In this document: positions 1-64,000 of the stretch, one piece after another
Layout of the letters: the number at the start of each line of letters is the position of its first letter
Position numbering within the stretch: the first letter of the stretch is position 1
Origin: Nitrosarchaeum koreense MY1
Lineage (GTDB): Archaea > Thermoproteota > Nitrososphaeria > Nitrososphaerales > Nitrosopumilaceae
Assembly (NCBI RefSeq): GCF_000220175.1
Contig: NZ_AFPU01000001.1
Span: 310,001-374,000, forward strand
DNA: 64,000 nt
Direction of reading: 5' to 3'
Translations under genes and position numbers: made by a program
The notes under the pieces: model-generated
Database searches by the model: none
What the model was told of the DNA's origin: nothing
What the model saw: the letters and a program-made list of their open reading frames with translations, nothing else

Positions 1-1
1 A

Positions 2-646
2 CTTGAAATGTTCCGAGGAGAAATTTTCCAAAAACCTCCACAACGTTCAGCAGTTCTAAGACAAACAAGAACTAGAACAATTTATGAATTAGAAGTACTA
101 GAGCAAAAAGAAAGATTACTCTTAACACGAATTTTATGTGAAGCAGGAACTTACATTAGAAAACTATACTATGATATCGGAGAAATTTTAGGACCAGGTG
201 CTACTATGATTGAACTACGAAGAACTAAAGTTGATCAATTCCATGAATCAGATGGTCTCGTAACATTACATGAGCTTGCAAATGCTTATGCACTTTGGGA
301 AGAAAAAAAAGATGAAACAAAACTAATGTCAATGATCAAACCTATAGAATATGCATTAAGTGAACTCAGATCTGTTGTAATTCGAGACTCCGCAGTTGAT
401 GCATTATGTCATGGTGCACAACTTGCAATGCCTGGAATCTTGCAAATCTCTCCAAATCTGAGAAAAGGTGACATTGTTGCAATTTATACACAAAAAGGCG
501 AAGCAGTTGCTTTAGCAGAATCGTTGATGTCAGAAGAAGAGATACGTGATGCAACTAAAGGATATGCCTTTGAAACAAAACGAATTATCATGGCTCCTAA
601 CATATATCCAAAAAAATGGAGATCAAAATCTGTTCCAAAGGATTAA
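2..646 (+). CDS. cbf5: H/ACA RNP pseudouridine synthase Cbf5 (dyskerin/TruB family), 3' part only
   Basis: This is the C-terminal part of the archaeal rRNA/tRNA pseudouridine synthase that works with Nop10, Gar1, L7Ae and H/ACA guide RNAs. The reading frame is already open at base 2, so the N-terminus and the catalytic Asp lie outside the window. Visible are the late catalytic-domain segment around CEAGTYIRKL, the GATMIELRR segment, and then a PUA RNA-binding domain covering roughly the last 90 residues (VDALCHGAQLAMPGI, then KGDIVAIYTQKGEAVALAES). The gene ends in a basic tail. The neighbour downstream is a small membrane-anchored protein with its own start, and nothing ties the two functionally. 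Confidence 0.93.
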   Translation, partial: LEMFRGEIFQKPPQRSAVLRQTRTRTIYELEVLEQKERLLLTRILCEAGTYIRKLYYDIGEILGPGATMIELRRTKVDQFHESDGLVTLHELANAYALWEEKKDETKLMSMIKPIEYALSELRSVVIRDSAVDALCHGAQLAMPGILQISPNLRKGDIVAIYTQKGEAVALAESLMSEEEIRDATKGYAFETKRIIMAPNIYPKKWRSKSVPKD

Positions 647-673
647 AAAATCAAATAAAAAACTTAATCATAA

Positions 674-1120
674 TTGTTAGCAAAAAGTCTTGTAATTTTT
701 ATCAGTGTTGGTGTCATAGCTGGTTTTTCTTTTGGATTTTATTTACTTGAAATAAAAAGCACTAATCAACTTGTGTATGTGGATGGTTCTTCACTTTCTT
801 TGGTTACTGAAAAATCTGATTTTAAGCGAGGTGAAGAAATCAAAATTACTTTGATAAATTCTGGAACAAACCCAATATCATTTTCAGATACATCATATGG
901 TTTGAAAATTAGTGGCTTATTTGGCATTGCAAAATATTCTCCTCCTGCATCTCAAGTTATTTCAACATTAAACCCAGGAGAAAAAATTGAATTTGTTTGG
1001 AATCAGATGAAAAATGACGGTCTTCCAGTAATTGAAGGTCTTTACAAAATTAATGTAGATGGAATTGATTCTATGGGAATCAAAGTAGAAAAATCAATCA
1101 CAGTTAACATTTGGAAGTAA
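674..1120 (+). CDS. Hypothetical membrane-anchored protein with an extracellular beta-rich domain
   Basis: A 148-residue protein not assigned to a named family. It opens with a hydrophobic segment at about residues 5-25 (signal anchor), followed by a beta-rich domain that probably lies outside the cell. The pattern KRGEEIKITLINSGTNPISF, then NPGEKIEFVWNQ and GLYKINVDG, resembles Ig-like/BsuPI-type domains; this is fold-level inference only. The start is a TTG. No operon partner is evident: cbf5 ends 28 bases upstream and a tRNA follows downstream. Confidence 0.7.
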   Translation: MLAKSLVIFISVGVIAGFSFGFYLLEIKSTNQLVYVDGSSLSLVTEKSDFKRGEEIKITLINSGTNPISFSDTSYGLKISGLFGIAKYSPPASQVISTLNPGEKIEFVWNQMKNDGLPVIEGLYKINVDGIDSMGIKVEKSITVNIWK

Positions 1121-1188
1121 TTTTTTGTAATTTCAAGTAACACAATATATAATCAAATTTTCCCAAACAAATCTGTCGTAAGACATGT

Positions 1189-1289
1189 GCCGGGGTCGCC
1201 TAGCCTGGTAGGGCGCGCGCCTGGAAATAATTAACCATAAAGCGCGTTCTCGCAAGGGAACGGGAGTTCAAATCTCCCTCCCGGCGCCA
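1189..1289 (+). tRNA. tRNA-Ser(GGA) with a 14-nt intron after position 37
   Basis: The acceptor arm GCCGGGG (1189-1195) pairs with TCCCGGC (1279-1285), followed by discriminator G and an encoded CCA (1287-1289). The anticodon stem is CGCGC (1216-1220) with GCGCG (1242-1246). The loop reads CT-GGA-A then A once bases 1227-1240 are removed, which places a 14-nt intron at the canonical 37/38 site. TGG in the anticodon region can pair with CCA in the intron, leaving a 3-nt bulge at each splice site, so this is a relaxed bulge-helix-bulge target for EndA. The long variable arm (TTCTC GCAA GGGAA) and the T arm GGGAG-TTCAAAT-CTCCC fit a class II serine tRNA. Confidence 0.95.
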
Positions 1290-1340
1290 TACTGTTTTTT
1301 TGAAATTAATTTATCCAAATTAAAACACAGTAATAATGTA

Positions 1341-1380
1341 AAGGCATGCCACAATCAAAAAATTATAGTCATATATTGAT
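1341..1380 (+). promoter_or_regulatory. Promoter with conserved upstream element, copy 1 of 4
   Basis: The element AAGGCATGCCACAAT lies at 1341-1355. Exactly 25 bases after the A of its internal ATG comes a TATA-like box, ATATATTGAT (1371-1380). The same element with the same 25-base spacing occurs three times on the minus strand at 20.3-21.0 kb. Transcription would begin at about 1397-1402, just upstream of a 15-codon ORF and the 46-residue gene at 1452. The GGCATGCC core is a palindrome, which suggests a dimeric DNA-binding protein. Function is inferred. Confidence 0.55.
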
Positions 1381-1401
1381 AAGCAAAATATCTTTTTGAT
1401 T

Positions 1402-1449
1402 ATGATTTTGAAAATACTACAAAATCTATTATCTAAAAATGAGGAATAG
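1402..1449 (+). CDS. Possible 15-residue leader peptide
   Basis: A short ORF, MILKILQNLLSKNEE, starts about 27 bases after the TATA-like box at 1371 and ends three bases before the ATG of the 46-residue gene at 1452. Its last codons (GAG GAA) double as a Shine-Dalgarno-like GAGG for that ATG. It could be a translated leader coupled to the next gene or simply untranslated leader RNA. Only the geometry supports it. Confidence 0.25.
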   Translation: MILKILQNLLSKNEE

Positions 1450-1451
1450 AA

Positions 1452-1592
1452 ATGACGCCTGGACAGATGGATGCAAGAAAAAGAAAAATGGCACAAACCA
1501 TTGAAAATCCACCAAACTATTTGAGTGAAAATGCTATTTCTGATAAAAAGAAATGGAAGAATCTTAAGAATGATGGATTGCCACGATACTAA
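1452..1592 (+). CDS. Small basic hypothetical protein, 46 aa
   Basis: A 46-residue, highly charged protein (MTPGQMDARKRKMAQ at the start, KKWKNLKNDGLPRY at the end), without Cys or membrane segments. The ATG has a GAGG sequence 8 bases upstream. The gene sits downstream of the promoter element shared with the small-gene cluster at 20 kb, so it may belong to the same regulon. No function can be assigned. Confidence 0.6.
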   Translation: MTPGQMDARKRKMAQTIENPPNYLSENAISDKKKWKNLKNDGLPRY

Positions 1593-1603
1593 TTATTTTT
1601 GAA

Positions 1604-2143
1604 TTATTTTTCTAATGCTTCATTGTTTCTATATGCAATTAAAAATCCTATGCCGCCACATACAACTCCTATTGCAAGAAAAGCAATAAACCCTCCAATT
1701 GGTTCAATAAATGAATCCATAATTGCTGGATATTTTGGACCAAGTTTTCCTTCAGTAAAAATTGAAAGTAGTCCTGTTCCTGCCAACCCTGCATATGTCA
1801 TAATCATCATTGCACCTGCACCACCTACATTCATTCCAACAAGATGTATTCCAGCTAGTATGTTTGATTTTTTTGTAAATTTTTTCCCCAAAGTGATTTC
1901 AAGATGACTGTAAAATAATGCAGTAACTGCAACTGCAACTATGATTATTAAATGAAATATTATTCCTAAAAAGAACCATTTTGCAGTTCCATCAAATGAC
2001 AGTGATAAATACTGAATTATGTTAATTTGATTGTTCATCATTTGTATTGTGACAATTACTAAGGCCATAACTGTGATTAATGCCCCTTGAATTATTGCTG
2101 CAATTATGAATCTGTCAACCCATCTTAGTTTCATGTTTTGCAT
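1604..2143 (-). CDS. Hypothetical integral membrane protein
   Basis: A 179-residue protein with about four hydrophobic segments, near residues 11-33, 56-78, 96-120 and 150-172. One segment is glycine/alanine rich (GMNVGGAGAMMIMTYAGLAGTG). A histidine lies within or beside three of the segments (FHLIII, SHLEITLG, IHLVGMN), so a heme or metal ligand role is possible but unproven. No family was recognised. It stands alone on the minus strand beside the CBS-domain gene. Confidence 0.75.
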   Translation of the reverse strand: MQNMKLRWVDRFIIAAIIQGALITVMALVIVTIQMMNNQINIIQYLSLSFDGTAKWFFLGIIFHLIIIVAVAVTALFYSHLEITLGKKFTKKSNILAGIHLVGMNVGGAGAMMIMTYAGLAGTGLLSIFTEGKLGPKYPAIMDSFIEPIGGFIAFLAIGVVCGGIGFLIAYRNNEALEK

Positions 2144-2220
2144 CTATCTGTTATGGTACTATCTTTAATTTATATCACATAGATTATTTTACTGGCCATT
2201 TCTGAGGTAAATCAGTTATC

Positions 2221-2664
2221 TTATTTTTGAAATTTTGATAACTGTCTTATTATATCGCTGGTGGTAATTATCCCAATTATTTTGTTGTTTTCAGATACTG
2301 CCAGTTTACGAATTTTTTTTGCAGCCATTTTTTTTGCAGCTTCTAAAATTGATTTGTTTGGACTTATTGTCTCTACAGGAAACGATGCTACATTTTCTAC
2401 TGTCATATCTAATGGGTATTTGTTTGCTGCAACTTTAATTGCAAAATCTCTATCTGTGATTATTCCCATGGTCTCTGCATCTTTTTTTACAAAAACTGAA
2501 CCTATTCCTTGCTCCATCATTTTAGAAATTTGATATATTGTCGTAGATTGTGGTGCTATGATCAGTTCTTTTGCCATTATTTCTTTGACAAGAATTTGCG
2601 ATAGTTCTTTTTCTAAATTATTGTTTGATGCATCTTTATTTTTCTTTGATCCGAAAAATTCCAT
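2221..2664 (-). CDS. CBS-domain pair protein
   Basis: A 147-residue protein made almost wholly of two CBS domains (about residues 27-85 and 90-145). They are recognised from VKEIMAKELIIAPQSTTI, GIITDRDFAIKVAA and NKIIGIITTSDIIRQL. Such pairs (Bateman modules) bind adenine nucleotides and usually regulate another protein, but no effector domain is fused here. A short Lys/Asn-rich N-terminal leader precedes the first domain. The partner is unknown. Confidence 0.9.
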   Translation of the reverse strand: MEFFGSKKNKDASNNNLEKELSQILVKEIMAKELIIAPQSTTIYQISKMMEQGIGSVFVKKDAETMGIITDRDFAIKVAANKYPLDMTVENVASFPVETISPNKSILEAAKKMAAKKIRKLAVSENNKIIGIITTSDIIRQLSKFQK

Positions 2665-2793
2665 CGCATAACTTTAATGAACAAAAACTTAAAGATTTCT
2701 AAATTTTATCTGTTCTTATTTGCATAAAATCATTAATTTTAACGATTCATGCTGAAATTATTAATAAGATTTTTTGATAATTTTTCAAATAAC

Positions 2794-3336
2794 TTATTTC
2801 ATATACCATGGTCTTGTCTCTAACCAATCAATTTCAGCAATCATCTGTTCTACTTTTTTTACAATTGCTATTACTGATCTGTACTGTTCATACATCTCAG
2901 TCTCCTCCTCTTTTGATAACACGTTTGCTTCTGCATCATCAAAGAATTTGTTTTCTTTATTGAGATGATCAAATAGAAATATCGAATATGTTCGTAGGTA
3001 TCTGGCAACTGGCTCTCTTGCATCTTGACCACTTTTCCATTTTTTCAGATATTCTGAAATTTTTCTGGCTATGTTTCTTCCAAATTCATGCTCTATCATG
3101 AATTTTCTAATTTCCTCTTTTAGATTATCATAGCTTGCAACACATGGAAAATACGAATCCTCCTCTCTTGAGTGGTGAATTGTGTCTACAAATTCTGATA
3201 TTACGACAGTGATCTTTTCAAGGTCTAAGAATGGAATTTCAGTTCCTTTGTAAATCTCGTCTGCACATTTTGCAACTATTTTTTCTAGACGTCTAACTTG
3301 ATCATGATCTGCTCGTAATTGATTTGTTGCACTCAC
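2794..3336 (-). CDS. Hemerythrin-like HHE cation-binding protein
   Basis: A 180-residue four-helix-bundle protein with the metal ligands of the hemerythrin HHE family: His11 (RADHDQV), His54-His55 with Glu58/59 (HHSREED), His83 (EHEFGR), and His124 with Glu128 (DHLNKEN). The family binds a di-iron centre and takes part in O2/NO sensing or iron handling. The C-terminal 50 residues extend past the bundle and end in ETRPWYMK. Which small molecule it binds cannot be told from sequence. Confidence 0.92.
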   Translation of the reverse strand: MSATNQLRADHDQVRRLEKIVAKCADEIYKGTEIPFLDLEKITVVISEFVDTIHHSREEDSYFPCVASYDNLKEEIRKFMIEHEFGRNIARKISEYLKKWKSGQDAREPVARYLRTYSIFLFDHLNKENKFFDDAEANVLSKEEETEMYEQYRSVIAIVKKVEQMIAEIDWLETRPWYMK

Positions 3337-3388
3337 AATGCTTTAGTATTTTCTTCGTTATTTTAGTTATTTCGATAAAAACTAAATC

Positions 3389-4699
3389 CTACGATGCCAT
3401 TTTTTCAATTATTTTGCTAAATCTCCACGGACCACACTGTGCGTCTGAACTTTCACTTTGAAACAATCCTTGTTTGTTTAAGTGGTTAACAACGTGTGCT
3501 GAAAATGGTAATGCCCCTGTAGCACCAGGAGAGTTATAGTTCAAAATGTGAAAAGACATAGTATCTTCTTCTAAAATCACATCCGGAACGAACTGACCTT
3601 TTTCATTAATCACCGATGATCTAATTCCAGCAGTTCCTTTTTCTGTTATTTTTTCAACATCTATTTTTGGCAAGAATCGCCTAACCCTGTTTATCATTTT
3701 TGATTTTGACATTGAAGATTGAATTTCATTTATTGCAAGTTCCTGAAATTGTTTATCAAAAATCGCTTTTCTTGCGCCTGAATTTAACATATCTAATAAT
3801 TTTGGAATAAACTCCTTGATGTTCTCTACTTTGTTGTATCCATATGGGCTAAACACTGGTACTGCATTTGGTCCAATCTCACAGCTTCCATCAACTCTGA
3901 TAATCCAATGTGGATCTAAAAATGGGTAATCTGGATATTCTGGTACAGAATACACGCTTGTTTTTGTCAAGTCGCTGTACTCTTTTGGTGCTTTCCAATA
4001 TTCTCCTCTAAAGTGTACATCTGTGAATTTCTTTGCAATGCCCATTTTGTGAGCAATGTCTATTGATTCACCACCTGCAGCATTTATAATATAATTTGCA
4101 AAAATCTCATGTTCATTATCTAGCATAATTTTCCATTTGTTTTTGATTTTTTTTATTTGAGTTACTTTGGTATTTGTAAGTAATTTTATTCCGTTATCAG
4201 TACTGTCTTTAATCACAGCATTTGTTAATTTGGAATAGTCAGTAGACCCATCTTTGTATACATAAAGTGCCGACTCACATTTTATCTCTGGTTCAATTTT
4301 TTTTAATTCATTTTTTTCCATTAATTTTATGTCGTTATCTTGTAATCCGTTTTGTTTACCCCATTTCAGATACTTCTCTAAAACTTTGTGTCCTTTCTCA
4401 TCAAATGCAACTTCAATTATTCCATCTTTTTTAAATGGTAAATTTTTCAATTTCGAATATTCTTCCCACATCTCATATCCGTTAAAAGATGTTTTTGCAA
4501 ACATCTTTTTTTTCTCAGGATTATACAAGTATGGTGCATGAACTTTTCCCGTATTTCTGCCACTTGTATGAAATGCAACATTGGGAGCTTGTTCAATTAT
4601 TGCAATCTCTTTTGTTTTGTTTAGAAAACTAAGAAAATACGATATTGAAGTTCCAAGAATACCACCGCCTATAATTACGAGATCAAAATTATGTGTCAA
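3389..4699 (-). CDS. FAD-dependent oxidoreductase (DAO family, L-2-hydroxyglutarate oxidase-like)
   Basis: A 436-residue flavoprotein. The N-terminus carries the Rossmann dinucleotide motif (DLVIIGGGILGTS, Gly11-Gly16) and the typical HTSGRNTGKVHAPYLYNP stretch. A C-terminal FAD contact region follows (INEKGQFVPDVILEE, then NYNSPGATGALPFSAHVV). The HTSGRNTGVIHAG-type segment is characteristic of LhgO-like enzymes that oxidise 2-hydroxyglutarate, but glycerol-3-phosphate or other 2-hydroxyacid substrates are possible. It is monocistronic. Confidence 0.85.
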   Translation of the reverse strand: MTHNFDLVIIGGGILGTSISYFLSFLNKTKEIAIIEQAPNVAFHTSGRNTGKVHAPYLYNPEKKKMFAKTSFNGYEMWEEYSKLKNLPFKKDGIIEVAFDEKGHKVLEKYLKWGKQNGLQDNDIKLMEKNELKKIEPEIKCESALYVYKDGSTDYSKLTNAVIKDSTDNGIKLLTNTKVTQIKKIKNKWKIMLDNEHEIFANYIINAAGGESIDIAHKMGIAKKFTDVHFRGEYWKAPKEYSDLTKTSVYSVPEYPDYPFLDPHWIIRVDGSCEIGPNAVPVFSPYGYNKVENIKEFIPKLLDMLNSGARKAIFDKQFQELAINEIQSSMSKSKMINRVRRFLPKIDVEKITEKGTAGIRSSVINEKGQFVPDVILEEDTMSFHILNYNSPGATGALPFSAHVVNHLNKQGLFQSESSDAQCGPWRFSKIIEKMAS

Positions 4700-4781
4700 T
4701 ACTTTTCCATTTTACATCGCTCAGTATTAAATTAAATATATTATAATCAAGATTAATATCTTATAAAATCAGAGTTTTAGT

Positions 4782-5069
4782 ATGCTACCTGATAGATGTT
4801 CTATAATGGAAAATGGAAAGCAATGTGTTAACCCACCAGAATTTGTAGTTTCAGTTGTTGTAGAAAAAGACGAATACATGGTTGGAGTTACATGCAATAA
4901 ACATAAACAAATAGTCTCAGGAAAGATACAATCTCTTCAAACCGAAGAAAAAATACCTCATGGAAAAATAAGTTTTTCAGCATTAAAAGCAGTTGGAACT
5001 GACTGTATTCATGCTGATACAGATGATTTTGTTCAATTAGATACACAATTATCCAAAAAATTGAAATAA
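4782..5069 (+). CDS. Hypothetical protein with Cys/His pairs
   Basis: A 95-residue soluble protein with RCSIMENGKQC near the start and VTCNKHKQ mid-way, suggesting a small metal-binding (zinc) site built from three Cys and one His. The rest is mixed alpha/beta. No named family was recognised. The next gene begins about 50 bases downstream on the same strand. Confidence 0.75.
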   Translation: MLPDRCSIMENGKQCVNPPEFVVSVVVEKDEYMVGVTCNKHKQIVSGKIQSLQTEEKIPHGKISFSALKAVGTDCIHADTDDFVQLDTQLSKKLK

Positions 5070-5117
5070 TTTCTTTTTCTTTGCATTGTATTGCTTTTTA
5101 ATGTATTATCTGATCTA

Positions 5118-5465
5118 GTGAAAATTGACAATATTTTATTAATTATAAAAAATGCAGGAGCGGTTTCTGAAATAAGAAGCAATTCTTTGAGTATCAAACA
5201 AAAAGAAAAATGGATTACAATTGGTGACAATGATGGTCCGGCACACATGCACATTAATAGTGAATTGATTCAAAATGCAGAGTTTATTGAGGAACAAAAG
5301 CCAGAACGTACTAGTTTTAGTGTACAGTTTTTTGATAAAGATAGAAATCGTATCTTGGGTGCATTTTTTACAAAAATGTATGATCAAAGCATGACTCTTG
5401 ATACTGAAAGAAAAAAAACTTATGATAATTTACGTCAAAAATATGGTATGAATATTAAATTTTAA
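5118..5465 (+). CDS. Short ChuX/HutX-like protein, putative heme-type ligand binding
   Basis: A 115-residue protein. The core WITIGDNDGPAHMHINSELI followed by FSVQFFDKDRNRILGAFFTKMYD resembles the short archaeal ChuX/HutX-like proteins; this is recognition by memory, unverified. A GTG at 5118 is chosen because a T-rich TATA-like box (5093-5100) lies about 22-25 bases upstream, which fits a leaderless transcript. An in-frame TTG at 5091 would lie inside that box. A heme-handling role is inferred only. Confidence 0.65.
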   Translation: MKIDNILLIIKNAGAVSEIRSNSLSIKQKEKWITIGDNDGPAHMHINSELIQNAEFIEEQKPERTSFSVQFFDKDRNRILGAFFTKMYDQSMTLDTERKKTYDNLRQKYGMNIKF

Positions 5466-5471
5466 AAAAAA

Positions 5472-5492
5472 CCTTGTCTGAAAATGACAAGG
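5472..5492 (+). terminator. Hairpin followed by an A/T-rich tract
   Basis: CCTTGTC (5472-5478) pairs with GACAAGG (5486-5492) around a 7-base loop, 7 bases past the stop of the preceding gene and followed by an A/T-rich run. It may end the upstream transcript. Archaeal termination mostly needs only a T-tract, so the hairpin role is inferred. Confidence 0.4.
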
Positions 5493-5504
5493 AGAAAAAT
5501 TTTA

Positions 5505-5594
5505 TTATTCTTGTAATTGTTTTTTCTTCTTTTCTTTTTCAGATTGTTGTTTAGCTAATTCTAATTCTTCGTTTGTATGCTTGAATTTTTTCAA
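5505..5594 (-). CDS. Possible 29-residue charged peptide
   Basis: A TTG-started frame encodes a 29-residue Lys/Glu/Gln-rich helix (KKFKHTNEELELAKQQ, then a Lys-rich tail). A TATA-like TTTTTATA stands about 27 bases before the TTG on the minus strand, which is what raises it above chance. No family is known. It may be a real small protein or a short non-coding transcript. Confidence 0.35.
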   Translation of the reverse strand: MKKFKHTNEELELAKQQSEKEKKKKQLQE

Positions 5595-5671
5595 TCTGAA
5601 ATGAATTTACATTCTATGTATAAAAACTGCACAGTTTTTCATGAATAGTTTTAAGCGTAAATCCAGGCATG

Positions 5672-6643
5672 TCAATATCCTACCGAGTAAATGGGTTTTT
5701 TTCCATTGATGCCCAGTTCTAAATTCTTTATTGTGATCTTTGCCATCTTTGCCCTTGTTTCTTTGGTCGAACTTCCTATGTGTGGTACTAGTACAATATT
5801 TTGTATCTTTGTCAACGGATGCTTTTTTCCAATCGGTTCATTCTCGTAGACATCTAAAGCAGCACCTGCAATAATCTTTTTCTTTAGTGCTACTGTGAGA
5901 TCTTTTTCATTAACTATTTTTCCACGTGCTGTATTGATCAAGTATGCCGTTTTTCTCATTTTTCTAAAAACTTTCATGTCAAATAGCTGATCTGTTTCTT
6001 TAGTGTGTGGAACATGGATTGAAATAATGTCACTCTGTGTAATCAGTTTGTCTAATGTGACATATTTTGCTCTAAGTGCTTTTTCTTTATTTTTTGATAT
6101 GGATTTTCTATTATGATAAATTATTTTCATATCGAATGCTTTTGCTCGCTTTGCAAGAGTACTTCCTATTCTTCCTAATCCCAAAATTCCAAGTGTCTTT
6201 CCTTGAAGATCAATCCCTACATAGTCATATGCACCATAAATCTGTCTCCATTTTCCTTCTCTGATTGTTCTGTCTCCTTCTGAAACTCGACGTAAAATGT
6301 CTAGTATTAATGAAAATGCTAAATCTGCAGTTGCATCTGTAAGAACTTCTGGAGTATATCCTACACGAATTTTCTTTTTTAATGCATATTGTGTGTCAAT
6401 GTGATCATAGCCTACACTGAATGTGCTGATTACTTTGAGATTTTTTGCAGCATCTATCATTTCTTTGTCAATCTTGTCATATGGAAAGCAAATCAACCCC
6501 TCAACATTTTGAATTTTTTTCAATAGTTTTGTTTTTGGAATTGGGATTTCTCCTGAATGGATCTCTATTTGATATTTCTTTTTTAATTCATTTAATGCAA
6601 AATTATGTAATGTTCTGGTGAGAAAAACTCGCTTTTTTTGCAA
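5672..6643 (-). CDS. D-isomer-specific 2-hydroxyacid dehydrogenase (glyoxylate/hydroxypyruvate reductase type)
   Basis: An NAD(P)H-dependent dehydrogenase of about 323 residues. It has the Rossmann motif GILGLGRIGSTLAKRA, the catalytic Arg in NTARGKIV, a Glu in ALDVYENEP and the catalytic His in VPHIGSSTKETR. The closest functional class is glyoxylate or hydroxypyruvate reductase; phosphoglycerate dehydrogenase is less likely because no ACT domain is present. The TTG at 6643, just before KKRVFLTR, is chosen as start. The ATG at 6703 would overlap the divergent Cys-rich gene at 6697 and its promoter, and family members usually begin at KRVFLTR. Confidence 0.88.
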   Translation of the reverse strand: MQKKRVFLTRTLHNFALNELKKKYQIEIHSGEIPIPKTKLLKKIQNVEGLICFPYDKIDKEMIDAAKNLKVISTFSVGYDHIDTQYALKKKIRVGYTPEVLTDATADLAFSLILDILRRVSEGDRTIREGKWRQIYGAYDYVGIDLQGKTLGILGLGRIGSTLAKRAKAFDMKIIYHNRKSISKNKEKALRAKYVTLDKLITQSDIISIHVPHTKETDQLFDMKVFRKMRKTAYLINTARGKIVNEKDLTVALKKKIIAGAALDVYENEPIGKKHPLTKIQNIVLVPHIGSSTKETRAKMAKITIKNLELGINGKKPIYSVGY

Positions 6644-6696
6644 TATTTGTGATATTTGTCTCAAACCATTTATACGATTTCTTTCTAAATAATTAG

Positions 6697-6837
6697 ATGC
6701 CAAAATCTGAAACTGAGGAGTTTGCTATTTGTATTGAATGTGGTAATTCTATTGAAAAATGTGTATGTGTATGTCCTTATTGTGGTGAACGAGATAAATG
6801 CGAATGTGTGTTATTTGATTCAACTACGGGTGGTTAG
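6697..6837 (+). CDS. Small Cys-rich (zinc-ribbon-like) protein, 46 aa
   Basis: A 46-residue protein with eight cysteines: CIECG, then CVCVCPYCGERDKCEC. The CxxC pairs suggest one or two zinc sites or a rubredoxin-like knuckle. TTTATA at 6669-6674 lies about 25 bases upstream of the ATG, so a leaderless mRNA is likely, and the same AT-rich box may serve the divergent dehydrogenase. It ends 35 bases before the oxoacid oxidoreductase gene. Function unknown. Confidence 0.7.
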   Translation: MPKSETEEFAICIECGNSIEKCVCVCPYCGERDKCECVLFDSTTGG

Positions 6838-6871
6838 CATAATTTATCCATCATATTATTAATGCCTAAAA

Positions 6872-8797
6872 ATGAGAATAATCAGTATGAGTTCTGTTGA
6901 TTTTACTTGGTTAATTGGTGGTCCCCAGGGAAGCGGAGTAGACTCTGGTGCTAATGTTTTTTCCAAAGTTTGCGCCGAGATGGGTTATCGTATTTTTGGT
7001 AAGAGGGAATTTTACTCTAATATCAAAGGTGAGCACAGTTATTTTGCAGTTAGAGTCTCTGATCATGAAATTCGTTCAAATGTAAATGACGTTACACTGA
7101 TGGCATCATTTGATGCTGAAACAATTTTCAGACATTTTGATGAGATTGCAAGTGGTGGTGGAATCATCTATGATTCTGATCTTGATAAAATAACTACTGA
7201 TGAAGTACATACTCTTGATAATTATTTTAAAGAAAGATTACATCAAGAACTTGAATCAAAAAACAAACCATTTACAATTGCAGGTGTTCTTGAGATTGCA
7301 AAGGAGAAAGGTGTTCATCTATACCCTGTATCTTTTAGAGAAATATTGACAAATCTTGCTGAAAAAACAGAGAATCCTAAACTTCGTGGATTAATTCGAA
7401 TGTTTAACGTCATTGCAGTTTCATTATCTCTAGGGTTAATCAAAATGCCACTTGATCCTCTGCTTTTATCAATTGACTCTATATTTTCAAAAAAACCTCA
7501 GATAGCAGAGATTAACAAACAGGCAGCAAATTTCTCGTATGATTATGCCAAGTCAAACTTTGGTGCTTTTCCATATTCTTTAACAGGAACTGAAAAACAA
7601 CCTGACACAATTCTTGTTCAAGGTCACTTTGGAACCTCGATTGGAAAAATGGTTAGCGGATGCAGATTTCAATCATACTATCCTATCACCCCAGCTTCAG
7701 ATGAAAGCGTATATCTTGAATCAAACGAACTTTTAGAAATCCAAAATGATAGACCTGGTTCAACTATTGTAATTCAAACTGAAGATGAGATATCTGCAAT
7801 GGGTATGATGATTGGTGCAGCACTTACTGGTACACGTTCTTCTACATCTACTTCAGGTCCTGGGTTTGCATTGATGACTGAAGCATTAGGTTGGGCAGGA
7901 ATCAATGAAGTTCCAGTTGTTATTACTTTGTATCAAAGAAGTGGTCCGTCAACAGGTCTTCCTACACGACATGGCCAAGATGATTTATTATTTGCAGTTA
8001 ATGCAGGACATGGCGATTTTCCAAAAATTGTTTATGCATCTGGAGATATTGAAGAGAGCTTTTATGATACAGGTCGATGTTTCAATTATGCAGATGTATA
8101 TCAAATCCCTGTTATTCATATGATGGACAAGTTTCTATCTAGTTCAGTTGTTACATGCAAAAGATTTGATCCAAAGAAAATTTCCATTGATAGGGGTTTA
8201 TTGTTAGATAAAATAGATGGCGAGTATAGGCGATTTGCATTTACTGAAGATGGAATATCCCCACGTTCTAAATTGGGTCTAGATAATGGCGTTTTTTGGA
8301 ATACTGGAGACGAATCTGATGAATTTGGTCATATTACAGAAGATCCTCAACTTAGAATCAAAATGATGGATAAAAGAATGTCTAGATTAGACCTTGTGTT
8401 ACAGCGAGTTCCACAGGAAGAACAAGTTGTCTCATTTGGAATCCATGACATTACGATAGTTTCTTGGGGTTCTACCAAAGGTCCTATCTTAGATGCCCTT
8501 TCTATGCTTAAAAAAGAAGGAATTGATATCGGATTTATTCAAATGAAACTGATTCATCCTTTCCCAGCTGAACATGTCAAATCACTTCTAAAAGATGTAA
8601 AAATCATCATTGACATTGAGGCAAATCACTCGGGACAGTTAGGTAAAATCCTAAAGCAAAATGTAACAAGAGAAATTGATTATTTTATTTTAAAATATAC
8701 TGGAAGAGGAATGACCAGCACTGAAATTTATGATTCACTAAAAAAGATAGTTGGAAATAATGCAAACAAAAGAGAGGTACTAAGTCATGGCGCTTAA
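6872..8797 (+). CDS. 2-oxoacid:ferredoxin oxidoreductase, fused gamma-alpha subunit
   Basis: The large subunit of a CoA-acylating 2-oxoacid:ferredoxin oxidoreductase, 641 residues. The gamma domain comes first ([18 protein letters not shown], about residues 15-190). The alpha/pyrimidine-binding domain follows ([44 protein letters not shown]), and a C-terminal transketolase-like domain has SWGSTKGPI. The [10 protein letters not shown] segment is typical of crenarchaeal-type two-subunit enzymes that oxidise 2-oxoglutarate or pyruvate. The next gene, overlapping by 11 bases, encodes the beta subunit. A second in-frame ATG 15 bases downstream could be the start. Substrate is not decided by sequence. 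Confidence 0.93.
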
Positions 8798-9749
8798 ACT
8801 AGCAGATTACAAAACTGATGTACATAATGATTGGTGTCCTGGATGTGGGGATTTTGGAATTGTTAATGCATTACAGATGGCATTGGCAGAAATGGGAATA
8901 GAACGTGATAAGGCAACAATTTTTTCTGGAATTGGTTGTTCTGGAAAGACATCTCATTTTATCAACACTTATGGCGTTCATACATTACACGGAAGAGTTT
9001 TGACTTTTGCTCAGGGAGGAAAACTTGCAAACCCAGAGATGACAGTGGTTGCAGTTGGCGGTGATGGAGATGGACTAGGAATCGGCGCTGGTCATTTTGT
9101 TGCAGCTGGCAGACGAAATGTTGACATGACTTACATAATATTTGATAACGGAGTTTATGGATTAACTAAAGGACAAGCATCTCCAACGCTAAAACTTGGT
9201 GAGAAAACAAAATCACTTCCTTCACCAAATACTAACTATAATGTAAATCCAATTGGGTTGGCAGTAGCTAGTGGTTTTACTTTTGTTGCTCGTGGTTATT
9301 CGTATGATGTCAGACATCTAAAAGATTTAATCATAAAGGCAGTTCGTCATAAGGGACTCTCATTTCTTGATGTATTGCAACCCTGCCCAACTTACAATGA
9401 TATCAATACAAGAGACTGGTACGCAGGAGTTGATTTGGCAGAAGAATCAATGGAGAGACACGCTAGAATATACAAGCTTGAAGATACTCATTTTGACTAT
9501 AGTGTACATTATGATGATGAAACCGAAGTCAATGAAAAAATATCTCAGGCAATGATCAAATCTCTAGAATGGGGAAATAAAATCCCGATTGGAATATTTT
9601 ACCAAAATGAAATAATTTCTGAATATTCTACCCGCCTGACTGATAAAATCCCAAATTACCTTGAAAACCCCCCATCAAAACAAAAAATATCAGAAAACGG
9701 TTTACCTACCACTGATGTTTCATCCATCCTTGATTCCCTCAGAGTTTAG
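8787..9749 (+). CDS. 2-oxoacid:ferredoxin oxidoreductase, beta subunit
   Basis: A 320-residue thiamine-diphosphate-binding subunit. The TPP/Mg motif is [14 protein letters not shown] followed by [14 protein letters not shown]. Cysteines in [19 protein letters not shown] and LQPCPTYND are the expected 4Fe-4S ligands. Its start overlaps the alpha gene by 11 bases, so the two are surely co-translated. No separate ferredoxin-like delta subunit is nearby, which fits the two-subunit archaeal type. In thaumarchaea this enzyme connects 2-oxoacids to reduced ferredoxin and acyl-CoA. Confidence 0.94.
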
Positions 9750-9803
9750 CAAGTCTGAAACCTAATAAGTTATAGACTAGTTTAATTTTAGATCACCTTA
9801 CTG

Positions 9804-10238
9804 TTGAACATAAACGAAGCAAATAAAATATTTAGAAAATCTATCATCAAAGGTTTCTTTGAACCAGAGCTTGTCAATCTTGATTTTAAAAAATCATCAG
9901 TCAAACATCCGTCCATAAATGACGATGGTTTAATGCAGTCTGATCTACTTCATGTGTTTTTTGATGTTGATACTGGCTCAGATTATCCTGATGCTGATGA
10001 ATGGTTCATTGTAGAATTGCTTTTTCCACATGATGTTAAACTACCTGATAATTTGAAAGGGACTGATTACTTTACAACCATTTCAGTTGAAAATGGAAAA
10101 ACATTTTGGCATCATCGTGAACTCATTCGTTACAAATATGGTAAATCAAAAAAACTTGATGATGCTTTAGAATTTTTAGAATCAAAATACAAAGAACTGC
10201 ACAGTTTACTTGAACCACTTCAAAAAGATCTCAAATAA
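9804..10238 (+). CDS. Conserved hypothetical protein, 144 aa
   Basis: A soluble acidic protein starting at a TTG about 20 bases after a TTTAATTTTA box. No catalytic motif is evident. It has DVDTGSDYPDADEWF and a C-terminal helical region (DDALEFLESKYKELHSLLEPL). It ends exactly where the convergent gene at 10239 begins. No function is proposed. Confidence 0.7.
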   Translation: MNINEANKIFRKSIIKGFFEPELVNLDFKKSSVKHPSINDDGLMQSDLLHVFFDVDTGSDYPDADEWFIVELLFPHDVKLPDNLKGTDYFTTISVENGKTFWHHRELIRYKYGKSKKLDDALEFLESKYKELHSLLEPLQKDLK

Positions 10239-10769
10239 TTAATTCCATCGATCTCCACTAAACGAATATGATTTATTTTCAGATTTTGCAGTTTTTAGAC
10301 GCCATCTTGCTGTTTGAGGATCAAACTTGTAGATTATTTCCAAAACATTTGGTGGTAGCTTCTCTGGGTCTAAATGATATGGAAGTAACTCTAAAACAAA
10401 ATCTATCTTTTCAATCGCATTATCGTATAGCTGTTTATCATCTGTATCTATAACAAAAATTATTTTTGGATTTCCAAAAAAATTAATGTTAATCTTTAAT
10501 GCATTTCCTGCACCTCTGCGTCTTTTCATCTCTTTGAATACTGCCTTCATTTTTTCCCAGCGTCTAAAATCAAACCATTGAAAAAATTCCTCATTAAAAG
10601 CAAGTGGTATGTCTATATTTAAAAAACTGACAAAATTTTCATCGTTTGCTTCAATCTCTTCTTGACTGATCATGAATCTGGAATTCAAATATCCATAAAT
10701 TACTTCAATCTCCCAAGGTGATATTCCATAATATTGTAACGATATTTTCAAATTCTCATTACTCATCAA
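10239..10769 (-). CDS. Conserved hypothetical protein, 176 aa
   Basis: A soluble protein with a mixed alpha/beta pattern, a basic patch (MKRRRGAGNALKININF) and a C-terminal Trp/Arg-rich end. No family was recognised. It converges with the previous gene with no gap between stop codons. A TTG/ATG choice at the very start (MMSNEN) changes only one residue. Confidence 0.72.
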   Translation of the reverse strand: MMSNENLKISLQYYGISPWEIEVIYGYLNSRFMISQEEIEANDENFVSFLNIDIPLAFNEEFFQWFDFRRWEKMKAVFKEMKRRRGAGNALKININFFGNPKIIFVIDTDDKQLYDNAIEKIDFVLELLPYHLDPEKLPPNVLEIIYKFDPQTARWRLKTAKSENKSYSFSGDRWN

Positions 10770-10866
10770 CTGTAAATCGTGAAAATTGTAATTAAAGCTT
10801 CAAATCAAGACTGGATGTGTACATTTTCTCATCAAAATTAAAATTATAGCGTAAAAAATACCCATT

Positions 10867-11196
10867 ATGAAAAAGGAATTTGTAGTAAGAAGTATTGATT
10901 CTGCTCCTGATGGCGCACCATATGTCGTTGTCTCTCTTTCTTCGGTTAAAGATCTAAAAGAAGGAACGATGCAATCACCTCAATCTCCTTTTGGAGCTCC
11001 AAAGGTCATGGGTTTTACCAACATGAATGACATGATGAAGGATCTCAACAAAATGTTCTCAGGAATGGGTGGAATAGGTATGCAAAGCGGTGTTACCCAA
11101 CTTAAACTTGAGATGCATGAATACAAAGAGATGGGTTTGTCTGTAGGTGATAAAGTCTATCTTGAATTAACCAAAGAAGAAACTTTGGGCATATAG
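10867..11196 (+). CDS. Conserved hypothetical protein with Met-rich linker
   Basis: A 109-residue soluble protein: a beta-rich N-terminus (FVVRSIDSAPDGAPYVVVSL), a Met/Gly-rich flexible middle (NMNDMMKDLNKMFSGMGG) and a C-terminal beta strand pair (YKEMGLSVGDKVYLELTKE) that resembles a small OB/SH3-like barrel edge. The function is unknown; the last segment recalls AbrB/translation-factor barrels only loosely. Confidence 0.7.
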   Translation: MKKEFVVRSIDSAPDGAPYVVVSLSSVKDLKEGTMQSPQSPFGAPKVMGFTNMNDMMKDLNKMFSGMGGIGMQSGVTQLKLEMHEYKEMGLSVGDKVYLELTKEETLGI

Positions 11197-11224
11197 TAAA
11201 TCCACTTTTTATTTTTTGATTATC

Positions 11225-11773
11225 TCAGATAGTACTGACAAATTTCCACAGATAAAATATACTTACAGTTCCAATTACAAATAACATTGGTTTCCATGCG
11301 AATACTGGAATACTAGGTGTTGCAAGTTTTACTTTATAATTGTCAAAAATTGTGTGAACATTTTTTTTAATTTTATCGTGCCATATTTTGTAATCTACTT
11401 GGTATTTTTTCATTATTTCCTCTACTTCGTATATTACAGGTGTTCTTTGTGATACAAGGTGTTGAAGATAGTCTCTTGAAACTTCAACTTCTGCATGTAT
11501 TCCTATCAATCCTTTTTTTAGATCTACCATTCTAATATGCATCTCCCAAGGCTTCTTTAGTTTAAGGTTCAAACCGTTTCCAATTTGATTTGGTTGTTTA
11601 TGTTCTAATTTGACTTTGGTAAATCCTTCAGATGTGAAAATTTTCATTAAATCTTCAAAACTTTTCTTAACTACGATATGGAGCTGTTCTACACCTTTAT
11701 TGTCTACGTTAATACTGTGTTTTAATCCGTCCAAAAATGAAATTGTTTTGGGATATTTTGTTAGATATTCCAT
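11225..11773 (-). CDS. Hypothetical protein with C-terminal membrane anchor
   Basis: A 182-residue protein with a cytoplasmic mixed alpha/beta region and a single hydrophobic segment at about residues 161-178 (KPMLFVIGTVSIFYLWKF), ending a few residues later, so it is probably tail-anchored. No family was recognised. It lies just downstream of cofE on the same strand (about 50 bases), so the two may be co-transcribed. Confidence 0.7.
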   Translation of the reverse strand: MEYLTKYPKTISFLDGLKHSINVDNKGVEQLHIVVKKSFEDLMKIFTSEGFTKVKLEHKQPNQIGNGLNLKLKKPWEMHIRMVDLKKGLIGIHAEVEVSRDYLQHLVSQRTPVIYEVEEIMKKYQVDYKIWHDKIKKNVHTIFDNYKVKLATPSIPVFAWKPMLFVIGTVSIFYLWKFVSTI

Positions 11774-11822
11774 TAATTCTGTGCTGAAAAAACCTCTATT
11801 TAAAGCAGAACCAATAAAATTT

Positions 11823-12599
11823 CTAGCGATTCGTTGGATTTGTTAAACCTCTAACGTATACGCATTGATCTGGAGATATGGCCATCTCAGTAGGACTAAT
11901 TTTTCTATCTGTGAGTTTAGCTCCGGAGTTTCTAACAATCGCAAATGGTTTTGATTCTGCGGCTTCACCCATCTTGTGATTTGCAATTGTTGCAAGATTA
12001 TCTACAACTGCTTGGAATGTCACCTTCAGTGGATTTCCAACAAGGTCTTTTTCTGCTCTCATGTCTAATACTGGTTCAATACCTGCACATGCTATTGCTA
12101 CACCAGATGTCCCAATACGTGATGGCATTAATCTACTATCTACTAGAATAATTCCAACATGGATTAAAAATTTTAAAAAAATCTTTCTTCTAATTTGTTC
12201 AGATATGATGTAGGGATTATTTGGATATAGAATTATTTTTCCTTTTTTAGCATTTGATTTATCAATTCCTGCATTTGGGGCCATTATGTTATCTGCTGAT
12301 GTAATGACAAATCCTGAAATTCCGCCAAAAATTTTATCTGATTCTCTTAAAATTATCTCTGCAATTTCTGCTTTCATTTGAAATTTCTTGGATACTCCAA
12401 TTCCTTCTTTTGATGCTTTTATCGTGTTAAGATCAACTAGTCTTCCTTGAGAATTGGAAATGAATTTAGTAGATATTACTATGACATCTCCATCTTGTAG
12501 TTTTTCATCATTTTTTTCTAATGTTTCTAATAATGTCTCAAAGACATCGAATTCTTCTTCTTTTCTTTCTGAAACCAAGGGTGATACAGTTAGAGACAC
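11823..12599 (-). CDS. cofE: Coenzyme F420:L-glutamate ligase
   Basis: CofE adds glutamate residues to F420-0 using GTP. This 258-residue protein shows the family pattern: GDVIVISTKFISNSQGR near residue 37, a metal/nucleotide region with SADNIMAPNAGID, an IGTSGVAIACAG motif mid-protein, and a C-terminal FAIVRNSGAKLTDR segment. It is full length compared with archaeal CofE (about 250 residues). A Ddn-like F420-dependent enzyme at 44.2 kb is a potential user of the cofactor. Confidence 0.93.
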   Translation of the reverse strand: MSLTVSPLVSERKEEEFDVFETLLETLEKNDEKLQDGDVIVISTKFISNSQGRLVDLNTIKASKEGIGVSKKFQMKAEIAEIILRESDKIFGGISGFVITSADNIMAPNAGIDKSNAKKGKIILYPNNPYIISEQIRRKIFLKFLIHVGIILVDSRLMPSRIGTSGVAIACAGIEPVLDMRAEKDLVGNPLKVTFQAVVDNLATIANHKMGEAAESKPFAIVRNSGAKLTDRKISPTEMAISPDQCVYVRGLTNPTNR

Positions 12600-12690
12600 A
12601 TCTACGTTGTTCTTTCTTTTCTTTTTTATTGTTATGCTACACCTAATACGTCTGAAAAGCTTTTAATCTGTATGAAGGGCTTTTTCGATT

Positions 12691-13962
12691 ATGAATATTA
12701 CCGAGAAGATCCTTGCTCGTGCTTCTGGCAGACAACGGGTTGCTCCAGATGATGTAATATTTGCAAATGTGGATAAAGTAATGGTCCATGATGTATCTGG
12801 ACCTGGCGTGATCAAAGTATTTGATAAATTAAAAAAACAAGGAATTAATGTTGACAAATTATGGGATCCAACAAAAGTTTGGGTAGCTGAAGATCATTTT
12901 GTTCCTTCAGCAGATAAAATGTCTGCTGAAAATGTGGTTAAACTATCTAACTTTACAAAAAACTATGGAATTGAAAAACACTTCAAGTATGGTATGGGTC
13001 AATACGGAATTTGTCACACCCTTTCTCATGAAGAGGCACTAGTATTACCTGGTGAGGTGTATGTTGGAGGCGATTCTCATACAAATACTACTGGTGCACT
13101 TGGTTCTTTTGCATGTGGATTGGGACATACTGATGTAGCATACGTATTACTAAATGGAAAGATTTGGTTTAAGGTTCCTCAAACATTATACTTTAAGCTA
13201 AATGGAAAACTTCCAGATCATGTGATGGCTAAAGATTTTATTTTAAAAATTATTGGTGATATTTCCACTGAAGGCGGTGCATACAAAACAATGCAGTTTG
13301 GTGGAAGTGGAATTAGTGAAATGTCCGTAGAAAGCAGATTGACAATGTGTAATATGACCACAGAGGCTGGAGCTAAAAATGGAATTGTTGAACCAGATCA
13401 AAAAGTCGTTGATTATCTTACAAGCAGAGGCGCTAAGAACATTACGCTAGTTCATGGTGATGCTGATGCTGAATATGAAAAGATATATGAATACGAAGGT
13501 TCTGAAATGGAACCGCTTGTTGCAAAACCATTTTCTCCAGAAAATATTACAATCGTAAGAGAAGCTCCATCTGTTGAATTGGATAAATCATACATTGGCT
13601 CTTGTACTGGTGCAAAGTATGAAGATTTAGAAGCTGCTGCTAAAATTCTCAAAGGAAGAACAGTTAAGATTAGAACTGAAATCTTGCCTGCTTCTATCTC
13701 TATTTACAAACGAGCAATGGAAAATGGGTTACTCAAAATATTCTTAGATGCAGGTGTTACAGTAGGACCACCTACATGTGGAGCATGTTGCGGTGCACAT
13801 ATGGGAGTCTTGGCAAAAGATGAAATTTGTATAAGCACTACAAATAGAAATTTCCCAGGAAGAATGGGTCATGTTGAATCTCAAACATATCTTTCATCAC
13901 CTCTTGTGGCAGCAGCATCTGCTGTAACTGGAAAAATTACTGATCCGAGGGATTTGAAATGA
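12691..13962 (+). CDS. Aconitase-superfamily dehydratase large subunit (archaeal LeuC/HacA type)
   Basis: A 423-residue large subunit of an isopropylmalate/homoaconitate-type hydro-lyase. The 4Fe-4S ligands are Cys in SYIGSCTGAKYED and the two Cys of TCGACCGAHMG. The substrate region includes GGDSHTNTTGALGSFACGLGHTD and FPGRMGHVES. The length and the GRMGHV form mark the archaeal/thermophile-type family rather than bacterial LeuC. The small subunit follows with a 4-base overlap. The reaction may be 3-isopropylmalate, homoaconitate or (less likely) citrate isomerisation. Confidence 0.9.
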   Translation: MNITEKILARASGRQRVAPDDVIFANVDKVMVHDVSGPGVIKVFDKLKKQGINVDKLWDPTKVWVAEDHFVPSADKMSAENVVKLSNFTKNYGIEKHFKYGMGQYGICHTLSHEEALVLPGEVYVGGDSHTNTTGALGSFACGLGHTDVAYVLLNGKIWFKVPQTLYFKLNGKLPDHVMAKDFILKIIGDISTEGGAYKTMQFGGSGISEMSVESRLTMCNMTTEAGAKNGIVEPDQKVVDYLTSRGAKNITLVHGDADAEYEKIYEYEGSEMEPLVAKPFSPENITIVREAPSVELDKSYIGSCTGAKYEDLEAAAKILKGRTVKIRTEILPASISIYKRAMENGLLKIFLDAGVTVGPPTCGACCGAHMGVLAKDEICISTTNRNFPGRMGHVESQTYLSSPLVAAASAVTGKITDPRDLK

Positions 13963-14444
13963 AAGGTAACGTCATAAAATATGCAAGAGACAATATAGAT
14001 ACTGATGTAATAATTCCCGGTCAATATCTCAAAGTACATGACTATGCCGAGCTTGCAAAACATGCTATGGAAGGACTTGATCCTGATTTTCATTCTAAAG
14101 CAAAAGAAGGTGATTTTATTTTATCCGGAAGAAATTTTGGATGTGGATCATCACGTGAACATGCCCCGATCGCACTTGCTCATTCTGGAATAAAGGCAGT
14201 ACTTGCTTTATCATTTGCAAGAATATTTTATAGAAACGCAGTTGATGGTGCATTTTTACTTCCTATAGAAATTGATCAGGATGCATACTCTGATATCGCT
14301 GAAGGTGATCAGATTGACATTGATTTAAAATCAAATCAAATCAATAATCTCACAAAAAACAAGACCTACAAAATGAAACCTTTCTCTGACATTATTGGAA
14401 AAATAATAGAAGCTGGCGGTTTATTCAAATACAAACCAGATTAG
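13959..14444 (+). CDS. Aconitase-superfamily dehydratase small subunit (archaeal LeuD/HacB type)
   Basis: A 161-residue swivel-domain subunit. Motifs are [16 protein letters not shown] (the specificity loop), then [17 protein letters not shown] and [16 protein letters not shown]. In methanogen homologues the loop reads YLRT in homoaconitase and YLVY in isopropylmalate isomerase (recalled from the literature). Here it reads YLKV, matching neither, so the substrate is open. It overlaps the large subunit by 4 bases and is followed 7 bases later by a second LeuC. Confidence 0.9.
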
Positions 14445-14451
14445 GATTAAA

Positions 14452-15867
14452 ATGGGAAAAACACTTTTTGAAAAAATTTGGGATGCACATGTTGTTGTCG
14501 AAAAAGAAAACAGTCCCTCACTAATCTATATTGATAGACATCTTGTTCATGAAGTTACATCTCCTCAAGCTTTTGATGGCCTTCGTATGAATAATAGAAA
14601 AGTACGAAGACCTGATCTGACAATTGCGACAATGGATCATAATGTTCCTACAAATAATAGGGGACTTCCAATTTTAGATCAAACATCTTCTGTCCAAATA
14701 CAAACTTTAGAAAAAAATTGTAAGGATTTTGGGATTAAACTATTTGATATTAACAGTCCTAATCAGGGAATTGTTCATGTCATTGGACCTCAATTAGGAA
14801 TTACTCTACCTGGAACAACTATTGTCTGTGGTGATAGTCATACATCAACTCATGGTGCTTTTGGTGCATTAGCATTTGGGATTGGAACTAGCGAAGTTGA
14901 ACATGTCTTGGCATCTCAAACTCTTTGGTTAGAAAAACCAAAGTCATTTGAAATTAAAGTAGAAGGAAAACGAAAAAACCCTCACGCTGTTACTGCTAAA
15001 GACATCATACTATCCATTATCAAAAATATTGGAACTTCTGGTGGTAATGGGACAGTAATTGAGTATAGGGGTGAAGGCATATCTGATCTTTCTATGGAGC
15101 AACGAATGACTATTTGCAATATGTCCATAGAAGCAGGAGCCCGTGCAGGCTTAATTGCCCCTGATGAAAAGACCTTTGAATATCTTAGAGGCAGACAATA
15201 CACTCCAAAAAACTATGAATTCCTAGTTGATTATTGGAGAGAAAATCTAAAAACTGACAGCGATGCAAAATTTGAAAAAAATTATACTTTGCATATTGAT
15301 GACATTGCACCTCAAGTAAGTTGGGGTACAAACCCTGGAATGACAATCGATGTAACTGAATCGGTTCCATCTCCAGAAGATTTTGCTAAAGGTGATCAAA
15401 ATCAAAAGAAGGGTGCAGAAAAAGCACTTGAATACATGAATCTAAAATCAGGAACACCTATGACTGAAATTAAAATTGATAGAGTGTTTATTGGTTCATG
15501 TACAAATGCCAGACTAGAAGATCTAATTGAAGCATCAAAAGTTGTTAAAGGTAGAAAAGTATCTCCTAATGTCAAAGCTATGATTGTTCCTGGTTCTCAG
15601 ATGGTAAAAAAACAAGCAGAGGAATTAGGTCTTGATAAAATTTTCATTGACGCTAATTTTGAATGGAGAGAATCTGGATGCAGCATGTGTCTTGGAATGA
15701 ATCCAGATATCCTATCTCCTGGTGAAAGATGTGCAAGCACTTCAAATAGAAACTTTGAAGGCAGACAAGGAACTGGTGGTAGAACTCATTTAGTAAGTCC
15801 TGTTATGGCAGCAGCTGCTGCAATATTTGGACACTTTGTAGATGTAAGAGAAATGGATTTGAATTGA
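14452..15867 (+). CDS. leuC: 3-isopropylmalate dehydratase large subunit, bacterial type
   Basis: A 471-residue protein of the bacterial-type LeuC family, which isomerises isopropylmalate in leucine synthesis. It shows the N-terminal [57 protein letters not shown], and 4Fe-4S ligands in [13 protein letters not shown] and [12 protein letters not shown]. It has the usual bacterial length and ends [18 protein letters not shown]. It follows the archaeal-type pair directly, and leuD starts two bases after its stop. Confidence 0.95.
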
Positions 15868-15868
15868 A

Positions 15869-16453
15869 ATGCAATCTTTTAAAAAAATTAAAACTATTAT
15901 CACTCCATTAGATAAGGTAAATGTAGATACTGATCAAATTGTGCCAAAACAATTTCTAAAACTAGTCCAAAAGTCTGGATTTGGAAAATTTCTTTTTTAT
16001 AATTGGCGATACAATGATCAAGAGCAACTAAAATCTGATTTTGTATTAAATGAGTCTAAATACAAAAATTCCAAAATTCTTGTTGCTGGGGATAATTTCG
16101 GGTGTGGTTCTAGTAGAGAACATGCAGTTTGGGCATTGCTAGATTATGGATTCTCAGTAGTTATTGCCCCTTCATTTGCTGATATCTTTTATAGCAATTG
16201 TTTCAAAAATGGACTATTACCCATTGTTTTAGATGAAAAAACAATTGAAAAACTACAACTAGAAACCGGAGATGTAGAAGTAGATCTAGAAAATCAAATA
16301 ATCAAAACAAATTCCAAAACAATTCCATTTGATATTGATTCACACAAGAAAAAAATTCTTTTAGAAGGTCTAGATGATATTGCTCAAACTTTATTTTATG
16401 AGAAAAAAATTACTGAATTTGAAAACCAGTCTAAAATCCCATCTGTTTTATGA
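15869..16453 (+). CDS. leuD: 3-isopropylmalate dehydratase small subunit, bacterial type
   Basis: A 194-residue small subunit typical of bacterial LeuD: VNVDTDQIVPKQFLKLVQKSGFGKFLFYNWRY, then [21 protein letters not shown] and FADIFYSNCFKNG. The start lies two bases after leuC, so they form one transcript. Its last 23 bases overlap, tail to tail, the convergent nucleotidyltransferase gene. Confidence 0.95.
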   Translation: MQSFKKIKTIITPLDKVNVDTDQIVPKQFLKLVQKSGFGKFLFYNWRYNDQEQLKSDFVLNESKYKNSKILVAGDNFGCGSSREHAVWALLDYGFSVVIAPSFADIFYSNCFKNGLLPIVLDEKTIEKLQLETGDVEVDLENQIIKTNSKTIPFDIDSHKKKILLEGLDDIAQTLFYEKKITEFENQSKIPSVL

Positions 16454-17156
16454 TTTTTTTTACCGTAGTTTCGTTTCTTTCTAAAACCATCGGAGATTCT
16501 GCATCTATCCATTCTCTGTCTTCTATGTCATAGGCGCTAATTTTTCCTTCTTTAGATAATTGTTGTAAAATATCAAATGAAAGATTGATCTCTTTTTGTT
16601 TTTTTGTTTTAATTCTTTTAATGATGTCTTTTCCTAAAATGTAAACTCCTAGACATTCAGATAACTGTAGTTTCATAGTTGGTTTTTCTTTAAATTCTTT
16701 AATTATTCCGTCTTCTACCACTGCAAACCCTGTCTCTTCTTTTCTTTTTGTTCTTGTTGCAATACATGCTATGCTATTTTTTTCTTTGAAGACCTTTCTC
16801 ATCTTGACTAAATCTATGGCGCATAGATTGTCTACAAACCACAAAACAAACTCATTTTCTCCTTTGAGATTATTCTCAATGTGTAATAGATCTCCGCCAG
16901 TTCCACTTTGTGAGTCTTGTACAAATGTGATTTTTTTTCCTTTATTTGTATGGTTAAAATAATTTTTAATCTGACCGCCCAATCCTTGATAGTCTGAAAT
17001 TATGATGATCTCTTTGATAAAATCAAATGAACTTAGATATTTTGTAATATAATCAATTAACGGTTTATCTAATATTGGCGTCATTGCCTTTGGAAAATAT
17101 TCGGTATATGGCTTGCCTCTTGTTCCTTTGCCACCAGCTAAAATTATAGCCTTCAC
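16431..17156 (-). CDS. Sugar nucleotidyltransferase (NTP_transferase, GalU/RmlA type)
   Basis: A 241-residue enzyme that transfers a nucleotide to a sugar 1-phosphate. The N-terminus KAIILAGGKGTRGKPYTEYFPKAMTPI is the NTP-binding signature, with the catalytic Lys in FPKAM. A later Asp pair lies in WFVDNLCAID, and EFKEKP is the typical sugar-binding loop. It lacks the C-terminal beta-helix found in bifunctional enzymes. It starts 3 bases from the stop of rps9 and could be co-transcribed with the ribosomal operon. The sugar is unknown. Confidence 0.9.
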   Translation of the reverse strand: MKAIILAGGKGTRGKPYTEYFPKAMTPILDKPLIDYITKYLSSFDFIKEIIIISDYQGLGGQIKNYFNHTNKGKKITFVQDSQSGTGGDLLHIENNLKGENEFVLWFVDNLCAIDLVKMRKVFKEKNSIACIATRTKRKEETGFAVVEDGIIKEFKEKPTMKLQLSECLGVYILGKDIIKRIKTKKQKEINLSFDILQQLSKEGKISAYDIEDREWIDAESPMVLERNETTVKKIIKQMGF

Positions 17157-17159
17157 AGC

Positions 17160-17609
17160 CTAACGGTATGATTTTTGCTTTCTTCTTCTTGCACCCGGTC
17201 CGCCAAATTTCTTTGGTTCTTTTCTTCTGGCATCACCGCTAATCAGATATTTGTCAAAATCTGTAATTCTTTGTCTAAGATCTTCTCTTGTTGATTTTGG
17301 AAATGGGTGGTCTTTTGGATCTTTTTTAGATTTAGTCCAACCTGTAAGTGCTCTTGAGATGCCAGTAGCTGCTGCACTAGCTTGTCCCATGAATCCACCG
17401 CCTCTTACTCTAACTGAAATGTCTATTTTATCTCTCAAGTCTCCAGTAATTTCCAATGGAGCTAACATGACCTCTCGAGCAGTCTCTTGAGGAATCATCT
17501 CAATTGGTATGTTGTTAATTCTAATTTTACCACGTCCTTTTGTAATGTATACATGTGCACTAGATGTTTTTCTAGTTGCAAAATAAATTTCAGTTTTTGG
17601 TGTTGTCAT
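17160..17609 (-). CDS. rps9: 30S ribosomal protein S9 (uS9)
   Basis: A 149-residue archaeal S9. It shows the N-terminal YFATRKTSSAHVYITKGRGKIRINN, central VRVRGGGFMGQASAAATGISRAL, and a basic C-terminus ending GARRRKQKSYR that reaches the P-site tRNA. It overlaps rpl13 by 4 bases within the conserved rpo3-rpl18e-rpl13-rps9 operon. The rpo10 and rps2 genes that often follow in other archaea are absent here. Confidence 0.97.
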   Translation of the reverse strand: MTTPKTEIYFATRKTSSAHVYITKGRGKIRINNIPIEMIPQETAREVMLAPLEITGDLRDKIDISVRVRGGGFMGQASAAATGISRALTGWTKSKKDPKDHPFPKSTREDLRQRITDFDKYLISGDARRKEPKKFGGPGARRRKQKSYR

Positions 17610-18067
17610 TCAGTCCACCCAATTATTTTTGCAATGTCCCCAATAGTTGTATAGTTTGCTGCAGATTTTGTAATTTTTGCTTGTTTGAATTGAATTTTTT
17701 CAAATCCACTTAGTTCTCTTGGTGAACCAATGTATGTTCTTAGTCTTTTATGTGCTAATAATCCAGATGGCTTTTTCTTTGGTAACATACCTCGTACCAT
17801 TCTTGTCATCATTGTGTCTGGTCTTCTTGCATGAACTGGACCATGTTTTGGATGAATGACACTGTTTACCTCTAAAAATTTCCTGTAATGATAAATTATG
17901 TTTGTTCTTGTTCCACTTAACATAATTTTTTCACAATTTACAATTGAAACTCTGTTTCCATTTAACAATAATTTGGCAACATTTGATGAGAGTCTTCCTG
18001 CAATGTGATCTGTTGCATCAACTACAATTGGTCTGTCTGTTGATATGACGTTTTCTTGACTAGCCAA
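17606..18067 (-). CDS. rpl13: 50S ribosomal protein L13 (uL13)
   Basis: A 153-residue L13 from the TTG chosen here, with VVDATDHIAGRLSSNVAKLLLNGN and RMVRGMLPKKKPSGLLAHKRLRTYIG. The ATG at 18103 would add 12 residues and overlap rpl18e by 44 bases. The TTG at 18067 leaves an 8-base overlap and places the conserved core about 12 residues in, as in other archaea, so it is preferred. Confidence 0.95.
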   Translation of the reverse strand: MASQENVISTDRPIVVDATDHIAGRLSSNVAKLLLNGNRVSIVNCEKIMLSGTRTNIIYHYRKFLEVNSVIHPKHGPVHARRPDTMMTRMVRGMLPKKKPSGLLAHKRLRTYIGSPRELSGFEKIQFKQAKITKSAANYTTIGDIAKIIGWTE

Positions 18068-18407
18068 GTAGTACAACTCCTTTTCCTGTTGGATTCTTTT
18101 CAATTAATTCTGAAAATGTAATGACTTTTCCACCTTTTTCTAAAATCTTTGCTGCTGCGGTATTTGAGATTGAAAATGAGCAAAGTGTAATCTTATGTTC
18201 AATATCTCCAGTTCCTAATACTTTACCTGGAAATACAACGGTATCTGCATCTTTAGTTAATTGAGCAATTCTGTTTAAATTGATAAATCGTCTTGCAATG
18301 GATGGTTTTAATGCATATTTTGCCATCTTTGCCCAAATTGGAGCATCATTTTTGGTAGATGCCTTCTTTAGATCCTTTGCCATGCGTATGACGACTTGAT
18401 TAGTCAT
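18060..18407 (-). CDS. rpl18e: 50S ribosomal protein L18e (eL18)
   Basis: A 115-residue L18e related to L15. The core NRIAQLTKDADTVVFPGKVLGTGDIEHKITLCSF and AKILEKGGKVITFSELIEKNPTGKGVVLLG is diagnostic. It is the second gene of the rpo3 ribosomal operon, 45 bases after rpo3. Confidence 0.97.
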   Translation of the reverse strand: MTNQVVIRMAKDLKKASTKNDAPIWAKMAKYALKPSIARRFINLNRIAQLTKDADTVVFPGKVLGTGDIEHKITLCSFSISNTAAAKILEKGGKVITFSELIEKNPTGKGVVLLG

Positions 18408-18452
18408 GTGAATAATCCGGTTTAAAACCCAAATATAATGTGTATGCTTAGT

Positions 18453-19091
18453 TTATTCTTTTATTTCGTTAATCATTTCTTTAAACTCTGATAATCTATT
18501 GCTTAACTCGTCTACTCCTGCAAGGATTATCTGTTCTGGCTTTAATGCTCCTGTTGATTCAACTGTTAGTATTCTCTCATTTTCTTTATCTGTCTCAGTT
18601 AAAACTGAAATATTTGCTGAATTCCATTTAGCATGTTCTGTTCCACGGCCAAGTCTAGCATAGCATTCGACTTTAATTCTTTGACCTGCAGCTAATTGAA
18701 CAATTGGAATTTTGTCTGAAGTTGCCTTGACAGATTCATCTTCTGATGTAAGATCACTTGATAATATTGTTCTGGTTGCATCTGAATCTCCTGAATCTAA
18801 AACAAACATTACTTTACAATTAGAACAACCTGTCTCACTTTTACAATCGCATTTAGATGGTTCATTGAATCTTGATAGATCTGTCTTAATTGGAATCAGT
18901 CCTAATCTGTGTGCTAACCCCTCGTCTGGTAGTACAGAAGAATTTTCAATTATATCTACCGTATCAATGGCAAATACTGGAATACCATTAAGACAAATCC
19001 GTCTAAGCGCATTTGCATATTGTAATGGAACTCCTTTGAGCTTGATTGATATTTTTTGATTTTCCTTGTTAATTACCTCTAAAGAAGACAA
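18453..19091 (-). CDS. rpo3: DNA-directed RNA polymerase subunit D (Rpo3)
   Basis: A 212-residue alpha-like assembly subunit of archaeal RNA polymerase. Seen are IKLKGVPLQYANALRRICLNGIPVFAID, LPDEGLAHRLGLIPI and a Cys cluster CDCKSETGCSNCK at about residues 82-94. RGTEHAKWNSANISV follows. Enzymes such as that of Sulfolobus (about 265 aa) carry a ferredoxin-like iron-sulfur domain after the HAKW segment; here the sequence passes directly to the final dimerisation helix, so that domain is missing. The start is TTG, with a TTTTTATG box about 30 bases upstream. Confidence 0.95.
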   Translation of the reverse strand: MSSLEVINKENQKISIKLKGVPLQYANALRRICLNGIPVFAIDTVDIIENSSVLPDEGLAHRLGLIPIKTDLSRFNEPSKCDCKSETGCSNCKVMFVLDSGDSDATRTILSSDLTSEDESVKATSDKIPIVQLAAGQRIKVECYARLGRGTEHAKWNSANISVLTETDKENERILTVESTGALKPEQIILAGVDELSNRLSEFKEMINEIKE

Positions 19092-19108
19092 ATCCTAGAA
19101 GAAAATTT

Positions 19109-19237
19109 TCAAAATCCACATAAAAATCTAGCTGGAATTAGGTATGGGATAATGGGATTTATTGAGATTTGAGACTGAATTATCCCATTGCGATTATACT
19201 TCAAAATTAGATTGCCGTTTAGTTTAAAGTGCATCAT
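19109..19237 (-). CDS. Possible small ORF with strong Shine-Dalgarno, 42 aa
   Basis: An ATGATG start preceded by GGAGG at a spacing of 5 bases opens a 42-codon frame (MMHFKLNGNLILKYNRNG at the start). It overlaps the inverted repeat at 19144-19188 and the presumed rpo3 promoter. Its hydrophobic, Ile-rich composition and lack of any recognisable family argue against it. The SD-like sequence is the only support. Confidence 0.2.
   Translation of the reverse strand: MMHFKLNGNLILKYNRNGIIQSQISINPIIPYLIPARFLCGF
19144..19188. repeat. 10-bp inverted repeat upstream of rpo3
   Basis: ATGGGATAAT (19144-19153) and ATTATCCCAT (19179-19188) are perfect inverted copies separated by 25 bases, in the 235-base gap between the small-gene cluster and rpo3. 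It could form an RNA stem at the end of the cluster transcript or be a paired protein-binding site. Which strand is transcribed here is unknown. Confidence 0.5.
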
Positions 19238-19326
19238 AAAACCTCCTATCTGGATTCGAGGGTATTCTTATGACTTGCTGTTTATGTCGCACTATTCTAT
19301 TTTGTAAGATTTACTTTTTAGAATGT

Positions 19327-19545
19327 TCACTGTGCTGTAGCATGCTTTGTTAAAGGATATGTGATTCTTTTTTCATCATATCCAATTATGTTAAAGCAGA
19401 TAAATTCATGAAATTGTTCAAGAGTCACCCCTCCACAAATTCTACAAATAAACCGTGTTGGTATTCTACATTTTCCACATAATGAATAATTTATCAATGT
19501 GCCTCCACATTTTCTACATGACTCATCAGGCAAACTAATCCCCAA
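19327..19545 (-). CDS. Zinc-ribbon protein, 72 aa
   Basis: A 72-residue protein with four Cys pairs or near-pairs: SCRKCGG, LCGKC and FICRICGG, then a single Cys in EFICFN. This predicts one or two treble-clef/zinc-ribbon sites. It is the last gene of a four-gene minus-strand run starting at 20291 and lies 4 bases after the preceding zinc protein. Such small zinc ribbons often bind nucleic acid or partner proteins; the role here is unknown. Confidence 0.75.
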   Translation of the reverse strand: MGISLPDESCRKCGGTLINYSLCGKCRIPTRFICRICGGVTLEQFHEFICFNIIGYDEKRITYPLTKHATAQ

Positions 19546-19549
19546 AAAA

Positions 19550-19732
19550 CTATACTACCTGTCCTATCTTAATTCTAAAATTCTCTTGATGATTTTTTGA
19601 AGTATGTAATTTATCTTCAATTGAAGAACAATATCCACATAAAGGATTAATCATGGTTGAATCAAATTCAATTTCTCCTATTGCTTTTTGACAGGCAATA
19701 CAAGCCACAATTTTTGTGTCATAGATATTCAA
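19550..19732 (-). CDS. Small zinc-binding protein, 60 aa
   Basis: A 60-residue protein with VACIACQKAIGEIEF and PLCGYCSS, giving a CxxC...CxxC zinc site. Its start overlaps the stop of the preceding gene by 4 bases, so translation is coupled. No named family was recognised. Confidence 0.75.
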   Translation of the reverse strand: MNIYDTKIVACIACQKAIGEIEFDSTMINPLCGYCSSIEDKLHTSKNHQENFRIKIGQVV

Positions 19733-20127
19733 TGATTTACTACCTCCAGAATTTTAATAGGTCTTAGATTTCGATATGCCATGCTAATCACTTTGTTTGG
19801 ATCTAGTTCTGGTTCTGATGATATCAGCATTAATTTGTCCTCATGAGGAACTGTGATGATATTTGTTTTATTTCGATATGATACTATTGCATGTATGTTT
19901 CCAAGTGAATCATCAAATTCTTTTCTCATTGACAAGTCAAGTGCTACTTCCATAAACAACATTTCCATTTTTTGTTTATCTTTTTCTAATGGTATGATAT
20001 TGGAACTAAATCCACCAGCAATCTTTCTTCCCTTGTTATTGATTATTGCTACAAATCTTATTCCTTTGATTTGACACATCTGATTGCAAGTGTAATCATA
20101 AATGTAGACTTGATTACTTTCCATCAA
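19729..20127 (-). CDS. Thaumarchaeal conserved protein (possible DUF6659 member)
   Basis: A 132-residue soluble protein. IKGIRFVAIINNKGRKIAGGF, a middle helix KMEMLFMEVALDLSMRKEFDDSLG and then AIVSYRNKTNIITVPHEDKLMLIS give a beta-helix-beta pattern like roadblock/longin-type domains. I associate it from memory with thaumarchaeal DUF6659, unverified. It overlaps both neighbours by 4 bases, so it is translationally coupled within a four-gene operon with two zinc-ribbon proteins. A regulatory adaptor role is a guess. Confidence 0.72.
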   Translation of the reverse strand: MMESNQVYIYDYTCNQMCQIKGIRFVAIINNKGRKIAGGFSSNIIPLEKDKQKMEMLFMEVALDLSMRKEFDDSLGNIHAIVSYRNKTNIITVPHEDKLMLISSEPELDPNKVISMAYRNLRPIKILEVVNH

Positions 20128-20291
20128 TACTCATCTCCTTTATCTAGCAGAATCCATGATAAACCAGCTAGATCTTCCCATTTGAATTCCGGATTTTGTA
20201 TTTTTTGAAGTGTTTTGCCTTTTTTTACTGGGACACTTTTTACCAGCATTTCTGAAGGCTCAGGTTGCCTTTGTATCACGATTGTTGACAT
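20124..20291 (-). CDS. Small protein with RQPEPSE N-terminal motif, no zinc site
   Basis: A 55-residue protein starting at the ATG at 20291. The first 25 residues (IVIQRQPEPSEMLVKSVPV, then KKGK) match those of the protein at 20745-20957 almost residue for residue. The rest (EFKWEDLAGLSWILLDKGDEY) is unrelated and has no Cys. A longer in-frame start at 20342 would fall inside the conserved promoter element, so the inner ATG, about 26 bases after the TATA-like box, is preferred. It heads the operon running to 19327. Confidence 0.65.
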   Translation of the reverse strand: MSTIVIQRQPEPSEMLVKSVPVKKGKTLQKIQNPEFKWEDLAGLSWILLDKGDEY

Positions 20292-20308
20292 GATAGGTTT
20301 TTGATTCA

Positions 20309-20347
20309 CAAATATATTGTCATAGATACTAATTTGTGGCATGCCTT
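20309..20347 (-). promoter_or_regulatory. Promoter with conserved upstream element, copy 2 of 4
   Basis: On the minus strand AAGGCATGCCACAAAT (from 20347 down) is followed, 25 bases after the A of its ATG, by ATATATTTG (20317-20309). The gene start at 20291 lies 26 bases further on, the spacing expected for a leaderless archaeal mRNA. This drives the four-gene zinc-ribbon operon. Confidence 0.6.
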
Positions 20348-20403
20348 ATTTTTGATTTTATTTTCTATGAAAAATTAAAAATATGTAATCTTATTTTTTT
20401 TAA

Positions 20404-20688
20404 TTACTGGGAGTATGAGATATTGTAATGATACATTAATTCTAAAGTGACACAAAGATTTCTTTTCAATATTCTTATTTTGATTAGTTCTGATGCTAGC
20501 ATTGTACTTTGAGCCCTATCGTTTGTTTTGATGGCCATTACAATTCTATTGAAAATTATATTTTCTCTTCGAAATAACCTCTGTAGTATAATCTCTGCAT
20601 CTACAGTTTTTGTCTGCATCTGTACAAAATATGGTTTGATAACTGTAAAGTTCAAACCATTATTTTCAAACGATTCTATTTGATTCAT
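20404..20688 (-). CDS. Small ESCRT-III/CdvB-like helical protein
   Basis: A 94-residue protein, mostly helical. The stretch EIILQRLFRRENIIFNRIVMA, then NDRAQSTMLASELIKIRILKRNL resembles the first two helices of archaeal CdvB/ESCRT-III proteins (compare the CdvB pattern of Ala-rich ANELAEIRK within a long basic hairpin). Full CdvB is about 200 residues, so this would be a core-only or truncated form. It has its own copy of the conserved promoter element. The link to cell division or membrane remodelling is inference from local resemblance. Confidence 0.6.
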   Translation of the reverse strand: MNQIESFENNGLNFTVIKPYFVQMQTKTVDAEIILQRLFRRENIIFNRIVMAIKTNDRAQSTMLASELIKIRILKRNLCVTLELMYHYNISYSQ

Positions 20689-20704
20689 GGTTGGTTACTC
20701 TCTT

Positions 20705-20744
20705 GCAAATACTTAGTTTTGGTTTCTTGATTGTGGCATGTCTT
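20705..20744 (-). promoter_or_regulatory. Promoter with conserved upstream element, copy 3 of 4
   Basis: Minus-strand AAGACATGCCACAATC (20744-20729) differs at one base from the other copies. AAGTATTTGC (20714-20705) follows at the same 25-base spacing, and the ATG of the CdvB-like gene is at 20688. It begins immediately past the stop codon of the preceding gene, giving the CdvB-like gene an independent promoter. Confidence 0.55.
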
Positions 20745-20957
20745 TTACTGTGTTGCCCAAGATTTGCATCCGCACTTTGTGCATTTTAGAACTAGTGGAG
20801 TGTACGTGTTTGTATCATATACACTTGGTATCGATGGCGCAAAACAAATTTTGCATAATTTTGTTGTTTCAAGTTTTTTACCTTTTATTACTGGAAATCT
20901 TTGAACCAGTATTTCTGAAGGCTCAGGTTGCCTTTTTTGGATTTGGATTTGACTCAT
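20745..20957 (-). CDS. Small zinc-ribbon protein with RQPEPSE N-terminal motif
   Basis: A 70-residue protein from the ATG at 20957. Its N-terminus (IQKRQPEPSEILVQRFPVIKG) is shared with the protein at 20124-20291, including an identical run of more than 20 bases at DNA level. The C-terminal half is a zinc ribbon: LCKICFAP then LKCTKCGCKSW. A TTG at 20978 would lie in the TATA region and is not favoured. It has its own copy of the conserved promoter element. Confidence 0.7.
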   Translation of the reverse strand: MSQIQIQKRQPEPSEILVQRFPVIKGKKLETTKLCKICFAPSIPSVYDTNTYTPLVLKCTKCGCKSWATQ

Positions 20958-20975
20958 GGTATAGTAATGTATGAA

Positions 20976-21014
20976 CAAATATTAGACAATGGTTAGTGAT
21001 TTGTGGCATGCCTT
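20976..21014 (-). promoter_or_regulatory. Promoter with conserved upstream element, copy 4 of 4
   Basis: Minus-strand AAGGCATGCCACAAATC (21014-20998) is followed at the 25-base spacing by TAATATTTG (20984-20976). The ATG of the zinc-ribbon gene stands at 20957. The element-to-start distance is 52 bases, against 51 and 51 in the other two cluster copies. Confidence 0.6.
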
Positions 21015-21114
21015 GTTTTTATGATAATTTTGAAAATCTGACAAGAACGTATTGTTTACAGCAAAATTGTATTTGTTAGAGATAAATACCAAATTAACAT
21101 AGGATATTTCAGAA

Positions 21115-21801
21115 ATGACTGATGTGACTGTGGTTAGATATTCTTACGAGGGCGAAAAATTTGAGATCTTAGTAAAACCTGATCCTGCCTTGGATTACAA
21201 AATGGGTAAGAAAAAAGATATCTCTTCAATATTGATTGCAGATGAAATCTATACTGATTCTGGTAAGGGTACTAAACCGTCAACTGAAAAATTGCTCAAG
21301 GCTTTCAAAACTGAAGATGTAATTGAGATTGCAGAAATTATGCTAAAAAAAGGTGAACTGAATCTCACTACTGATCAAAGACGCAAGATGCTTGATGATA
21401 AGAGAAAACAAATTGTTGCATTTATCGCAAAAACATACGTTGATCCTAGAACTCATTTACCTCATCCTCCACTGAGAATTGAACAAGCATTAAAGGATGG
21501 ACGAATCACAATAGAACCACAAAAAAATGTTGAAGAACAAGTTCCAGACATTGTAGAAAAATTACGTTCTATCATAGCTTTGAAATCTGAAAATCTAGAT
21601 CTTGAAATTACAATACCTGCACAGTATGCATCACAATCATATGCTGTTTTGAAATCTGTCGGAGTTTTAAAAAAAGAAGAATGGCAAAATAATGGTTCTT
21701 TAAAAGCAATACTTGAAATACCCGCTGGAGCAAGGCCAAATGTGATTGATAGATTGGGTTCTATAACCAAAGGTTCTGCAACAGTTGAGGTTATGAAGTA
21801 A
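21115..21801 (+). CDS. Ribosome maturation protein SBDS (Sdo1)
   Basis: A 228-residue orthologue of the Shwachman-Bodian-Diamond protein, which helps release the anti-association factor from the large subunit. It shows the family FYSH domain (VVRYSYEGEKFEILVKPDPALDYKMGKKKDIS) and the GTKPSTEKLLKAF and THLPHPPLRIEQAL segments. It opens the exosome operon, and its stop overlaps the rrp4 start by one base. Promoter sequence is AT-rich with no clear SD. Confidence 0.96.
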   Translation: MTDVTVVRYSYEGEKFEILVKPDPALDYKMGKKKDISSILIADEIYTDSGKGTKPSTEKLLKAFKTEDVIEIAEIMLKKGELNLTTDQRRKMLDDKRKQIVAFIAKTYVDPRTHLPHPPLRIEQALKDGRITIEPQKNVEEQVPDIVEKLRSIIALKSENLDLEITIPAQYASQSYAVLKSVGVLKKEEWQNNGSLKAILEIPAGARPNVIDRLGSITKGSATVEVMK

Positions 21802-22481
21802 TGGAAAATAAAAGAAAATACGTTATACCTGGCGATGTAATCACAACTGGTCCTTTCAGACCAGAACAAAATGTAATTTTGGACGGAAACAAAATTATTT
21901 CTACGGCTATAGGAATTTCAGAAATTTTCGATGATTCTATTAAAGTAATTCCATTGACTGGAAAATATATCCCAAAAATCGATGATCTTGTAATTGGCAA
22001 AGTCGTCTCTCATACCTCGCTTTCTTGGGAATTAGATATCAACTCATGTTATGTTGGATTTTTACCTGCTCAAGATGTATTTGGACGAGATTTTTCTGCA
22101 CATGCCGATGAACTTTCATCCAAGCTAAAGGCAGGCGATCTTGTCGCAGCCAGAATTGCTAATTTTGATAGAACTAGAGACCCCCTTGTAACAATAGCTG
22201 ATAGAGATCTTGGCAAGATTGACTCTGGTCACTTAGTTTCAATATCTACTAGTAAGGTACCACGCTTAATTGGAAAAAGGGGCACTATGATCCAAATGAT
22301 TGAAATGGCTACAAACGCAGCTATTACGATTGGCCAAAATGGTTGGATTGTTGTCTCCTGTGAGACTCCCGAGGGATTATTAAAGGCAAAAAAGGCAATC
22401 AAAATGGTTGATGAAATGGCACATGTTGCTAATTTGACAGACCAAGTGAAAGAAATGTTAGAATCAAAAGGTGAATCATAA
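21801..22481 (+). CDS. rrp4: Exosome complex RNA-binding subunit Rrp4
   Basis: A 226-residue cap subunit of the archaeal exosome. It has an N-terminal domain (YVIPGDVITTGPFRPEQNVI), an S1 domain (about residues 60-135) and a KH domain with PRLIGKRGTMIQMIEMATNAAITIGQNGWI. It recruits RNA to the Rrp41/Rrp42 ring. Its stop overlaps the rrp41 start by one base. Confidence 0.96.
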   Translation: MENKRKYVIPGDVITTGPFRPEQNVILDGNKIISTAIGISEIFDDSIKVIPLTGKYIPKIDDLVIGKVVSHTSLSWELDINSCYVGFLPAQDVFGRDFSAHADELSSKLKAGDLVAARIANFDRTRDPLVTIADRDLGKIDSGHLVSISTSKVPRLIGKRGTMIQMIEMATNAAITIGQNGWIVVSCETPEGLLKAKKAIKMVDEMAHVANLTDQVKEMLESKGES

Positions 22482-23215
22482 TGGGCGGAAGAGAAGCAAC
22501 CCTAGTTCTACTAGATGAAAATGGAATTCGTTGTGACGGTAGAAAAGTCGACGAACCAAGACGAATCATGATTAAAGCTGGAGGATTGAAAAATGCCGAT
22601 GGTTCAGCATACATTGAATTTGGCGATAATAAAATTTTAGTTGGAGTATTTGGACCACGTGACGTTCATCCAAAACACATGTCAAACACTGATACTGGTA
22701 TTTTACGAGTTAGATATCATATGGAACCATTCTCTGTAACTGAGAGAAAAAATCCTGCTCCGTCAAGAAGAGAAATTGAAATTTCAAAAGTTATCAAAGA
22801 AGCTTTAGAACCTGCAGTTATGTTGGAGAAATTCCCAAGAACTGCAGTTGATGTATTCATTGAAGTTCTTCAAGCTGATGGTGGTACTAGATGTGCTGCC
22901 CTTTCTGCAGCATCAGTAGCATTGGCTGACGCTGGAATTCCAATGAGAGATATGGTAGCAGCTTGTGCAGCAGGAAAAGCAGCTGACACAATTATTCTTG
23001 ATGTTAATAATGAAGAAGACCAAGCAGGACAAGCAGATATGCCTATTGGATATATGCCAAGTCTAGAAAAAATCACATTACTTCAATTAGATGGTGTGTT
23101 AACACCAGAAGAATACAAAAAATGCGTAGAGACTGGAATTAAAGGCTGTAAAATTGTTTATGAATTACAAAGAAAAGCACTTACTGACAAATATTTTGGA
23201 AACGGGGAAAAATAA
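22481..23215 (+). CDS. rrp41: Exosome catalytic subunit Rrp41 (RNase PH family)
   Basis: A 244-residue phosphorolytic 3'-5' exoribonuclease subunit. GIRCDGRKVDEPRRIMIKAGGL opens the domain, and phosphate/RNA-binding residues lie in MEPFSVTERKNPAPSRREIE. ADGGTRCAALSAASVALADAGI and NEEDQAGQADMPIGYMPS (catalytic Asp region) follow. It forms the hexameric ring with Rrp42 encoded next. Confidence 0.97.
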   Translation: MGGREATLVLLDENGIRCDGRKVDEPRRIMIKAGGLKNADGSAYIEFGDNKILVGVFGPRDVHPKHMSNTDTGILRVRYHMEPFSVTERKNPAPSRREIEISKVIKEALEPAVMLEKFPRTAVDVFIEVLQADGGTRCAALSAASVALADAGIPMRDMVAACAAGKAADTIILDVNNEEDQAGQADMPIGYMPSLEKITLLQLDGVLTPEEYKKCVETGIKGCKIVYELQRKALTDKYFGNGEK

Positions 23216-24034
23216 ATGACATCGACTAGCGTACTTGATGATCTAAAGAAATCTCAAATTCTAGAATTATTAGAACAGGGAAAAAGGGTAGACGGAAGAG
23301 CACTAGATGAACCACGAAACTTGATCATTGAAACAAATGCAATTCCAAAAGCAAATGGTTCTGCAAGAGTTCGATTAGGTGACAGTGAAGTAATCTGTGG
23401 TGTTAAAATTCAACCAGATAGACCTTTTCCAGATATGGGTGACAAAGGAATATTCATTTGCACTGCTGAGCTTTTACCCCTTTCTCATCCAACTGTTGAA
23501 ACTGGACCACCAGGTCCTGATGTAATTGAACTAGCAAGAGTAGTAGATAGAGGCATTAGAGAAAGTCATATGATTGATTTAACTCAACTAGTAATTGAAA
23601 AAAACAAATCTGTAGTTGGAGTGTTTGCTGATAATGTTGTAGTTGATTATGATGGCAATTTGTTTGATGCATGTGCTTATGCTGCAACAGCTGCAATTCT
23701 CTCATCAAAAACTCCAAAATGGGAGATGAAAAATGATGTGCCAACTTTAGTTGAAGGAGAAGAATCTGATGTTCCAATTTCTACTATTCCAGTTTCTGTA
23801 ACTATGGGCAAAATAGGAAACCACATAATCGTTGATCCAAATGGTGATGAATGGAGCAGTATGGATGCAAGAATTACAATCACTACTGATTCTAATGGAA
23901 ACATCTGTGCTTTACAAAAAGGAGGAAATGATGGATTTACTTTTGAACAAGTAATAAAATGTGGTGAATTATCCGTCAAAGTAGGCGCAAAAATAAGAGA
24001 AAAGTTAAAACAAGCAAAGGAATCTGGTCAATAA
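23216..24034 (+). CDS. rrp42: Exosome subunit Rrp42 (RNase PH family, non-catalytic)
   Basis: A 272-residue RNase PH-fold partner of Rrp41. Motifs are GKRVDGRALDEPRNLIIETN, GSARVRLGDSEVICGVKIQP and LLPLSHPTVETGPPGPDVIELARVVDRGIRES. It lacks the catalytic acidic pair of Rrp41, as usual for Rrp42. It starts directly after the rrp41 stop. Confidence 0.97.
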   Translation: MTSTSVLDDLKKSQILELLEQGKRVDGRALDEPRNLIIETNAIPKANGSARVRLGDSEVICGVKIQPDRPFPDMGDKGIFICTAELLPLSHPTVETGPPGPDVIELARVVDRGIRESHMIDLTQLVIEKNKSVVGVFADNVVVDYDGNLFDACAYAATAAILSSKTPKWEMKNDVPTLVEGEESDVPISTIPVSVTMGKIGNHIIVDPNGDEWSSMDARITITTDSNGNICALQKGGNDGFTFEQVIKCGELSVKVGAKIREKLKQAKESGQ

Positions 24035-24035
24035 A

Positions 24036-24245
24036 ATGGCAAAACAAAAATCACTAAAAGGCTTGGGTGCACGATATGGTATTAAAATTAGAAAACAATA
24101 TTCAAAAATTCATTTTCAACTAAAAGAAAAAAGACATTGTCCTGAATGTGGTTCTCAACAGTTTAACCGAGATGCAGTTGGCATATGGTCTTGCAAAAAA
24201 TGTAGTTTCAAAGTAGCTGGAACAGCATACGATGTCAAACTTTAG
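24036..24245 (+). CDS. rpl37ae: 50S ribosomal protein L37Ae (eL43)
   Basis: A 69-residue zinc-ribbon ribosomal protein: GLGARYGIKIRKQYSKIHFQ, then CPECG and CKKC. It lies between the exosome and Pcc1 genes, as in many archaea, one base after the rrp42 stop and overlapping pcc1 by 14 bases. Confidence 0.96.
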   Translation: MAKQKSLKGLGARYGIKIRKQYSKIHFQLKEKRHCPECGSQQFNRDAVGIWSCKKCSFKVAGTAYDVKL

Positions 24246-24474
24246 TGCAAAAATTATTGTTGACGCAAAAGAAAAAACATTAGCAATTTTTGATTCAATA
24301 AACACTGATAACGATTTTTACCCAGAAAATCCTACAAAAACTAACATATCTTTTGATAAAAAAATTACAATATCTGTAGAATCTGATCATATGCCTCATT
24401 TAAGAGCAAATCTTAATTCAACTTTGAGATTAATTCAGGCAAGCTATGATTCTATTGAATCGGTAAAGATATAA
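24232..24474 (+). CDS. pcc1: KEOPS complex subunit Pcc1
   Basis: An 80-residue subunit of the KEOPS/EKC complex that makes t6A37 in tRNA. The C-terminal pattern HMPHLRANLNSTLRLIQASYDSIESV is typical. It dimerises and binds Kae1. Its start overlaps rpl37ae by 14 bases and the operon context agrees with other archaea. Confidence 0.9.
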   Translation: MSNFSAKIIVDAKEKTLAIFDSINTDNDFYPENPTKTNISFDKKITISVESDHMPHLRANLNSTLRLIQASYDSIESVKI

Positions 24475-24498
24475 TGAAATCCCAGAATTTGTATTAAC

Positions 24499-24930
24499 AT
24501 GTCAGCAGGACAAATGCCACCTTGGCTTCAAGAACAACTCATGAAGATGCAACAATCCCAACAAAATCTTCAATCTATAATGACACAAAAACAACATCTT
24601 GAGATGGAAAAAGTTGAAACTGAAAAGGCACTTGAGGAATTAAAAAAAGCAGCTGACGATGATAATGTATACAAACATGCTGGTTCTATTTTGATAAAGT
24701 CTACAAAAAAAGAACTAATCGATGAATTAGAAGAGCGAAAAGAAATGGCAAAAACACGTGCAACTGTTCTTGAAAAACAAGAATTAAGAATTAAAGAATC
24801 ACTCAAAGAACAAGAAGCAAAAATTACTGAAATGATGCGAGGCCCAGCTGCTGGTACTCAGCAACCAAAACCATCATCTGGAAGTACACAAATTCCAAAA
24901 CCACAACCAGACGATAATCCTAGAAAATAA
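24499..24930 (+). CDS. pfdB: Prefoldin beta subunit
   Basis: A 143-residue subunit of the hexameric chaperone prefoldin. Two coiled-coil arms (about residues 12-50 and 75-115) flank a beta-hairpin region with VYKHAGSILIKSTKKELIDELEERKE. A proline-rich, disordered tail of about 25 residues (PAAGTQQPKPSSGSTQIPKP) extends past the usual length of about 115-120. Confidence 0.94.
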   Translation: MSAGQMPPWLQEQLMKMQQSQQNLQSIMTQKQHLEMEKVETEKALEELKKAADDDNVYKHAGSILIKSTKKELIDELEERKEMAKTRATVLEKQELRIKESLKEQEAKITEMMRGPAAGTQQPKPSSGSTQIPKPQPDDNPRK

Positions 24931-24981
24931 CCATTATGTTCATTTCAAAAGGATATTAACAAATTAAGAAAATTACATTTA

Positions 24982-25668
24982 GTGAAACTAGAAAATTTAC
25001 GAATCATAGTAGATGAACGAGAACGTAAGAGTGGTATCCCTGACTTGCTTAAGTCTGTAGGTCTTAATCTTGAAATGAAGACTTTACCAATTGGAGATTA
25101 TATTGTTGCACCTGAAACTGTGGTGGAACGAAAAAGTATTCGTGATTTACTGTCTTCTGTTTTTGATGGTAGGCTTTTTGATCAATGCTCTAGACTAAAA
25201 GAACACTTTGAATTTCCAATAGTGCTGATGGAAGGAAATGTCGATGAAATCGAAGAGATTACTGACAACCCCATGATCTTTTATGGTGCATTATCGACAG
25301 TTGCTTTAGATTTTAAAATTCCAATAATTCCTACCCCCAGTGCAATGCATACTGCAAAATTGCTTGTTTCATTATGTTCTAGAACTGATGCGATTAAAGG
25401 ACCATATCTAAAAAAAATAAAAAAATCAACTGATCTAGAAAAACAACAATTATCTTCTCTTTGTAGTTTGCCAGGAGTTGGAGAGAAATTTGCAGTTAGG
25501 ATGCTTGAGAGGTTTGGAACCCCATTGAAAGTATTTACAGCTACTGCCAATGAACTTGCAAAAGTTGAGGGATTAGGGGATGCAAGAGCTAAAAAAATAA
25601 AAAAAGTACTTGAATCTCAAAGTAAACATCTAAAAAAATCAGATCAAAAAACTTTACATGATTCATGA
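24982..25668 (+). CDS. ERCC4-domain nuclease (XPF/Hef-like, helicase-less)
   Basis: A 228-residue structure-specific endonuclease. The nuclease motif is split as IVDERERKSGIPDLLKS, LPIGDYIVAPETVVERKSIRDLLSSV (GDY...ERK...D catalytic core). The C-terminal tandem helix-hairpin-helix has SLPGVGEKFAVRMLERFG and VEGLGDARAKKIKKVL. It lacks the helicase of euryarchaeal Hef, as in crenarchaeal XPF. The start is GTG. It probably acts with PCNA on forked DNA. Confidence 0.93.
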   Translation: MKLENLRIIVDERERKSGIPDLLKSVGLNLEMKTLPIGDYIVAPETVVERKSIRDLLSSVFDGRLFDQCSRLKEHFEFPIVLMEGNVDEIEEITDNPMIFYGALSTVALDFKIPIIPTPSAMHTAKLLVSLCSRTDAIKGPYLKKIKKSTDLEKQQLSSLCSLPGVGEKFAVRMLERFGTPLKVFTATANELAKVEGLGDARAKKIKKVLESQSKHLKKSDQKTLHDS

Positions 25669-25701
25669 TACTATTAAATAAATTAACAAATCTGTGTCGT
25701 T

Positions 25702-26460
25702 ATGCTAGTCTCAATAAGTTGGTTAAAAGATCATCTCTCTGACCAAGACATCATACTTTTAGACACTCGACCAAAAACTATGTTTTTGTATGGTCACATA
25801 CCAAAATCTCAATCACTTACAATAGATCAAGTAATTCAATTTGATCAATTCGGTTCTAATTTGGTCGCTGATGAAAATACAATTGCTGAACTTTTTGGCT
25901 CACTTGGAATTGATGATTCAAAGACTGTAATAATCATTGGAGACTCTATGGATCCATCTGCAGCTAGAATTGCATGGACTCTGCTTTATTTTGGACATGA
26001 AAAAACATTTTTGCTTGATGCAACTATTATGGACTTGAAAAAAAATGGATTTGAATTAACAAAGAAACCATTTACTTCACAACCTACAAAATTTATTCCA
26101 AAAATTAAATCTGAAATTCGTGTAGATGCTATACAACTTAAAGATAATTTGAGCAAATTTACAGTATTGGATGCAAGAACTCTTCAAGAGTTTATGGGAG
26201 GTCATATTCCACATTCAAAATTAATTCCATTTACTGATGGGATAGCATACGATGGAAAGTTGTTTCAAACAAGGGATTTTTTGGAAAGTCTTTTCTCTCA
26301 AAGTAATGTGTCAAAAGAGAATGAAATTGTATGTTATTGCATGCATGGACACAGGGCGTCAAGTTTGTTTTTACAATTAATGATTGCAGGTTATCAAAAC
26401 ATCAAGTTGTATGATGGATCATTTGTTGACTGGTATGGAAGGAGACTCTCCCTTGAGTAA
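25702..26460 (+). CDS. Two-domain sulfurtransferase (rhodanese)
   Basis: A 252-residue thiosulfate or mercaptopyruvate sulfurtransferase. The N-terminal domain (DIILLDTRPKTMFLYGHIPKS) is inactive. The C-terminal one has VLDARTLQEFMGGHIPHSK and the active-site loop VCYCMHGHRAS with the catalytic Cys. It runs convergently into nob1 with a 42-base overlap of coding ends. A second, different rhodanese lies at 27.8 kb. Confidence 0.92.
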   Translation: MLVSISWLKDHLSDQDIILLDTRPKTMFLYGHIPKSQSLTIDQVIQFDQFGSNLVADENTIAELFGSLGIDDSKTVIIIGDSMDPSAARIAWTLLYFGHEKTFLLDATIMDLKKNGFELTKKPFTSQPTKFIPKIKSEIRVDAIQLKDNLSKFTVLDARTLQEFMGGHIPHSKLIPFTDGIAYDGKLFQTRDFLESLFSQSNVSKENEIVCYCMHGHRASSLFLQLMIAGYQNIKLYDGSFVDWYGRRLSLE

Positions 26461-26925
26461 TTTTCTCTTTAGAGGAGTGCCGCACATTGGACACTCTTTT
26501 CCTGAAGTATGATTTGTGTGACATCCTGGGCAATAATGAACCCATTTTCCAACATCTTGAAAAGTATTTGTCATGATTGGTGATATCTTCAAACCAATGT
26601 TTTTTGCAACATTTGTAATTGCAAAATCGTCGGAAATAATTTCACCTTGCAAATTGATACACAGTGCAATTATTGAAATATCTTGCTTTGATAGCTGCGG
26701 AAAGTCTCCTGTTTCTTTGGCAGATGCAATTGCCGTATTTGTTGATTCTTTATCTGGATCCATTATTTTTAATCGATTAGTCTCTAAGAGAGTTCCAAGT
26801 GCATCCTCATTTTTTTTGATATGTTTTATCTCCTCGTATACTAGAGATGTTGTATAACAATCACTTGCTGACCCAAACGGGACTCCAGCATAAAATGCAC
26901 TCGCATCTAATATTCTAAAATCCAA
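26419..26925 (-). CDS. nob1: Nob1-type PIN endonuclease with zinc ribbon
   Basis: A 168-residue ribosome maturation nuclease that trims the 3' end of 16S rRNA. The PIN domain begins RILDASAFYAG (acidic Asp7) and includes ISDDFAITNVAKNIGL (acidic site). The C-terminal zinc ribbon is HYCPGCHTNHTSGKECPMCGTPL. It overlaps the NAD kinase gene by 11 bases and the rhodanese gene tail to tail by 42. Confidence 0.93.
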   Translation of the reverse strand: MDFRILDASAFYAGVPFGSASDCYTTSLVYEEIKHIKKNEDALGTLLETNRLKIMDPDKESTNTAIASAKETGDFPQLSKQDISIIALCINLQGEIISDDFAITNVAKNIGLKISPIMTNTFQDVGKWVHYCPGCHTNHTSGKECPMCGTPLKRKLLKGESPSIPVNK

Positions 26926-27730
26926 GTTTACTCATCTGTCTCAGTCCTCGTTTCTTCAATCTAACAAAGACTGCTGGTTTTCTATATTTCTTTATAGTTA
27001 TCGGTTCTCCATATCCTGCCGATTTTACTACCTGTGCATCCATTACTATACTACAGTCATGAGATGATATTATTTCTATTTTTTCATCTGGCACTACTAT
27101 TGATTCTAATCTGTAAACTGGAGCTACTGGTGTAATGATCAAAACATCCAAACTCTCATGTAGAATTGGACCGCCTAATGAAAAAGAGTGTCCAGTTGAT
27201 CCACTTGGAGTGGCAATTATTACTCCATCCATCTTCTGCTTTACAGTATCGTTTTGAAATTTTATCTCAATCTCGGCAGTTTTTGTAAGGTTTGTTCTAC
27301 AGATGTATATCTCATTTAATGCTGGTGGAAATTCTTTACCGCCACTTGAGGCCACTACTCTGGTTCGCTTATCTAAGAAGAACTTGTCTTTTAGAATTTT
27401 ATCAATTGCGTCATCTATCTCATCTATTGTTATCTCCGAAAGTATTCCTCTGTTTCCTCCTACGTTAATTGTTAGAATTGGAGTTTCATTTTCAAGATAT
27501 CTAAAAACTCTAAGAGTTGTACCATCTCCACCCAGAGTAACTACTAGATCGAGATCTTCTTTTTTTAATTCATCTAATGCCTCTACTTTTTTTGCACCTT
27601 CTACTTCTACTGGTGCAATTGTGTACACTTTGGATTTTCTTGCTAGAAACTTTTTTGTAATGACTCTTGCAGCATCTTCAGACTCTTTTGAACCTACTTT
27701 ACTTACCACTGCTACTTTCTGAAGTTTCAA
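26915..27730 (-). CDS. nadK: NAD kinase
   Basis: A 271-residue ATP/polyphosphate-dependent NAD kinase that makes NADP. Motifs are VVTLGGDGTTLRVFRYLE (the GGDGT signature, catalytic Asp) and GVIIATPSGSTGHSFSLGGPILH (NE/D and TGS loops). It shares an 11-base overlap with nob1 and they are probably co-transcribed. Confidence 0.96.
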   Translation of the reverse strand: MKLQKVAVVSKVGSKESEDAARVITKKFLARKSKVYTIAPVEVEGAKKVEALDELKKEDLDLVVTLGGDGTTLRVFRYLENETPILTINVGGNRGILSEITIDEIDDAIDKILKDKFFLDKRTRVVASSGGKEFPPALNEIYICRTNLTKTAEIEIKFQNDTVKQKMDGVIIATPSGSTGHSFSLGGPILHESLDVLIITPVAPVYRLESIVVPDEKIEIISSHDCSIVMDAQVVKSAGYGEPITIKKYRKPAVFVRLKKRGLRQMSKLGF

Positions 27731-27822
27731 CTAGTTCTACTAAATCTCATTTAGTTAAAAAGATATTTTTTATTTAATTTGTTGCAAAAACAAATAAGTA
27801 TGAATTCTATTTGTAAAATAAC

Positions 27823-28668
27823 ATGAATTACGCACATCCTGAAGTTTTAGTAGATACAGAGTGGGTATCAAAAAACCCTCCAAATACAAATAGAAAATTA
27901 GTTGAAGTTGACTATGATCCAGTAAACGGATATCAAAAAGGACACATTAAAGGAGCATCTTTAATTTGGTGGAAACGAGACATAAACGATCCTATTACTA
28001 GAGATATTATTAATAAAAAACAATTTGAGACATTAATGTCAAAAAATGGAATTACTGAAAACTCTGAAGTAATTCTTTATGGCGATTTCAATAATTGGTT
28101 TGCAGCATTTGTTTTTTGGGTTTTCAAATACTATGGCCATGAAAATATAAAAATTATGGACGGCGGTCGAAAAAAATGGGAACTAGAAAGCAAAGAATAC
28201 ACTACAGAAGAACCACCGATTCCTCAATCAACATACAAAGCACAACCTCCAGACGAAGGACTCCGAGCTTATCTGTTTGATGTTAGCAGAGCATTAGGAC
28301 GAGAAGATACTGTTATGGTGGATGTAAGATCTCCGAAAGAATTCTCTGGAGAAATTACAGCACCTCCAGAATATCCAATGGAACATGCACAACGTGGTGG
28401 ACATATCCCAAAGGCAAATAACATTCCTTGGGCAACTGCTGTAAACGATGCTGATGGCACATTCAAATCTGTAGAACAACTTAAACAAAATTATGAATCA
28501 AAAGGAGTCACTCCAGACAAAGATGTTATCTGCTATTGTAGAATTGGGGAGAGATCATCTCACAGTTGGTTTGTCTTAAAATATCTACTTGGCTACTCAA
28601 AGGTTAGAAATTATGATGGTTCCTGGACTGAATGGGGTAACATGATCGGAAATCCTGTGGAAAAATAA
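27823..28668 (+). CDS. Two-domain sulfurtransferase (thiosulfate sulfurtransferase)
   Basis: A 281-residue rhodanese. The N-terminal domain carries LVEVDYDPVNGYQKGHIKGASLIWWKRD; the C-terminal one has VMVDVRSPKEFSGEITAPPEYP and the active-site loop ICYCRIGERSSHSWF with the catalytic Cys. The CRIGERSSH loop is typical of thiosulfate sulfurtransferases. A small gene starts one base after its stop. Confidence 0.94.
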   Translation: MNYAHPEVLVDTEWVSKNPPNTNRKLVEVDYDPVNGYQKGHIKGASLIWWKRDINDPITRDIINKKQFETLMSKNGITENSEVILYGDFNNWFAAFVFWVFKYYGHENIKIMDGGRKKWELESKEYTTEEPPIPQSTYKAQPPDEGLRAYLFDVSRALGREDTVMVDVRSPKEFSGEITAPPEYPMEHAQRGGHIPKANNIPWATAVNDADGTFKSVEQLKQNYESKGVTPDKDVICYCRIGERSSHSWFVLKYLLGYSKVRNYDGSWTEWGNMIGNPVEK

Positions 28669-28669
28669 C

Positions 28670-28981
28670 TTGTCACTAGATCTCCCAGTACTTCAGACAG
28701 GATCATTTTATTTCATAAAAGATGGAGTGGGTAATTTTATTTTAGAAGACAAAACCAAACGAGGACTAACAGTAAAGGAGACATCCATTGATGAAAAACT
28801 ACATGTCACAGCCGATAAAGGCATGATTCATGACATGGATGGAATCGGACATTGGGTGGCTATTAGATGGTATTTTCCAAAAACCCAATTCAATCTCGTT
28901 AAAATTTCCGAGTACGCTGAAGCAATGGAAAAAAAGTATACTGAACTAAGAGAGCTTACTTGTCCTGACGACAGTGACTGA
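28670..28981 (+). CDS. Hypothetical protein, 103 aa
   Basis: A soluble 103-residue protein starting at a TTG one base after the rhodanese stop, so almost certainly co-transcribed and perhaps connected with sulfur transfer. It has a beta-rich N-terminal part (TGSFYFIKDGVGNFILEDKTKRG) and a helical C-terminus ending in ELTCPDDSD. No family was recognised. Confidence 0.7.
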   Translation: MSLDLPVLQTGSFYFIKDGVGNFILEDKTKRGLTVKETSIDEKLHVTADKGMIHDMDGIGHWVAIRWYFPKTQFNLVKISEYAEAMEKKYTELRELTCPDDSD

Positions 28982-29017
28982 TAACCTTTTTAAAGAAAAT
29001 CAATTCATAAAAACCAG

Positions 29018-29968
29018 ATGTCATTACTTTTAAAAGATCGCGTTTGGTCAATGGAAGCACCAACTGCAAAACGTGGGGTGTATCCTCTTCATGGATTCAA
29101 ACTTGGACTTTATAGATTACCAATTAAACTAGAAGACCCATTAGAGATTAAATCTGTACATGATGGTCTGAAAAAGGCATTTGAAATGGATGCATATGCC
29201 GATAGAATCTTTGCAACATATCGATGGAAAGAACAAAACATGAAAGATCCTGATGCAAAGGGATACGAAGAAGTAGAATTGTCTGTTACCGTTGAAATTG
29301 TTAGTGGCGAAGTGGTTGATATCATTTATCAAATTTTCCCAATTGAAAAATTTGGTGATCCAAATTGGGTTAAAGATTATAGAAAAAAGGCAGATCATTT
29401 TGCAAAGATGGTCATTGATACTATCTTGCGCAATACTATCTTGGCAGATAAGATGATTTCATATCTTGCAAAAGCTGAGAAACTTAATCATGCTCAAGCA
29501 ACACAAAGACTCGAAGATCTTACTCCTCTTGCAAAAATTGTTCTTAATGCTAAACCAAAAGCAACAGAAGCTAATGAAGATGAAATCGAAGAAGATGATG
29601 GTGCTGAAATTGAAATTCCAGATGGAGCAAAGCCTGGACCAATCGATGTTGCTTACAAATCAAAGATGAAACCATCTACTCCTTTTGATGCTAATGGATA
29701 TACAATCAAGACTTGGGGCCGAAAAGGAGCTAACAATGGAATACTTGGTGTATGGGGAGAGTTTGTCTCTGTTGATTATGATATTTGTATTGCCGATGGA
29801 GGATGTATAGAGGCATGTCCTGTTGGAGTCTATGAATGGTTTGATACCCCTGGTAATCCAGCATCTGAGAAAAAACCACTCATGTCAAAAGAACCTGATT
29901 GTATCTTTTGTCTTGCATGTGAAGGCGTTTGTCCACCACAAGCAATTAAGATCTTTGAGCAAAAATAA
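29018..29968 (+). CDS. Zinc-ferredoxin-like protein with a long N-terminal extension
   Basis: A 316-residue protein. The last 85 residues closely follow the Sulfolobus zinc-containing ferredoxin: LGVWGEFVSVDYDICIADGGCIEACPVGVYEWFDTPGNPASEKKP and then CIFCLACEGVCPPQAIKI, giving two Fe-S clusters. The His that follows LGV in the Sulfolobus protein, a zinc ligand as I recall it, is replaced by Trp. The N-terminal 220 residues are extra: a mixed domain with many aromatic residues and an acidic linker (EDEIEEDDGAEIEIPDG). It probably serves as electron carrier for the oxoacid oxidoreductases. Confidence 0.85.
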   Translation: MSLLLKDRVWSMEAPTAKRGVYPLHGFKLGLYRLPIKLEDPLEIKSVHDGLKKAFEMDAYADRIFATYRWKEQNMKDPDAKGYEEVELSVTVEIVSGEVVDIIYQIFPIEKFGDPNWVKDYRKKADHFAKMVIDTILRNTILADKMISYLAKAEKLNHAQATQRLEDLTPLAKIVLNAKPKATEANEDEIEEDDGAEIEIPDGAKPGPIDVAYKSKMKPSTPFDANGYTIKTWGRKGANNGILGVWGEFVSVDYDICIADGGCIEACPVGVYEWFDTPGNPASEKKPLMSKEPDCIFCLACEGVCPPQAIKIFEQK

Positions 29969-30021
29969 GTAAATTATTTTGCAACTATAAATAGCGACTA
30001 AACATTTTGTCAAATTAGAAG

Positions 30022-32064
30022 ATGGTCCTTAATCCATTTAACGTATTTGTTTTTGATCTGTTTATAATATCTGCCATTATTATTACTGCATACACTTGTA
30101 ACTTTTACTATCTTACATATCTCTCAATAAAACGAAAAGTAAATCCTACAACAATAGAAATAGGAACGCCTACAATTACCATTCAACTTCCAATCTATAA
30201 TGAAAAATATGTTGCAAAGAGACTAGTCGATGCAGTTTGTGCAATGGATTATCCAAAAGACAAGATGGTGATAATGGTTCTTGATGATTCAGATGATGAT
30301 ACTGTAGAACTTTTGTTTGATGTCGTTAATACATACAAAAAACAAGGATTTCAAATTGAACACATTAGACGCGGTACAAGAAAAGGGTACAAGGCAGGTG
30401 CTTTGAAATACGCAATGGAGATTACTGATACTGAATATGTAGCCATCTTTGATGCTGATTTTATTCCACCCAACTGGTTTCTCAAAAAAGCAATACCTCA
30501 TTTTGTAAAGCCCAACATTGGACTAGTTCAATGTCGTTGGGGTCATGTAAATGAAAATTATTCTGCAATTACACAAGCACAAGCACTTAGTCTTGATTTT
30601 CATTTTCTAATTGAACAAAAAGCAAAAAGCAATTCTAATTTATTTATGAACTTTAATGGAACTGCAGGAATTTGGAGAACTGATTGTATCTCTGATGCAG
30701 GAGGTTGGCATACTGCCACACTTGTTGAAGATCTTGATTTGAGCTACAGAGCTCAAATGAAAGGTTGGAAATGTCTCTTCTTGCCAGACATTGTAGTTAA
30801 CGCTGAACTACCAGCTCAAATGAATGCAGCAAAAAGGCAACAATTCCGATGGGCAAAAGGTTCGATTCAATGCGCCATTAAATTATTGACAGACATTGCA
30901 CTAAAACGAAAAATTGGAATCGAAGCAAAAATTCAGGCATTTGTACAGCTAACTCGTCACATTGTTTATCCTTTAATGCTTATTCAATTTCTCACATTGC
31001 CTGTTCTTTTAGCTTCTAACATGAATCTCTATTTGGTTAGTTTTATTCCCGCTTTGACAATTGCTACATATCTTGCAATGGGTCCAGGTGCATACATTAT
31101 GATAATTCAAAGTATGTACCATAAGTCTTGGAAATCAAAAGTGAAAATTTTACCAGCACTACTTGTTTACAATGCAGGAATGTCTGTCAATAATAGCGTA
31201 GCAGTGTTTGATGCTATCTTTGGAAAAAAGAATGAATTTCTAAGGACTCCTAAATATGGAATTGTTACCAAAAAAGACAACTGGAAAGACAAGTCATACA
31301 ATTTACCATTTACAAAAACAACTCTTCTTGAGATATTTTTTGGTGTTTATGGTCTGATGGGAATTTTAATTTCAATTTTTTCAAACAACCCTGTATTTGC
31401 TCCTATCATTGGGTTGCAAACCGTCGGATTTTTCTACATCTCTTTTATGAGTCTCTCTCATACAAGTTTTAAAAGAAATAAATCACTCAACGTTCCTGCT
31501 TTAACCAAGAAAGAGAAAATGGAAAAAAGAACATACCAATTAGCAATGATTGGAGTACTTGGAATCATAGTCTTTGGAGCGTTTATGTCAATTAATGGCT
31601 ACCATGCCGATGTTTATCCACTTGATAGGATACGTGGAAACTTGGATGGAATAATCGGCTCAGCTGATCCAGAGGCCATTAAAATTCATTTAACTGCCAT
31701 TAAACAAGACCTGGCAATTGTTATGGAGAAATTACCTGAAAGTAAAAACCCAGTCTGGGTATTTCCAACAGAATCTACAAACTTCCTTCGAATAGATCGT
31801 GATGTTGAAAACATGCTTGCAACTGCTCAAACACTTACAACCGTTTCTCCAGATAGTGCAGCATTTCAAACTGGTATGACTAACATAGGTGAACGCTCTT
31901 TATCTATTCGTCAAAATATTATGGATGCAACTCCATACATGTTTGTCAGCATTTCTAATATCATATTTAGTACAATGTGGATAGCTGCAATTTTAGGAAT
32001 ATTTGCAATTCTTAAACGAAAGAAAGATCAACTAAATACATTTGATGAAGTACCAGGCGTCTAA
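30022..32064 (+). CDS. Membrane family-2 glycosyltransferase (cellulose/mannan synthase-like)
   Basis: A 680-residue processive-type GT2 enzyme. N-terminal membrane helix at about 10-32; catalytic domain with VLDDSDDD, FDADFIPPNW (DxD), GGWHTATLVEDLDLSYR and RQQFRWAKGS (QxxRW). Several C-terminal helices follow (about residues 315-335, 345-370, 435-480, 515-535 and 655-675). The extracellular region near 540-640 is unusual, with a helical pattern. The product is likely a surface polysaccharide; the sugar cannot be read. It ends in a 4-base overlap with the convergent coiled-coil gene. Confidence 0.88.
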   Translation: MVLNPFNVFVFDLFIISAIIITAYTCNFYYLTYLSIKRKVNPTTIEIGTPTITIQLPIYNEKYVAKRLVDAVCAMDYPKDKMVIMVLDDSDDDTVELLFDVVNTYKKQGFQIEHIRRGTRKGYKAGALKYAMEITDTEYVAIFDADFIPPNWFLKKAIPHFVKPNIGLVQCRWGHVNENYSAITQAQALSLDFHFLIEQKAKSNSNLFMNFNGTAGIWRTDCISDAGGWHTATLVEDLDLSYRAQMKGWKCLFLPDIVVNAELPAQMNAAKRQQFRWAKGSIQCAIKLLTDIALKRKIGIEAKIQAFVQLTRHIVYPLMLIQFLTLPVLLASNMNLYLVSFIPALTIATYLAMGPGAYIMIIQSMYHKSWKSKVKILPALLVYNAGMSVNNSVAVFDAIFGKKNEFLRTPKYGIVTKKDNWKDKSYNLPFTKTTLLEIFFGVYGLMGILISIFSNNPVFAPIIGLQTVGFFYISFMSLSHTSFKRNKSLNVPALTKKEKMEKRTYQLAMIGVLGIIVFGAFMSINGYHADVYPLDRIRGNLDGIIGSADPEAIKIHLTAIKQDLAIVMEKLPESKNPVWVFPTESTNFLRIDRDVENMLATAQTLTTVSPDSAAFQTGMTNIGERSLSIRQNIMDATPYMFVSISNIIFSTMWIAAILGIFAILKRKKDQLNTFDEVPGV

Positions 32065-33578
32065 GAAATATTTAATTCGGTTCTAATTTCATCTACAGCT
32101 CTAATCCCATAAATATCTCTGATTTGTTGAATTCTAATTGATTCTTTTAACAGTTCCTTACCAATTGCATTTGTTAGAATCGTAAAGATGTCACTAAATC
32201 TGACTTCCCATTTATCTGCACAATCTAAAATTTTACTTACTGCCCACTGTCTTACTTCATGTGGTAATGGAATCTTTTCTCCTGCTTCTATTGACAATCT
32301 ATCAAATAAATTGATTATCTCGGCAGTTTGTGTTGCCATATTCTCAAGATCTTTTGAATCCCCATACTTTGATTCTGCATGCATTCTGATGTTTGATTGA
32401 TATTCTGACAGCTTTAGTAATGCCATCACTTCTTTTGATGATTCACTAGATGCTTTACTTGTAGTGCTTTTTACCTGTTGCATCTCTTCAAAGATCTTAT
32501 CTGATTTTTTATGAAACTCTGCAGTTGATGCGTCTTGTCGTTTTAAAATATCTGAGACTGAAGAAATTTTTTCCTCTATTTTGTCTGTCTTTTCAAAAAC
32601 ATTCTTTTTGAAATTTGAAAAATCTTCTTGGACTGATTTTAATCCCTCTCCTACAAATGCCGTAGAATCTGCTCTATGTGATAATGAATTAATTTCAGTC
32701 TCAATTTTATCTATTTTTCCAGATATATTTTTAATAGAATTTATGCTCAAATTAGACGCAGAATCAGCATTTCCTGCAATAGTGGTGAATTGTTGCTTTA
32801 ATCCCTCAATGACTCCTCCCAAAGAATCAATCTTGGCAGCTTTGCCTGCAACTGCATCAATTGCAATTTTAATTGCATCTAACTCTGTTCTGAGTTTTGA
32901 TGCCGAATTTACATCATCTTTTATTTTTCCCAACTCTTGATTCAAGCTGGTTATCACTTGTGATGACACATCGATATTTCCAGTTTTTTTGGTTACTTCC
33001 TCAATACTGTTTTTTAGATTGTCAATCTCATTACCGATGTTTGATAATGAATCTGTTTTTCCAGCTACTTTTCTAAGATCATCTCTTACTTCGTCAATTC
33101 TTTGTGCAATTTTTATTATCATCTGTGAATTATTTCTCATAGAATTCATACTATCTTCTACTTGCTGGGCTAACTCTAGTGTTTTTGGAGATGATTTTTG
33201 TAATTCATTTATTTTGTGTACTTCTTCTTGGAGTCTAACTGTTTGCTCATTAATTTTTGTAATTATATTAGCTTGAGTTCTTACTTGATTTAGTCCTGCG
33301 AAAAGTTTCTGTGTATCATCTTCTAAAATGTTAATTTGTTTTGATTGTTTTTGTATATTTTCTAATGTCTGTGCTAAAGTATCAATCATTCCTTTCATTG
33401 ATACAAGTACCTTCTGATTATCGCCGAAAATTTTTGACATTACTTTGATTTCTTTTTGTAATGCTTTACTCGAATCTGTCACCGATGATACTTTCTTTAA
33501 GATTGCTGCGGGTGTTGGTTCACGTTTTACGGCTTTTTTTGAAACTTTATCTGCTTTCTTTGCATCCTTTGCAGCCAT
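32061..33578 (-). CDS. Long coiled-coil protein
   Basis: About 505 residues, almost entirely heptad-patterned helix (for example LAQTLENIQKQSKQINILEDD, then IDEVRDDLRKVAGK). The Lys-rich N-terminus (AAKDAKKADKVSKKAVKRE) suggests contact with nucleic acid or membrane. The central part repeats a module of about 30-40 residues with the pattern NSASKLRTELDAIKIAIDAVAGKA. No ATPase head, signal peptide or membrane segment is seen, so it is not an SMC protein. The ATG at 33578 sits 30 bases after a TTTTTTAA box; an ATG 12 bases upstream at 33590 is the alternative. Confidence 0.8.
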   Translation of the reverse strand: MAAKDAKKADKVSKKAVKREPTPAAILKKVSSVTDSSKALQKEIKVMSKIFGDNQKVLVSMKGMIDTLAQTLENIQKQSKQINILEDDTQKLFAGLNQVRTQANIITKINEQTVRLQEEVHKINELQKSSPKTLELAQQVEDSMNSMRNNSQMIIKIAQRIDEVRDDLRKVAGKTDSLSNIGNEIDNLKNSIEEVTKKTGNIDVSSQVITSLNQELGKIKDDVNSASKLRTELDAIKIAIDAVAGKAAKIDSLGGVIEGLKQQFTTIAGNADSASNLSINSIKNISGKIDKIETEINSLSHRADSTAFVGEGLKSVQEDFSNFKKNVFEKTDKIEEKISSVSDILKRQDASTAEFHKKSDKIFEEMQQVKSTTSKASSESSKEVMALLKLSEYQSNIRMHAESKYGDSKDLENMATQTAEIINLFDRLSIEAGEKIPLPHEVRQWAVSKILDCADKWEVRFSDIFTILTNAIGKELLKESIRIQQIRDIYGIRAVDEIRTELNIS

Positions 33579-33639
33579 ATCAATTAACATTACAATATGA
33601 TGTTAAAAAAGTTAGGTGTAAAATAAAAAATGTAATGAG

Positions 33640-33747
33640 TTACTTGTTGACAACTTCTGGCTCATGTAGTAACTCATGAAATGTTTTTTCTGCTAGCCCA
33701 TTTGAAGTCTCGATAAACCCTCTTGGGCAATATTCACATTGAATCAT
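33640..33747 (-). CDS. 35-residue Cys-pair protein
   Basis: An ATG-started frame of 35 codons, MIQCEYCPRGFIETSNGLAE and then a helical tail. The CEYC pair is the N-terminal half of a zinc knuckle, so it would need to dimerise to make a complete site. TTAATA stands about 27 bases upstream of the ATG, and a 21-bp palindrome lies between the two. The combination makes a real regulated gene likely. Confidence 0.5.
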   Translation of the reverse strand: MIQCEYCPRGFIETSNGLAEKTFHELLHEPEVVNK

Positions 33748-33749
33748 AC

Positions 33750-33770
33750 AGTACGGTATGGTACCGTACT
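33750..33770. promoter_or_regulatory. Perfect 21-bp palindrome, likely operator
   Basis: Nine-base arms AGTACGGTA (33750-33758) and TACCGTACT (33762-33770) flank a TGG spacer. The site lies 3 bases upstream of the ATG at 33747 and downstream of its TATA-like box, where a bound repressor would block transcription start. The regulator is not identified. Confidence 0.6.
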
Positions 33771-33986
33771 ATTAATGCTTGGGTAATTGTGATGTTACCA
33801 GTTATGCAGTCAGATACCCCAGGTCATTTCTCTACATTATTTTCAGTTGACCTACTCATCATTCTGCAATTAGACTAATGAACATTAAGCATAAAGAGGT
33901 TCAAAATCTAACTAATTGAAAAAATATTGTTGAATTCTTTTTGCTGTATGCGCAACTGTTTTTAAACAAATTTGTTCAAGCTTATT

Positions 33987-35300
33987 GTGGATATCTCTTT
34001 TCTTCAGATTGACCTGTCTGGAATTTCTACAATATTTGAACAGTTTATAGCTGTCTTTAATCCAATTACTGACTTTCATCGATCATTTGTCACAGATTTA
34101 GCTTTTATCATGATTATTGGGGCAATTGTGACTCTTGCTTTCTTTAAAATTAAACAACCTCTGATCATTGGATATCTTTTTGCTGGTATGTTGTTGGGAC
34201 CTTTGTCTCCTCTTTGGTCTTGGCTTATTCCTCCTGTGGGTATTCCTGATGTGATGAAAGGTGTGGGAATTCTAACTGATTTATCAGCACTTAATCTTTT
34301 TTCAGAAATTGGCGTTATACTACTTCTTTTTGTAATAGGAATTGAATTTCCTTATGCAAAAATCAAAAGCATTGGAAAAATGGCTATCGGTGTTGGTACG
34401 GTTGGCCTGTTTATGACACTTGGTGTAATCTTTTATGCTGCAACTGTGCTTGGATTAAATTCCATGGATTCGCTGTTTATTGCTGCAGCACTTTCAATTT
34501 CCAGTACTGCTGTTATTGTAAAGATTTTAGAAGAGATGGGAAGAATCAAACGAGAATCAACTATTCTTGTATTGGGAATATTGATTGTAGAAGACATAAT
34601 TGCTGTAATTTTAATTTCATCTTTACAATCAATCGCTTTGGTTGGAACTGTATCCATAGAATCTGTTTTGATTGTAATTATTGTTGCAATCGGAATGATT
34701 GCTGGAACATTTACTCTTGGAACCCGACTCATCACACCTCTGATAGATAGAGTAGCGGCAACTGAGCATCGTGAAATTTTGTTACTTAGTGTATTAGGTG
34801 TATGTTTTGGTTACGCTTTATTGGCAAATCTTGTTGGTTTGTCCGTTGCTATAGGGGCGTTTCTTGCAGGAGTGCTAGTTGCAGAATCTAAATCATCTGA
34901 AGTTTCCAAACTATTGGCTAGTCCAATTAAAGACATGTTCGTAGCTATCTTTTTCATATCAGTTGGTGCACTGATGGATGTTTCTCAACTTCAAAACTAC
35001 ATTATCTTGGCAATTGCACTAATTGCAATTGCAATTGGTATGAAATTTGGAGGAAACATTATTGGCAGTATTATATTCCGTCAAAAACGTGGAAAGGCAA
35101 TTCGCTCTGCATTCACACTAGCTGCTCCTAGAGGAGAATTTTCAATTGTTATAATCAAAACTGGAGTTGATATTGGTGCTGTAAGCACATTTTTGTTCCC
35201 ATTGATCGGTGTGATATCTATTGTTACTGCGTTTATCACACCATTTATGGTACGTGCCAGTGATAAGGTAATACCAATATTTGAAAAGAAAAATGTCTGA
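33987..35300 (+). CDS. CPA2-family monovalent cation/proton antiporter (Kef/NapA-like)
   Basis: About 437 residues with 12-13 membrane helices. Typical features are IGYLFAGMLLGP, SEIGVILLLFVIGIEF, ALSISSTAVIVKILEEMG and PIKDMFVAIFFISVGALMD. The regulatory TrkA-N/RCK domain of KefB/C is absent. The GTG at 33987 is chosen since a TTTTTAAAC box lies about 24 bases upstream; the TTG at 33972 is the longer alternative. The following gene overlaps the last 8 bases and may encode a partner. Confidence 0.9.
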   Translation: MDISFLQIDLSGISTIFEQFIAVFNPITDFHRSFVTDLAFIMIIGAIVTLAFFKIKQPLIIGYLFAGMLLGPLSPLWSWLIPPVGIPDVMKGVGILTDLSALNLFSEIGVILLLFVIGIEFPYAKIKSIGKMAIGVGTVGLFMTLGVIFYAATVLGLNSMDSLFIAAALSISSTAVIVKILEEMGRIKRESTILVLGILIVEDIIAVILISSLQSIALVGTVSIESVLIVIIVAIGMIAGTFTLGTRLITPLIDRVAATEHREILLLSVLGVCFGYALLANLVGLSVAIGAFLAGVLVAESKSSEVSKLLASPIKDMFVAIFFISVGALMDVSQLQNYIILAIALIAIAIGMKFGGNIIGSIIFRQKRGKAIRSAFTLAAPRGEFSIVIIKTGVDIGAVSTFLFPLIGVISIVTAFITPFMVRASDKVIPIFEKKNV

Positions 35301-35724
35301 TGAACTAAAAAAATTATCTGAACAAGTTCATGATGGTGTAACCACATTTGATTTTGAAGGAAAAGATGTTCCATGTATTATTTTAGAAGAAAGAAAGTAT
35401 GACGAAATAATTTCTAAAGTTGCTGGAAAGTCTCTTGTGATTAATACTGATCTTAACATATTGCAAGATGGGCTAGGTCATGTTTTTGTAGAGGTTGTCT
35501 TGACATTTTCTCAAGACGGAATTGTTGAAAAACTTTTAATCAATGCAAACAAAGATTTGTTCTTTTTTGAGTCTCTTGCAAAAACTTCAATGATTGCACT
35601 CTCCTCCCCAAAATCTACATATGGAAAAGATAATGTCTTTATGATTCAGCTACCCAAGCCTGAAAAAGCTGAAAACGCGTTAGAAATCATACGACGCGGG
35701 TTGGAACAAAATAATCAAAGATAG
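35293..35724 (+). CDS. Hypothetical protein downstream of the antiporter
   Basis: A 143-residue soluble protein whose ATG (35293) overlaps the antiporter stop by 8 bases, so translation is coupled and the protein may modulate transport. Beta-rich core (FEGKDVPCIILEERKYDEI, then VFVEVVLTFSQDGIVEKLLIN). No family was recognised. Its stop codon stands one base before the 3' end of the antisense tRNA-Gly gene. Confidence 0.75.
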   Translation: MSDELKKLSEQVHDGVTTFDFEGKDVPCIILEERKYDEIISKVAGKSLVINTDLNILQDGLGHVFVEVVLTFSQDGIVEKLLINANKDLFFFESLAKTSMIALSSPKSTYGKDNVFMIQLPKPEKAENALEIIRRGLEQNNQR

Positions 35725-35725
35725 A

Positions 35726-35802
35726 TGGTGCAGTTACCGGGATTTGAACCCGGGTCACGAACTTGGCAAGCTCGAATATTAACCAAACTGTACTATAACT
35801 GC
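35726..35802 (-). tRNA. tRNA-Gly(GCC)
   Basis: Acceptor GCAGTTA pairs with TAACTGC, discriminator A, and CCA is encoded (35726-35728). The anticodon arm is CGAGC-TTGCCAA-GTTCG, giving anticodon GCC. The T arm is CCGGG-TTCAAAT-CCCGG. No intron. It is 77 bases including CCA and lies antisense to the 3' flank of the preceding gene. Confidence 0.96.
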
Positions 35803-35865
35803 AACAATCCTAAGGGATGAATTTGGATATTAAACTGTTTTTAACTAATGTAACGTAGTTAACCT

Positions 35866-36129
35866 ATGGATGAAATACTGATGGAGAAAATTAAGCAAAA
35901 GATTCATGATACTATTTCAAACAAAGAGGAAATACAACAACTAATTCAATTCCTTTCTAATATTGATGATTCAAAATCATTTGCACTTGGTATTGTTGTT
36001 GGAAGACTATACAACGCATTTTATTATCAAACAAAAAGAATTCTAGGTCGTGAACCAACAGACGTTGAATTTGCAGAATTTTTAGAATTTGTTAAAAGTA
36101 GAAAATCAGATTTAGAAAATTTATGGTGA
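35866..36129 (+). CDS. Conserved hypothetical helical protein, 87 aa
   Basis: An 87-residue protein predicted to be all helical, with SFALGIVVGRLYNAFYYQTKRILGREPTDVEFAEFLEF. No Cys and no membrane segment. TTTTTAAC upstream at about 26 bases supports the ATG. Its last bases overlap the convergent rpl10e gene by 9. Function unknown. Confidence 0.72.
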   Translation: MDEILMEKIKQKIHDTISNKEEIQQLIQFLSNIDDSKSFALGIVVGRLYNAFYYQTKRILGREPTDVEFAEFLEFVKSRKSDLENLW

Positions 36130-36630
36130 CATCTTTTTTTGCCAGTCAATTACTTTGATGTTTGGAGTTCCTGGTATTTTGACACATGCACTTCTGAGAG
36201 CTTCTTTTGCTTTTTCTAGGTGTGGTGCATTAACATAAAATTCCATAATGCATTGATTGCGTGCAACTCTTGCTCCCAAGCTTGTAGCTTTACCCCAAGC
36301 TCTTCTCATTCCTTCTGAAATTCTATCTGCACCTGCAGTTGCAACCATTTTATTTTCTCTTAATAATACATGAGGGTAAATTCTTAGTCTACCAAAATAA
36401 CCTGTTTCGCCAGTAGCCTCTTCGAGTTTTTTACTTGCTGATAATCTGCATGATTCAATTGCCATGTGTCTTATCTGGACTTTTTCGTTTAAGAGTAATT
36501 GGACACAATAATCATAGTTTGCCCTCTTTCCTCCTTGGAATTTTGCAATTTTTATCTGTGGATTGCCTTTGATGAAGTCTTTTCTACAGAATGGTTGCCC
36601 CTTTCCAACTCTATAATTAGCGCCATGCAT
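36121..36630 (-). CDS. rpl10e: 50S ribosomal protein L10e (uL16)
   Basis: A 169-residue archaeal L10e/L16. HGANYRVGKGQPFCRKDFIKG opens it, followed by AIESCRLSASKKLEEATGE, FGRLRIYPHVLLRENKM and AGADRISEGMRRAWGKATSLGARV. It sits near the peptidyl transferase centre of the ribosome. Its ATG faces away from the endA gene; the region between them carries both promoters. Confidence 0.97.
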   Translation of the reverse strand: MHGANYRVGKGQPFCRKDFIKGNPQIKIAKFQGGKRANYDYCVQLLLNEKVQIRHMAIESCRLSASKKLEEATGETGYFGRLRIYPHVLLRENKMVATAGADRISEGMRRAWGKATSLGARVARNQCIMEFYVNAPHLEKAKEALRSACVKIPGTPNIKVIDWQKKMSP

Positions 36631-36725
36631 GATAATTCAACCCTGAATGCCCATATTTTAACGGTTAGACAACCTCCATTCGTATCTCCAATGCTTATAT
36701 GGAAAACCATCAACCTTCTCTCATT

Positions 36726-37289
36726 ATGGAAGAAACCCCTTTAGTGAAAGGCGAATTGATCTCAGAACAAACTTGTGTCACCGATAAAGAAATGATTCAT
36801 GAACTTCAACTCAAAGGGTTTGGAGAAATTGAAAAAGAAAAATTATTTTTAAAGTCATTTGAGTCTCTTTATCTGTTATATTCAGATAAACTAATTCTTC
36901 GTAAGGGCAAAAAGCAAATTAATTTTGATGACTTGTTGAGTGTCTGCCAAAAAAATGATCCTGAAACCCTAACAAAATTTTTGATCTATCGAGATTTGAA
37001 AACTAGAGGATATGTCGTAAAAGACGGATTTGGATTTGGTTCTGACTTTAGGGTTTATGAAAGAGGACAATTCGGTGAAAAAGGAGCAAAATTTCTAATT
37101 TTTGGTCTCAATGAAGGTCAGCAAGAAAAAATGGGTACTCTTCAGAAAAAGATTGAACAAATAACTCAGATGGGTAAAGAACCTGTAATTGCTGTTATTG
37201 AAAGACGTGGAGAAGTAATTTATTATAAAATTAATCGAATGAATTTTTATGAAAACAAAGCAGGTCTAGAAGAACTGTCTCAACTTTAA
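36726..37289 (+). CDS. endA: tRNA-splicing endonuclease subunit (EndA family) lacking the catalytic His
   Basis: A 187-residue member of the archaeal tRNA intron endonuclease family, with FLIYRDLKTRGYVVKDGFGFGSDFRVYERG and VIAVIERRGEVIYYKINR. The general-base Tyr (DFRVYERG) and a Lys (YYKIN) are present, but the expected catalytic His, found in the GEGHSKYLV-type loop of other EndA proteins, aligns with Gly in GEKGAKFLI. It may be the structural subunit of an alpha2-beta2 enzyme. The start is the ATG at 36726, about 30 bases after TTATAT; an ATG at 36699 overlaps that box. Confidence 0.85.
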   Translation: MEETPLVKGELISEQTCVTDKEMIHELQLKGFGEIEKEKLFLKSFESLYLLYSDKLILRKGKKQINFDDLLSVCQKNDPETLTKFLIYRDLKTRGYVVKDGFGFGSDFRVYERGQFGEKGAKFLIFGLNEGQQEKMGTLQKKIEQITQMGKEPVIAVIERRGEVIYYKINRMNFYENKAGLEELSQL

Positions 37290-37939
37290 ACTTCAAACAC
37301 CCATTCAGGTGAATATTTCAAAAGATTGTTTCTTTCTGCTTCCATAAAGTCATGAACTTGAACAAATTTTGTTTTGTTTTCCCACAAGTCTTCGAAATCT
37401 TTAATCTTTCTCTCTATTCGTGATTTATCATTCCATGATGTAAATACATCCACTGATTCAAAATCTCTAACGTTGGTAGAAAGCGATGATGAAGTTCCAG
37501 TAAATGCCACTGCATCTCCAGTTCCATCTTTGAATATCCCAATTCTTTCTGAAAACAAATTGGAAACCATTTCTGAATTTGTAATTGCTATTTTTAATTC
37601 AATTTGGCCATTATTTATGAAATCTTGCAGCTTTTGAATTTTAATGTCTCTGATTAACTTTCCATCAAAACGTTTGGTGTATTTTTCATTGAAGAGTTTT
37701 GTTAGTAGGTTAAGATCTCCTATTTTGAATTTATTGCCTGTGACCATTCTTAATCTTGCTTTACCTGAAGTAAAATTATCAAAACCCATTGCAATGCCTG
37801 CTAGATTTCGGATTGACAAAAAATCTACACATCTATCATATTCTGTACATGTAGATAGACACGGAAAGAAAAATTCTGCAACTATATCATTTCTATCTGA
37901 ACGGTACTCTTCTTCGAACTTGATATCTCGTAATCGCAA
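37286..37939 (-). CDS. PLD-like domain protein with eroded HKD motif
   Basis: A 217-residue protein resembling the phospholipase-D-like N-terminal domain found fused to DEAD/SNF2 helicases (RDIKFEEEYRSDRNDIVAEFFFPCLS, then YDRCVDFLSIRNLAGIAMGF). Homologues read roughly HEKxGIF...D...FSGSANET; here the segment reads LFSERIGIFKDGTGDAVAFTGTSSSL, so His and Lys of HxK are Ser and Arg. The helicase part is missing. It is either a relic, a binding-only module, or a divergent nuclease. It overlaps endA by 4 bases, tail to tail. Confidence 0.65.
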   Translation of the reverse strand: MRLRDIKFEEEYRSDRNDIVAEFFFPCLSTCTEYDRCVDFLSIRNLAGIAMGFDNFTSGKARLRMVTGNKFKIGDLNLLTKLFNEKYTKRFDGKLIRDIKIQKLQDFINNGQIELKIAITNSEMVSNLFSERIGIFKDGTGDAVAFTGTSSSLSTNVRDFESVDVFTSWNDKSRIERKIKDFEDLWENKTKFVQVHDFMEAERNNLLKYSPEWVFEV

Positions 37940-38041
37940 TATTTTTTTAATATAATTTTGTTATTTAAACAAACAATTCTTTGCCAACTATGATCAAATC
38001 TTGTATTTCTTTTTCATGTAAAGATATTTTAAACTTGAAAA

Positions 38042-39475
38042 TTGGATTTTGTTGCTCATAAATTGACAGTAAAAAATGAAAAGATTACTCGTTCAGCTTG
38101 GTTTATCCTTGGAACCCTTAGTTGTTTGGGATTAATTGCCATGTATGCTGAAACGATGATCTTACCAGCAATACCTACACTTATCGAAGAATTTGTTATG
38201 CCCTATAGCACATCCTCGTGGATTTTATCCTCATACATGATTGCAGGCGCAGTTGCAACCCCAATTGCTGGCAAATTATCTGACGTGTATGGTAGAAAGA
38301 AAGTTTTGCTGATTGTAATGTCAATTTACTCTGCAGGAATTTTAGCTGGAGGATTTGCAGATAGCTTACCATTTATGATTGCAGCAAGAGTAGCTCAAGG
38401 AGTGGGTATCTCCATGTTCCCAATCGCATTTGGAATAATTAGGGAGGTGTTGCCTGAAAAGAAATTAGCAGTTGGACAGTCTATTTTTACTGCAACATTT
38501 CCAGCTGGTGCTACGTTAGGTTTGTTGATGGGTGCAAATATTATTCAAAATTATGGCTGGCATGCAACATTCTTTACCGTTTTTCCTATTGCAGTGTTGC
38601 TTGGTTTGTTCATATTAAAATTCATTCATGTAAAATCATTATCAAGTATTTCAGAAAATAAAATTTCTTTAGACATCAAAGGTTCCATCTTTCTTGCCAT
38701 TACAATAATTTCATTTCTAGTTGGTATTTCTTACTTGGAAAACAATACCGAGGATGTCATTGAATCTATTTTATTTTTTGTTATAACCGTTACATCATTA
38801 ATAATATTTATCGCAATAGAGAAGAAAGTACAATCACCGTTAATTGACATGAAACTCTTGAAAAACAAAATGCTGCTTTTTGGAATGCTGATTTTGCTTA
38901 TTGCAGGATTATGCACTTTCATGGTGTATCAAACAATTCCAATTATGATACAAAGCCCACAACCATTAGGTTTTGGAGGTTCTGAACTAACAACTGCCAC
39001 TGTACAGATGCCATTTATGATAATCTTTCTAGTTGGTAGTATCTTGTCAGGTTTTGCATTAGAGAAGATTGGAAATAAGAGGCTCACTGTAATTGGAACA
39101 GTAGTAGGTGCTATTGGATTTTTTAGTCTTCTCATGTTCCATTCTACAGATTACATGGTAACAGTTACTCTAGCGATAATTGCTGCAGGGTTGTCGCTTG
39201 CATTTATTGGTGGATTTAACATTGTTTTGTTATCTACTCCAATTCAATTTGCAGGAATAGCACTTGGCATGACATTGCTTTTTAATTTGATTGGTCAATC
39301 CATTGGACCTTCTATTGCAGGAATGTTTCAGCAAATGCATCAAGGTACAATAGAGGGAATTTCAGGTAGCTTTCCAACCCATGAGGCATACACTATGATT
39401 TTTGTTACTGCATTTGCAATATCACTTGTATCAGTTGCTTTTGCCATTACGCTAAACCGAAAAATTATTGCATAA
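38042..39475 (+). CDS. MFS multidrug-type transporter (DHA2/EmrB, 14 helices)
   Basis: A 477-residue major-facilitator protein with about 14 hydrophobic segments. The motif-A loop is GKLSDVYGRKKVLL after helix 2. AARVAQGVGISMFPIAFGIIREVL and FPAGATLGLLMG are typical for the drug:H+ antiporter-2 group. The TTG at 38042 is the longest start, but a TATTTTAAAC box at about 38030 fits better with the TTG at 38063. The substrate is unknown. Confidence 0.88.
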   Translation: MDFVAHKLTVKNEKITRSAWFILGTLSCLGLIAMYAETMILPAIPTLIEEFVMPYSTSSWILSSYMIAGAVATPIAGKLSDVYGRKKVLLIVMSIYSAGILAGGFADSLPFMIAARVAQGVGISMFPIAFGIIREVLPEKKLAVGQSIFTATFPAGATLGLLMGANIIQNYGWHATFFTVFPIAVLLGLFILKFIHVKSLSSISENKISLDIKGSIFLAITIISFLVGISYLENNTEDVIESILFFVITVTSLIIFIAIEKKVQSPLIDMKLLKNKMLLFGMLILLIAGLCTFMVYQTIPIMIQSPQPLGFGGSELTTATVQMPFMIIFLVGSILSGFALEKIGNKRLTVIGTVVGAIGFFSLLMFHSTDYMVTVTLAIIAAGLSLAFIGGFNIVLLSTPIQFAGIALGMTLLFNLIGQSIGPSIAGMFQQMHQGTIEGISGSFPTHEAYTMIFVTAFAISLVSVAFAITLNRKIIA

Positions 39476-39511
39476 ATCGAACCTAAAATTAATGGATTAT
39501 CAAAAATTAAA

Positions 39512-39587
39512 TGCTCCCGTCGGGATTTGAACCCGAGATCACTGCCTTGAGAGGGCAGTATGCTTAGCCGGACTACACCACAGGAGC
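39512..39587 (-). tRNA. tRNA-Glu(CTC)
   Basis: Acceptor GCTCCTG pairs with CGGGAGC (one G-T pair), discriminator A; CCA is not encoded. The anticodon arm CTGCC-CTCTCAA-GGCAG gives anticodon CTC. The T arm is TCGGG-TTCAAAT-CCCGA. No intron. It is 76 bases long. Confidence 0.95.
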
Positions 39588-39697
39588 TTGTTCCAAAACA
39601 ATCTCCATCTCAATTTAAAGGAAATGTTTTGACAATGAGTCTTTGGTAAAAATTAGTAAGTACGTTGCTTTATACAAAATTCCAAATTAATAATTTT

Positions 39698-40582
39698 ATG
39701 GACTTGAAAAAATTTATCGCAGATCAATCTTTGACAAATTTCCCTGTTGGTTTTGGAGGATGTAGATCAATTAATTCATTTTTTGATTCATGTGACTATG
39801 ATATTACAATATTTGACAATAAATCTGAGACAGAAAAAATTATCTCATATGATAATAACTTTATAAAAATTCATCATGGCTCATTAAATGAAACTAATTC
39901 TAACATTCTTGTAAAATATGATGGAATGCAAATTATTCATGATGAATCATGGGAACTTCGAATGTTTCTTTCAAAAATAAAAGAGAAACGTTCTATTCTT
40001 TACACAGATAATGCAAAAAATTGTCTGTTTAGCTCTCTTTTTTGTTGTGAAAAAACTAAAGAAGGAATTAACACTTCAAATGTATTTTCATCTTGTTGGC
40101 AAATCTGTGCATCTTATTTTTTAGCTGATGCAATTTATTCTCTAAATCTATCTGCTCCAAATCCTACTCATATGTTGGATATGATGCGAAAATTCAAGAA
40201 AAATCAAATAAATGAGCATATCTCAACTGTGACTCAAACTGTCGGAATTGAAAGAGCTACTCTTCCTCTTTTAGACAGAATGATCAAATCTACCATCGGT
40301 TTTTCTGATAAAGTAGAACAAAATAATCACTCAAAAATAATTCAACAAAAATCAGACTATTTCATAAAAAACTCAATGCTCTCGGATTGCTATTTTTACT
40401 TGGGATACATAAATCGAGATAATTTTGAAAAGATCAAAGACAAAATTGACCACCAGCCAGATCTAATCCATATCCTTAGAGTCGCCTTTGATATTGAAGC
40501 TGACTCTAATCTGCTTGAACAGCAGGCAAAACTCATTCAAAAATCGTGCAATACTGTTCTAAGCCTTGTCTCTGGTGCGTAA
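39698..40582 (+). CDS. Conserved hypothetical protein (nucleotidyltransferase-like N-terminus?)
   Basis: A 294-residue soluble protein from the ATG at 39698, which lies 27 bases after TTTATA; an earlier in-frame start at 39665 overlaps the promoter. The N-terminal GFGGCRSINSFFDSCDYDITIFD has a G-(G)-x-S...DxD pattern as in minimal nucleotidyltransferases, so it might be a distant relative; this is a weak resemblance. The C-terminal half is helical with ten or so Cys spread over the chain. No neighbour gives context. Confidence 0.72.
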   Translation: MDLKKFIADQSLTNFPVGFGGCRSINSFFDSCDYDITIFDNKSETEKIISYDNNFIKIHHGSLNETNSNILVKYDGMQIIHDESWELRMFLSKIKEKRSILYTDNAKNCLFSSLFCCEKTKEGINTSNVFSSCWQICASYFLADAIYSLNLSAPNPTHMLDMMRKFKKNQINEHISTVTQTVGIERATLPLLDRMIKSTIGFSDKVEQNNHSKIIQQKSDYFIKNSMLSDCYFYLGYINRDNFEKIKDKIDHQPDLIHILRVAFDIEADSNLLEQQAKLIQKSCNTVLSLVSGA

Positions 40583-40635
40583 TTTTCCACAATCTTGTAC
40601 TAACATTTTAAAATAAGTAATTACATTGCGTATCT

Positions 40636-40779
40636 ATGACAGATCAAGCATGTGGATGCGAAGCAGATAGCGGCGATCCAACTTACTCATGTGATTGTGA
40701 TATGCAAGGTCATTGTATATGCAGCGCAGATTGCAAATGTAAAACTGACGTTTGTAAAGAAGCAGTCAAACAACTGTAA
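40636..40779 (+). CDS. Metallothionein-like Cys-rich peptide, 47 aa
   Basis: A 47-residue peptide with nine cysteines, mostly as CxC: ACGCEADSG, CDCDMQGHCICSADCKCK and DVCKEA. That density and the acidic/Lys composition resemble metallothioneins (Zn, Cu, Cd binding). TTTTAAAAT lies about 27 bases upstream of the ATG. A T-rich tract follows, shared with the convergent Cys protein at 40815. It may buffer copper or zinc; inference only. Confidence 0.75.
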   Translation: MTDQACGCEADSGDPTYSCDCDMQGHCICSADCKCKTDVCKEAVKQL

Positions 40780-40784
40780 ATCAA

Positions 40785-40814
40785 AGTTGTTTTAATTTTA
40801 TTTTTTCTTTTTAA
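40785..40814. terminator. T-rich bidirectional intergenic terminator region
   Basis: The 35-base gap between the convergent Cys-rich genes is nearly pure A/T with runs of T (GTTTTAATTTTATTTTTTC). On the plus strand this is the usual archaeal oligo-T termination signal for the peptide gene. On the minus strand only short A/T-rich runs are present. Confidence 0.4.
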
Positions 40815-40979
40815 TTATTCTTCTTCCTCTAATCCCCAAGATTTTACTAGTTCTTTTTGGAATTTGTCGGATTGTTTTTCATCTAATGAAAATCCACAAT
40901 TTTTATGAGTTGGAACTACAGTCATTCCGTCAAGCTTAAACTCTACTTCATACAAGTGAACTTTTGAGCATTCACACAT
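40815..40979 (-). CDS. Small Cys protein, 54 aa
   Basis: A 54-residue protein: MCECSKVHLYEVEFKLDGMT, then a His/Cys segment THKNCGF and a charged helix ending in EEEE. The CxC...H...C arrangement may bind a metal. AAATATAG lies about 28 bases upstream of the ATG. It converges with the metallothionein-like gene. Confidence 0.65.
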   Translation of the reverse strand: MCECSKVHLYEVEFKLDGMTVVPTHKNCGFSLDEKQSDKFQKELVKSWGLEEEE

Positions 40980-41059
40980 TCCGTAAATTCTTGATTTTTC
41001 CTCTATATTTGCTTATTTGAATAACGTTTAACTATCCGTAATGTGCATTTTTTTGTGAA

Positions 41060-42574
41060 ATGAAGACATTGTTTTTAGTTTTAGTTATTTCTTCAATCCT
41101 GATTTTAGGTTCATATGCTATTCCAACTGCAATGGCTCAAGTTCAAGCAGGTGGTGTTGAACTTCCAGGTGATCCAACATGGTTTGCAGGAGAAGGTCTC
41201 AAAAAAGGTGATTTCTTTTCATATTCAATGTGTCATGTGGATTATAGAGAATGCGTTCCTTTTGAAATGGATATGTGGATTAAAGGTGATAAAGCAGCAG
41301 GATCTGAACAAAAGTGGCTTGTAGATGTTGTAGTTTATGATGGAAATAAAGTGATTAAAGGAAACATGGAAATTGGAAAACTAGCTCCTGAACCATCTGG
41401 CGGTACTGAAAATCTTTCTGTATATAGGGGTGCATTCAAATCATCTATTGTCTGGTTATCTGCTTTTGCAAATGGATATGATGAAAGTGGTGATAAAGGA
41501 CCAAAAAAATTTTCTGCTAAATCTTGGGGTAAAATTGCAAACATTGGTGGCGAGCAAGTGGTTCCATTCGCTATTGAAAAAGTAACTGTCAAAGCTGGAA
41601 CCTTTGATACTGTTGTTATATCTTGGAAGACTGGTGGTGTTAGAAGCAATGTTTGGGTAGTTGATAATTTCCCATTCCCAGTTAAAGCTCATACATACAC
41701 ACATGTTTCATCTGGAATTCCTCCAACAGAATATCAGTTTGAATTATTAGATTACAAAGAAAATGTTGTCAATGATCCTTTTGCAAAAGTTATTTCTACT
41801 GAAGATAATTCTAATTTCCAAGGATGTCCAAGTACCGATTCTCTGAATAAATCCGTAAAAAGACCTACTAAAAACTTTGAATACCAAATTCATGCTTACT
41901 ATAGTCCAGATTTCCCTGTTGAGGGATGTCCAATGAAATGGCAGATAAACTTCCTTAGTAAATTTCACGACACAGAATTTTTGAATCAAGTTCAGTTTGA
42001 TCTAATGGTTGTAGATGACAAATTCACTTTACCACCATTACGTTCTGTTGCACAAGATCAGGGTTATCAATATCTGTATTCACCATCTGGACTAGCTACA
42101 ATCGATATGACTGTTAACCATAAACCTGGCATTGCTCATTTTGTTGTCTATGTCTATGGATTGGCTCCTCAGGGAATTGTACCATCGAATCCTATTGATT
42201 ATCTCGTTATTGATCTACCTATATCTGCCAAGTCTGGTGGTTCTACCTCAAATATCCCCTCTTGGATTAAAAATAATGCCGGATGGTGGGCCGATGGCTC
42301 AATTGACGATAACTCCTTTGTTCAAGGAATTCAGTTTTTGATAAAAGAAAACATAATTAAAATTCCACCAACATCCCAGGGCACCAGTTCTACTGCTAAA
42401 CAAATTCCATCTTGGATTAAAAATAATGCCGGATGGTGGGCCGATGGCTCAATTGACGATAAATCCTTTATCGAAGGACTCCAGTTTTTGATCAAAGAAG
42501 GAATAATGAAAGTTCCTCGAGCAGATTCAACCTCTAGCTCGAGTAGTTCTGGCCCTGCCTCATGGCTTGATTAA
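41060..42574 (+). CDS. Secreted protein with two C-terminal WIKNNAGWWADG repeats
   Basis: A 504-residue exported protein with a signal peptide of about 26 residues (KTLFLVLVISSILILGSYAIPTAMA). The large beta-rich body has two Cys pairs. Two tandem 38-residue modules at about 399-437 and 449-487 share IPSWIKNNAGWWADGSIDD and FLIKE; a Ser-rich tail follows. The same module ends the PstS protein at 47.1 kb. The module may attach proteins to the cell surface; this is inference. Substrate or partner unknown. Confidence 0.85.
   Translation: MKTLFLVLVISSILILGSYAIPTAMAQVQAGGVELPGDPTWFAGEGLKKGDFFSYSMCHVDYRECVPFEMDMWIKGDKAAGSEQKWLVDVVVYDGNKVIKGNMEIGKLAPEPSGGTENLSVYRGAFKSSIVWLSAFANGYDESGDKGPKKFSAKSWGKIANIGGEQVVPFAIEKVTVKAGTFDTVVISWKTGGVRSNVWVVDNFPFPVKAHTYTHVSSGIPPTEYQFELLDYKENVVNDPFAKVISTEDNSNFQGCPSTDSLNKSVKRPTKNFEYQIHAYYSPDFPVEGCPMKWQINFLSKFHDTEFLNQVQFDLMVVDDKFTLPPLRSVAQDQGYQYLYSPSGLATIDMTVNHKPGIAHFVVYVYGLAPQGIVPSNPIDYLVIDLPISAKSGGSTSNIPSWIKNNAGWWADGSIDDNSFVQGIQFLIKENIIKIPPTSQGTSSTAKQIPSWIKNNAGWWADGSIDDKSFIEGLQFLIKEGIMKVPRADSTSSSSSSGPASWLD
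42260..42462 (+). repeat. 53-bp perfect direct repeat, 150 bp apart
   Basis: Bases 42260-42312 and 42410-42462 are identical, covering the conserved part of both WWADG modules of the secreted protein. Identity at synonymous positions across 53 bases indicates a recent duplication or gene conversion within the gene. Confidence 0.9.
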
Positions 42575-42624
42575 AGATACTTTTTTTATGTACATTCAAA
42601 TTGTTTGATTTTAAAGTTGATTAA

Positions 42625-42984
42625 ATGACCGGTTTATTCAGCTATCCAAAACGACGTCTCAAAAAACTAGTTAAAGATGGGGATTATTCAGAGGCACTTG
42701 AATTTGGAAAGAGCTTGGAGAAAAAATTTTCAAATGATCCTGATTATATGTTTATGATGGGGAGTATCTATTTTATTTTAGAGGATGCAAAAAGAGCAAT
42801 CCCATATTTTGAAAAGGCATCTAAGATAGAACCTAATGACGTTGAGACTTTGACTCTAAAAACAAATGTTCATCTTGCATTACAACAAAAAGATGAAGCA
42901 ATTGACTGTTGCAAAAGAATCATAAAACTACAACCAGAAAACTATGAAGCACATGGCCTGCTTGAAAAGTTAGAATCTCTTTAA
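42625..42984 (+). CDS. TPR-repeat protein, 119 aa
   Basis: A 119-residue soluble protein with about three tetratricopeptide repeats: SEALEFGKSLEKKFSNDPDY, AKRAIPYFEKASKIEPNDVE and DEAIDCCKRIIKLQPENYEA. TPR units carry protein-protein contacts; the partner is unknown. It follows the secreted protein by 50 bases on the same strand. Confidence 0.85.
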   Translation: MTGLFSYPKRRLKKLVKDGDYSEALEFGKSLEKKFSNDPDYMFMMGSIYFILEDAKRAIPYFEKASKIEPNDVETLTLKTNVHLALQQKDEAIDCCKRIIKLQPENYEAHGLLEKLESL

Positions 42985-42989
42985 AACAT

Positions 42990-43445
42990 TTAATCTATTT
43001 TCATCTCATATGCATTTTCTAATAGCCAATCACAAAACTTTGTAACGTTTTGATCAAATTCAGTCCAGATGTGAACTGAATGAGGTAAAATGTCAATCTT
43101 CCAATTATCTGTAAACACTCTGACCCCTTCTTTGTTATCATACATGTAAGCGTCTTGAACTTTAATATCTCCTAAAACTTCCTTTGCCTTTTCTTTAATC
43201 AATTCTCGGTTAATTGGAAATCTCTTTTTATCATAATCTACAATCAAACTAAGATCTCTTTTTCCATACATCTCAAATTCTTCAATTCTTCCTTCTTTTG
43301 GAAAATTAACAACTAGTTTGATATTGTATTTCTTGCCAACTTCCTTACCGATCTCTACTATTCTTGCATATGCCATGCCTGGATTTTTCTTTAGCATGAA
43401 GCGAATTTGTGGGAGATTGGATTTTAGCTGTTGTTGAAGATCCAT
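42990..43445 (-). CDS. Conserved hypothetical protein, 151 aa
   Basis: A soluble alpha/beta protein with KRDLSLIVDYDKKRFPINRELIKEKAKEVL and a Trp-rich C-terminus (WKIDILPHSVHIWTEFDQNV). The ATG at 43445, 27 bases after TTAATAAT, is chosen; an ATG at 43466 lies too near that box. No family was recognised. Confidence 0.7.
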   Translation of the reverse strand: MDLQQQLKSNLPQIRFMLKKNPGMAYARIVEIGKEVGKKYNIKLVVNFPKEGRIEEFEMYGKRDLSLIVDYDKKRFPINRELIKEKAKEVLGDIKVQDAYMYDNKEGVRVFTDNWKIDILPHSVHIWTEFDQNVTKFCDWLLENAYEMKID

Positions 43446-43547
43446 TACTATTTCTGTGAATAACATGATATTATTAATTTGAAACTGGTTATATTCATTA
43501 ATCTTGTGACCTGATTAGTTTTTTTAGATGTAAAAATAATTGTCATT

Positions 43548-44192
43548 ATGGCAATGCCAATGGATTACAACGGTGTACGAATCGATGATGGTTCTGAAAG
43601 AACAGACAATGTAAATGATTACAAAATAACTTGCATGGATTTTATCAAAGAAATATCTCATGATTATGAAGCATGGGTTGATTATTACAAACTTCCAGAA
43701 GATGAAGACAAAATTAGACGAAATGGAATTCGCTCAACCATAGAAAGAACAAATGACTGGATTGCTAAAGTTGCCCAAACAATCAAAGCAGTTGATGTTG
43801 TCATGAATGATGGAATTCAAAAGATGGCAGAATCCACAGCAGGAAAGCCATTGGAGTTTGGTGTTTTTGTAAATGGCAAATCAAGCTATACTATGGCAAA
43901 ACCTGGAATTATAGATGTAAATGTAAAATCAAGCGGTAGGCAGGGAAGAAAAACAAAACTAGGATTTCATTTTAAAGATGATCGATTTAGAATTGAATCT
44001 ACATGTGGTGCATTTTTAGATGAAACTGATTTGCCAACAAAAGATTTTGATTTAATGGACATTCATCTCAAACTACATGCAGAAAATGCCAAGCAACGTG
44101 ATGTCATATCCTTTACTGTTACTGTTAGTGAAATGGAAAATGATGTAGAGTTTGAGCGAAGGGGACTAACCACTATTATTCATATAGTGTAA
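43548..44192 (+). CDS. Conserved hypothetical protein, 214 aa
   Basis: A soluble protein with an N-terminal acidic/helical half (YKITCMDFIKEISHDYEAW) and a C-terminal beta-rich half (ISFTVTVSEMENDVEFERRG). No catalytic motif is evident. It overlaps the convergent Ddn-like gene by 17 bases. I do not recognise the family. Confidence 0.7.
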   Translation: MAMPMDYNGVRIDDGSERTDNVNDYKITCMDFIKEISHDYEAWVDYYKLPEDEDKIRRNGIRSTIERTNDWIAKVAQTIKAVDVVMNDGIQKMAESTAGKPLEFGVFVNGKSSYTMAKPGIIDVNVKSSGRQGRKTKLGFHFKDDRFRIESTCGAFLDETDLPTKDFDLMDIHLKLHAENAKQRDVISFTVTVSEMENDVEFERRGLTTIIHIV

Positions 44193-44493
44193 TCTCTATT
44201 GCAACTCTTTTTTCTTCTGCTCTTTTTTCGCCTGGATATTTTAACTGCGAAATCTTCTCCTCCAGTTTTTTATCATCAACTACTTTTGCCTTGCCCGTAT
44301 ACCTTGAATTATCAAATTCTATGATTACATCAGGATTTGCAACGGCGTTTTTGAACCAGTCTCCATCTGGTCTGTGTCTTGAAAAATAGATTTTTTCATT
44401 ATACTTTACAGCACGAAGCATTACTGAATGTATTCTGCCTGTCTTTCTGCCTTTTGTGCTTAATACCGCACGAAATACTTGGCTCATTACCAT
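44176..44493 (-). CDS. F420-dependent Ddn-like oxidoreductase (nitroreductase/quinone reductase family)
   Basis: A 105-residue split-barrel protein. STKGRKTGRIHSVMLRAVKYNEKIYFSRHRPDGDWFKNAVANPDV has the deazaflavin-binding signature of Ddn-like proteins (RKTG...P...DWFKN...NP). These reduce quinones or other substrates with F420H2. A second ATG two codons in is also possible. CofE at 11.8 kb makes the cofactor in the same genome. Confidence 0.85.
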   Translation of the reverse strand: MVMSQVFRAVLSTKGRKTGRIHSVMLRAVKYNEKIYFSRHRPDGDWFKNAVANPDVIIEFDNSRYTGKAKVVDDKKLEEKISQLKYPGEKRAEEKRVAIEITLYE

Positions 44494-44580
44494 TAGGCAA
44501 TACTTCTGTCAAGTAATTTAACCTCATTGCTAGAAAATTATGATATTTGGTATGATAAGCAAATCTGACTACAGTAACTC

Positions 44581-45033
44581 ATGTCAGTTAAACTCGAAGA
44601 TATGCCTGAAAATACCGCCACAGCAGATGACTTTGTTGGAAAAAAAGTCATAGACAGGGAAGGAATTTCTTATGGCAAAGTCAAACATATTCACATTAAT
44701 CAAAAAACTCTGATCGTCTCCGGAGTTACCATTCATCAAGGATTTAACAAAGATTATTTTCTTGGTGCTGATTACATTGACAAATTTACAGAGGAAACTT
44801 TGCTGCTTGGTAGACCCCCAATTAGAACTGGAATTCCCGCAGTTGACATTGATGGTCATAAAATAGGCAAAGTAAAACGATTACACAAAAACCCAGATAC
44901 TCACGAACTGGAGTCTATTGAAATTGGAGATGGCCTATTACATTCAAAAATAATCTCTAAATCTGAAATTTGGGGAATTGGCGAAAAACTTATTCTTAAA
45001 GTAACAAAAGAAGGATATAAAAAACTAGAATAA
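44581..45033 (+). CDS. PRC-barrel domain protein
   Basis: A 150-residue protein with two PRC-barrel-like units: FVGKKVIDREGISYGKVKHIHIN (about 18-75) and GIPAVDIDGHKIGKVKRLHKNP (about 83-145). PRC barrels often mediate protein contacts in RNA processing (RimM) or CdvA-type division proteins. No extra domain is fused. Function unassigned. Confidence 0.85.
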   Translation: MSVKLEDMPENTATADDFVGKKVIDREGISYGKVKHIHINQKTLIVSGVTIHQGFNKDYFLGADYIDKFTEETLLLGRPPIRTGIPAVDIDGHKIGKVKRLHKNPDTHELESIEIGDGLLHSKIISKSEIWGIGEKLILKVTKEGYKKLE

Positions 45034-45054
45034 TTTATTTTAAGAATTCTTAGT

Positions 45055-45150
45055 TTATGGCTTTTTATTACAATTAAGACAAATAGGAATTCCTTTATCC
45101 AATGTAATCTCGACATTTGATGTATGACACTTTTGACAGAGCCCTTTCAT
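45055..45150 (-). CDS. 31-residue zinc-ribbon peptide
   Basis: A 31-residue protein, MKGLCQKCHTSNVEITLDKG then PICLNCNKKP: a complete minimal zinc ribbon with two CxxC pairs. TTTAAA lies about 28 bases upstream. Similar tiny ribbons recur in this window. No function is known. Confidence 0.6.
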   Translation of the reverse strand: MKGLCQKCHTSNVEITLDKGIPICLNCNKKP

Positions 45151-45234
45151 GTTGTGACTGACTAAAATGACCTTTAAATTTTTTGTGAGATTATTAACAC
45201 TTAACAATTTATAATTGCAATAACCGATCAGAGC

Positions 45235-46230
45235 ATGTACTCAGTAGAGACTAGATCTCTTTCAAAAACTTTTGGTACCGTAAAGGCTGTAAATGATATC
45301 TCTTTTGCAGTTGAATCCGGTGAAATATTTGGATTTCTTGGTCCTAACGGTGCAGGTAAAAGTACTACAATTATGATACTTACCACGTTACTCAAACCAA
45401 CATCTGGTCAAGCTATTGTTTCTGGGTTTGATGTAATGACACATGCAAAGCAAGTTCGTCAAAGTATAGGATATGTACAGCAAGAATCTACTGTTGATGA
45501 ATATCTGTCAGGAAGAGAAAACTTACTGTTACAAGCAAGACTCAATCACATCCCAAAAGATCAAATCAATAAAAGAATCGATGAAATTTTGGAATTAATT
45601 GAATTAACTGATAAGCAAAATGACTCTGTAGTTACTTATTCTGGTGGCATGAGAAAGAGATTGGATATTGCAGGCGGATTACTACACCATCCCAAAGTTT
45701 TGTTTTTAGACGAGCCTACGGTTGGCTTGGATATCCAAACACGTAGAAAGATTTGGGAGTACATAAAAAAAATACACAAAGAATTTGAGATGACTATCTT
45801 TCTTACAACTCACTACATGGAAGAAGCTGATCAGCTATGTGATAGAATTGGAATTATTGATCATGGACAGATTCAAATCATTGATACTCCAGAAAATATG
45901 AAAAATGCCATGGGTAATGAAGTGATATCTTTAAAATTTGAAAGCAAAAATCCTGACGATTTTTTATCACAATTACATAAAATTGAATATGTTAAAAAGA
46001 TAAACAAAGATAATGACAAGTTAACAATTTTTACATCAAACGGAACACAAGTAATTCCTGAAATTTTTAAAATCTCGTCCACACTTGAAATTAAAATTAT
46101 TTCCATTTCGTTGACTAGGCCAACTTTGGATGATGTCTTTATTTCTTACACCGGTCGGGAAATGAGAGATGATGATGCAGGATTTAATCGAAAACGTGAA
46201 CATGCAAAAATGAAGAGGCTACGTGCATGA
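45235..46230 (+). CDS. ABC transporter ATP-binding protein (drug-export DrrA type)
   Basis: A 331-residue ATPase: Walker A GPNGAGKST, Q-loop YVQQES, signature YSGGMRKRLD, Walker B VLFLDEPTVGLD, and switch His in LTTHYMEEADQL. The C-terminal 90 residues form the DrrA-type extension. TTTATAATT about 27 bases before the ATG fits a leaderless start. The permease overlaps by 4 bases, so the pair forms one exporter; the cargo is unknown. Confidence 0.94.
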   Translation: MYSVETRSLSKTFGTVKAVNDISFAVESGEIFGFLGPNGAGKSTTIMILTTLLKPTSGQAIVSGFDVMTHAKQVRQSIGYVQQESTVDEYLSGRENLLLQARLNHIPKDQINKRIDEILELIELTDKQNDSVVTYSGGMRKRLDIAGGLLHHPKVLFLDEPTVGLDIQTRRKIWEYIKKIHKEFEMTIFLTTHYMEEADQLCDRIGIIDHGQIQIIDTPENMKNAMGNEVISLKFESKNPDDFLSQLHKIEYVKKINKDNDKLTIFTSNGTQVIPEIFKISSTLEIKIISISLTRPTLDDVFISYTGREMRDDDAGFNRKREHAKMKRLRA

Positions 46231-47012
46231 ATTCTCTGATGTATGATACCTATACTGTATTTTGGAGAGAGATGAAAAGATACAAAAAATCTCGCAGTGG
46301 AGTTTTGATTCGATTAATTCAACCTGCAATCTGGATTATTGTAATTGGTAATACTTTTTCTGGAACTCAACCATTGATTCAATCTGTTGGGTTTGAAGGA
46401 GAATATATTGAATTTATGGCGCCAGGTGTGATAATACTTACTGCAATCTTTACTAGTATTTTTGGCGGAGTCAATACTTTGTGGGATAGACGATATGGAT
46501 TTATGAATAAGGCATTAACATCTCCAATTTCACGTTCCTCTATTGCACTGGGAAAAATGTCTGCAATCTCTTTAATCTCTGCAATGCAAGCTAGTTTGAT
46601 AGTTGGAATTGCTTTGGCAATCGGTGTAAATTTTCCAAATCTGTTGATGATTGCACCAATTATGGCAATTGTTGTATTGTTTTCTCTTGGTTTTTCTGGA
46701 ATTTCTGTTATAGTTGCAGCCACTGCAAAGTCTCAGGAGACTTTTTGGGGAGTGATTAATTTTCTTGGGATGCCATTATTTATGTTGAGTCCAGCACTAT
46801 TTCCTCTTGAATTACTACCTGATTGGTTGGCAACCATAGCAAAATTCAATCCTGTGACCTATACTGTTTTACTTGTTAGAGAGATGATGACTGGAGTTTC
46901 AGAAGGAGGAATTTCTGCATTCTTAAGTATTGGAGTAATTGCTGTGTTTGTTTTAGTGATGATTGGTTTGGCAAGCTATGTCTTTACAAGAGAAGTCAAC
47001 AAACCATTTTAG
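46227..47012 (+). CDS. ABC-2 type transporter permease (DrrB type)
   Basis: A 261-residue membrane protein with six helices: N-terminal helix at about 25-45 (LIRLIQPAIWIIVIGNTFS), then GVIILTAIFTSIFGGVNTLWDRRYGFM and the conserved FLGMPLFMLSPALFPLELLPDW segment. It overlaps the ATPase gene by 4 bases and forms the membrane half of the exporter. Confidence 0.93.
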   Translation: MNSLMYDTYTVFWREMKRYKKSRSGVLIRLIQPAIWIIVIGNTFSGTQPLIQSVGFEGEYIEFMAPGVIILTAIFTSIFGGVNTLWDRRYGFMNKALTSPISRSSIALGKMSAISLISAMQASLIVGIALAIGVNFPNLLMIAPIMAIVVLFSLGFSGISVIVAATAKSQETFWGVINFLGMPLFMLSPALFPLELLPDWLATIAKFNPVTYTVLLVREMMTGVSEGGISAFLSIGVIAVFVLVMIGLASYVFTREVNKPF

Positions 47013-47046
47013 GAAAAACTAATCTTACTGAACAATTGTTTTGATT

Positions 47047-47056
47047 TTCTATATAG
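47047..47056 (+). promoter_or_regulatory. TTCTATATAG element upstream of pstS
   Basis: TTCTATATAG lies 74 bases before the pstS ATG, further upstream than a core promoter. Exact copies also occur at 48455, 50370-50379 (opposite strand) and 55899, all between phosphate-region genes. Core CTATATAG is palindromic. A role as phosphate-responsive site is a hypothesis. Confidence 0.4.
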
Positions 47057-47129
47057 TTAATAGAGTGATATTGTTTTTTCGTAATCTATTATTGTTATTG
47101 CTAAATAAATTACAAAATATGATATTTCA

Positions 47130-48398
47130 ATGATAACAAAGACGACATCTATGCTTATGATCGCAACTATAGTTGCTATTATGGCACCACTAAATGTAAA
47201 TGCTGAATCAGAACCTGCAGCTCCAAACACCAGTTTTGTTTATAACATAAATGGTGCTGGTGCTACATTTCCATTTCCGCTGATTGATTTATGGAGGGTA
47301 GAATACAATGCCGATTTTAAGAATGTAAACCTAAACTATCAATCAATTGGCAGTGGTGGTGGAATTAAACAGCACATTGAAAAAACTGTAAATTTTGCAG
47401 CGACTGATGCACCATTAACTGTTAAAGAACGAGGTCTAGCTCCAAACACATTACATATTCCTGAAACAATGGGAGGAGTAACAATACCATACAATATTCC
47501 TGAAATTCCTAAAAGTGGATTGAAATTAACTGGAAAAGTAATTTCTGGTATATTTCTTGGTGAAATTACTAAATGGAACGATCCATTAATCAAAGAACAC
47601 AATCCTGGATTGAATCTTCCTAATCAAGATATTGTAGTGGCACACCGTTCAGATGGATCTGGAACTACTTTTGTGTTCACTGATTACCTTGCTACCGTTG
47701 ATCCAGATGGTTGGAATGCAAAAGTGGGAAAAGGAAAATCAGTTCCTTGGCCAGTAGGTTTAGCTGCTGCAGGAAATGAAGGTGTTGCAGGAATTATAAA
47801 ATCTACAACATATTCAATTGGTTATGTTGAATTGGCATACGCATTCCAAACCGGAATGACTGTTGCTTCTGTTCAAAATGGTGACAAAAATAAATTTGTT
47901 GAACCCACAATTGATAGTATTGCTGCTTCCGCAGCTAGTATTGTTGATAAACTTCCTGCATCTGAAGCCGATTGGTCAGCAGTGTCTATGGTAAATGCAC
48001 CCGGTCCTAATTCATATCCTATCTCAAGTTTGACGTATCTTCTGTTATATGAAGATCTAAAAGATACTTCAAAGAACAAAGAACAAGCAAAAACCACACT
48101 TCACATGATTCATTGGATGATAACTGATGGACAGGAATTTTCACATAGTCTGTTGTATCCTAAACTTCCAGACAATGTTGTGGAGTTGAGTAAAAAAGGA
48201 CTTTCTAAGGTAAAATATGATGGTGAAATTCTTTGGAACTATGATGTTAAAACTACATCTAAAACAGAAACCAAAAATTCAAACATTCCAGATTGGATTA
48301 GAAACAATGCAAAATGGTGGGCAGATGGATTAATCACTGATGAGGACTATATCCAAGGACTGCAATATCTTATATCTCAAGGTATTCTAAAAGTCTAA
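47130..48398 (+). CDS. pstS: Phosphate ABC transporter substrate-binding protein PstS with surface module
   Basis: A 422-residue exported phosphate-binding protein. Signal peptide about residues 1-25. Phosphate-binding loops: GAGATFPFPL, FAATDAPLT and AHRSDGSGTTFVF. The body matches the PstS family to about residue 370; then a Ser/Lys linker and one 37-residue module (IPDWIRNNAKWWADGLITDE, ending SQGILKV) of the same kind as in the secreted protein at 41 kb. The addition may anchor it to the cell surface instead of a lipid. Confidence 0.93.
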   Translation: MITKTTSMLMIATIVAIMAPLNVNAESEPAAPNTSFVYNINGAGATFPFPLIDLWRVEYNADFKNVNLNYQSIGSGGGIKQHIEKTVNFAATDAPLTVKERGLAPNTLHIPETMGGVTIPYNIPEIPKSGLKLTGKVISGIFLGEITKWNDPLIKEHNPGLNLPNQDIVVAHRSDGSGTTFVFTDYLATVDPDGWNAKVGKGKSVPWPVGLAAAGNEGVAGIIKSTTYSIGYVELAYAFQTGMTVASVQNGDKNKFVEPTIDSIAASAASIVDKLPASEADWSAVSMVNAPGPNSYPISSLTYLLLYEDLKDTSKNKEQAKTTLHMIHWMITDGQEFSHSLLYPKLPDNVVELSKKGLSKVKYDGEILWNYDVKTTSKTETKNSNIPDWIRNNAKWWADGLITDEDYIQGLQYLISQGILKV

Positions 48399-48403
48399 AT
48401 CTC

Positions 48404-48451
48404 TTCATTTTTTATTTTCTTTATTTTTTATTTTCTTCATTTTTTATTTTC
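48404..48451 (+). repeat. Three tandem 16-bp T-rich repeats
   Basis: The 16-base unit TTCATTTTTTATTTTC occurs at 48404-48419, 48420-48435 (one change) and 48436-48451, directly after the pstS stop. A T-rich tract like this probably terminates the pstS transcript. Repeat number may vary between strains. Confidence 0.75.
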
Positions 48452-48454
48452 TTC

Positions 48455-48464
48455 TTCTATATAG
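48455..48464 (+). promoter_or_regulatory. TTCTATATAG element upstream of the secreted phosphate-region gene
   Basis: An exact copy of the element, 84 bases before the ATG at 48548, ten bases (one helical turn) further than at pstS. A related TTCTATATG sits nearby at about 48491. Function is hypothetical. Confidence 0.35.
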
Positions 48465-48547
48465 TACTACGATTACCATCTATCATCATGTTCTATATGT
48501 AAAGAACATTGATTCAATTTATAGTACCTAAATTAATTTCTATATCA

Positions 48548-49234
48548 ATGAACTACAAAAAAATAGTGAGTGTCACGACACTAAGTGTAATTGCAGTGTT
48601 TGCTATTGCATCTTTTACAGGTCTTGATATTGCTGATATTGATGCAGCCACAGTTGCAGTTCAACCAGAAAAATTTGTGTTTGTTGAAAAAATTTCTACA
48701 ACCGCAATATTTTCATTTCGAGATGGTACTGAAATGGTTCCAATCCAACTATTTTCTCAAAGCGGTGGGTTTGGTACTACAACGTTGAATCAGGATGATG
48801 ATCCGAGAGCACCATCTGGTGTTACTGGTCGAGCTAAACCTGCATTTACTATGGAAAAAATTGCAGGTGGAACACCACTTCTTTATCAAGCTGCTGATCA
48901 GGCTCAAAAAAATGCCCTAAATGCAGGAATGGAGTATCCGTTCAAATTCTTTGATGTTGAAGTACTAGTTGCTGCAGGCGGTGATGTAGTTAGATCTTTC
49001 AAATACAAAGATTGTCAAATTACTAACTATGTTCTGGTTTCAAGGGCTGATAACGAAGAAGGTTACACTGGTAAAGGATTTGCAGTTGTAGATCAATATG
49101 CATTTGAATGTAGTGGCTACACTCCAGGTAATCCTGCTATGGACGCCATGAAAAAAACTGAACATGCAAAAACAATCAGTTCAAGTGATCTAAAATCCAC
49201 AAGCAGTTGGGAACACGGTTTCTATCAAAAATAA
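48548..49234 (+). CDS. Hypothetical exported protein in the phosphate island
   Basis: A 228-residue protein with a signal segment at about residues 3-25 (KKIVSVTTLSVIAVFAIASF). It has a beta-rich body and one likely disulfide between Cys in YKDCQITN and FECSGY. The ATG at 48548 stands about 28 bases after TTTATA; an upstream in-frame ATG at 48509 lies before the box. Its place between pstS and the AbrB-PhoU gene suggests a role in phosphate or surface physiology. No family was recognised. Confidence 0.78.
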   Translation: MNYKKIVSVTTLSVIAVFAIASFTGLDIADIDAATVAVQPEKFVFVEKISTTAIFSFRDGTEMVPIQLFSQSGGFGTTTLNQDDDPRAPSGVTGRAKPAFTMEKIAGGTPLLYQAADQAQKNALNAGMEYPFKFFDVEVLVAAGGDVVRSFKYKDCQITNYVLVSRADNEEGYTGKGFAVVDQYAFECSGYTPGNPAMDAMKKTEHAKTISSSDLKSTSSWEHGFYQK

Positions 49235-49280
49235 ACCTCCCTTCTTTTTTTATTTTACATGATAATATTTTATGTGTATT

Positions 49281-50324
49281 TTATTCTTCAGAAATAATAC
49301 TCTGAATATTTTCATCAATTGCAACTTCTGCAATATCTCCTGAATATTCTATAATTCTCCTCAGATCTTCTAAAATAAATTTTATTACTGTTGAATTTTT
49401 TCCATTGTCGTTTATCTTTGACATAATTTCTTTTTCTTCCTCAATTATTTTGCTTACCTTTTCTGCAACATTTTCCGCTTTTTGAAAATCATGATTTTGA
49501 ACAGACATCATTGATTCTTCAAAAACTTCTAGTGCTTTTTCAGATAATTTTTTAATTTTTGATATGGTTTTTGGATCAATTTCATCTTCAATAAATTTAA
49601 TTCTCTTTGCAATTAGACTTGCGTGATCTCCTATTCTTTCTATTTTGCCTACTATAGTCCTATATTCAAGACAATCTGATGGTCGTTTTAACCCCATATC
49701 TTCAAGTATGCTTTGATTTTCAACTGCCAAAACTAAATTTCGCCGCATATAAAGTCCAAATCTATCTACTTCATCATCCATATTGATAACTTCATCTGCA
49801 TGTGGAGTGTCTTTTTCTTCTAAAGCCTCTATTGACTCTTTAATCATATTGATGGCCATTAGATGCATTCTCTTTAGTGCAGATTCAAATGATAATTCTG
49901 GCAATCTAGTTAAAATTTGAATAGTCATTGCCTCTGAACTAGATTCAACGATCTCGGTTCCTATCATAGATGAGTGAACCAGCTCTCGTACACTTCTTGA
50001 ATGTTCTGAAGGAATCTTCATACCTTTAGTTTTGATTTGAATTGTTTTATACCCTGCAAGATATGCCGCAATTATTTTTCTTTTAACTGATTCCCCTGAA
50101 TCTTTTTGACTAGAAATTATAGTGGCCGTAGTTTGATTTTTATCATTACCATGTTCTCTTGGAAATAGAGTTAATGATTTGTTTGAATTTTTTACTATAG
50201 TTACATTTTCTCCGACTTTAATTTTTAATTCCTCAATCCACTCTTTTGGCATTGATATGATGTATGTGGAACCTCCACTAAGCTGAATTTTCCTTGTTTG
50301 TTTAGTGTTTTCAGATAGTTTCAC
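49281..50324 (-). CDS. Phosphate uptake regulator: AbrB/SpoVT domain fused to PhoU
   Basis: A 347-residue protein. The N-terminal swapped-hairpin DNA-binding domain is RKIQLSGGSTYIISMPKEWIEELKIKVGENVTI. Two PhoU helical-bundle units follow (about 120-230 and 230-345), with YRTIVGKIERIGDHASLIAKRI as metal-binding E-x3-D-type motif. This archaeal architecture replaces PhoB/PhoR-like control by combining DNA binding and PhoU sensing. It is divergent from pstC, with a TTCTATATAG element between them. Confidence 0.9.
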   Translation of the reverse strand: MKLSENTKQTRKIQLSGGSTYIISMPKEWIEELKIKVGENVTIVKNSNKSLTLFPREHGNDKNQTTATIISSQKDSGESVKRKIIAAYLAGYKTIQIKTKGMKIPSEHSRSVRELVHSSMIGTEIVESSSEAMTIQILTRLPELSFESALKRMHLMAINMIKESIEALEEKDTPHADEVINMDDEVDRFGLYMRRNLVLAVENQSILEDMGLKRPSDCLEYRTIVGKIERIGDHASLIAKRIKFIEDEIDPKTISKIKKLSEKALEVFEESMMSVQNHDFQKAENVAEKVSKIIEEEKEIMSKINDNGKNSTVIKFILEDLRRIIEYSGDIAEVAIDENIQSIISEE

Positions 50325-50369
50325 TGTCTATTTTACAGAAATTTTACTAATTACAATTTAGTCGATAAA

Positions 50370-50379
50370 CTATATAGAA
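50370..50379 (-). promoter_or_regulatory. TTCTATATAG element between the AbrB-PhoU gene and pstC
   Basis: On the minus strand TTCTATATAG runs from 50379 to 50370, 46 bases upstream of the AbrB-PhoU start and 62 bases from the pstC start. Its shared location could let one regulator control both directions, possibly the AbrB-PhoU protein itself. Hypothesis only. Confidence 0.4.
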
Positions 50380-50440
50380 TTATGATCAACACGTAAAGTA
50401 TAGTGATATGCTAGATATCCAATTTTTTTAACAAAAAAAT

Positions 50441-51412
50441 GTGAATAAAGTAAATCTGAATATAAAACAAAGAAAAATAATTTCAGATAAAATATTCAAG
50501 ATCGGGGTTACTACTGCTGGTGCATATGTTTTGATAGTAGTTGTATTGATAGCATTTCAACTAGTCTCAGAATCATATCCTGTATGGGAGGAAGAAGGAT
50601 TGTCGTTTATCACAAAAACTGATTGGAATGCTGTGGAAGGCAGAGAATCATTTGGTGCATTACCTTACATTTTGGGTACATTGACTACATCTGCAATTGC
50701 AATGATGATCGGTGTTCCGCTAAGCATAGGAATTGCAATGTTTATCTCAGATGCCCCTCCTAAAATTGGAGCTCCTCTGGGATTTTTAGTAGAACTTTTA
50801 GCTGCAGTTCCAAGTGTAATTTATGGACTATGGGGATTGTATGTTTTTAGAATTTATTTTCGAGATTGGTTTGAAACTCCATTACATGATGCATTTGGAG
50901 ATAATATTTGGTTATTTTCTGGCAATCCATATGGATTGGATATTCTAACTGCAAGTGTTATACTCGCAATTATGATAATTCCAACAGTTTCTGCAGTATC
51001 TCGAGAGATAATGAAGGCTGTGCCTCAACAACAAAAGGAGGCAGCTTACATGCTTGGTGCAACAAAATGGGAGATGTTCAAACTTGCAATATTTCCATAT
51101 TCTAAAACTGGACTGATAGGTGCTTCTATTCTAGGTCTAGGCCGGGCTGTCGGCGAAACAATGGCAGTCACGATGCTAATTGGAAATGCAACTGGACTTG
51201 GTGCAATACCATCGTCGTTATTTGGTCCAAGTCAAACCATGTCAAGTATCATTGCAAATGAATTCGTTGAAGCATCACCTGCATCTATTCACATGCCTGC
51301 ACTAATTGGAATTGGGTTGATTCTTTTGTTAATTGCTATTGTGATTAATGTTGTTGCTCATTTGCTTGTAACAAGAATGTTAAAAATTAAAGAAGGTGCA
51401 ATTAATAATTGA
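50441..51412 (+). CDS. pstC: Phosphate ABC transporter permease PstC
   Basis: A 323-residue permease with six membrane helices. Conserved LLAAVPSVIYGLWGLYVF and EAAYMLGATKWEMFKLAIFPYSKTGL (EAA loop contacting PstB), then GRAVGETMAVTMLIGNA. The start is GTG. pstA overlaps its stop by 4 bases. Confidence 0.95.
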   Translation: MNKVNLNIKQRKIISDKIFKIGVTTAGAYVLIVVVLIAFQLVSESYPVWEEEGLSFITKTDWNAVEGRESFGALPYILGTLTTSAIAMMIGVPLSIGIAMFISDAPPKIGAPLGFLVELLAAVPSVIYGLWGLYVFRIYFRDWFETPLHDAFGDNIWLFSGNPYGLDILTASVILAIMIIPTVSAVSREIMKAVPQQQKEAAYMLGATKWEMFKLAIFPYSKTGLIGASILGLGRAVGETMAVTMLIGNATGLGAIPSSLFGPSQTMSSIIANEFVEASPASIHMPALIGIGLILLLIAIVINVVAHLLVTRMLKIKEGAINN

Positions 51413-52335
51413 ATGATATTCAAACCCGAAGACAAGAATATCGTTTATTATTCAAACAAAATGTTGCAAAAAGATTACTTGTAGATAAGATTGTTCGAAT
51501 AATTGTTTTTTCTTGTGTAATAATTGCTATTATTCCATTGGGTAGTATCTTAGTTGAAGTATTCAAAAATGGTATAACTGCAATTAGTATTGAATTTTTA
51601 ACTGAAACTCCTGGTTCTATTGGTTCTGGGGAAGGAGGAATAGGGCCTGCAATTCAAGGAACCTTGATAATTATTGGATTGTCTAGTTTAATTGGCGTTC
51701 CAATAGGTGTAATGTCTGGTATTTTTCTTTCTGAATATGGTGACAACAAGCTTGCAAGATCAGTTAGATTCTTTAATGATGTATTTATGGAATTTCCATC
51801 AATCATTCTTGGAATCTTTGCATTTTTGATAATTGTTTTAGTTCTTGGTCATTTCTCAGTTTGGGCTGGAGCATTTGCCTTGTCCTTGATAATGTTTCCA
51901 ATTGTTGCGCGAACTACAGAAGAGTCATTGAAAATGGTACCAACTACTTATCGAGAAGCTGGAACTGCATTAGGACTAAAAAAATGGATTATTACATTTA
52001 GAATTGTAATCTCTGCTGCAAAGAGCGGTATGATTACTGGAATACTACTTTCTGTATCTCGAATTGGTGGTGAAACTGCTCCATTAATTATGACAATTCT
52101 TGGAAGTAGTCAATTCTTTAGCAGTATGGATACTCCAATGGATGCTTTACCTTTGAGAATATGGCGGCTCTCTTTATTGCCTTATGATAGTGCCCAACTT
52201 CAGGGATGGGGGGCTGCATTAGTTTTGATTATGATTATACTTGGAATTAATTTGGGAGTCAGATATTATTTTTCAAATAAAAAAAATCTACTCTTTGGTA
52301 AATTCATCAAACAGAGGAGTAATGCTATAAAATGA
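51409..52335 (+). CDS. pstA: Phosphate ABC transporter permease PstA
   Basis: A 308-residue permease. Conserved [35 protein letters not shown] (EAA loop) and [13 protein letters not shown]. The TTG start overlaps pstC by 4 bases and pstB overlaps its end by 4, so the operon is translationally coupled. Confidence 0.95.
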
Positions 52336-53165
52336 CTGCATTGAGTACAAAATCAACTGATATGACAACCTCTAATCTTACTAATATCGATTCAAAATCT
52401 ATTGAATCAAAATACAAAATGATTACAGAAAATGTTACAGTAAGTTATGATGGTATAGAAGCAGTGAAAAATGTTACAATGAAATTCAAAGAAAAATCTG
52501 TTACAGCATTAATCGGCCCATCTGGTTGTGGAAAAACTACATTTCTTCGGTGTTTAAACAGAATGCATGATATGACAAAAAATGCCAAAGTTACAGGTAA
52601 AGTCATGATTGATGATATTGATCTTTATTCAAAAGATATAGATCCAATTTATCACCGAAGAAAAGTTGGAATGGTTTTCCAAAAACCAAATCCGTTTCCA
52701 ACAATGTCCATTTATGATAATGTAACTGCAGGACTCCGACTAAATGGAGTTCGTGATAAACGAATTCTCGATGAAATTGTTGAGGATTCTTTGAAGATGG
52801 CTTATCTATGGGATGAAGTAAAAAATGATCTTAAAAAATCTGCCATTGAATTATCTGGTGGTCAACAACAACGTCTTTGTATTGCTAGAGCACTTGCTAT
52901 ACAACCTGAAGTGTTATTGATGGATGAACCTGCATCAGCACTTGACCCAATTGCCACTCAAAAAATTGAAGAAACAATCACAGAATTAAAAAAAGATTAT
53001 GCTATAATCATTGTAACTCATAATATGCAACAAGCAATACGTGTTTCAGATTATACTGGATTTATGTATCTAGGTGACCTGATAGAATTTCGTGAAACAA
53101 AGAAACTATTTACAGATCCTAAAGATGAACTAACCGCAAAATATGTGCAAGGACACTTTGGTTAA
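52332..53165 (+). CDS. pstB: Phosphate ABC transporter ATPase PstB
   Basis: A 277-residue ATPase that powers PstC/PstA. Walker [10 protein letters not shown] (residues 62-70), Q-loop [18 protein letters not shown], signature [10 protein letters not shown] and Walker [14 protein letters not shown]. The [12 protein letters not shown]-type segment is diagnostic for PstB. About 30 extra N-terminal residues precede the domain. phoU follows with no gap. Confidence 0.96.
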
Positions 53166-53849
53166 ATGACTCGTTTAATAGATCCATCACTACACAAATT
53201 GTCATTTATCATGTCTGAAATGGGTGATATGGTAATTGAATCCATCTCTTTGGCTATTGATTCGTATCTGACAGGAACAAATACAAAAGATCAAGTTCTC
53301 AAATTATCTGATTCTATACGTGTAAAATACTATGAAGTGGAAGATCTCACATTTGACATGCTATTAAAATATCAACCTGTTGCAGATGACTTTAGATTAA
53401 TTCGTTCGTCTACAGAAATTTCATACGCGTTTTCTAGATTTGGAAGGTATGCTTATGATATCACTCTTGTTCGTGATTTGTTTGGTGATGTATCTGAATG
53501 CACCAATGCATCCCTTGTTGAATCTACAAAAAAAGTAAAGCACATGATCAAAGAAGCTGTTTTATCCTTTGCTGAATTGGATATACGAAAAGCTATTGAA
53601 ATTAGAGAAGATGAAAAATTCATTGATCGAATTTATCGTGAAAGATTACCAAAACTTATAGAATCTACTAATACTAGATGTGCTCTTGCTGAAGCCCTTT
53701 TGTTGAGATATTTAGAACGAATTGGTGATCATGCAGTATTCATGAGTGATGCAATTAATTACATTGTTACTGGCAAACACCGTCCAACCGATGAAAGAAT
53801 CGCTTCACATACAAAAACCGAACACGATTCAAGTTCTAATCCTAATTAA
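53166..53849 (+). CDS. phoU: PhoU-family phosphate regulator
   Basis: A 227-residue PhoU protein formed of two three-helix bundles (about 8-105 and 110-205). Family residues appear as DLTFDMLLKYQPVADDFRLI, and LLLRYLERIGDHAVFMSDAI carries the metal ligands. It begins directly after pstB and probably restrains Pst transport when phosphate is plentiful. Confidence 0.92.
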   Translation: MTRLIDPSLHKLSFIMSEMGDMVIESISLAIDSYLTGTNTKDQVLKLSDSIRVKYYEVEDLTFDMLLKYQPVADDFRLIRSSTEISYAFSRFGRYAYDITLVRDLFGDVSECTNASLVESTKKVKHMIKEAVLSFAELDIRKAIEIREDEKFIDRIYRERLPKLIESTNTRCALAEALLLRYLERIGDHAVFMSDAINYIVTGKHRPTDERIASHTKTEHDSSSNPN

Positions 53850-53945
53850 TTTTTGATATCTCTACTACTGTAAAAATTTGTAGATCTTAAAATTATACTC
53901 CTATCTAGATAACAGTTTTAATGTACATCCATTTTCACTGAATTC

Positions 53946-54575
53946 ATGGGACATATGTTTTCATGGATGAAATCCAATGACAAACAACTTTTAAAAATTT
54001 TTAATGATCTAGCAAAAAAAGCCGTAGAGACTGCAGAAGCATTGGTTGTATTATTTTCAGATCTTAATAATGTTCAACAACATGAAATAATAAAAAAGCT
54101 TGAAAGTGAGGCAGATATTCTTACTCGAGATATTTTTGCTGAATTAAATAAAACATTCATCACTCCTTTTGATCGTGAAGACATGCAAAGAATTGCTTCA
54201 AAAATAGACGATGTAATTGATTTCATGGATGGAATTTCTGCACGAACACATAGTTACAAAATTACTACTGCTCCACCATACACATTAGAAATAGCAAAAG
54301 AGCTTGTCAATGCAACAAAAGAAGTTGAATACATGGTTTCAAAATTAAGAAACATCAAAAATACTAAAGATATGATAACTCACTGTCGAAATACTAGCGT
54401 AATTGAGCACACTGTAGATGATTTGTATAGAAAATCTATTGAAAAACTCTTTGAGAGTAATGATCCTATAACTATCATCAAACTAAAAGATATCTATGAA
54501 ACAATGGAAACTGCATCTGATAGATGTGTGGATGTTGCAGATGTCATTGAAGACATAGTTCTGAAATACGGTTAG
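53946..54575 (+). CDS. DUF47 (PhoU-like) regulator of PiT
   Basis: A 209-residue PhoU-like protein of the DUF47 family, with SDLNNVQQHEIIKKLESEADILTRDIF, TFITPFDREDMQRIASKIDDVIDFMDG and TASDRCVDVADVIEDIV. Members of this family are nearly always next to PiT and are thought to control it. The PiT gene begins 7 bases later. An ATG 9 bases downstream is an alternative start. Confidence 0.92.
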   Translation: MGHMFSWMKSNDKQLLKIFNDLAKKAVETAEALVVLFSDLNNVQQHEIIKKLESEADILTRDIFAELNKTFITPFDREDMQRIASKIDDVIDFMDGISARTHSYKITTAPPYTLEIAKELVNATKEVEYMVSKLRNIKNTKDMITHCRNTSVIEHTVDDLYRKSIEKLFESNDPITIIKLKDIYETMETASDRCVDVADVIEDIVLKYG

Positions 54576-54582
54576 TGGTATT

Positions 54583-55569
54583 ATGTATGAACTTGCTATC
54601 GGTGCCATAATAGTAGCCCTGACTTTTGATTTTATCAATGGTTTTCATGATGCAGCAAATTCTATTGCAACAGTTGTTGGAACTAGAGTACTAAAACCTC
54701 TTCATGCTGTAACTCTTGCAGCAATTGCTAACTTTGTTGGACCATTTCTTTTTGGAGTAGCAGTTGCAACTACAATTGGAAAAGGAATCATTGATCCTGA
54801 TTTTGTCACAATTCATATTGTGATGGCAGCACTGTTTGGTGCAATTGTATGGAATTTAATTACTTGGTGGTTGGGACTTCCTTCTTCAAGTAGTCATGCA
54901 CTTGTTGGTGGTATTATTGGTGCAGGTCTTGCAGGTGCAGGATCTCACGCAATAATTTTTAGTGGATTAGAAAAAGTAGTTACAGGAATCCTTGTTTCTC
55001 CTGTAGTTGGATTGATTGGTGCGTTTTTACTTGCATCATTAATTGTCAGAGCATTTGCAAACAAAAACCCCGCTAATGTGAATTCTGCTTTTGGTAAATT
55101 GCAACTAGTGTCTGCAACTTATTTTTCACTTACTCATGGTGCAAATGATGGCCAAAAAACTATGGGAATAATTGTTTTAATTTTGTTGACTGAAGGAATT
55201 CTGACAACTTTTGAAGTGCCTTTCTGGGTGATATTGATTGCAGCAGTAGCAATTAGTCTTGGCACATTTTTTGGCGGATGGAGAATTGTAAAAACAATGG
55301 GGGCAAGAATAACACAGCTAAAGCCATACCAAGGATTTGCAGCTGAAACCAGTGGAGCTACCATCTTAGCTATTTTGGCTCATATTGGAATTCCTGCCAG
55401 TACAACTCATGCAATTTCTGGCTCAATCATGGGTGCAGGTGCAGTTAGACGTCTTTCTGCAGTTAGATGGGGAATAGGTAAAAGAATAGTGTGGGCTTGG
55501 ATTATTACAATTCCTGCAAGTGCTGTAATTGCATATGCTATCATGCTTCTATTCAATTTTTTTATGTAA
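54583..55569 (+). CDS. pit: Low-affinity inorganic phosphate transporter PiT
   Basis: A 328-residue membrane protein with about ten helices and two inverted PHO4 repeats: DFINGFHDAANSIATVVGTR and SLTHGANDGQKTMGIIVL. GLPSSSSHALVGGIIGAG and GIPASTTHAISGSIMGAG are the matching second halves. It moves phosphate with H+ or Na+. Arsenate would also enter by this route. Confidence 0.96.
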   Translation: MYELAIGAIIVALTFDFINGFHDAANSIATVVGTRVLKPLHAVTLAAIANFVGPFLFGVAVATTIGKGIIDPDFVTIHIVMAALFGAIVWNLITWWLGLPSSSSHALVGGIIGAGLAGAGSHAIIFSGLEKVVTGILVSPVVGLIGAFLLASLIVRAFANKNPANVNSAFGKLQLVSATYFSLTHGANDGQKTMGIIVLILLTEGILTTFEVPFWVILIAAVAISLGTFFGGWRIVKTMGARITQLKPYQGFAAETSGATILAILAHIGIPASTTHAISGSIMGAGAVRRLSAVRWGIGKRIVWAWIITIPASAVIAYAIMLLFNFFM

Positions 55570-55670
55570 TCTGAAATTCTGAGATGATGTGTAATGAAAA
55601 ATTCTAATTATGTATGTGAAATGTATATAGAACATAATTTCAAAAATACATTTTTCTAAACATTATTTGT

Positions 55671-55889
55671 ATGTTAATTATTTTACTAAATCATATTTTT
55701 TTATTTTTTTACATGTTATTTGTAAATTATATAGAATACTCTTTTAGATCATATATTGATAAACTAATCGTGCATAAAATTAAATGCAAAAAGTGTGGAA
55801 GTATGGAAACCGAAATTCTACGAAGAGGAAAATTTTCTAAGGATGTAATATTTTGCCCATCTTGTGATGATATTTGTAATAGGATTTAA
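55671..55889 (+). CDS. Small membrane-anchored zinc ribbon (putative)
   Basis: A 72-residue frame with a hydrophobic N-terminus (about 1-22) and a C-terminal zinc ribbon (IKCKKCGSMETEILRRG, then CPSCDDIC). A TTTTTCTAAAC box lies 26 bases before the ATG at 55671. A GTG at 55770 would give a soluble 39-residue ribbon alone. Two TATATAGAA-like sites surround or fall within it. Function unknown. Confidence 0.5.
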   Translation: MLIILLNHIFLFFYMLFVNYIEYSFRSYIDKLIVHKIKCKKCGSMETEILRRGKFSKDVIFCPSCDDICNRI

Positions 55890-55898
55890 TGATGTGAT

Positions 55899-55908
55899 TT
55901 CTATATAG
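55899..55908 (+). promoter_or_regulatory. TTCTATATAG element downstream of the zinc-ribbon gene
   Basis: A further exact copy of the element found upstream of pstS. Here it lies between the small zinc-ribbon gene and the convergent HxlR-type regulator, so it is not in an obvious promoter. It may mark an undetected small RNA or be chance. Confidence 0.25.
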
Positions 55909-55966
55909 ATTATGAAATTTATCGTGGTTCAAAATACATCATTTTTTCAAAACAGTTTTTCAAGAT

Positions 55967-56341
55967 TTACTTTGACCATTTTTTCATCCAATTAAGGAGA
56001 TCAGTAATTGATTCAATTAGTTCTTGTCCCTTTTGCGTTAGTCTGTATTCTACTCGTGGAGGTACTTCCGCAAATGTCTCTCTAGTCAGAATCCCCTCAG
56101 AAACAAGTTCAGATAATCTTGTGGATAATGTCTTACTGCTAATTCCTTTAAGGGATTTTTTGAACTGTTTGTGTCTTACTGGTTCAGTTGTACAGCATAG
56201 AGGAAATAGAATTTCAAGTGTTGCTCTCTTTGTTATCAAATCTCGTATGGTAGAAGTTTCTTTTAGTAATTTTGATACATCATAACCATCAAATTCACAT
56301 TTGTTTGCAATTACAGGTAGCTTTTTTCTATTAGTTTCCAT
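55967..56341 (-). CDS. HxlR-type winged-helix transcriptional regulator of the arsenic cluster
   Basis: A 124-residue winged-helix protein: LEILFPLCCTTEPVRHKQFKKSLKGISSKTLSTRLSELVSEGIL, then RVEYRLTQKGQELIESI for the wing, typical of the HxlR family. It has Cys15, and Cys48-Cys49 at the end of a helix, which might sense As(III), as Cys residues do in ArsR proteins; this is inference. It is divergent from arsM, and a palindromic site lies between. Confidence 0.88.
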   Translation of the reverse strand: METNRKKLPVIANKCEFDGYDVSKLLKETSTIRDLITKRATLEILFPLCCTTEPVRHKQFKKSLKGISSKTLSTRLSELVSEGILTRETFAEVPPRVEYRLTQKGQELIESITDLLNWMKKWSK

Positions 56342-56381
56342 GTTTACACTAACTTCATTAGTTTCTACTTGACAACTTTAA

Positions 56382-56400
56382 TAGTTTACCTAGTAAACTA
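56382..56400. promoter_or_regulatory. 19-bp palindromic operator upstream of arsM
   Basis: TAGTTTAC (56382-56389) and GTAAACTA (56393-56400) are perfect 8-base arms around CTA. The site ends 4 bases before the arsM ATG and lies just after a TTTAAT box (about 56376), so a bound repressor would block start of transcription. A further GTTTAC half-site (56342-56347) adjoins the regulator's own start codon, suggesting autoregulation. Confidence 0.7.
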
Positions 56401-56404
56401 TCAT

Positions 56405-57163
56405 ATGGAACAATCAATCAAAGAAGAGATCAAAAAAAGATATTCAAAGATAGCAGTTACTGGAAATACAAATTGTTGTTGTATGCCTGGGGAGTGTAAA
56501 TCAGGAGATTCTCCAATTGATGCAACAAAATTAATTGGTTATGCACAAAAAGAACTTGAATCAATCCCACAAGAAGCAATTTTGGGAGTTGGGTGTGGAG
56601 CCCCGTTAAATTACCTTGAACTTAAAGAAGGAGAGATTGTTGTTGATTTGGGTTCAGGTGCAGGAATCGACATATTTTTAGCTGCAAAAAAAGTATCAAA
56701 TTCAGGCAAAGCCATTGGAATTGATATGACAGATCAGATGTTGGAAAAAGCTAGAGAAAATGCTCTAAATGGAAATTATTCTAATGTGGAATTTAGAAAA
56801 GGAGACATTGAAGAAAACATCCCACTAAACAATAACTCTGTGGATGCTGTGATTAGCAATTGTGTTATCAATCTAACGACAAACAAAACAAATGCGTTCA
56901 AGGAAGTTTTTAGAATTTTAAAAAATGAAGGGAGAATGGTAATATCTGATCTAATAACTGATGTAGAGATATCACCAAATCAGATAAACTCTGAACAGTG
57001 GTGTGAATGTATTGATGGTGCCTTGACTAAAGAAAATTATATCTCATCAATGAAACAAGCAGGTTTTGAAAAGATTGAGATCTTGGAAGAAAGAGTATAC
57101 ATGGAAAGAGAAAAAGTAAATGGAAGAAGAATTACAAGTCTAGTGATAAAGGCGATTAAGTAA
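56405..57163 (+). CDS. arsM: Arsenite S-adenosylmethionine methyltransferase ArsM
   Basis: A 252-residue SAM-dependent enzyme that methylates As(III). Three conserved Cys match the ArsM set: GVGCGAP (Cys64), ISNCVINL (Cys153) and WCECIDGAL (Cys202, with Cys200 nearby). The SAM motif is VVDLGSGAGIDIFLAA. An N-terminal CCC cluster (residues 24-26) is also present. The ATG at 56405 is chosen since it follows the operator; the frame extends upstream to 56369, but that would cross the operator. Confidence 0.95.
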   Translation: MEQSIKEEIKKRYSKIAVTGNTNCCCMPGECKSGDSPIDATKLIGYAQKELESIPQEAILGVGCGAPLNYLELKEGEIVVDLGSGAGIDIFLAAKKVSNSGKAIGIDMTDQMLEKARENALNGNYSNVEFRKGDIEENIPLNNNSVDAVISNCVINLTTNKTNAFKEVFRILKNEGRMVISDLITDVEISPNQINSEQWCECIDGALTKENYISSMKQAGFEKIEILEERVYMEREKVNGRRITSLVIKAIK

Positions 57164-57171
57164 TTTAAAAC

Positions 57172-57573
57172 ATGACAAAAAAAATTCTTTTTGTATGTGT
57201 TGAAAATGCTGGAAGAAGCCAAATGGCTGAAGCATTTTTTAAAAAATTCATGCCAAAAGGCTTTGAAGTTATTAGTGCAGGAACAAAGCCTAGTGATAAA
57301 GTAAATCCCATTGTTTTACAAGCAATGAATGAAATTGGTATTGATATGAAAAATCAAACTCCAAAAACTATCTCACAACAGATAATATCTGAATCTGAAA
57401 AAGCTGTAAACATGGGATGTATAGACCAAGAGTCATGTCCTGCGCTATTTCTAAAAGATGTTCTTGATTGGCAAATCCCTGATCCTAAAGGAAAACCAAT
57501 TGAACAAGTAAGAGAAATTCGTGATCAGATTAAATCAAAGGTGATGGATTTGATCAAATCATTTGAGGAATAG
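57172..57573 (+). CDS. arsC: Thioredoxin-coupled arsenate reductase ArsC
   Basis: A 133-residue low-molecular-weight phosphatase-like arsenate reductase. The nucleophile Cys9 is in the P-loop CVENAGRS; resolving Cys83 and Cys89 (MGCIDQESCP) match the three-Cys cascade of the pI258-type enzyme; the general acid Asp lies in IPDPKG. It reduces As(V) to As(III), the substrate for ArsM and the aquaporin. It begins 8 bases after arsM. Confidence 0.95.
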   Translation: MTKKILFVCVENAGRSQMAEAFFKKFMPKGFEVISAGTKPSDKVNPIVLQAMNEIGIDMKNQTPKTISQQIISESEKAVNMGCIDQESCPALFLKDVLDWQIPDPKGKPIEQVREIRDQIKSKVMDLIKSFEE

Positions 57574-57578
57574 AACTA

Positions 57579-58244
57579 ATGACTTATTCTAACTTGCAAA
57601 TTTTCATCGTAGAATTAATTGGTACTTTTATTCTTGTTGTATTTGCAACTGGTTCTATTGTGTATGATGTGCAAACTGGTGGAACACTTGGAATTGCTTT
57701 TGCAGCCGTTGCACCATTTATCGCATTAATTATTGGGATTTACTGTTTTGGTAAAGTGTCACTAGCTCATTTTAATCCGGCAGTGACTATTGGTTTTTAC
57801 ATCACTGGACATATCTCTAAAATTCAGATAGTAATTTATTTTACAGCTGAGATCATTGGCGCATTACTTGGTTCATTGTTTGTTTTGACCTTTATTGGAA
57901 CAGAAGCAAATCTTGGTGCAAACGCACCTAATCCTGATTTCTCAATGTCTCTGGTATTTCCCGTTGAGGTTTTAGCATCTGCTTTACTTATGACTGTAAT
58001 CTTTACTGTAGTTTACACAAAAGGATTACGAGGATTCGGAGGAATAGTAATTGGTGGGATTGTCGGGCTGGATATCTTTTTTTTGGCTTTTATCTCAGGC
58101 GCGTCTATGAATCCTGCAAGGGCATTGGCACCTGCATTGTTTTCTGGAGTGTTTGAAAATTTATGGTTATATTGGACTGCTCCATATGTCGGAACTGTAA
58201 TTACTGCATTTTTATTTAGAAACAAATTTCGTAACCAAAAATAG
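57579..58244 (+). CDS. Aquaporin/MIP channel, likely arsenite exit channel
   Basis: A 221-residue channel with six helices and the two NPA half-helices HFNPAVT and MNPARA. The position six bases after arsC in a cluster that has no ArsB or Acr3 pump suggests arsenite leaves through this channel, as described for AqpS of Sinorhizobium. The MIP family is certain; the arsenite role is inference from context. Confidence 0.92.
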   Translation: MTYSNLQIFIVELIGTFILVVFATGSIVYDVQTGGTLGIAFAAVAPFIALIIGIYCFGKVSLAHFNPAVTIGFYITGHISKIQIVIYFTAEIIGALLGSLFVLTFIGTEANLGANAPNPDFSMSLVFPVEVLASALLMTVIFTVVYTKGLRGFGGIVIGGIVGLDIFFLAFISGASMNPARALAPALFSGVFENLWLYWTAPYVGTVITAFLFRNKFRNQK

Positions 58245-58293
58245 CCTTCTAGCAATTATTACGAATAATAATGACCAAAAATAGAGTTGATTA

Positions 58294-59571
58294 TTGTCAA
58301 AATCTCAAAAACTATTCAACGAATCTAAAAAAGTAATTCCTTCTGGTGTGAATAGTCCTGTTAGATATTTTGAACCGTATCCATTTTTTGCAAAAAAATC
58401 AAATGGAGCATACATCTGGGATGAAGATAATCAAAGATACATTGATTTCTGTAACGGATATGGTGCGTTACTTTTAGGACATCGACGTAAAGAGGTTCTA
58501 AGCGCAGTATCAAAACAACTCACTCAAGGAACAATGTTTTGTACTCCTACTCAATCTGAAATAGAACTATCAAAACTAATTGTTAGTAACTTTCCTTCAA
58601 TTCAAAAAGTTCGACTTGTAAACACTGGGGGCGAAGCTACAATGACTGCTATAAGATTAGCTCGCGGTTTTACAAAAAAGAAAAAAATCATAAAGTTTGA
58701 GGGATGTTACCATGGTGCCCATGATTCTGTTTTGGTAAAGGCAGGTTCTGGGTCTGCACATAATGGAATTTCTGTTTCTGATGGTGGATTAGATGAGGTA
58801 TCAAAAAACACACTTGTTGTACAATACAACAATTCCGAAGAACTTGAAAGAATAATATCAAAAAATAAAGACATTGCTGGCGTTATTGTTGAACCAATAC
58901 TTGCAAACATGGGATTAATTTTACCTGAAAAGAACTTTTTATCTGAGATTAGAAAAATTACAAAAGATAATGACGTTCCTTTGATTTTTGACGAAGTTGT
59001 TACTGGATTTAGAATATCTCCTGGAGGGGCTCAACAACATTTCAGAATTAAACCCGATATCACAACTTTGGCAAAGGCTTTGGGAAGTGGCTTTGCAGTT
59101 GCAGCAGTAGGTGGCAAAAAAGAGATTATGGATCTTCTTTCTCCTGGAGGCAAAGTCTACCAAGCAAGCACATATGCAGGAAATCCCACATCTGTTAGTG
59201 CAGCTATAGCATCAATTAAGACAATCAATAAAATAAAAAATAAACTATATTCAAAACTTGAAAAATACAATATCATGCTTACTCATGCTATTGATGATAT
59301 CGCTACTGACCTGAAAATACCGCATCAAATTAACTTTACATCATCAATGTTTCAAATTTTCTTCACAGACAAACCTGTAGTGGATTATATCTCATCAATG
59401 AATGCAGATGCAAAAAAATTCAAAAAAATGTTTTCTATATTATTAAAAAATGGCGTTTTTATTGCGCCCTCTCAATTTGAAGTAGTCTTCTTATCTGATG
59501 CACACACAAAAACTGATCTAGAAAATACCATAAATGCTTATGATGTTGCATTAAAATCGGTGAAGAATTGA
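58294..59571 (+). CDS. hemL: Glutamate-1-semialdehyde 2,1-aminomutase HemL
   Basis: A 425-residue PLP enzyme that makes 5-aminolevulinate in tetrapyrrole synthesis. PSGVNSPVRYFEPYPFF, VNTGGEATMTAIRLARG, FEGCYHGAHDSVL and the PLP-Lys region TTLAKALGSGFAVAAVGGKK are seen. The start is TTG. It overlaps hemC by 4 bases. hemA and hemB are not in this window. Confidence 0.96.
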   Translation: MSKSQKLFNESKKVIPSGVNSPVRYFEPYPFFAKKSNGAYIWDEDNQRYIDFCNGYGALLLGHRRKEVLSAVSKQLTQGTMFCTPTQSEIELSKLIVSNFPSIQKVRLVNTGGEATMTAIRLARGFTKKKKIIKFEGCYHGAHDSVLVKAGSGSAHNGISVSDGGLDEVSKNTLVVQYNNSEELERIISKNKDIAGVIVEPILANMGLILPEKNFLSEIRKITKDNDVPLIFDEVVTGFRISPGGAQQHFRIKPDITTLAKALGSGFAVAAVGGKKEIMDLLSPGGKVYQASTYAGNPTSVSAAIASIKTINKIKNKLYSKLEKYNIMLTHAIDDIATDLKIPHQINFTSSMFQIFFTDKPVVDYISSMNADAKKFKKMFSILLKNGVFIAPSQFEVVFLSDAHTKTDLENTINAYDVALKSVKN

Positions 59572-60503
59572 AATATGTAATTGGCGCAAGAGGCAGTCAG
59601 CTATCTATCGCACAAACAAACTGGGTAAAATCTGAACTAAAAAAAATAAATCCAGATGCTGAATTTGAAATTAAAACAATTACAACTAAAGGTGATACTG
59701 ATGCAAGACCATTATTTACAATTGATCAAAAAGGAATATTTGAAAAAGAGATTGACAGAGCCGTTGCTGACAATGAAGTGGACTTTGCAGTACACAGTCT
59801 CAAAGATGTTCCCTCGCAATTAATTGATAACTTGATTTTGTCATCTGTCCCAAAACGAGAGATGGTAAATGATATTTTTATCTCATCTGATGGAACTAAT
59901 CTTGATTCTATAAAACCAGGAGCTGTTATCGGTACAAGTTCATTGAGACGAGCTGTACAAATAACAAGAAAGAGACCTGATGTTATAGTTCGTCCAATTC
60001 GTGGCAACATTGAAACCAGAATTAGAAAAGTCTTTGAAAATGAATTTGATGCCATAGTATTGGCACAAGCAGGAATCACAAGATTGGGCGTAGACACTAC
60101 ATTTACACAATTATCTATTGATGATTTTTCACCATCTCCTGGCCAAGGAGCACTTGCAATAGTTTCACGAAAAAATGATTCTGATACAAATTCAATGTTG
60201 GCAAAGATTGAAGATTCTGACTCTAGATTGGAAATAGAAGCAGAACGTGCTCTTTCTGATTATGTTGATTCTGGATGCCGATTTCCAATTGGTGCATATG
60301 CTAAATCAAATGGAGATGAAATGACTTTGAGCGTTTCTGCTTTTTCTGTTGATGGTAAACAATCTCTTTTTGTAAAAAAGTCTGGAAGCAAGTATGATCC
60401 TGCATCTTTAGGTAAGACCGTAGGAATGGAATTACGCAAGAAAGGCGTAAATGACCTTGCAATAAATTGGAGAAAAAAAGTGGAGGAATGGAACAAACAA
60501 TGA
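59568..60503 (+). CDS. hemC: Porphobilinogen deaminase HemC
   Basis: A 311-residue hydroxymethylbilane synthase. IGARGSQLSIAQTNWVKSEL opens it. The substrate region has DFAVHSLKDVPS, IGTSSLRRAVQI and RPIRGNIETRIRKV. The dipyrromethane cofactor attaches to the Cys in DSGCRFPIGAYA. The TTG start overlaps hemL by 4 bases. Confidence 0.96.
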   Translation: MKYVIGARGSQLSIAQTNWVKSELKKINPDAEFEIKTITTKGDTDARPLFTIDQKGIFEKEIDRAVADNEVDFAVHSLKDVPSQLIDNLILSSVPKREMVNDIFISSDGTNLDSIKPGAVIGTSSLRRAVQITRKRPDVIVRPIRGNIETRIRKVFENEFDAIVLAQAGITRLGVDTTFTQLSIDDFSPSPGQGALAIVSRKNDSDTNSMLAKIEDSDSRLEIEAERALSDYVDSGCRFPIGAYAKSNGDEMTLSVSAFSVDGKQSLFVKKSGSKYDPASLGKTVGMELRKKGVNDLAINWRKKVEEWNKQ

Positions 60504-61249
60504 CAGGTAAGGTGTATCTAGTTGGGGCAGGCCCAGGTGATAGTAAACTGATCACACTAAGGGCAGTAGAACTATTGCAAAAAGCCGATGTTGTATTGTA
60601 TGATAGACTGGTAAGCAAGAAAATAATCTCAATGATTCCAAAGACTGCTCAAAAAATATACGTAGGAAGGGCAGTAGGGGATGACACTACACACCAGAAT
60701 AACACAAATGACTTGATGGTAAAGTTTGCAAAATCAAAGAAAAACGTAGTTCGGCTAAAGGGAGGTGATCCAATAATTTTTGGTAGAGGTGGAGAAGAAG
60801 CTGAATTTCTTAAAGAAAACAAAGTAAAGTATGAGATTGTTCCGGGAATCACATCTGGAATTGGTTCTGCAACTTATGCTGGAATTCCACTAACTCATAG
60901 AAAGCATGCATCATCTGTTGTATTTGTTACAGGCCATGAAGATCCTGAAAAGAAAAATGAATCAGTAAAATGGAAACGTCTTGCAAAATCTGTGGATACT
61001 ATTGTAATAATGATGGGATTGTCTCGACTAGATGTAATATGTAAACAACTTGTTGCAGGTGGATTAGATAAACAAACTCCTGTAGCTGTAATCCAAAATG
61101 GTACTACACCAAAACAAAAAATGATTATTGGTACTGTTTCAAATATCGCAAAACTCGTAAAGGAAAATAAAATTACCCCTCCTACAAATATCATTATAGG
61201 AAAAGTTGTCAATTTGTCTCAAGTTATAGGATGGAGAAAAAATGCTTAA
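60500..61249 (+). CDS. cobA: Uroporphyrinogen-III C-methyltransferase (SUMT)
   Basis: A 249-residue SAM methyltransferase making precorrin-2 for siroheme, heme and cobalamin. VYLVGAGPGDSKLITLRAVELLQKADVVLYDRLV opens it. RLKGGDPIIFGRGGEE, VPGITSGIGSATYAGIPLTHR and the terminal NIIIGKVVNLS follow. The ATG at 60500 overlaps hemC by 4 bases; the longer frame from 60467 is inside hemC and is not used. Confidence 0.96.
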   Translation: MTGKVYLVGAGPGDSKLITLRAVELLQKADVVLYDRLVSKKIISMIPKTAQKIYVGRAVGDDTTHQNNTNDLMVKFAKSKKNVVRLKGGDPIIFGRGGEEAEFLKENKVKYEIVPGITSGIGSATYAGIPLTHRKHASSVVFVTGHEDPEKKNESVKWKRLAKSVDTIVIMMGLSRLDVICKQLVAGGLDKQTPVAVIQNGTTPKQKMIIGTVSNIAKLVKENKITPPTNIIIGKVVNLSQVIGWRKNA

Positions 61250-62042
61250 AGGAAAAGTAATTGCAATCACTCGTTCTAAAGATGATTCCGCTGAATTCAT
61301 AGATTTGGTGACAAAAAATAACGCAATCCCAATCTCGTTACCAACTATTGAACTAGTTAGTAAGGGAGAAAAAATTGTAGATGAGTTTTTAGAATCCATA
61401 ACACAATACAATCCCGACTACTCTGTATTTATGAGCTCAAAGGCAGTAACTCTACTTTTTGATACTGCAAAAAAAATATCCAAATTTGAAAAACTCCAAC
61501 TTGCTGTAGCAAATACTATGGTGATGGCAGTGGGGCCTAAAACAAAAATTGCACTAGAAAATGAAGGAATCAAAGTTGCTTACATGCCAAATATCTATTC
61601 CTCAGTAGGCGTTGGAGAATTATTTACAAAAATACATGCGGTTGGAAAAAAAGTAATTGTTCCAAGAAGTGGTGCTTCAACACCTTTTTTGAAAGAATTA
61701 TTGGAAAAAATAGGAATTAACGTAAAGGAAATTCATCTATACGATGTTTGTGCCTTTAGGGATATCTCTCAATGGAATGAATTTAGGGAATTATTTTCAA
61801 AAAATAAAGTAGATGGAATTGTGTTTACCAGCGCATCATCTGTTAGAGCATTTTTTGAAATAATGACAAAAGATTATGATGAAAACTCATTGTTGGAAAA
61901 TATGACAAAATTATCAGTAATCTCAATTGGACCATTTACATCTGATGAGCTCAAAAAATTTAAAATTAAAAATACTATATCTCAGGTCCATACTGTTTCA
62001 GGTGCATTTGATACTGTGAAAACTATTTTTTCAATTACCTAG
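61242..62042 (+). CDS. hemD: Uroporphyrinogen-III synthase HemD
   Basis: A 266-residue two-domain synthase that closes and flips ring D of hydroxymethylbilane. VIAITRSKDDSAEFIDLV starts it, then FMSSKAVTLLF and the second-domain IVFTSASSVRAFFE and VISIGPFTSDELKKF. The family is sequence-divergent, but the place after cobA and these motifs make it secure. It overlaps cobA by 8 bases. Confidence 0.93.
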   Translation: MLKGKVIAITRSKDDSAEFIDLVTKNNAIPISLPTIELVSKGEKIVDEFLESITQYNPDYSVFMSSKAVTLLFDTAKKISKFEKLQLAVANTMVMAVGPKTKIALENEGIKVAYMPNIYSSVGVGELFTKIHAVGKKVIVPRSGASTPFLKELLEKIGINVKEIHLYDVCAFRDISQWNEFRELFSKNKVDGIVFTSASSVRAFFEIMTKDYDENSLLENMTKLSVISIGPFTSDELKKFKIKNTISQVHTVSGAFDTVKTIFSIT

Positions 62043-62211
62043 AATTTCCTGAAATTTTGATCACATCTGTATGATTTACTGATTGTTGACTTTGTTATTT
62101 TCGAAATAATTCTGAATCTGGCTAAATACCAAACTTTCATTTTGTATTCCCCAACTTTGACCTTTCTTTTTTCCGATCAACTTGCCAAAGACAAGTCATA
62201 TGTATAGTTAA

Positions 62212-62218
62212 TATATAT
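62212..62218 (+). promoter_or_regulatory. TATA box of the PKD-repeat surface protein gene
   Basis: TATATAT at 62212-62218 lies about 25 bases before the GTG start, the spacing of a leaderless archaeal promoter. The 197 bases between hemD and this gene otherwise show only AT-rich sequence. Confidence 0.5.
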
Positions 62219-62239
62219 CCGATATTTTATAATAAATCA

Positions 62240-64000
62240 GTGAATTCGCATATTATCTTACTATCTGTAGTTTTTAGTCTATTTTTAGCTGGCACAGTAT
62301 CAACTTACTCTTTTGCTCAAACCAATACCGTAGAAGTTGTTGAAAATAGAATCGTTACACTAGTCGGCGAAGGAGTTGATCCTGATGACGACACTCTAAC
62401 ATTTGAATGGGTGCAAGTTGACGGTGAACCAGTCAAACTATCTTCAAATAATGTTGCAATGCCAACATTCATGGCACCAGAGGTTGTAAACGGTCAAATC
62501 AAAGTCTTGACATTCACATTAACCGTAACTGACCCATTTGGTGCAGCAAGTTCTGATACCGTTGAAGTCATTGTAAACCCGGTTAATCATGCTCCAATTG
62601 TCAGTGCAGGCAGAGACCAAGTCACATTTAAAACAATTAACGTAGTTACTTTAGTCAGCAGCGTTGTCGATCCTGACGGTGATTCATTGACCTATAACTG
62701 GAAACAAATTGCAGGTCAAACAATTCCATTATCTTCTACTACTGGAAAATATCTGACTATTCTTCCAATGCATATTGATTATTCTCAAACCAATCCTCTA
62801 ACATTCGAACTTACTGTTGAAGATGGCTTTGGCGGTGTAGGAAGTGACACCGTAAGCGTTTATCCATTAACTGGTCTTTTATCAAATAGATTAATTTCAA
62901 TTCAAGCAGGCCCAATGCAAACTGTACATGAAGGAGACACCGTTACACTTAGTGCAACTGGTCAAACTGCAAATGGACAACCAATCAGTTACTCTTGGGT
63001 ACAACTAATTGGAACAGGAGTATCATTGAATTCATACACTGGTCCAACAGTAACATTTACAGCTCCTGAACTTCCAGATGAAACCGAAATGATTCTATCG
63101 TTCCAAGTAACTGGATATTCAGCTGGAAATGGATGGGCAAATGCATTAGCATTAGTTAAAGTAATTCCATCTAACGCTGGCCCATTAGCTGATGCAGGTC
63201 CAGATCAAAGTGTAGGTGAAAAAGCACTAGTAAAATTAATTGGAACAGCTACTGATCCTGATGATGCTGAAAGCAAATTACGATATTCTTGGAAACAAAC
63301 ATCTGGAATGAATATAGAATTATACGAGCAGGCTTCATTCTCTGTGTATTTCTTCTCACCAATGATTAATACTAGTTCTGAAACTCTGACTTTCGAACTA
63401 ACTGTAACTGATCCTTCTGGCAATTCTGACAAAGATGATGTATCTGTAGTTGTTAGTACTGTAAACTTGCCACCAAGAGCAAATGCAGGTCCAGATAGAA
63501 AGATTATTGGAGAATCTCAAGTAACTGTAACTGGTTCAGGCTTTGATCCTGAAGGTCTACCAATCACATATGAATGGAAACAACTAGCAGGAGAGACAGT
63601 TACAATTGATCCTACAAAGCCAACATTCTCATTTAAAGCACCATCAGTAGTTTCTGGTGAAACTAAACGAATGGTATTCCAATTAACAGTAACTGACTCT
63701 GAAAACCAAAAGGGAAGTGACCAATTGATTCTCCTTGTAGTTCCAGAAAACAGTGCACCAATCGTAGATGCTGGTGTTGATCAAATTGCTGATGAGAGAA
63801 CCATGGTTAATCTAGTTTGTTCAGCATATGACCCAGATGGTGATGCAGTAACATCCACATGGACTTCATCAAACAGTGATATTGTAATTGATATGCCTTC
63901 ATCTCTAAGTACATCTGTAACACTTCCAGCAGTAACTACAGACCAAACCATCAGCATGACATGTACTGCATCCGATGGTATCTTATCTTCATCTGATAGC
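62240..64000 (+). CDS. Large secreted PKD/Ig-repeat surface protein, 5' part (candidate S-layer protein)
   Basis: A 587-codon open frame with no stop to the end of the window. The GTG start leads to a signal peptide (HIILLSVVFSLFLAGTVSTYSFA). Then come about six repeats of 90-100 residues shaped like PKD/REJ Ig folds: GPDQSVGEKALVKLIG, DPDGDSLTYNWKQ, then FELTVTD. The codon choice differs from the neighbours (many GAC, ACC, TTC, GTA-ACT-GAC), typical of a very highly expressed gene. This fits a major cell-surface or S-layer protein, but the identity is inferred. Confidence 0.85.
   Translation, partial: MNSHIILLSVVFSLFLAGTVSTYSFAQTNTVEVVENRIVTLVGEGVDPDDDTLTFEWVQVDGEPVKLSSNNVAMPTFMAPEVVNGQIKVLTFTLTVTDPFGAASSDTVEVIVNPVNHAPIVSAGRDQVTFKTINVVTLVSSVVDPDGDSLTYNWKQIAGQTIPLSSTTGKYLTILPMHIDYSQTNPLTFELTVEDGFGGVGSDTVSVYPLTGLLSNRLISIQAGPMQTVHEGDTVTLSATGQTANGQPISYSWVQLIGTGVSLNSYTGPTVTFTAPELPDETEMILSFQVTGYSAGNGWANALALVKVIPSNAGPLADAGPDQSVGEKALVKLIGTATDPDDAESKLRYSWKQTSGMNIELYEQASFSVYFFSPMINTSSETLTFELTVTDPSGNSDKDDVSVVVSTVNLPPRANAGPDRKIIGESQVTVTGSGFDPEGLPITYEWKQLAGETVTIDPTKPTFSFKAPSVVSGETKRMVFQLTVTDSENQKGSDQLILLVVPENSAPIVDAGVDQIADERTMVNLVCSAYDPDGDAVTSTWTSSNSDIVIDMPSSLSTSVTLPAVTTDQTISMTCTASDGILSSSDS

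Follow-up and report, generated by a model that had tools for sequence, protein, structure and literature searches.

The window analysed here is a 64-kb stretch contained in the source genome (G000), a single contig of 1.61 Mb. Six small ORFs, g6 to g1, lie on its minus strand from 20957 down to 19327, and coordinates and translations confirm them as the six tiny genes that the initial annotation had placed there. The series runs from g6 (20745–20957, 70 aa) through g5 (20404–20688, 94 aa), g4 (20124–20291, 55 aa), g3 (19729–20124, 131 aa) and g2 (19550–19732, 60 aa, with orthologues at 83% and 55%) to g1 (19327–19545, at most 72 aa), which starts at a TTG at 19545 or 19533. The listed start of g4 (MPQISIYDN, 20342) falls within a promoter box, while the internal ATG at 20291, which gives 55 codons, lies 54 nt from the start of that box as in the orthologues; given this leaderless spacing, the upstream start results from translating the box as if it were coding and was corrected. 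The 4-base overlaps and gaps noted earlier hold for one part of the locus, the tight string g4-g3-g2-g1, where g4 and g3 overlap by TGATG, g3 and g2 by 4 nt, and g2 is separated from g1 by 4 or 16 nt depending on which TTG is used, whereas g6 and g5 stand apart and each has its own promoter box.

Profile searches of each protein, which the initial annotation had suggested, identified g3 as DUF6659 and g5 as a partial CdvB1/B2, and no Pfam or NCBIfam model matched g6, g4, g2 or g1 at its cut-off. The g3 match (PF20364, 1.5e-11) scores 45 bits against a cut-off of 27. Its AlphaFold2 model (pLDDT 88) has the order alpha-beta-beta-alpha-beta-beta-beta-alpha and reaches 117 PDB chains at E ≤ 1e-3, where all 50 of the 50 listed are roadblock/LC7 and MglB has a TM score of 0.76. 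A roadblock/LC7 fold is therefore predicted, and the alternative wording "roadblock-like or DUF6659-like" turns out to be right on both counts. The model shares its element order with MglB, LAMTOR and the Asgard roadblocks and matches solved structures of this class, however sequence identity is only 6–16%, Pfam classes the protein as DUF6659, and the g3 locus has no GTPase partner gene. The source genome holds eleven DUF6659 matches in 1.6 Mb (L036–L046), two of them with an apparent in-frame stop at the match end, and only g3 was found in an operon under the box.

The 94-aa g5 matches the NCBIfam CdvB1/B2 model at 1.1e-5 over positions 33–101 of 212 and scores 25 bits where the cut-off is 350. 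A profile built from g5 and five relatives finds the PDB CdvB chains 9s9j (8e-7) and 9s97 (6e-6) over the N-terminal region only, and g5 also aligns with a CdvB paralogue of the source genome by hhalign. These values bear out the earlier term "CdvB-like helix pair". The protein resembles the N-terminal hairpin of CdvB1/B2 and CdvB, but the remainder of the Snf7 domain is missing; because of its length, the partial match and the incomplete domain we call g5 CdvB-like, a truncated ESCRT-III-type hairpin, and not a CdvB. The full-length CdvB paralogue closest to it in the source genome (206 aa) adjoins a gene of the tubulin/FtsZ family (Pfam Tubulin, 6e-17) that may encode an artubulin, at L234:1882–4015 (G000:C1, about 881.9–884.0 kb). 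Paired CxxC knuckles in the translations of g6, g2 and g1 mark these as zinc ribbons at the sequence level, as had been noted, g2 being best described as zinc-ribbon-like with its two CxxC. The fourth small protein, g4, had been regarded as a Cys-free relative of a zinc ribbon. It does have no Cys and shares with g6 an N-terminal segment (RQPEPSE..LV..PVKKG) at 63% identity, but the likeness is limited to these ~30 residues, beyond which the sequences differ, and does not extend to the zinc ribbon. Proteins of the g4 type end in D..GLSW(I/V) and acidic residues, in g4 itself as DLAGLSWILLD.

What g6, g5 and g4 have in common lies upstream of them. The promoter of g6 (20979–21012, minus strand) consists of the box GGCATGCCACAA (21012–21001) and a TATA-like element (20984–20977), with the ATG at +55 and no mismatch to the combined box and TATA pattern. 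The same box, GGCATGCCACAA, stands at 20345–20334 in the promoter of g4-g3-g2-g1 (20312–20345, minus strand), followed by a TATA-like element and an ATG at +54, with one mismatch. That of g5 (20709–20742, minus strand) is more divergent, with GACATGCCACAA (20742–20731), a weak TATA-like element, an ATG at +54 and three mismatches. A further box and TATA-like element with one mismatch is found on the plus strand at 1343–1376, upstream of a gene for a 46-aa protein (MTPGQMDARKRKM.., 1452–1592, plus strand) which is a probable regulon member; its homologue lies under the box in G099 and G014, and under a CCGCAA variant at L200. In G014 (L183) the box is kept before the 46-aa gene, and no ~285-aa protein of the kind described below is detectable. 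The interval from the 1343 box to the 46-aa gene contains an ORF of 15 codons (MILKILQNLLSKNEE, 1402–1449, start at +59), which may be a mini-gene or code for a leader peptide.

Including the site at 1343, the combined pattern has four matches in the window against 0.09 expected. In the source genome RCATGCCACAA occurs 13 times against one occurrence of the reversed pattern, and seven of the box sites are GGCATGCCACAA, located 5′ of genes for small or secreted proteins; variant-box matches at 582458 and 996472 do not have the spacing and were not counted. Across 200 Nitrosopumilaceae genomes the per-genome counts add up to 111 exact copies of the 12-mer, spread over 47 genomes, against four of the reversed control. 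Three sets of matches were discounted as chance or artefact: those from GC-rich genomes, those within coding sequence of genus g9, and those in G199 near where contigs begin, GGCATGCCACAA recurring there at the same offset (~40) in many contigs, probably through assembly or a repeat.

An alignment of 62 distinct box sites, almost every one of which comes from a genome that has the ~285-aa protein in its close form, gave AT at columns 22–23 and WWATAWTW at columns 28–35. An ATG at +54 to +57 opens an ORF of at least 40 codons at 37 of the 62 sites, where about one is expected, and some sites are without an ATG in this range. In leaderless-looking genes of the same genomes the start of WWATAWW peaks at −29 to −26 from the ATG; at box sites the TATA-like element starts at −26 or −27, which places the box at about −54 to −43, immediately 5′ of a TATA box of the ordinary kind. 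The objection that the distance from TATA to start is too short was rejected by the same comparison, and we infer that the transcripts of g6, g5 and g4-g3-g2-g1 are leaderless. An RNA element was also rejected: 18400–21900 has no Rfam match, and a leaderless layout leaves no 5′ UTR. A viral or mobile origin was likewise rejected, there being no PHROGs match. In the literature searched, which covers sources outside subscription journals, there was no mention of the 12-mer box or of DUF6659, and within that scope the promoter box is previously unreported.

Many of the box sites have three genes beside them, for a kinase of dCache-HAMP-HisKA-HATPase architecture, a protein that consists of a receiver alone and, in convergent orientation, a protein of ~285 aa; in the source genome the three occupy G000:C1 about 1207563–1210690. 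The kinase (HisKA 1.2e-12, HATPase_c 7.7e-23 in Pfam) adjoins a CheY-like receiver (Response_reg 1.6e-25) with the acidic pocket and the phospho-acceptor Asp, which is the layout of a two-component system. The ~285-aa protein has no Pfam match, but its neighbourhood is constant: at all 30 loci fetched the receiver is next door (30/30), and the dCache histidine kinase is present at 29. Its structural model (pLDDT 84) contains a helix-helix-helix-strand-strand unit at residues 41–122. By VIA-align, residues 36–135 resemble LmrR, PadR, MarR and ArsR proteins with Z between 7 and 8.4, a level that a common arrangement could also give, and Foldseek returned no significant structural match for the model. 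We regard the protein as a probable winged helix.

Copies with at least 65% identity to the source ~285-aa protein are found in 18 of the 200 genomes (in fragments in G041), and the box is present in 17 of these 18 as against 30 of the other 182 (Fisher 2e-11). The sole boxless carrier, G025, which corresponds to Nitrosarchaeum sp. ECS25A1, has GGCATACCACAA three times at that locus. Autoregulation of the ~285-aa protein is suggested by L128:8685–8692, and also by L114, L119 and L130, where its start codon is part of the GGCATGCC palindrome belonging to a box that points the other way. A motility or archaellum regulon was considered and rejected, archaellin being present in only nine of the 18 carriers; its absence from the source genome likewise disfavours such a role.

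The box also varies together with the protein. At loci of more distant copies it reads GGCATACCGCAA or GGCATGCCGCAA with unchanged spacing, and at the named loci base 9 is A in all 26 sites at close copies (CCACAA) and G in 25 of 26 at distant ones (CCGCAA; Fisher 1e-13, a value that overstates independence since the boxes probably switched just once in evolution). The close copies, 19 in number, group in a single clade of the tree (support 100/97) and all have boxes of the A type, and a single A-type locus (L212) strays outside it. Both kinds of box can occur in one genome, each by its own paralogue, as in ECS25A1 (L189 vs. L202) and Nitrosopumilus sp. b1 (L185 vs. L198). Within the ~285-aa protein, residue 91 immediately follows what is predicted to be helix three. 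All 19 close copies have Ala or Ser there and all 35 distant ones Asp (five read by eye from sequence), and the position is a candidate specificity residue. One CCGCAA locus, L218, has four near-identical ~50-nt promoters 5′ of genes that begin with the same N-terminus (MTWRTKKTVLFASLVV), some of them secreted, as if promoter and signal peptide had been duplicated together.

Taken at the level of sequence, the box, its spacing, the regulon membership, the linkage to three regulator genes and the covariation of box and clade all point to the six genes as part of a dispersed regulon under the kinase, the receiver and the winged-helix protein, a reading to which we give a probability of about 70%. 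Points that speak against it are G014, which has a box and no detectable ~285-aa protein, the box at L212, which is of the wrong type, the sites that have no ATG at +54 to +57, and the modest structural evidence for the ~285-aa protein, with nothing significant from Foldseek and a VIA-align Z of only about 8. It is an unlikely but serious alternative that another protein reads the box, for example a paralogous TFB or a small HTH protein, with the three genes being just a further target of the regulon. The position of the box directly upstream of TATA, near which TFB makes its contacts, would agree with this, as would the box that the three genes themselves sometimes carry; against it, base 9 of the box changes with the clade of the ~285-aa protein, even between paralogues in one genome, and a winged helix is predicted in that protein.

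Gene order, which the initial annotation had proposed to follow across genomes, gives a narrower picture. In G032 and G087 (L047, L048) all six genes are found in the same order, flanked by rpoD and the SBDS gene, so that with the source the complete order is kept in three species of the genus, and only there. Outside the genus it is broken, and in G099 g6-g5 are followed by two other ORFs and then g4-g3 at another place in the genome, without g2 and g1. We therefore rejected conserved order as the unifying principle. The six genes might still form a self-contained multi-protein complex held together by their order, with the likeness of promoters an incidental result of duplication in the g4/g6 region, and indeed one duplication is likely given that g4 and g6 share both N-terminus and promoter. 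Even with the order common to three species this seems very improbable, as unrelated genes in many genera have this box in front of them and the order dissolves in G099 and beyond the genus. That the ORFs are random or decaying, as their small size and the four of six without a family match at the Pfam and NCBIfam cut-offs could suggest, can be set aside: conserved promoters and orthologues oppose it, and dN/dS (Nei-Gojobori, source against G087, the more distant of the two other species sharing the order) is 0.23, 0.42, 0.35, 0.13, 0.30 and 0.14 from g6 to g1, so the purifying selection whose lack was to have marked decay is present throughout (0.13–0.42).

The earlier interpretation is thus partly supported: the six-gene group is real, under selection and functionally linked, but the link is something other than gene order. 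A common promoter box, uniting the six genes with further genes elsewhere in the genome and tied to a kinase, a receiver and a probable winged-helix protein, appears the better explanation. The earlier suggestion of a regulatory system without a known name came close, except that the six genes look like regulated targets rather than regulators; a physical assembly of their products is possible. In the regulon as we propose it, the dCache-HAMP histidine kinase would sense an external cue and phosphorylate the stand-alone CheY-like receiver, which would control the adjoining ~285-aa protein by contact. The latter would bind GGCAT(G/A)CC(A/G)CAA next to the TATA box, on its upstream side (about −54 to −43), and turn the leaderless transcription of many tiny proteins on (or off), among them g6, g5 and g4-g3-g2-g1. 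The products might then act together, with g3 as scaffold, the N-terminal peptide of g4 and g6 as docking signal and g5 perhaps as a modulator of Cdv/ESCRT-III. Such a kit of roadblock scaffold, docking-peptide adaptors, zinc ribbons and truncated ESCRT-III would suit signal-controlled assembly at the envelope or a division site, which we offer as a tentative and rather unlikely idea. Equally tentative and unlikely is the wider picture of micro-proteins under a dCache kinase, a receiver and a new winged-helix family with paralogue-specific operators that remodel the envelope or division machinery on an outside cue. DUF6659 gains a predicted fold, and a set of nameless tiny proteins gains a context.

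Among known systems, the copper-limitation motif of Nitrososphaera viennensis is likewise a common motif upstream of thaumarchaeal genes, 35–70 nt before start codons, but its sequence (TTCSGSMTTTGWACYANT) is unrelated to the box and it precedes copper genes (PMC7785015). In the accessible text of a census of archaeal two-component systems, REC-only proteins make up ~75% of thaumarchaeal receivers, and most stand-alone receivers have no inferable function because they have no conserved neighbourhood (PMC5847659). Partners of the ArsR type and an output domain related to roadblock are noted in that text, with no mention of the three genes or the box, and it concludes that these systems act mainly through protein-protein contacts and not through direct transcriptional control (PMC5847659). 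With a conserved neighbourhood, a defined operator, a list of targets and a candidate residue for specificity, ammonia-oxidising archaea now offer a direct test of transcriptional signalling. The three genes resemble the thaumarchaeal REC-only/ArsR gene pairs and FilI-FilR1-FilR2 (PMC5847659) in combining a histidine kinase and a REC-only gene adjoining a predicted DNA-binding protein; they differ in that the partner belongs to a ~285-aa family that is unannotated and has no REC domain, that the kinase is part of the conserved arrangement, and that a specific promoter box and a set of targets are linked to it.

Follow-up and report, generated by a model that had tools for sequence, protein, structure and literature searches.

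A probable pump-free arsenic operon of the reductase-plus-channel kind, with an HxlR-family regulator, in Nitrosarchaeum koreense

The arsenic cluster described here is probably an ars operon of the reductase-plus-channel kind: ArsC would produce As(OH)3 that leaves the cell through a MIP channel, ArsM would be an accessory and an HxlR-family protein would take the place of ArsR. It lies in a window of 64,000 nucleotides, by which we mean the whole stretch of DNA that was analysed, and all coordinates refer to this window. The reading draws on sequence comparison, namely the gene content and order, the lack of pumps, the coupling of arsC to the channel gene, the mutual exclusion of HxlR and ArsR, and the conserved cysteines and operator. 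An AqpS-like exit for arsenite had been proposed from the window alone and, for an arsenic cluster in a genome without ArsB, Acr3 or ArsP, it still appears to be the best reading. The host is an ammonia-oxidising archaeon (AOA), and a broader proposition can be made for the AOA: that they share a family-wide, pump-free system, with ArsC feeding a channel dedicated to arsenite, and that several times an HxlR protein turned arsenite sensor through C15, C49 and C50 has replaced ArsR in it; we give this an even chance of being right.

The regulator gene (55967-56341, minus strand) encodes 124 aa and scores 70.9 bits against PF01638 (cut-off 20.8). Divergent from it, on the plus strand, are arsM (56405-57163, 252 aa; 273.8 bits against the NF008823 'arsenite methyltransferase' model, cut-off 263), arsC for a reductase of the LMW-phosphatase type (57172-57573, 133 aa; LMWPc PF01451, 76.9 bits, cut-off 23.2) and the gene of a MIP channel, or aquaporin, the proposed arsenite exit (57579-58244, 221 aa; PF00230, 136.3 bits, cut-off 25). 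The last three are co-directional and separated by 8 and 5 bases. All four genes have the positions, directions and families that the original prediction gave them. Phosphate-transport genes of the pit/pst type adjoin the cluster: a Pit-type transporter (54583-55569, plus strand; PHO4, 324.3 bits) together with PhoU and DUF47 genes (Pfam). The Pit protein is about 64% identical to Pit of the close relatives G037 and G039, unlike ArsC and the upstream PhoU, which are 96-99% identical to theirs; the Pit gene of the window is possibly a local allele replacement. A 72-aa ORF at 55671-55889 has a zinc-ribbon-like C-X2-C...C-X2-C pattern and matches no Pfam or NCBIfam model, and some 350 bases in the region of this ORF are missing from the G039 locus.

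Both enzymes retain the residues that are expected of them. The three cysteines of ArsM and the three of ArsC, said to be in place, are indeed there, and the alignments show that they are also kept in relatives: ArsM C64, C153 and C202 in 69/69, 69/69 and 68/68 non-gap rows, and ArsC C9, C83 and C89 in 68/68 rows each. With a score above the cut-off of the curated family and all three cysteines, ArsM is predicted to methylate arsenite, and the solved structures nearest to it are arsenic methyltransferases. ArsC has the LMW-phosphatase fold with a CX5R loop (C9-X5-R15) as well as C83 and C89 (PF01451), and its nearest solved structures are arsenate reductases. Its scores are below the cut-offs of the NCBIfam arsenate reductase equivalogs (90.5 vs 157.6 and 81.8 vs 174.3 bits), which counts against the reading. 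The longest ArsM ORF begins at a TTG codon, 56369. We rejected this start, as what is conserved in frame ahead of the ATG is promoter and operator sequence; the ATG at 56405 is likely the start because the TTG extension overlaps these elements.

The absence of a pump was checked on the whole genome, a single contig of 1,607,695 bases that is 99.68% complete. Models of SBF, Acr3, ArsB and ArsP gave 0 matches in it; as positive controls, the same models matched in 12, 7, 6 and 8 of 14 genomes, respectively. Pumps of the SBF/Acr3, ArsB and ArsP families are absent from this genome, because the models are empty here yet match in the control genomes. What had been said of ArsB and Acr3 for the cluster thus holds genome-wide, and an exporter of some other family may exist. 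Acr3 was found in one of the 250 family genomes (G047), where it comes after HxlR-arsM-arsC, the position that is held by the channel elsewhere; two channel genes and two ArsR genes are present in this genome as well. The G047 Acr3 (L031/L076, 2703-3771, contig C113) spans two overlapping frames, and is therefore frameshifted or mis-assembled.

To judge from its distribution, the core unit of the system is the arsC-aqp pair and ArsM is a variable extra. A channel ortholog is present in 207 of the 250 family genomes, and in 119 of the 131 of good quality. Channel loci were fetched from two families, f1 and f3, which the data suggest are the Nitrosopumilaceae and the Nitrososphaeraceae. In these, the channel is immediately preceded by arsC at 45 of 49 loci in f1 and at 24 of 24 in f3. 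The gaps in f1 range from -23 to +8 (longest ORF), and two of the other four f1 loci contain partial arsC matches. Outside the HxlR-channel clusters we hand-chose 20 channel loci from the channel matches, favouring long contigs, and in 18 of these the gene next upstream of the channel is arsC or a part of it; at L251 and L253 the channel occurs without arsC. The channel occurs in many more genomes than either arsM or HxlR, which, together with its arsC-less loci, counts against the proposed reading, and it may therefore have other substrates.

The methyltransferase is found in 48 of the 250 genomes (E<=1e-30). Loci were read around 46 of these, and the window itself and G213 (by coordinates) complete the 48. 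HxlR is adjacent to arsM in 34; the remaining 14 comprise ten close homologs that stand alone, G200, where the HxlR locus is on a different contig from arsM, and three distant homologs (46% identical). Among 40 further HxlR loci (8 in f1 and 32 in f3), ten are HxlR|arsC-aqp without arsM. A decayed arsM remnant is seen at the expected place in L160, where HxlR, operator, arsC and channel remain, and the last 20 arsM codons are left in L161. The order Pit-arsC-aqp without HxlR-arsM occurs in G037, G036 and G025. In G037 (L248), where Pit, arsC, aqp and hemL follow each other as in the window, the alignment with the window extends as far as 55537 (84%) and resumes from 57155 (94%) with only 14 bases between. 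HxlR-arsM is therefore a separate unit of some 1.6 kb, by this alignment a clean insertion or loss with respect to G037.

Methylation and the aquaporin had been presented as the defining pair of the cluster, a view that the distribution overturns. We rejected ArsM as the channel's defining partner because both the HxlR|arsC-aqp and the ArsR|arsC-aqp loci lack arsM, and we likewise rejected a channel limited to the HxlR/arsM cluster, given its ortholog count and the arsC beside it in most fetched loci. An unusual combination in one archaeon is thus replaced by a channel-reductase pair that is a family-wide module. Some Nitrososphaeraceae HxlR clusters have tandem arsM copies (L188, L190, L196). 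At two arsM-only loci of genus g14 (L084, L086), the start of the gene just upstream reads as a rhodanese-type sulfurtransferase (sequence reading).

The regulator that stands opposite the pair is of two kinds. An ArsR/SmtB gene is divergent from arsC-aqp in 12 of the 20 non-HxlR channel loci; two examples that were scanned score 60.0 and 56.9 bits against HTH_5 (cut-off 22), and 83.3 and 78.0 bits against NF033788 (cut-off 55). This ArsR is present in 127 of the 250 genomes, and its ortholog was not found in the window's genome. The window's regulator exceeds the PF01638 cut-off and has fold neighbours of the HxlR family; it matches neither HTH_5 nor a metalloregulator model at E<=0.001, and is therefore not assigned to ArsR/SmtB. 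When used as a query over the class, it has a match in 159 of 400 genomes; among the matches listed, the scores form two groups, one from about 80 bits upwards that is confined to f1 and f3, and one at about 71 bits or below that includes other families too.

Do the two regulators exclude each other? HxlR stands next to the channel in 31 of the 207 channel genomes, all of which lack this ArsR, as against 126 of the 176 others that have it (Fisher p ~3e-15, a statistic that ignores kinship). The 176 include G197, with a decayed HxlR copy by the channel, and G213, where HxlR, arsM and channel are together by coordinates. Both types occur within the same genera, with HxlR-type and ArsR-bearing genomes numbering 1/3 in g5, 4/74 in g14, 19/9 in g15 and 5/7 in g16. 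In the window's own genus (g1) ArsR is absent throughout: two channel genomes are HxlR-type, and the 13 others lack HxlR next to the channel as well, which counts against the reading. Eight genomes have HxlR-arsM-arsC with no channel in the locus; ArsR is present in seven (the exception is G033), about 0.75 kb from a channel and on the same contig by coordinates, the locus itself having been read in G089, G137, G153 and G173. In the channel tree, in which several forks are weak, HxlR-type rows (the window with G039; G118; G109) are nested between rows that are ArsR-type or unregulated, which is the pattern that an exchange of regulators around an inherited arsC-aqp pair would give. HxlR and ArsR thus appear to be unrelated, interchangeable regulators of a shared reductase-channel pair. 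The channels of G214, G014 and G217 (L089, L090, L106) form a long separate branch, despite the same HxlR-arsM-arsC-aqp order. A gene for an SbtA-type bicarbonate transporter (Sbt_1) and a P-II-like gene are located beside ArsR|arsC-aqp in many relatives (L255, 5428-6806, and similar).

The HxlR protein is a candidate As(III)-sensing repressor that would act through C15, C49 and C50. These are invariant in 74/74 ortholog rows (one a duplicate, L048 and L199 being one contig). At the aligned positions a cysteine is found in 3, 0 and 3, respectively, of 20 paralogs, which were hand-picked from lower-scoring class matches rather than drawn at random. In the AF2 model (pLDDT 81.7) C49 is predicted to end the helix 41-49, with C50 just after it, and C15 to lie in a less certain N-terminal stretch.

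A candidate operator, the perfect 17-base palindrome AGTTTACCTAGTAAACT (56383-56399, assigned to no strand), sits between a TATA-like element, ACTTTAATAG, and the arsM ATG, and is the sole perfect copy in the genome. The TATA-like element (56374-56384, limits approximate, plus strand) was identified by eye in aligned upstream regions, and in relatives, by the same means, ACTTTAATAG or ACTTAAATRG precedes the operator. The pattern GTTTACNNNGTAAAC with at most two mismatches is found in 70 of the 74 promoter regions of HxlR, the duplicate row included, and 32 of these copies are perfect; shuffled regions contain it in 27 of 1480 cases, and it is perfect in none of the 12 ArsR promoter regions. 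Nor was the palindrome seen by eye in ten arsM-only promoters, and at the G200 arsM locus, which is without HxlR, the flanking promoter sequence is kept and the palindrome lost. Perfect copies occur in 43 of the 250 genomes, and since some of these lie away from HxlR loci the palindrome alone is not diagnostic. A wider HxlR regulon in the genome was considered and rejected: there is one perfect copy, and at one mismatch 3 sites, vs 7 for a reversed-pattern control.

The channel has the two NPA motifs of a MIP (N66-P67-A68 and N178-P179-A180), and the alignment places its selectivity filter at P46, I166, A175 and R181, in a numbering of filter positions that we take from E. coli AqpZ. In HxlR-cluster channels P46 is kept in 54/57 and I166 in 51/55 non-gap rows, and P and I are found at 20/20 of the non-HxlR channel loci. 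In 18/18 of the remaining MIPs from these genomes, both positions are His. A structure model of the channel (mean pLDDT 59.9) was left out of the argument. By sequence, the best solved relatives of the channel are plant NIP2-1/Lsi1 and archaeal AqpM; NIP2-1 is the best PDB match, and the channel tree contains no NIP.

How might these parts work together? Arsenate would enter through phosphate transporters, Pit being a likely one, and be reduced to arsenite by ArsC. Near neutral pH arsenite is uncharged As(OH)3, which would leave passively through the MIP channel, down its own gradient. A pump would not be needed because the arsenic outside is mostly arsenate. ArsM would methylate part of the arsenite, a second and dispensable outlet. 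HxlR would bind the palindrome between the TATA box and the arsM start and so block initiation, until As(III) or methyl-As(III) at C15/C49/C50 releases it.

Other explanations were weighed against this reading. The channel could be a general small-solute or osmotic channel (for water, glycerol, ammonia or boric acid) that merely stands beside arsC, with arsenic leaving by methylation or through an unknown exporter. Its presence in 207 of the 250 genomes, whether or not these have arsM and HxlR, would fit this, and AOA aquaporins have been interpreted as osmotic in print (in passages of PMC4084955). We nevertheless think it unlikely, as the channel goes together with arsC at 69 of 73 loci from the two families, under arsenic-type regulators. 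Moreover each genome has a separate His-filter MIP besides the channel, which itself lacks the filter His of those MIPs. Bacterial relatives point both ways: six of ten inspected (out of 319 plasmid records that the channel search matched) are in arsenic clusters, i.e. those of Alicyclobacillus, two Priestia, Calothrix, Oscillatoria and Rubrobacter, which argues for an arsenite channel, and the four outside such clusters argue against it. Methylation could instead be the main detoxification route, with the channel releasing methylated arsenicals. The operon here begins with an intact arsM, the gene stands by itself in 10 of the 48 genomes that have it, and methylated arsenicals pass through some MIPs, according to passages of PMC4435449. 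This seems to us quite improbable, given that arsM is missing from 10 of the 40 further HxlR loci and has decayed in L160 while the rest persists, and that the ArsR-arsC-aqp loci, by their gene content, would function without it.

Better-known members of the HxlR family sense redox or electrophiles, and the window's protein could sense thiol or redox stress in the same way, its link to arsenic being indirect. Its solved neighbours include YodB, HypR, QsrR and B. subtilis HxlR; several of these sense redox state or electrophiles, which speaks for such a role and counts against an arsenic signal. All share the winged-helix fold, with cysteine-based sensing in several; the protein described here differs in its C15/C49/C50 set and in the arsenic signal proposed for it. 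These three cysteines are special to the HxlR clade of ars loci, every HxlR locus with enough sequence carries arsenic genes, and HxlR alternates with ArsR at the same place. A redox signal is thus possible, although we find it doubtful, and arsenite remains our preferred signal.

The system is a variant of a known ars operon of the reductase-plus-channel kind, and the HxlR regulator is its least expected part. It is likened by gene content, with no comparison to the AqpS sequence itself, to the AqpS-type operon of Sinorhizobium meliloti, with which, from passages in PMC9454679 and PMC4435449, it shares arsC, a MIP in place of a pump, and reduction followed by passive exit. The archaeal cluster differs in having HxlR rather than ArsR, and arsM in addition. 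Of the hallmarks of that type, arsC-MIP adjacency (a 5-base gap) and the lack of ArsB and Acr3 are seen here, and an ArsR/SmtB regulator is seen in the relatives instead. A channel can suffice by the reasoning given for AqpS in part of PMC9454679, that it moves arsenite only downhill and is useful under arsenate exposure. In one survey, as described in part of PMC4435449, 18/18 MIPs in bacterial ars operons were without another transporter. Closer still are the ArsR|arsC-aqp loci of related Nitrosopumilaceae, with the same channel, reductase, order and divergent regulator position; they differ by their ArsR/SmtB regulator, another promoter sequence and the lack of arsM. In the open-licence PMC literature we found no description of an HxlR protein, or of a Thaumarchaeota aquaporin, in connection with arsenic. 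The arsC-aqp pair offers a concrete answer to how pump-less AOA would dispose of arsenite, and gives a new reading to a channel otherwise taken as osmotic. The exchange of HxlR and ArsR suggests a possible new kind of arsenic sensor, and a test of it would need no more than a single small protein and a site of 17 bases.

Similarity to the solved channels NIP2-1/Lsi1 and AqpM is low (~90 bits) and their filter residues are different. Pommerrenig is said to have argued in 2020 that plant NIPs originate from bacterial arsenic channels. Lsi1 passes arsenite, according to a passage in PMC9510833. Among bacteria, a Rubrobacter tropicus plasmid has an arsM-arsR-arsC-arsC-aqp cluster with the same enzymes, a 34.7% identical channel and no pump in the stretch seen. 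It differs in its ArsR regulator, its bacterial host and its F-A-A-R filter, as against P-I-A-R here. The original prediction had called arsM with an aquaporin under an HxlR regulator unusual: the Rubrobacter plasmid removes this distinction from the enzymes and channel, and it stands for the HxlR regulator, where relatives have ArsR. F-A-A-R is the filter of all six plasmid channels from arsenic clusters; of the four others, three are F-H-A/S-R and that of Hymenobacter is F-A-A-R. On the Alicyclobacillus plasmid pAACI01 (L200, 4001-4621) the channel is an unannotated frame within a cluster of arsM and ArsN1.
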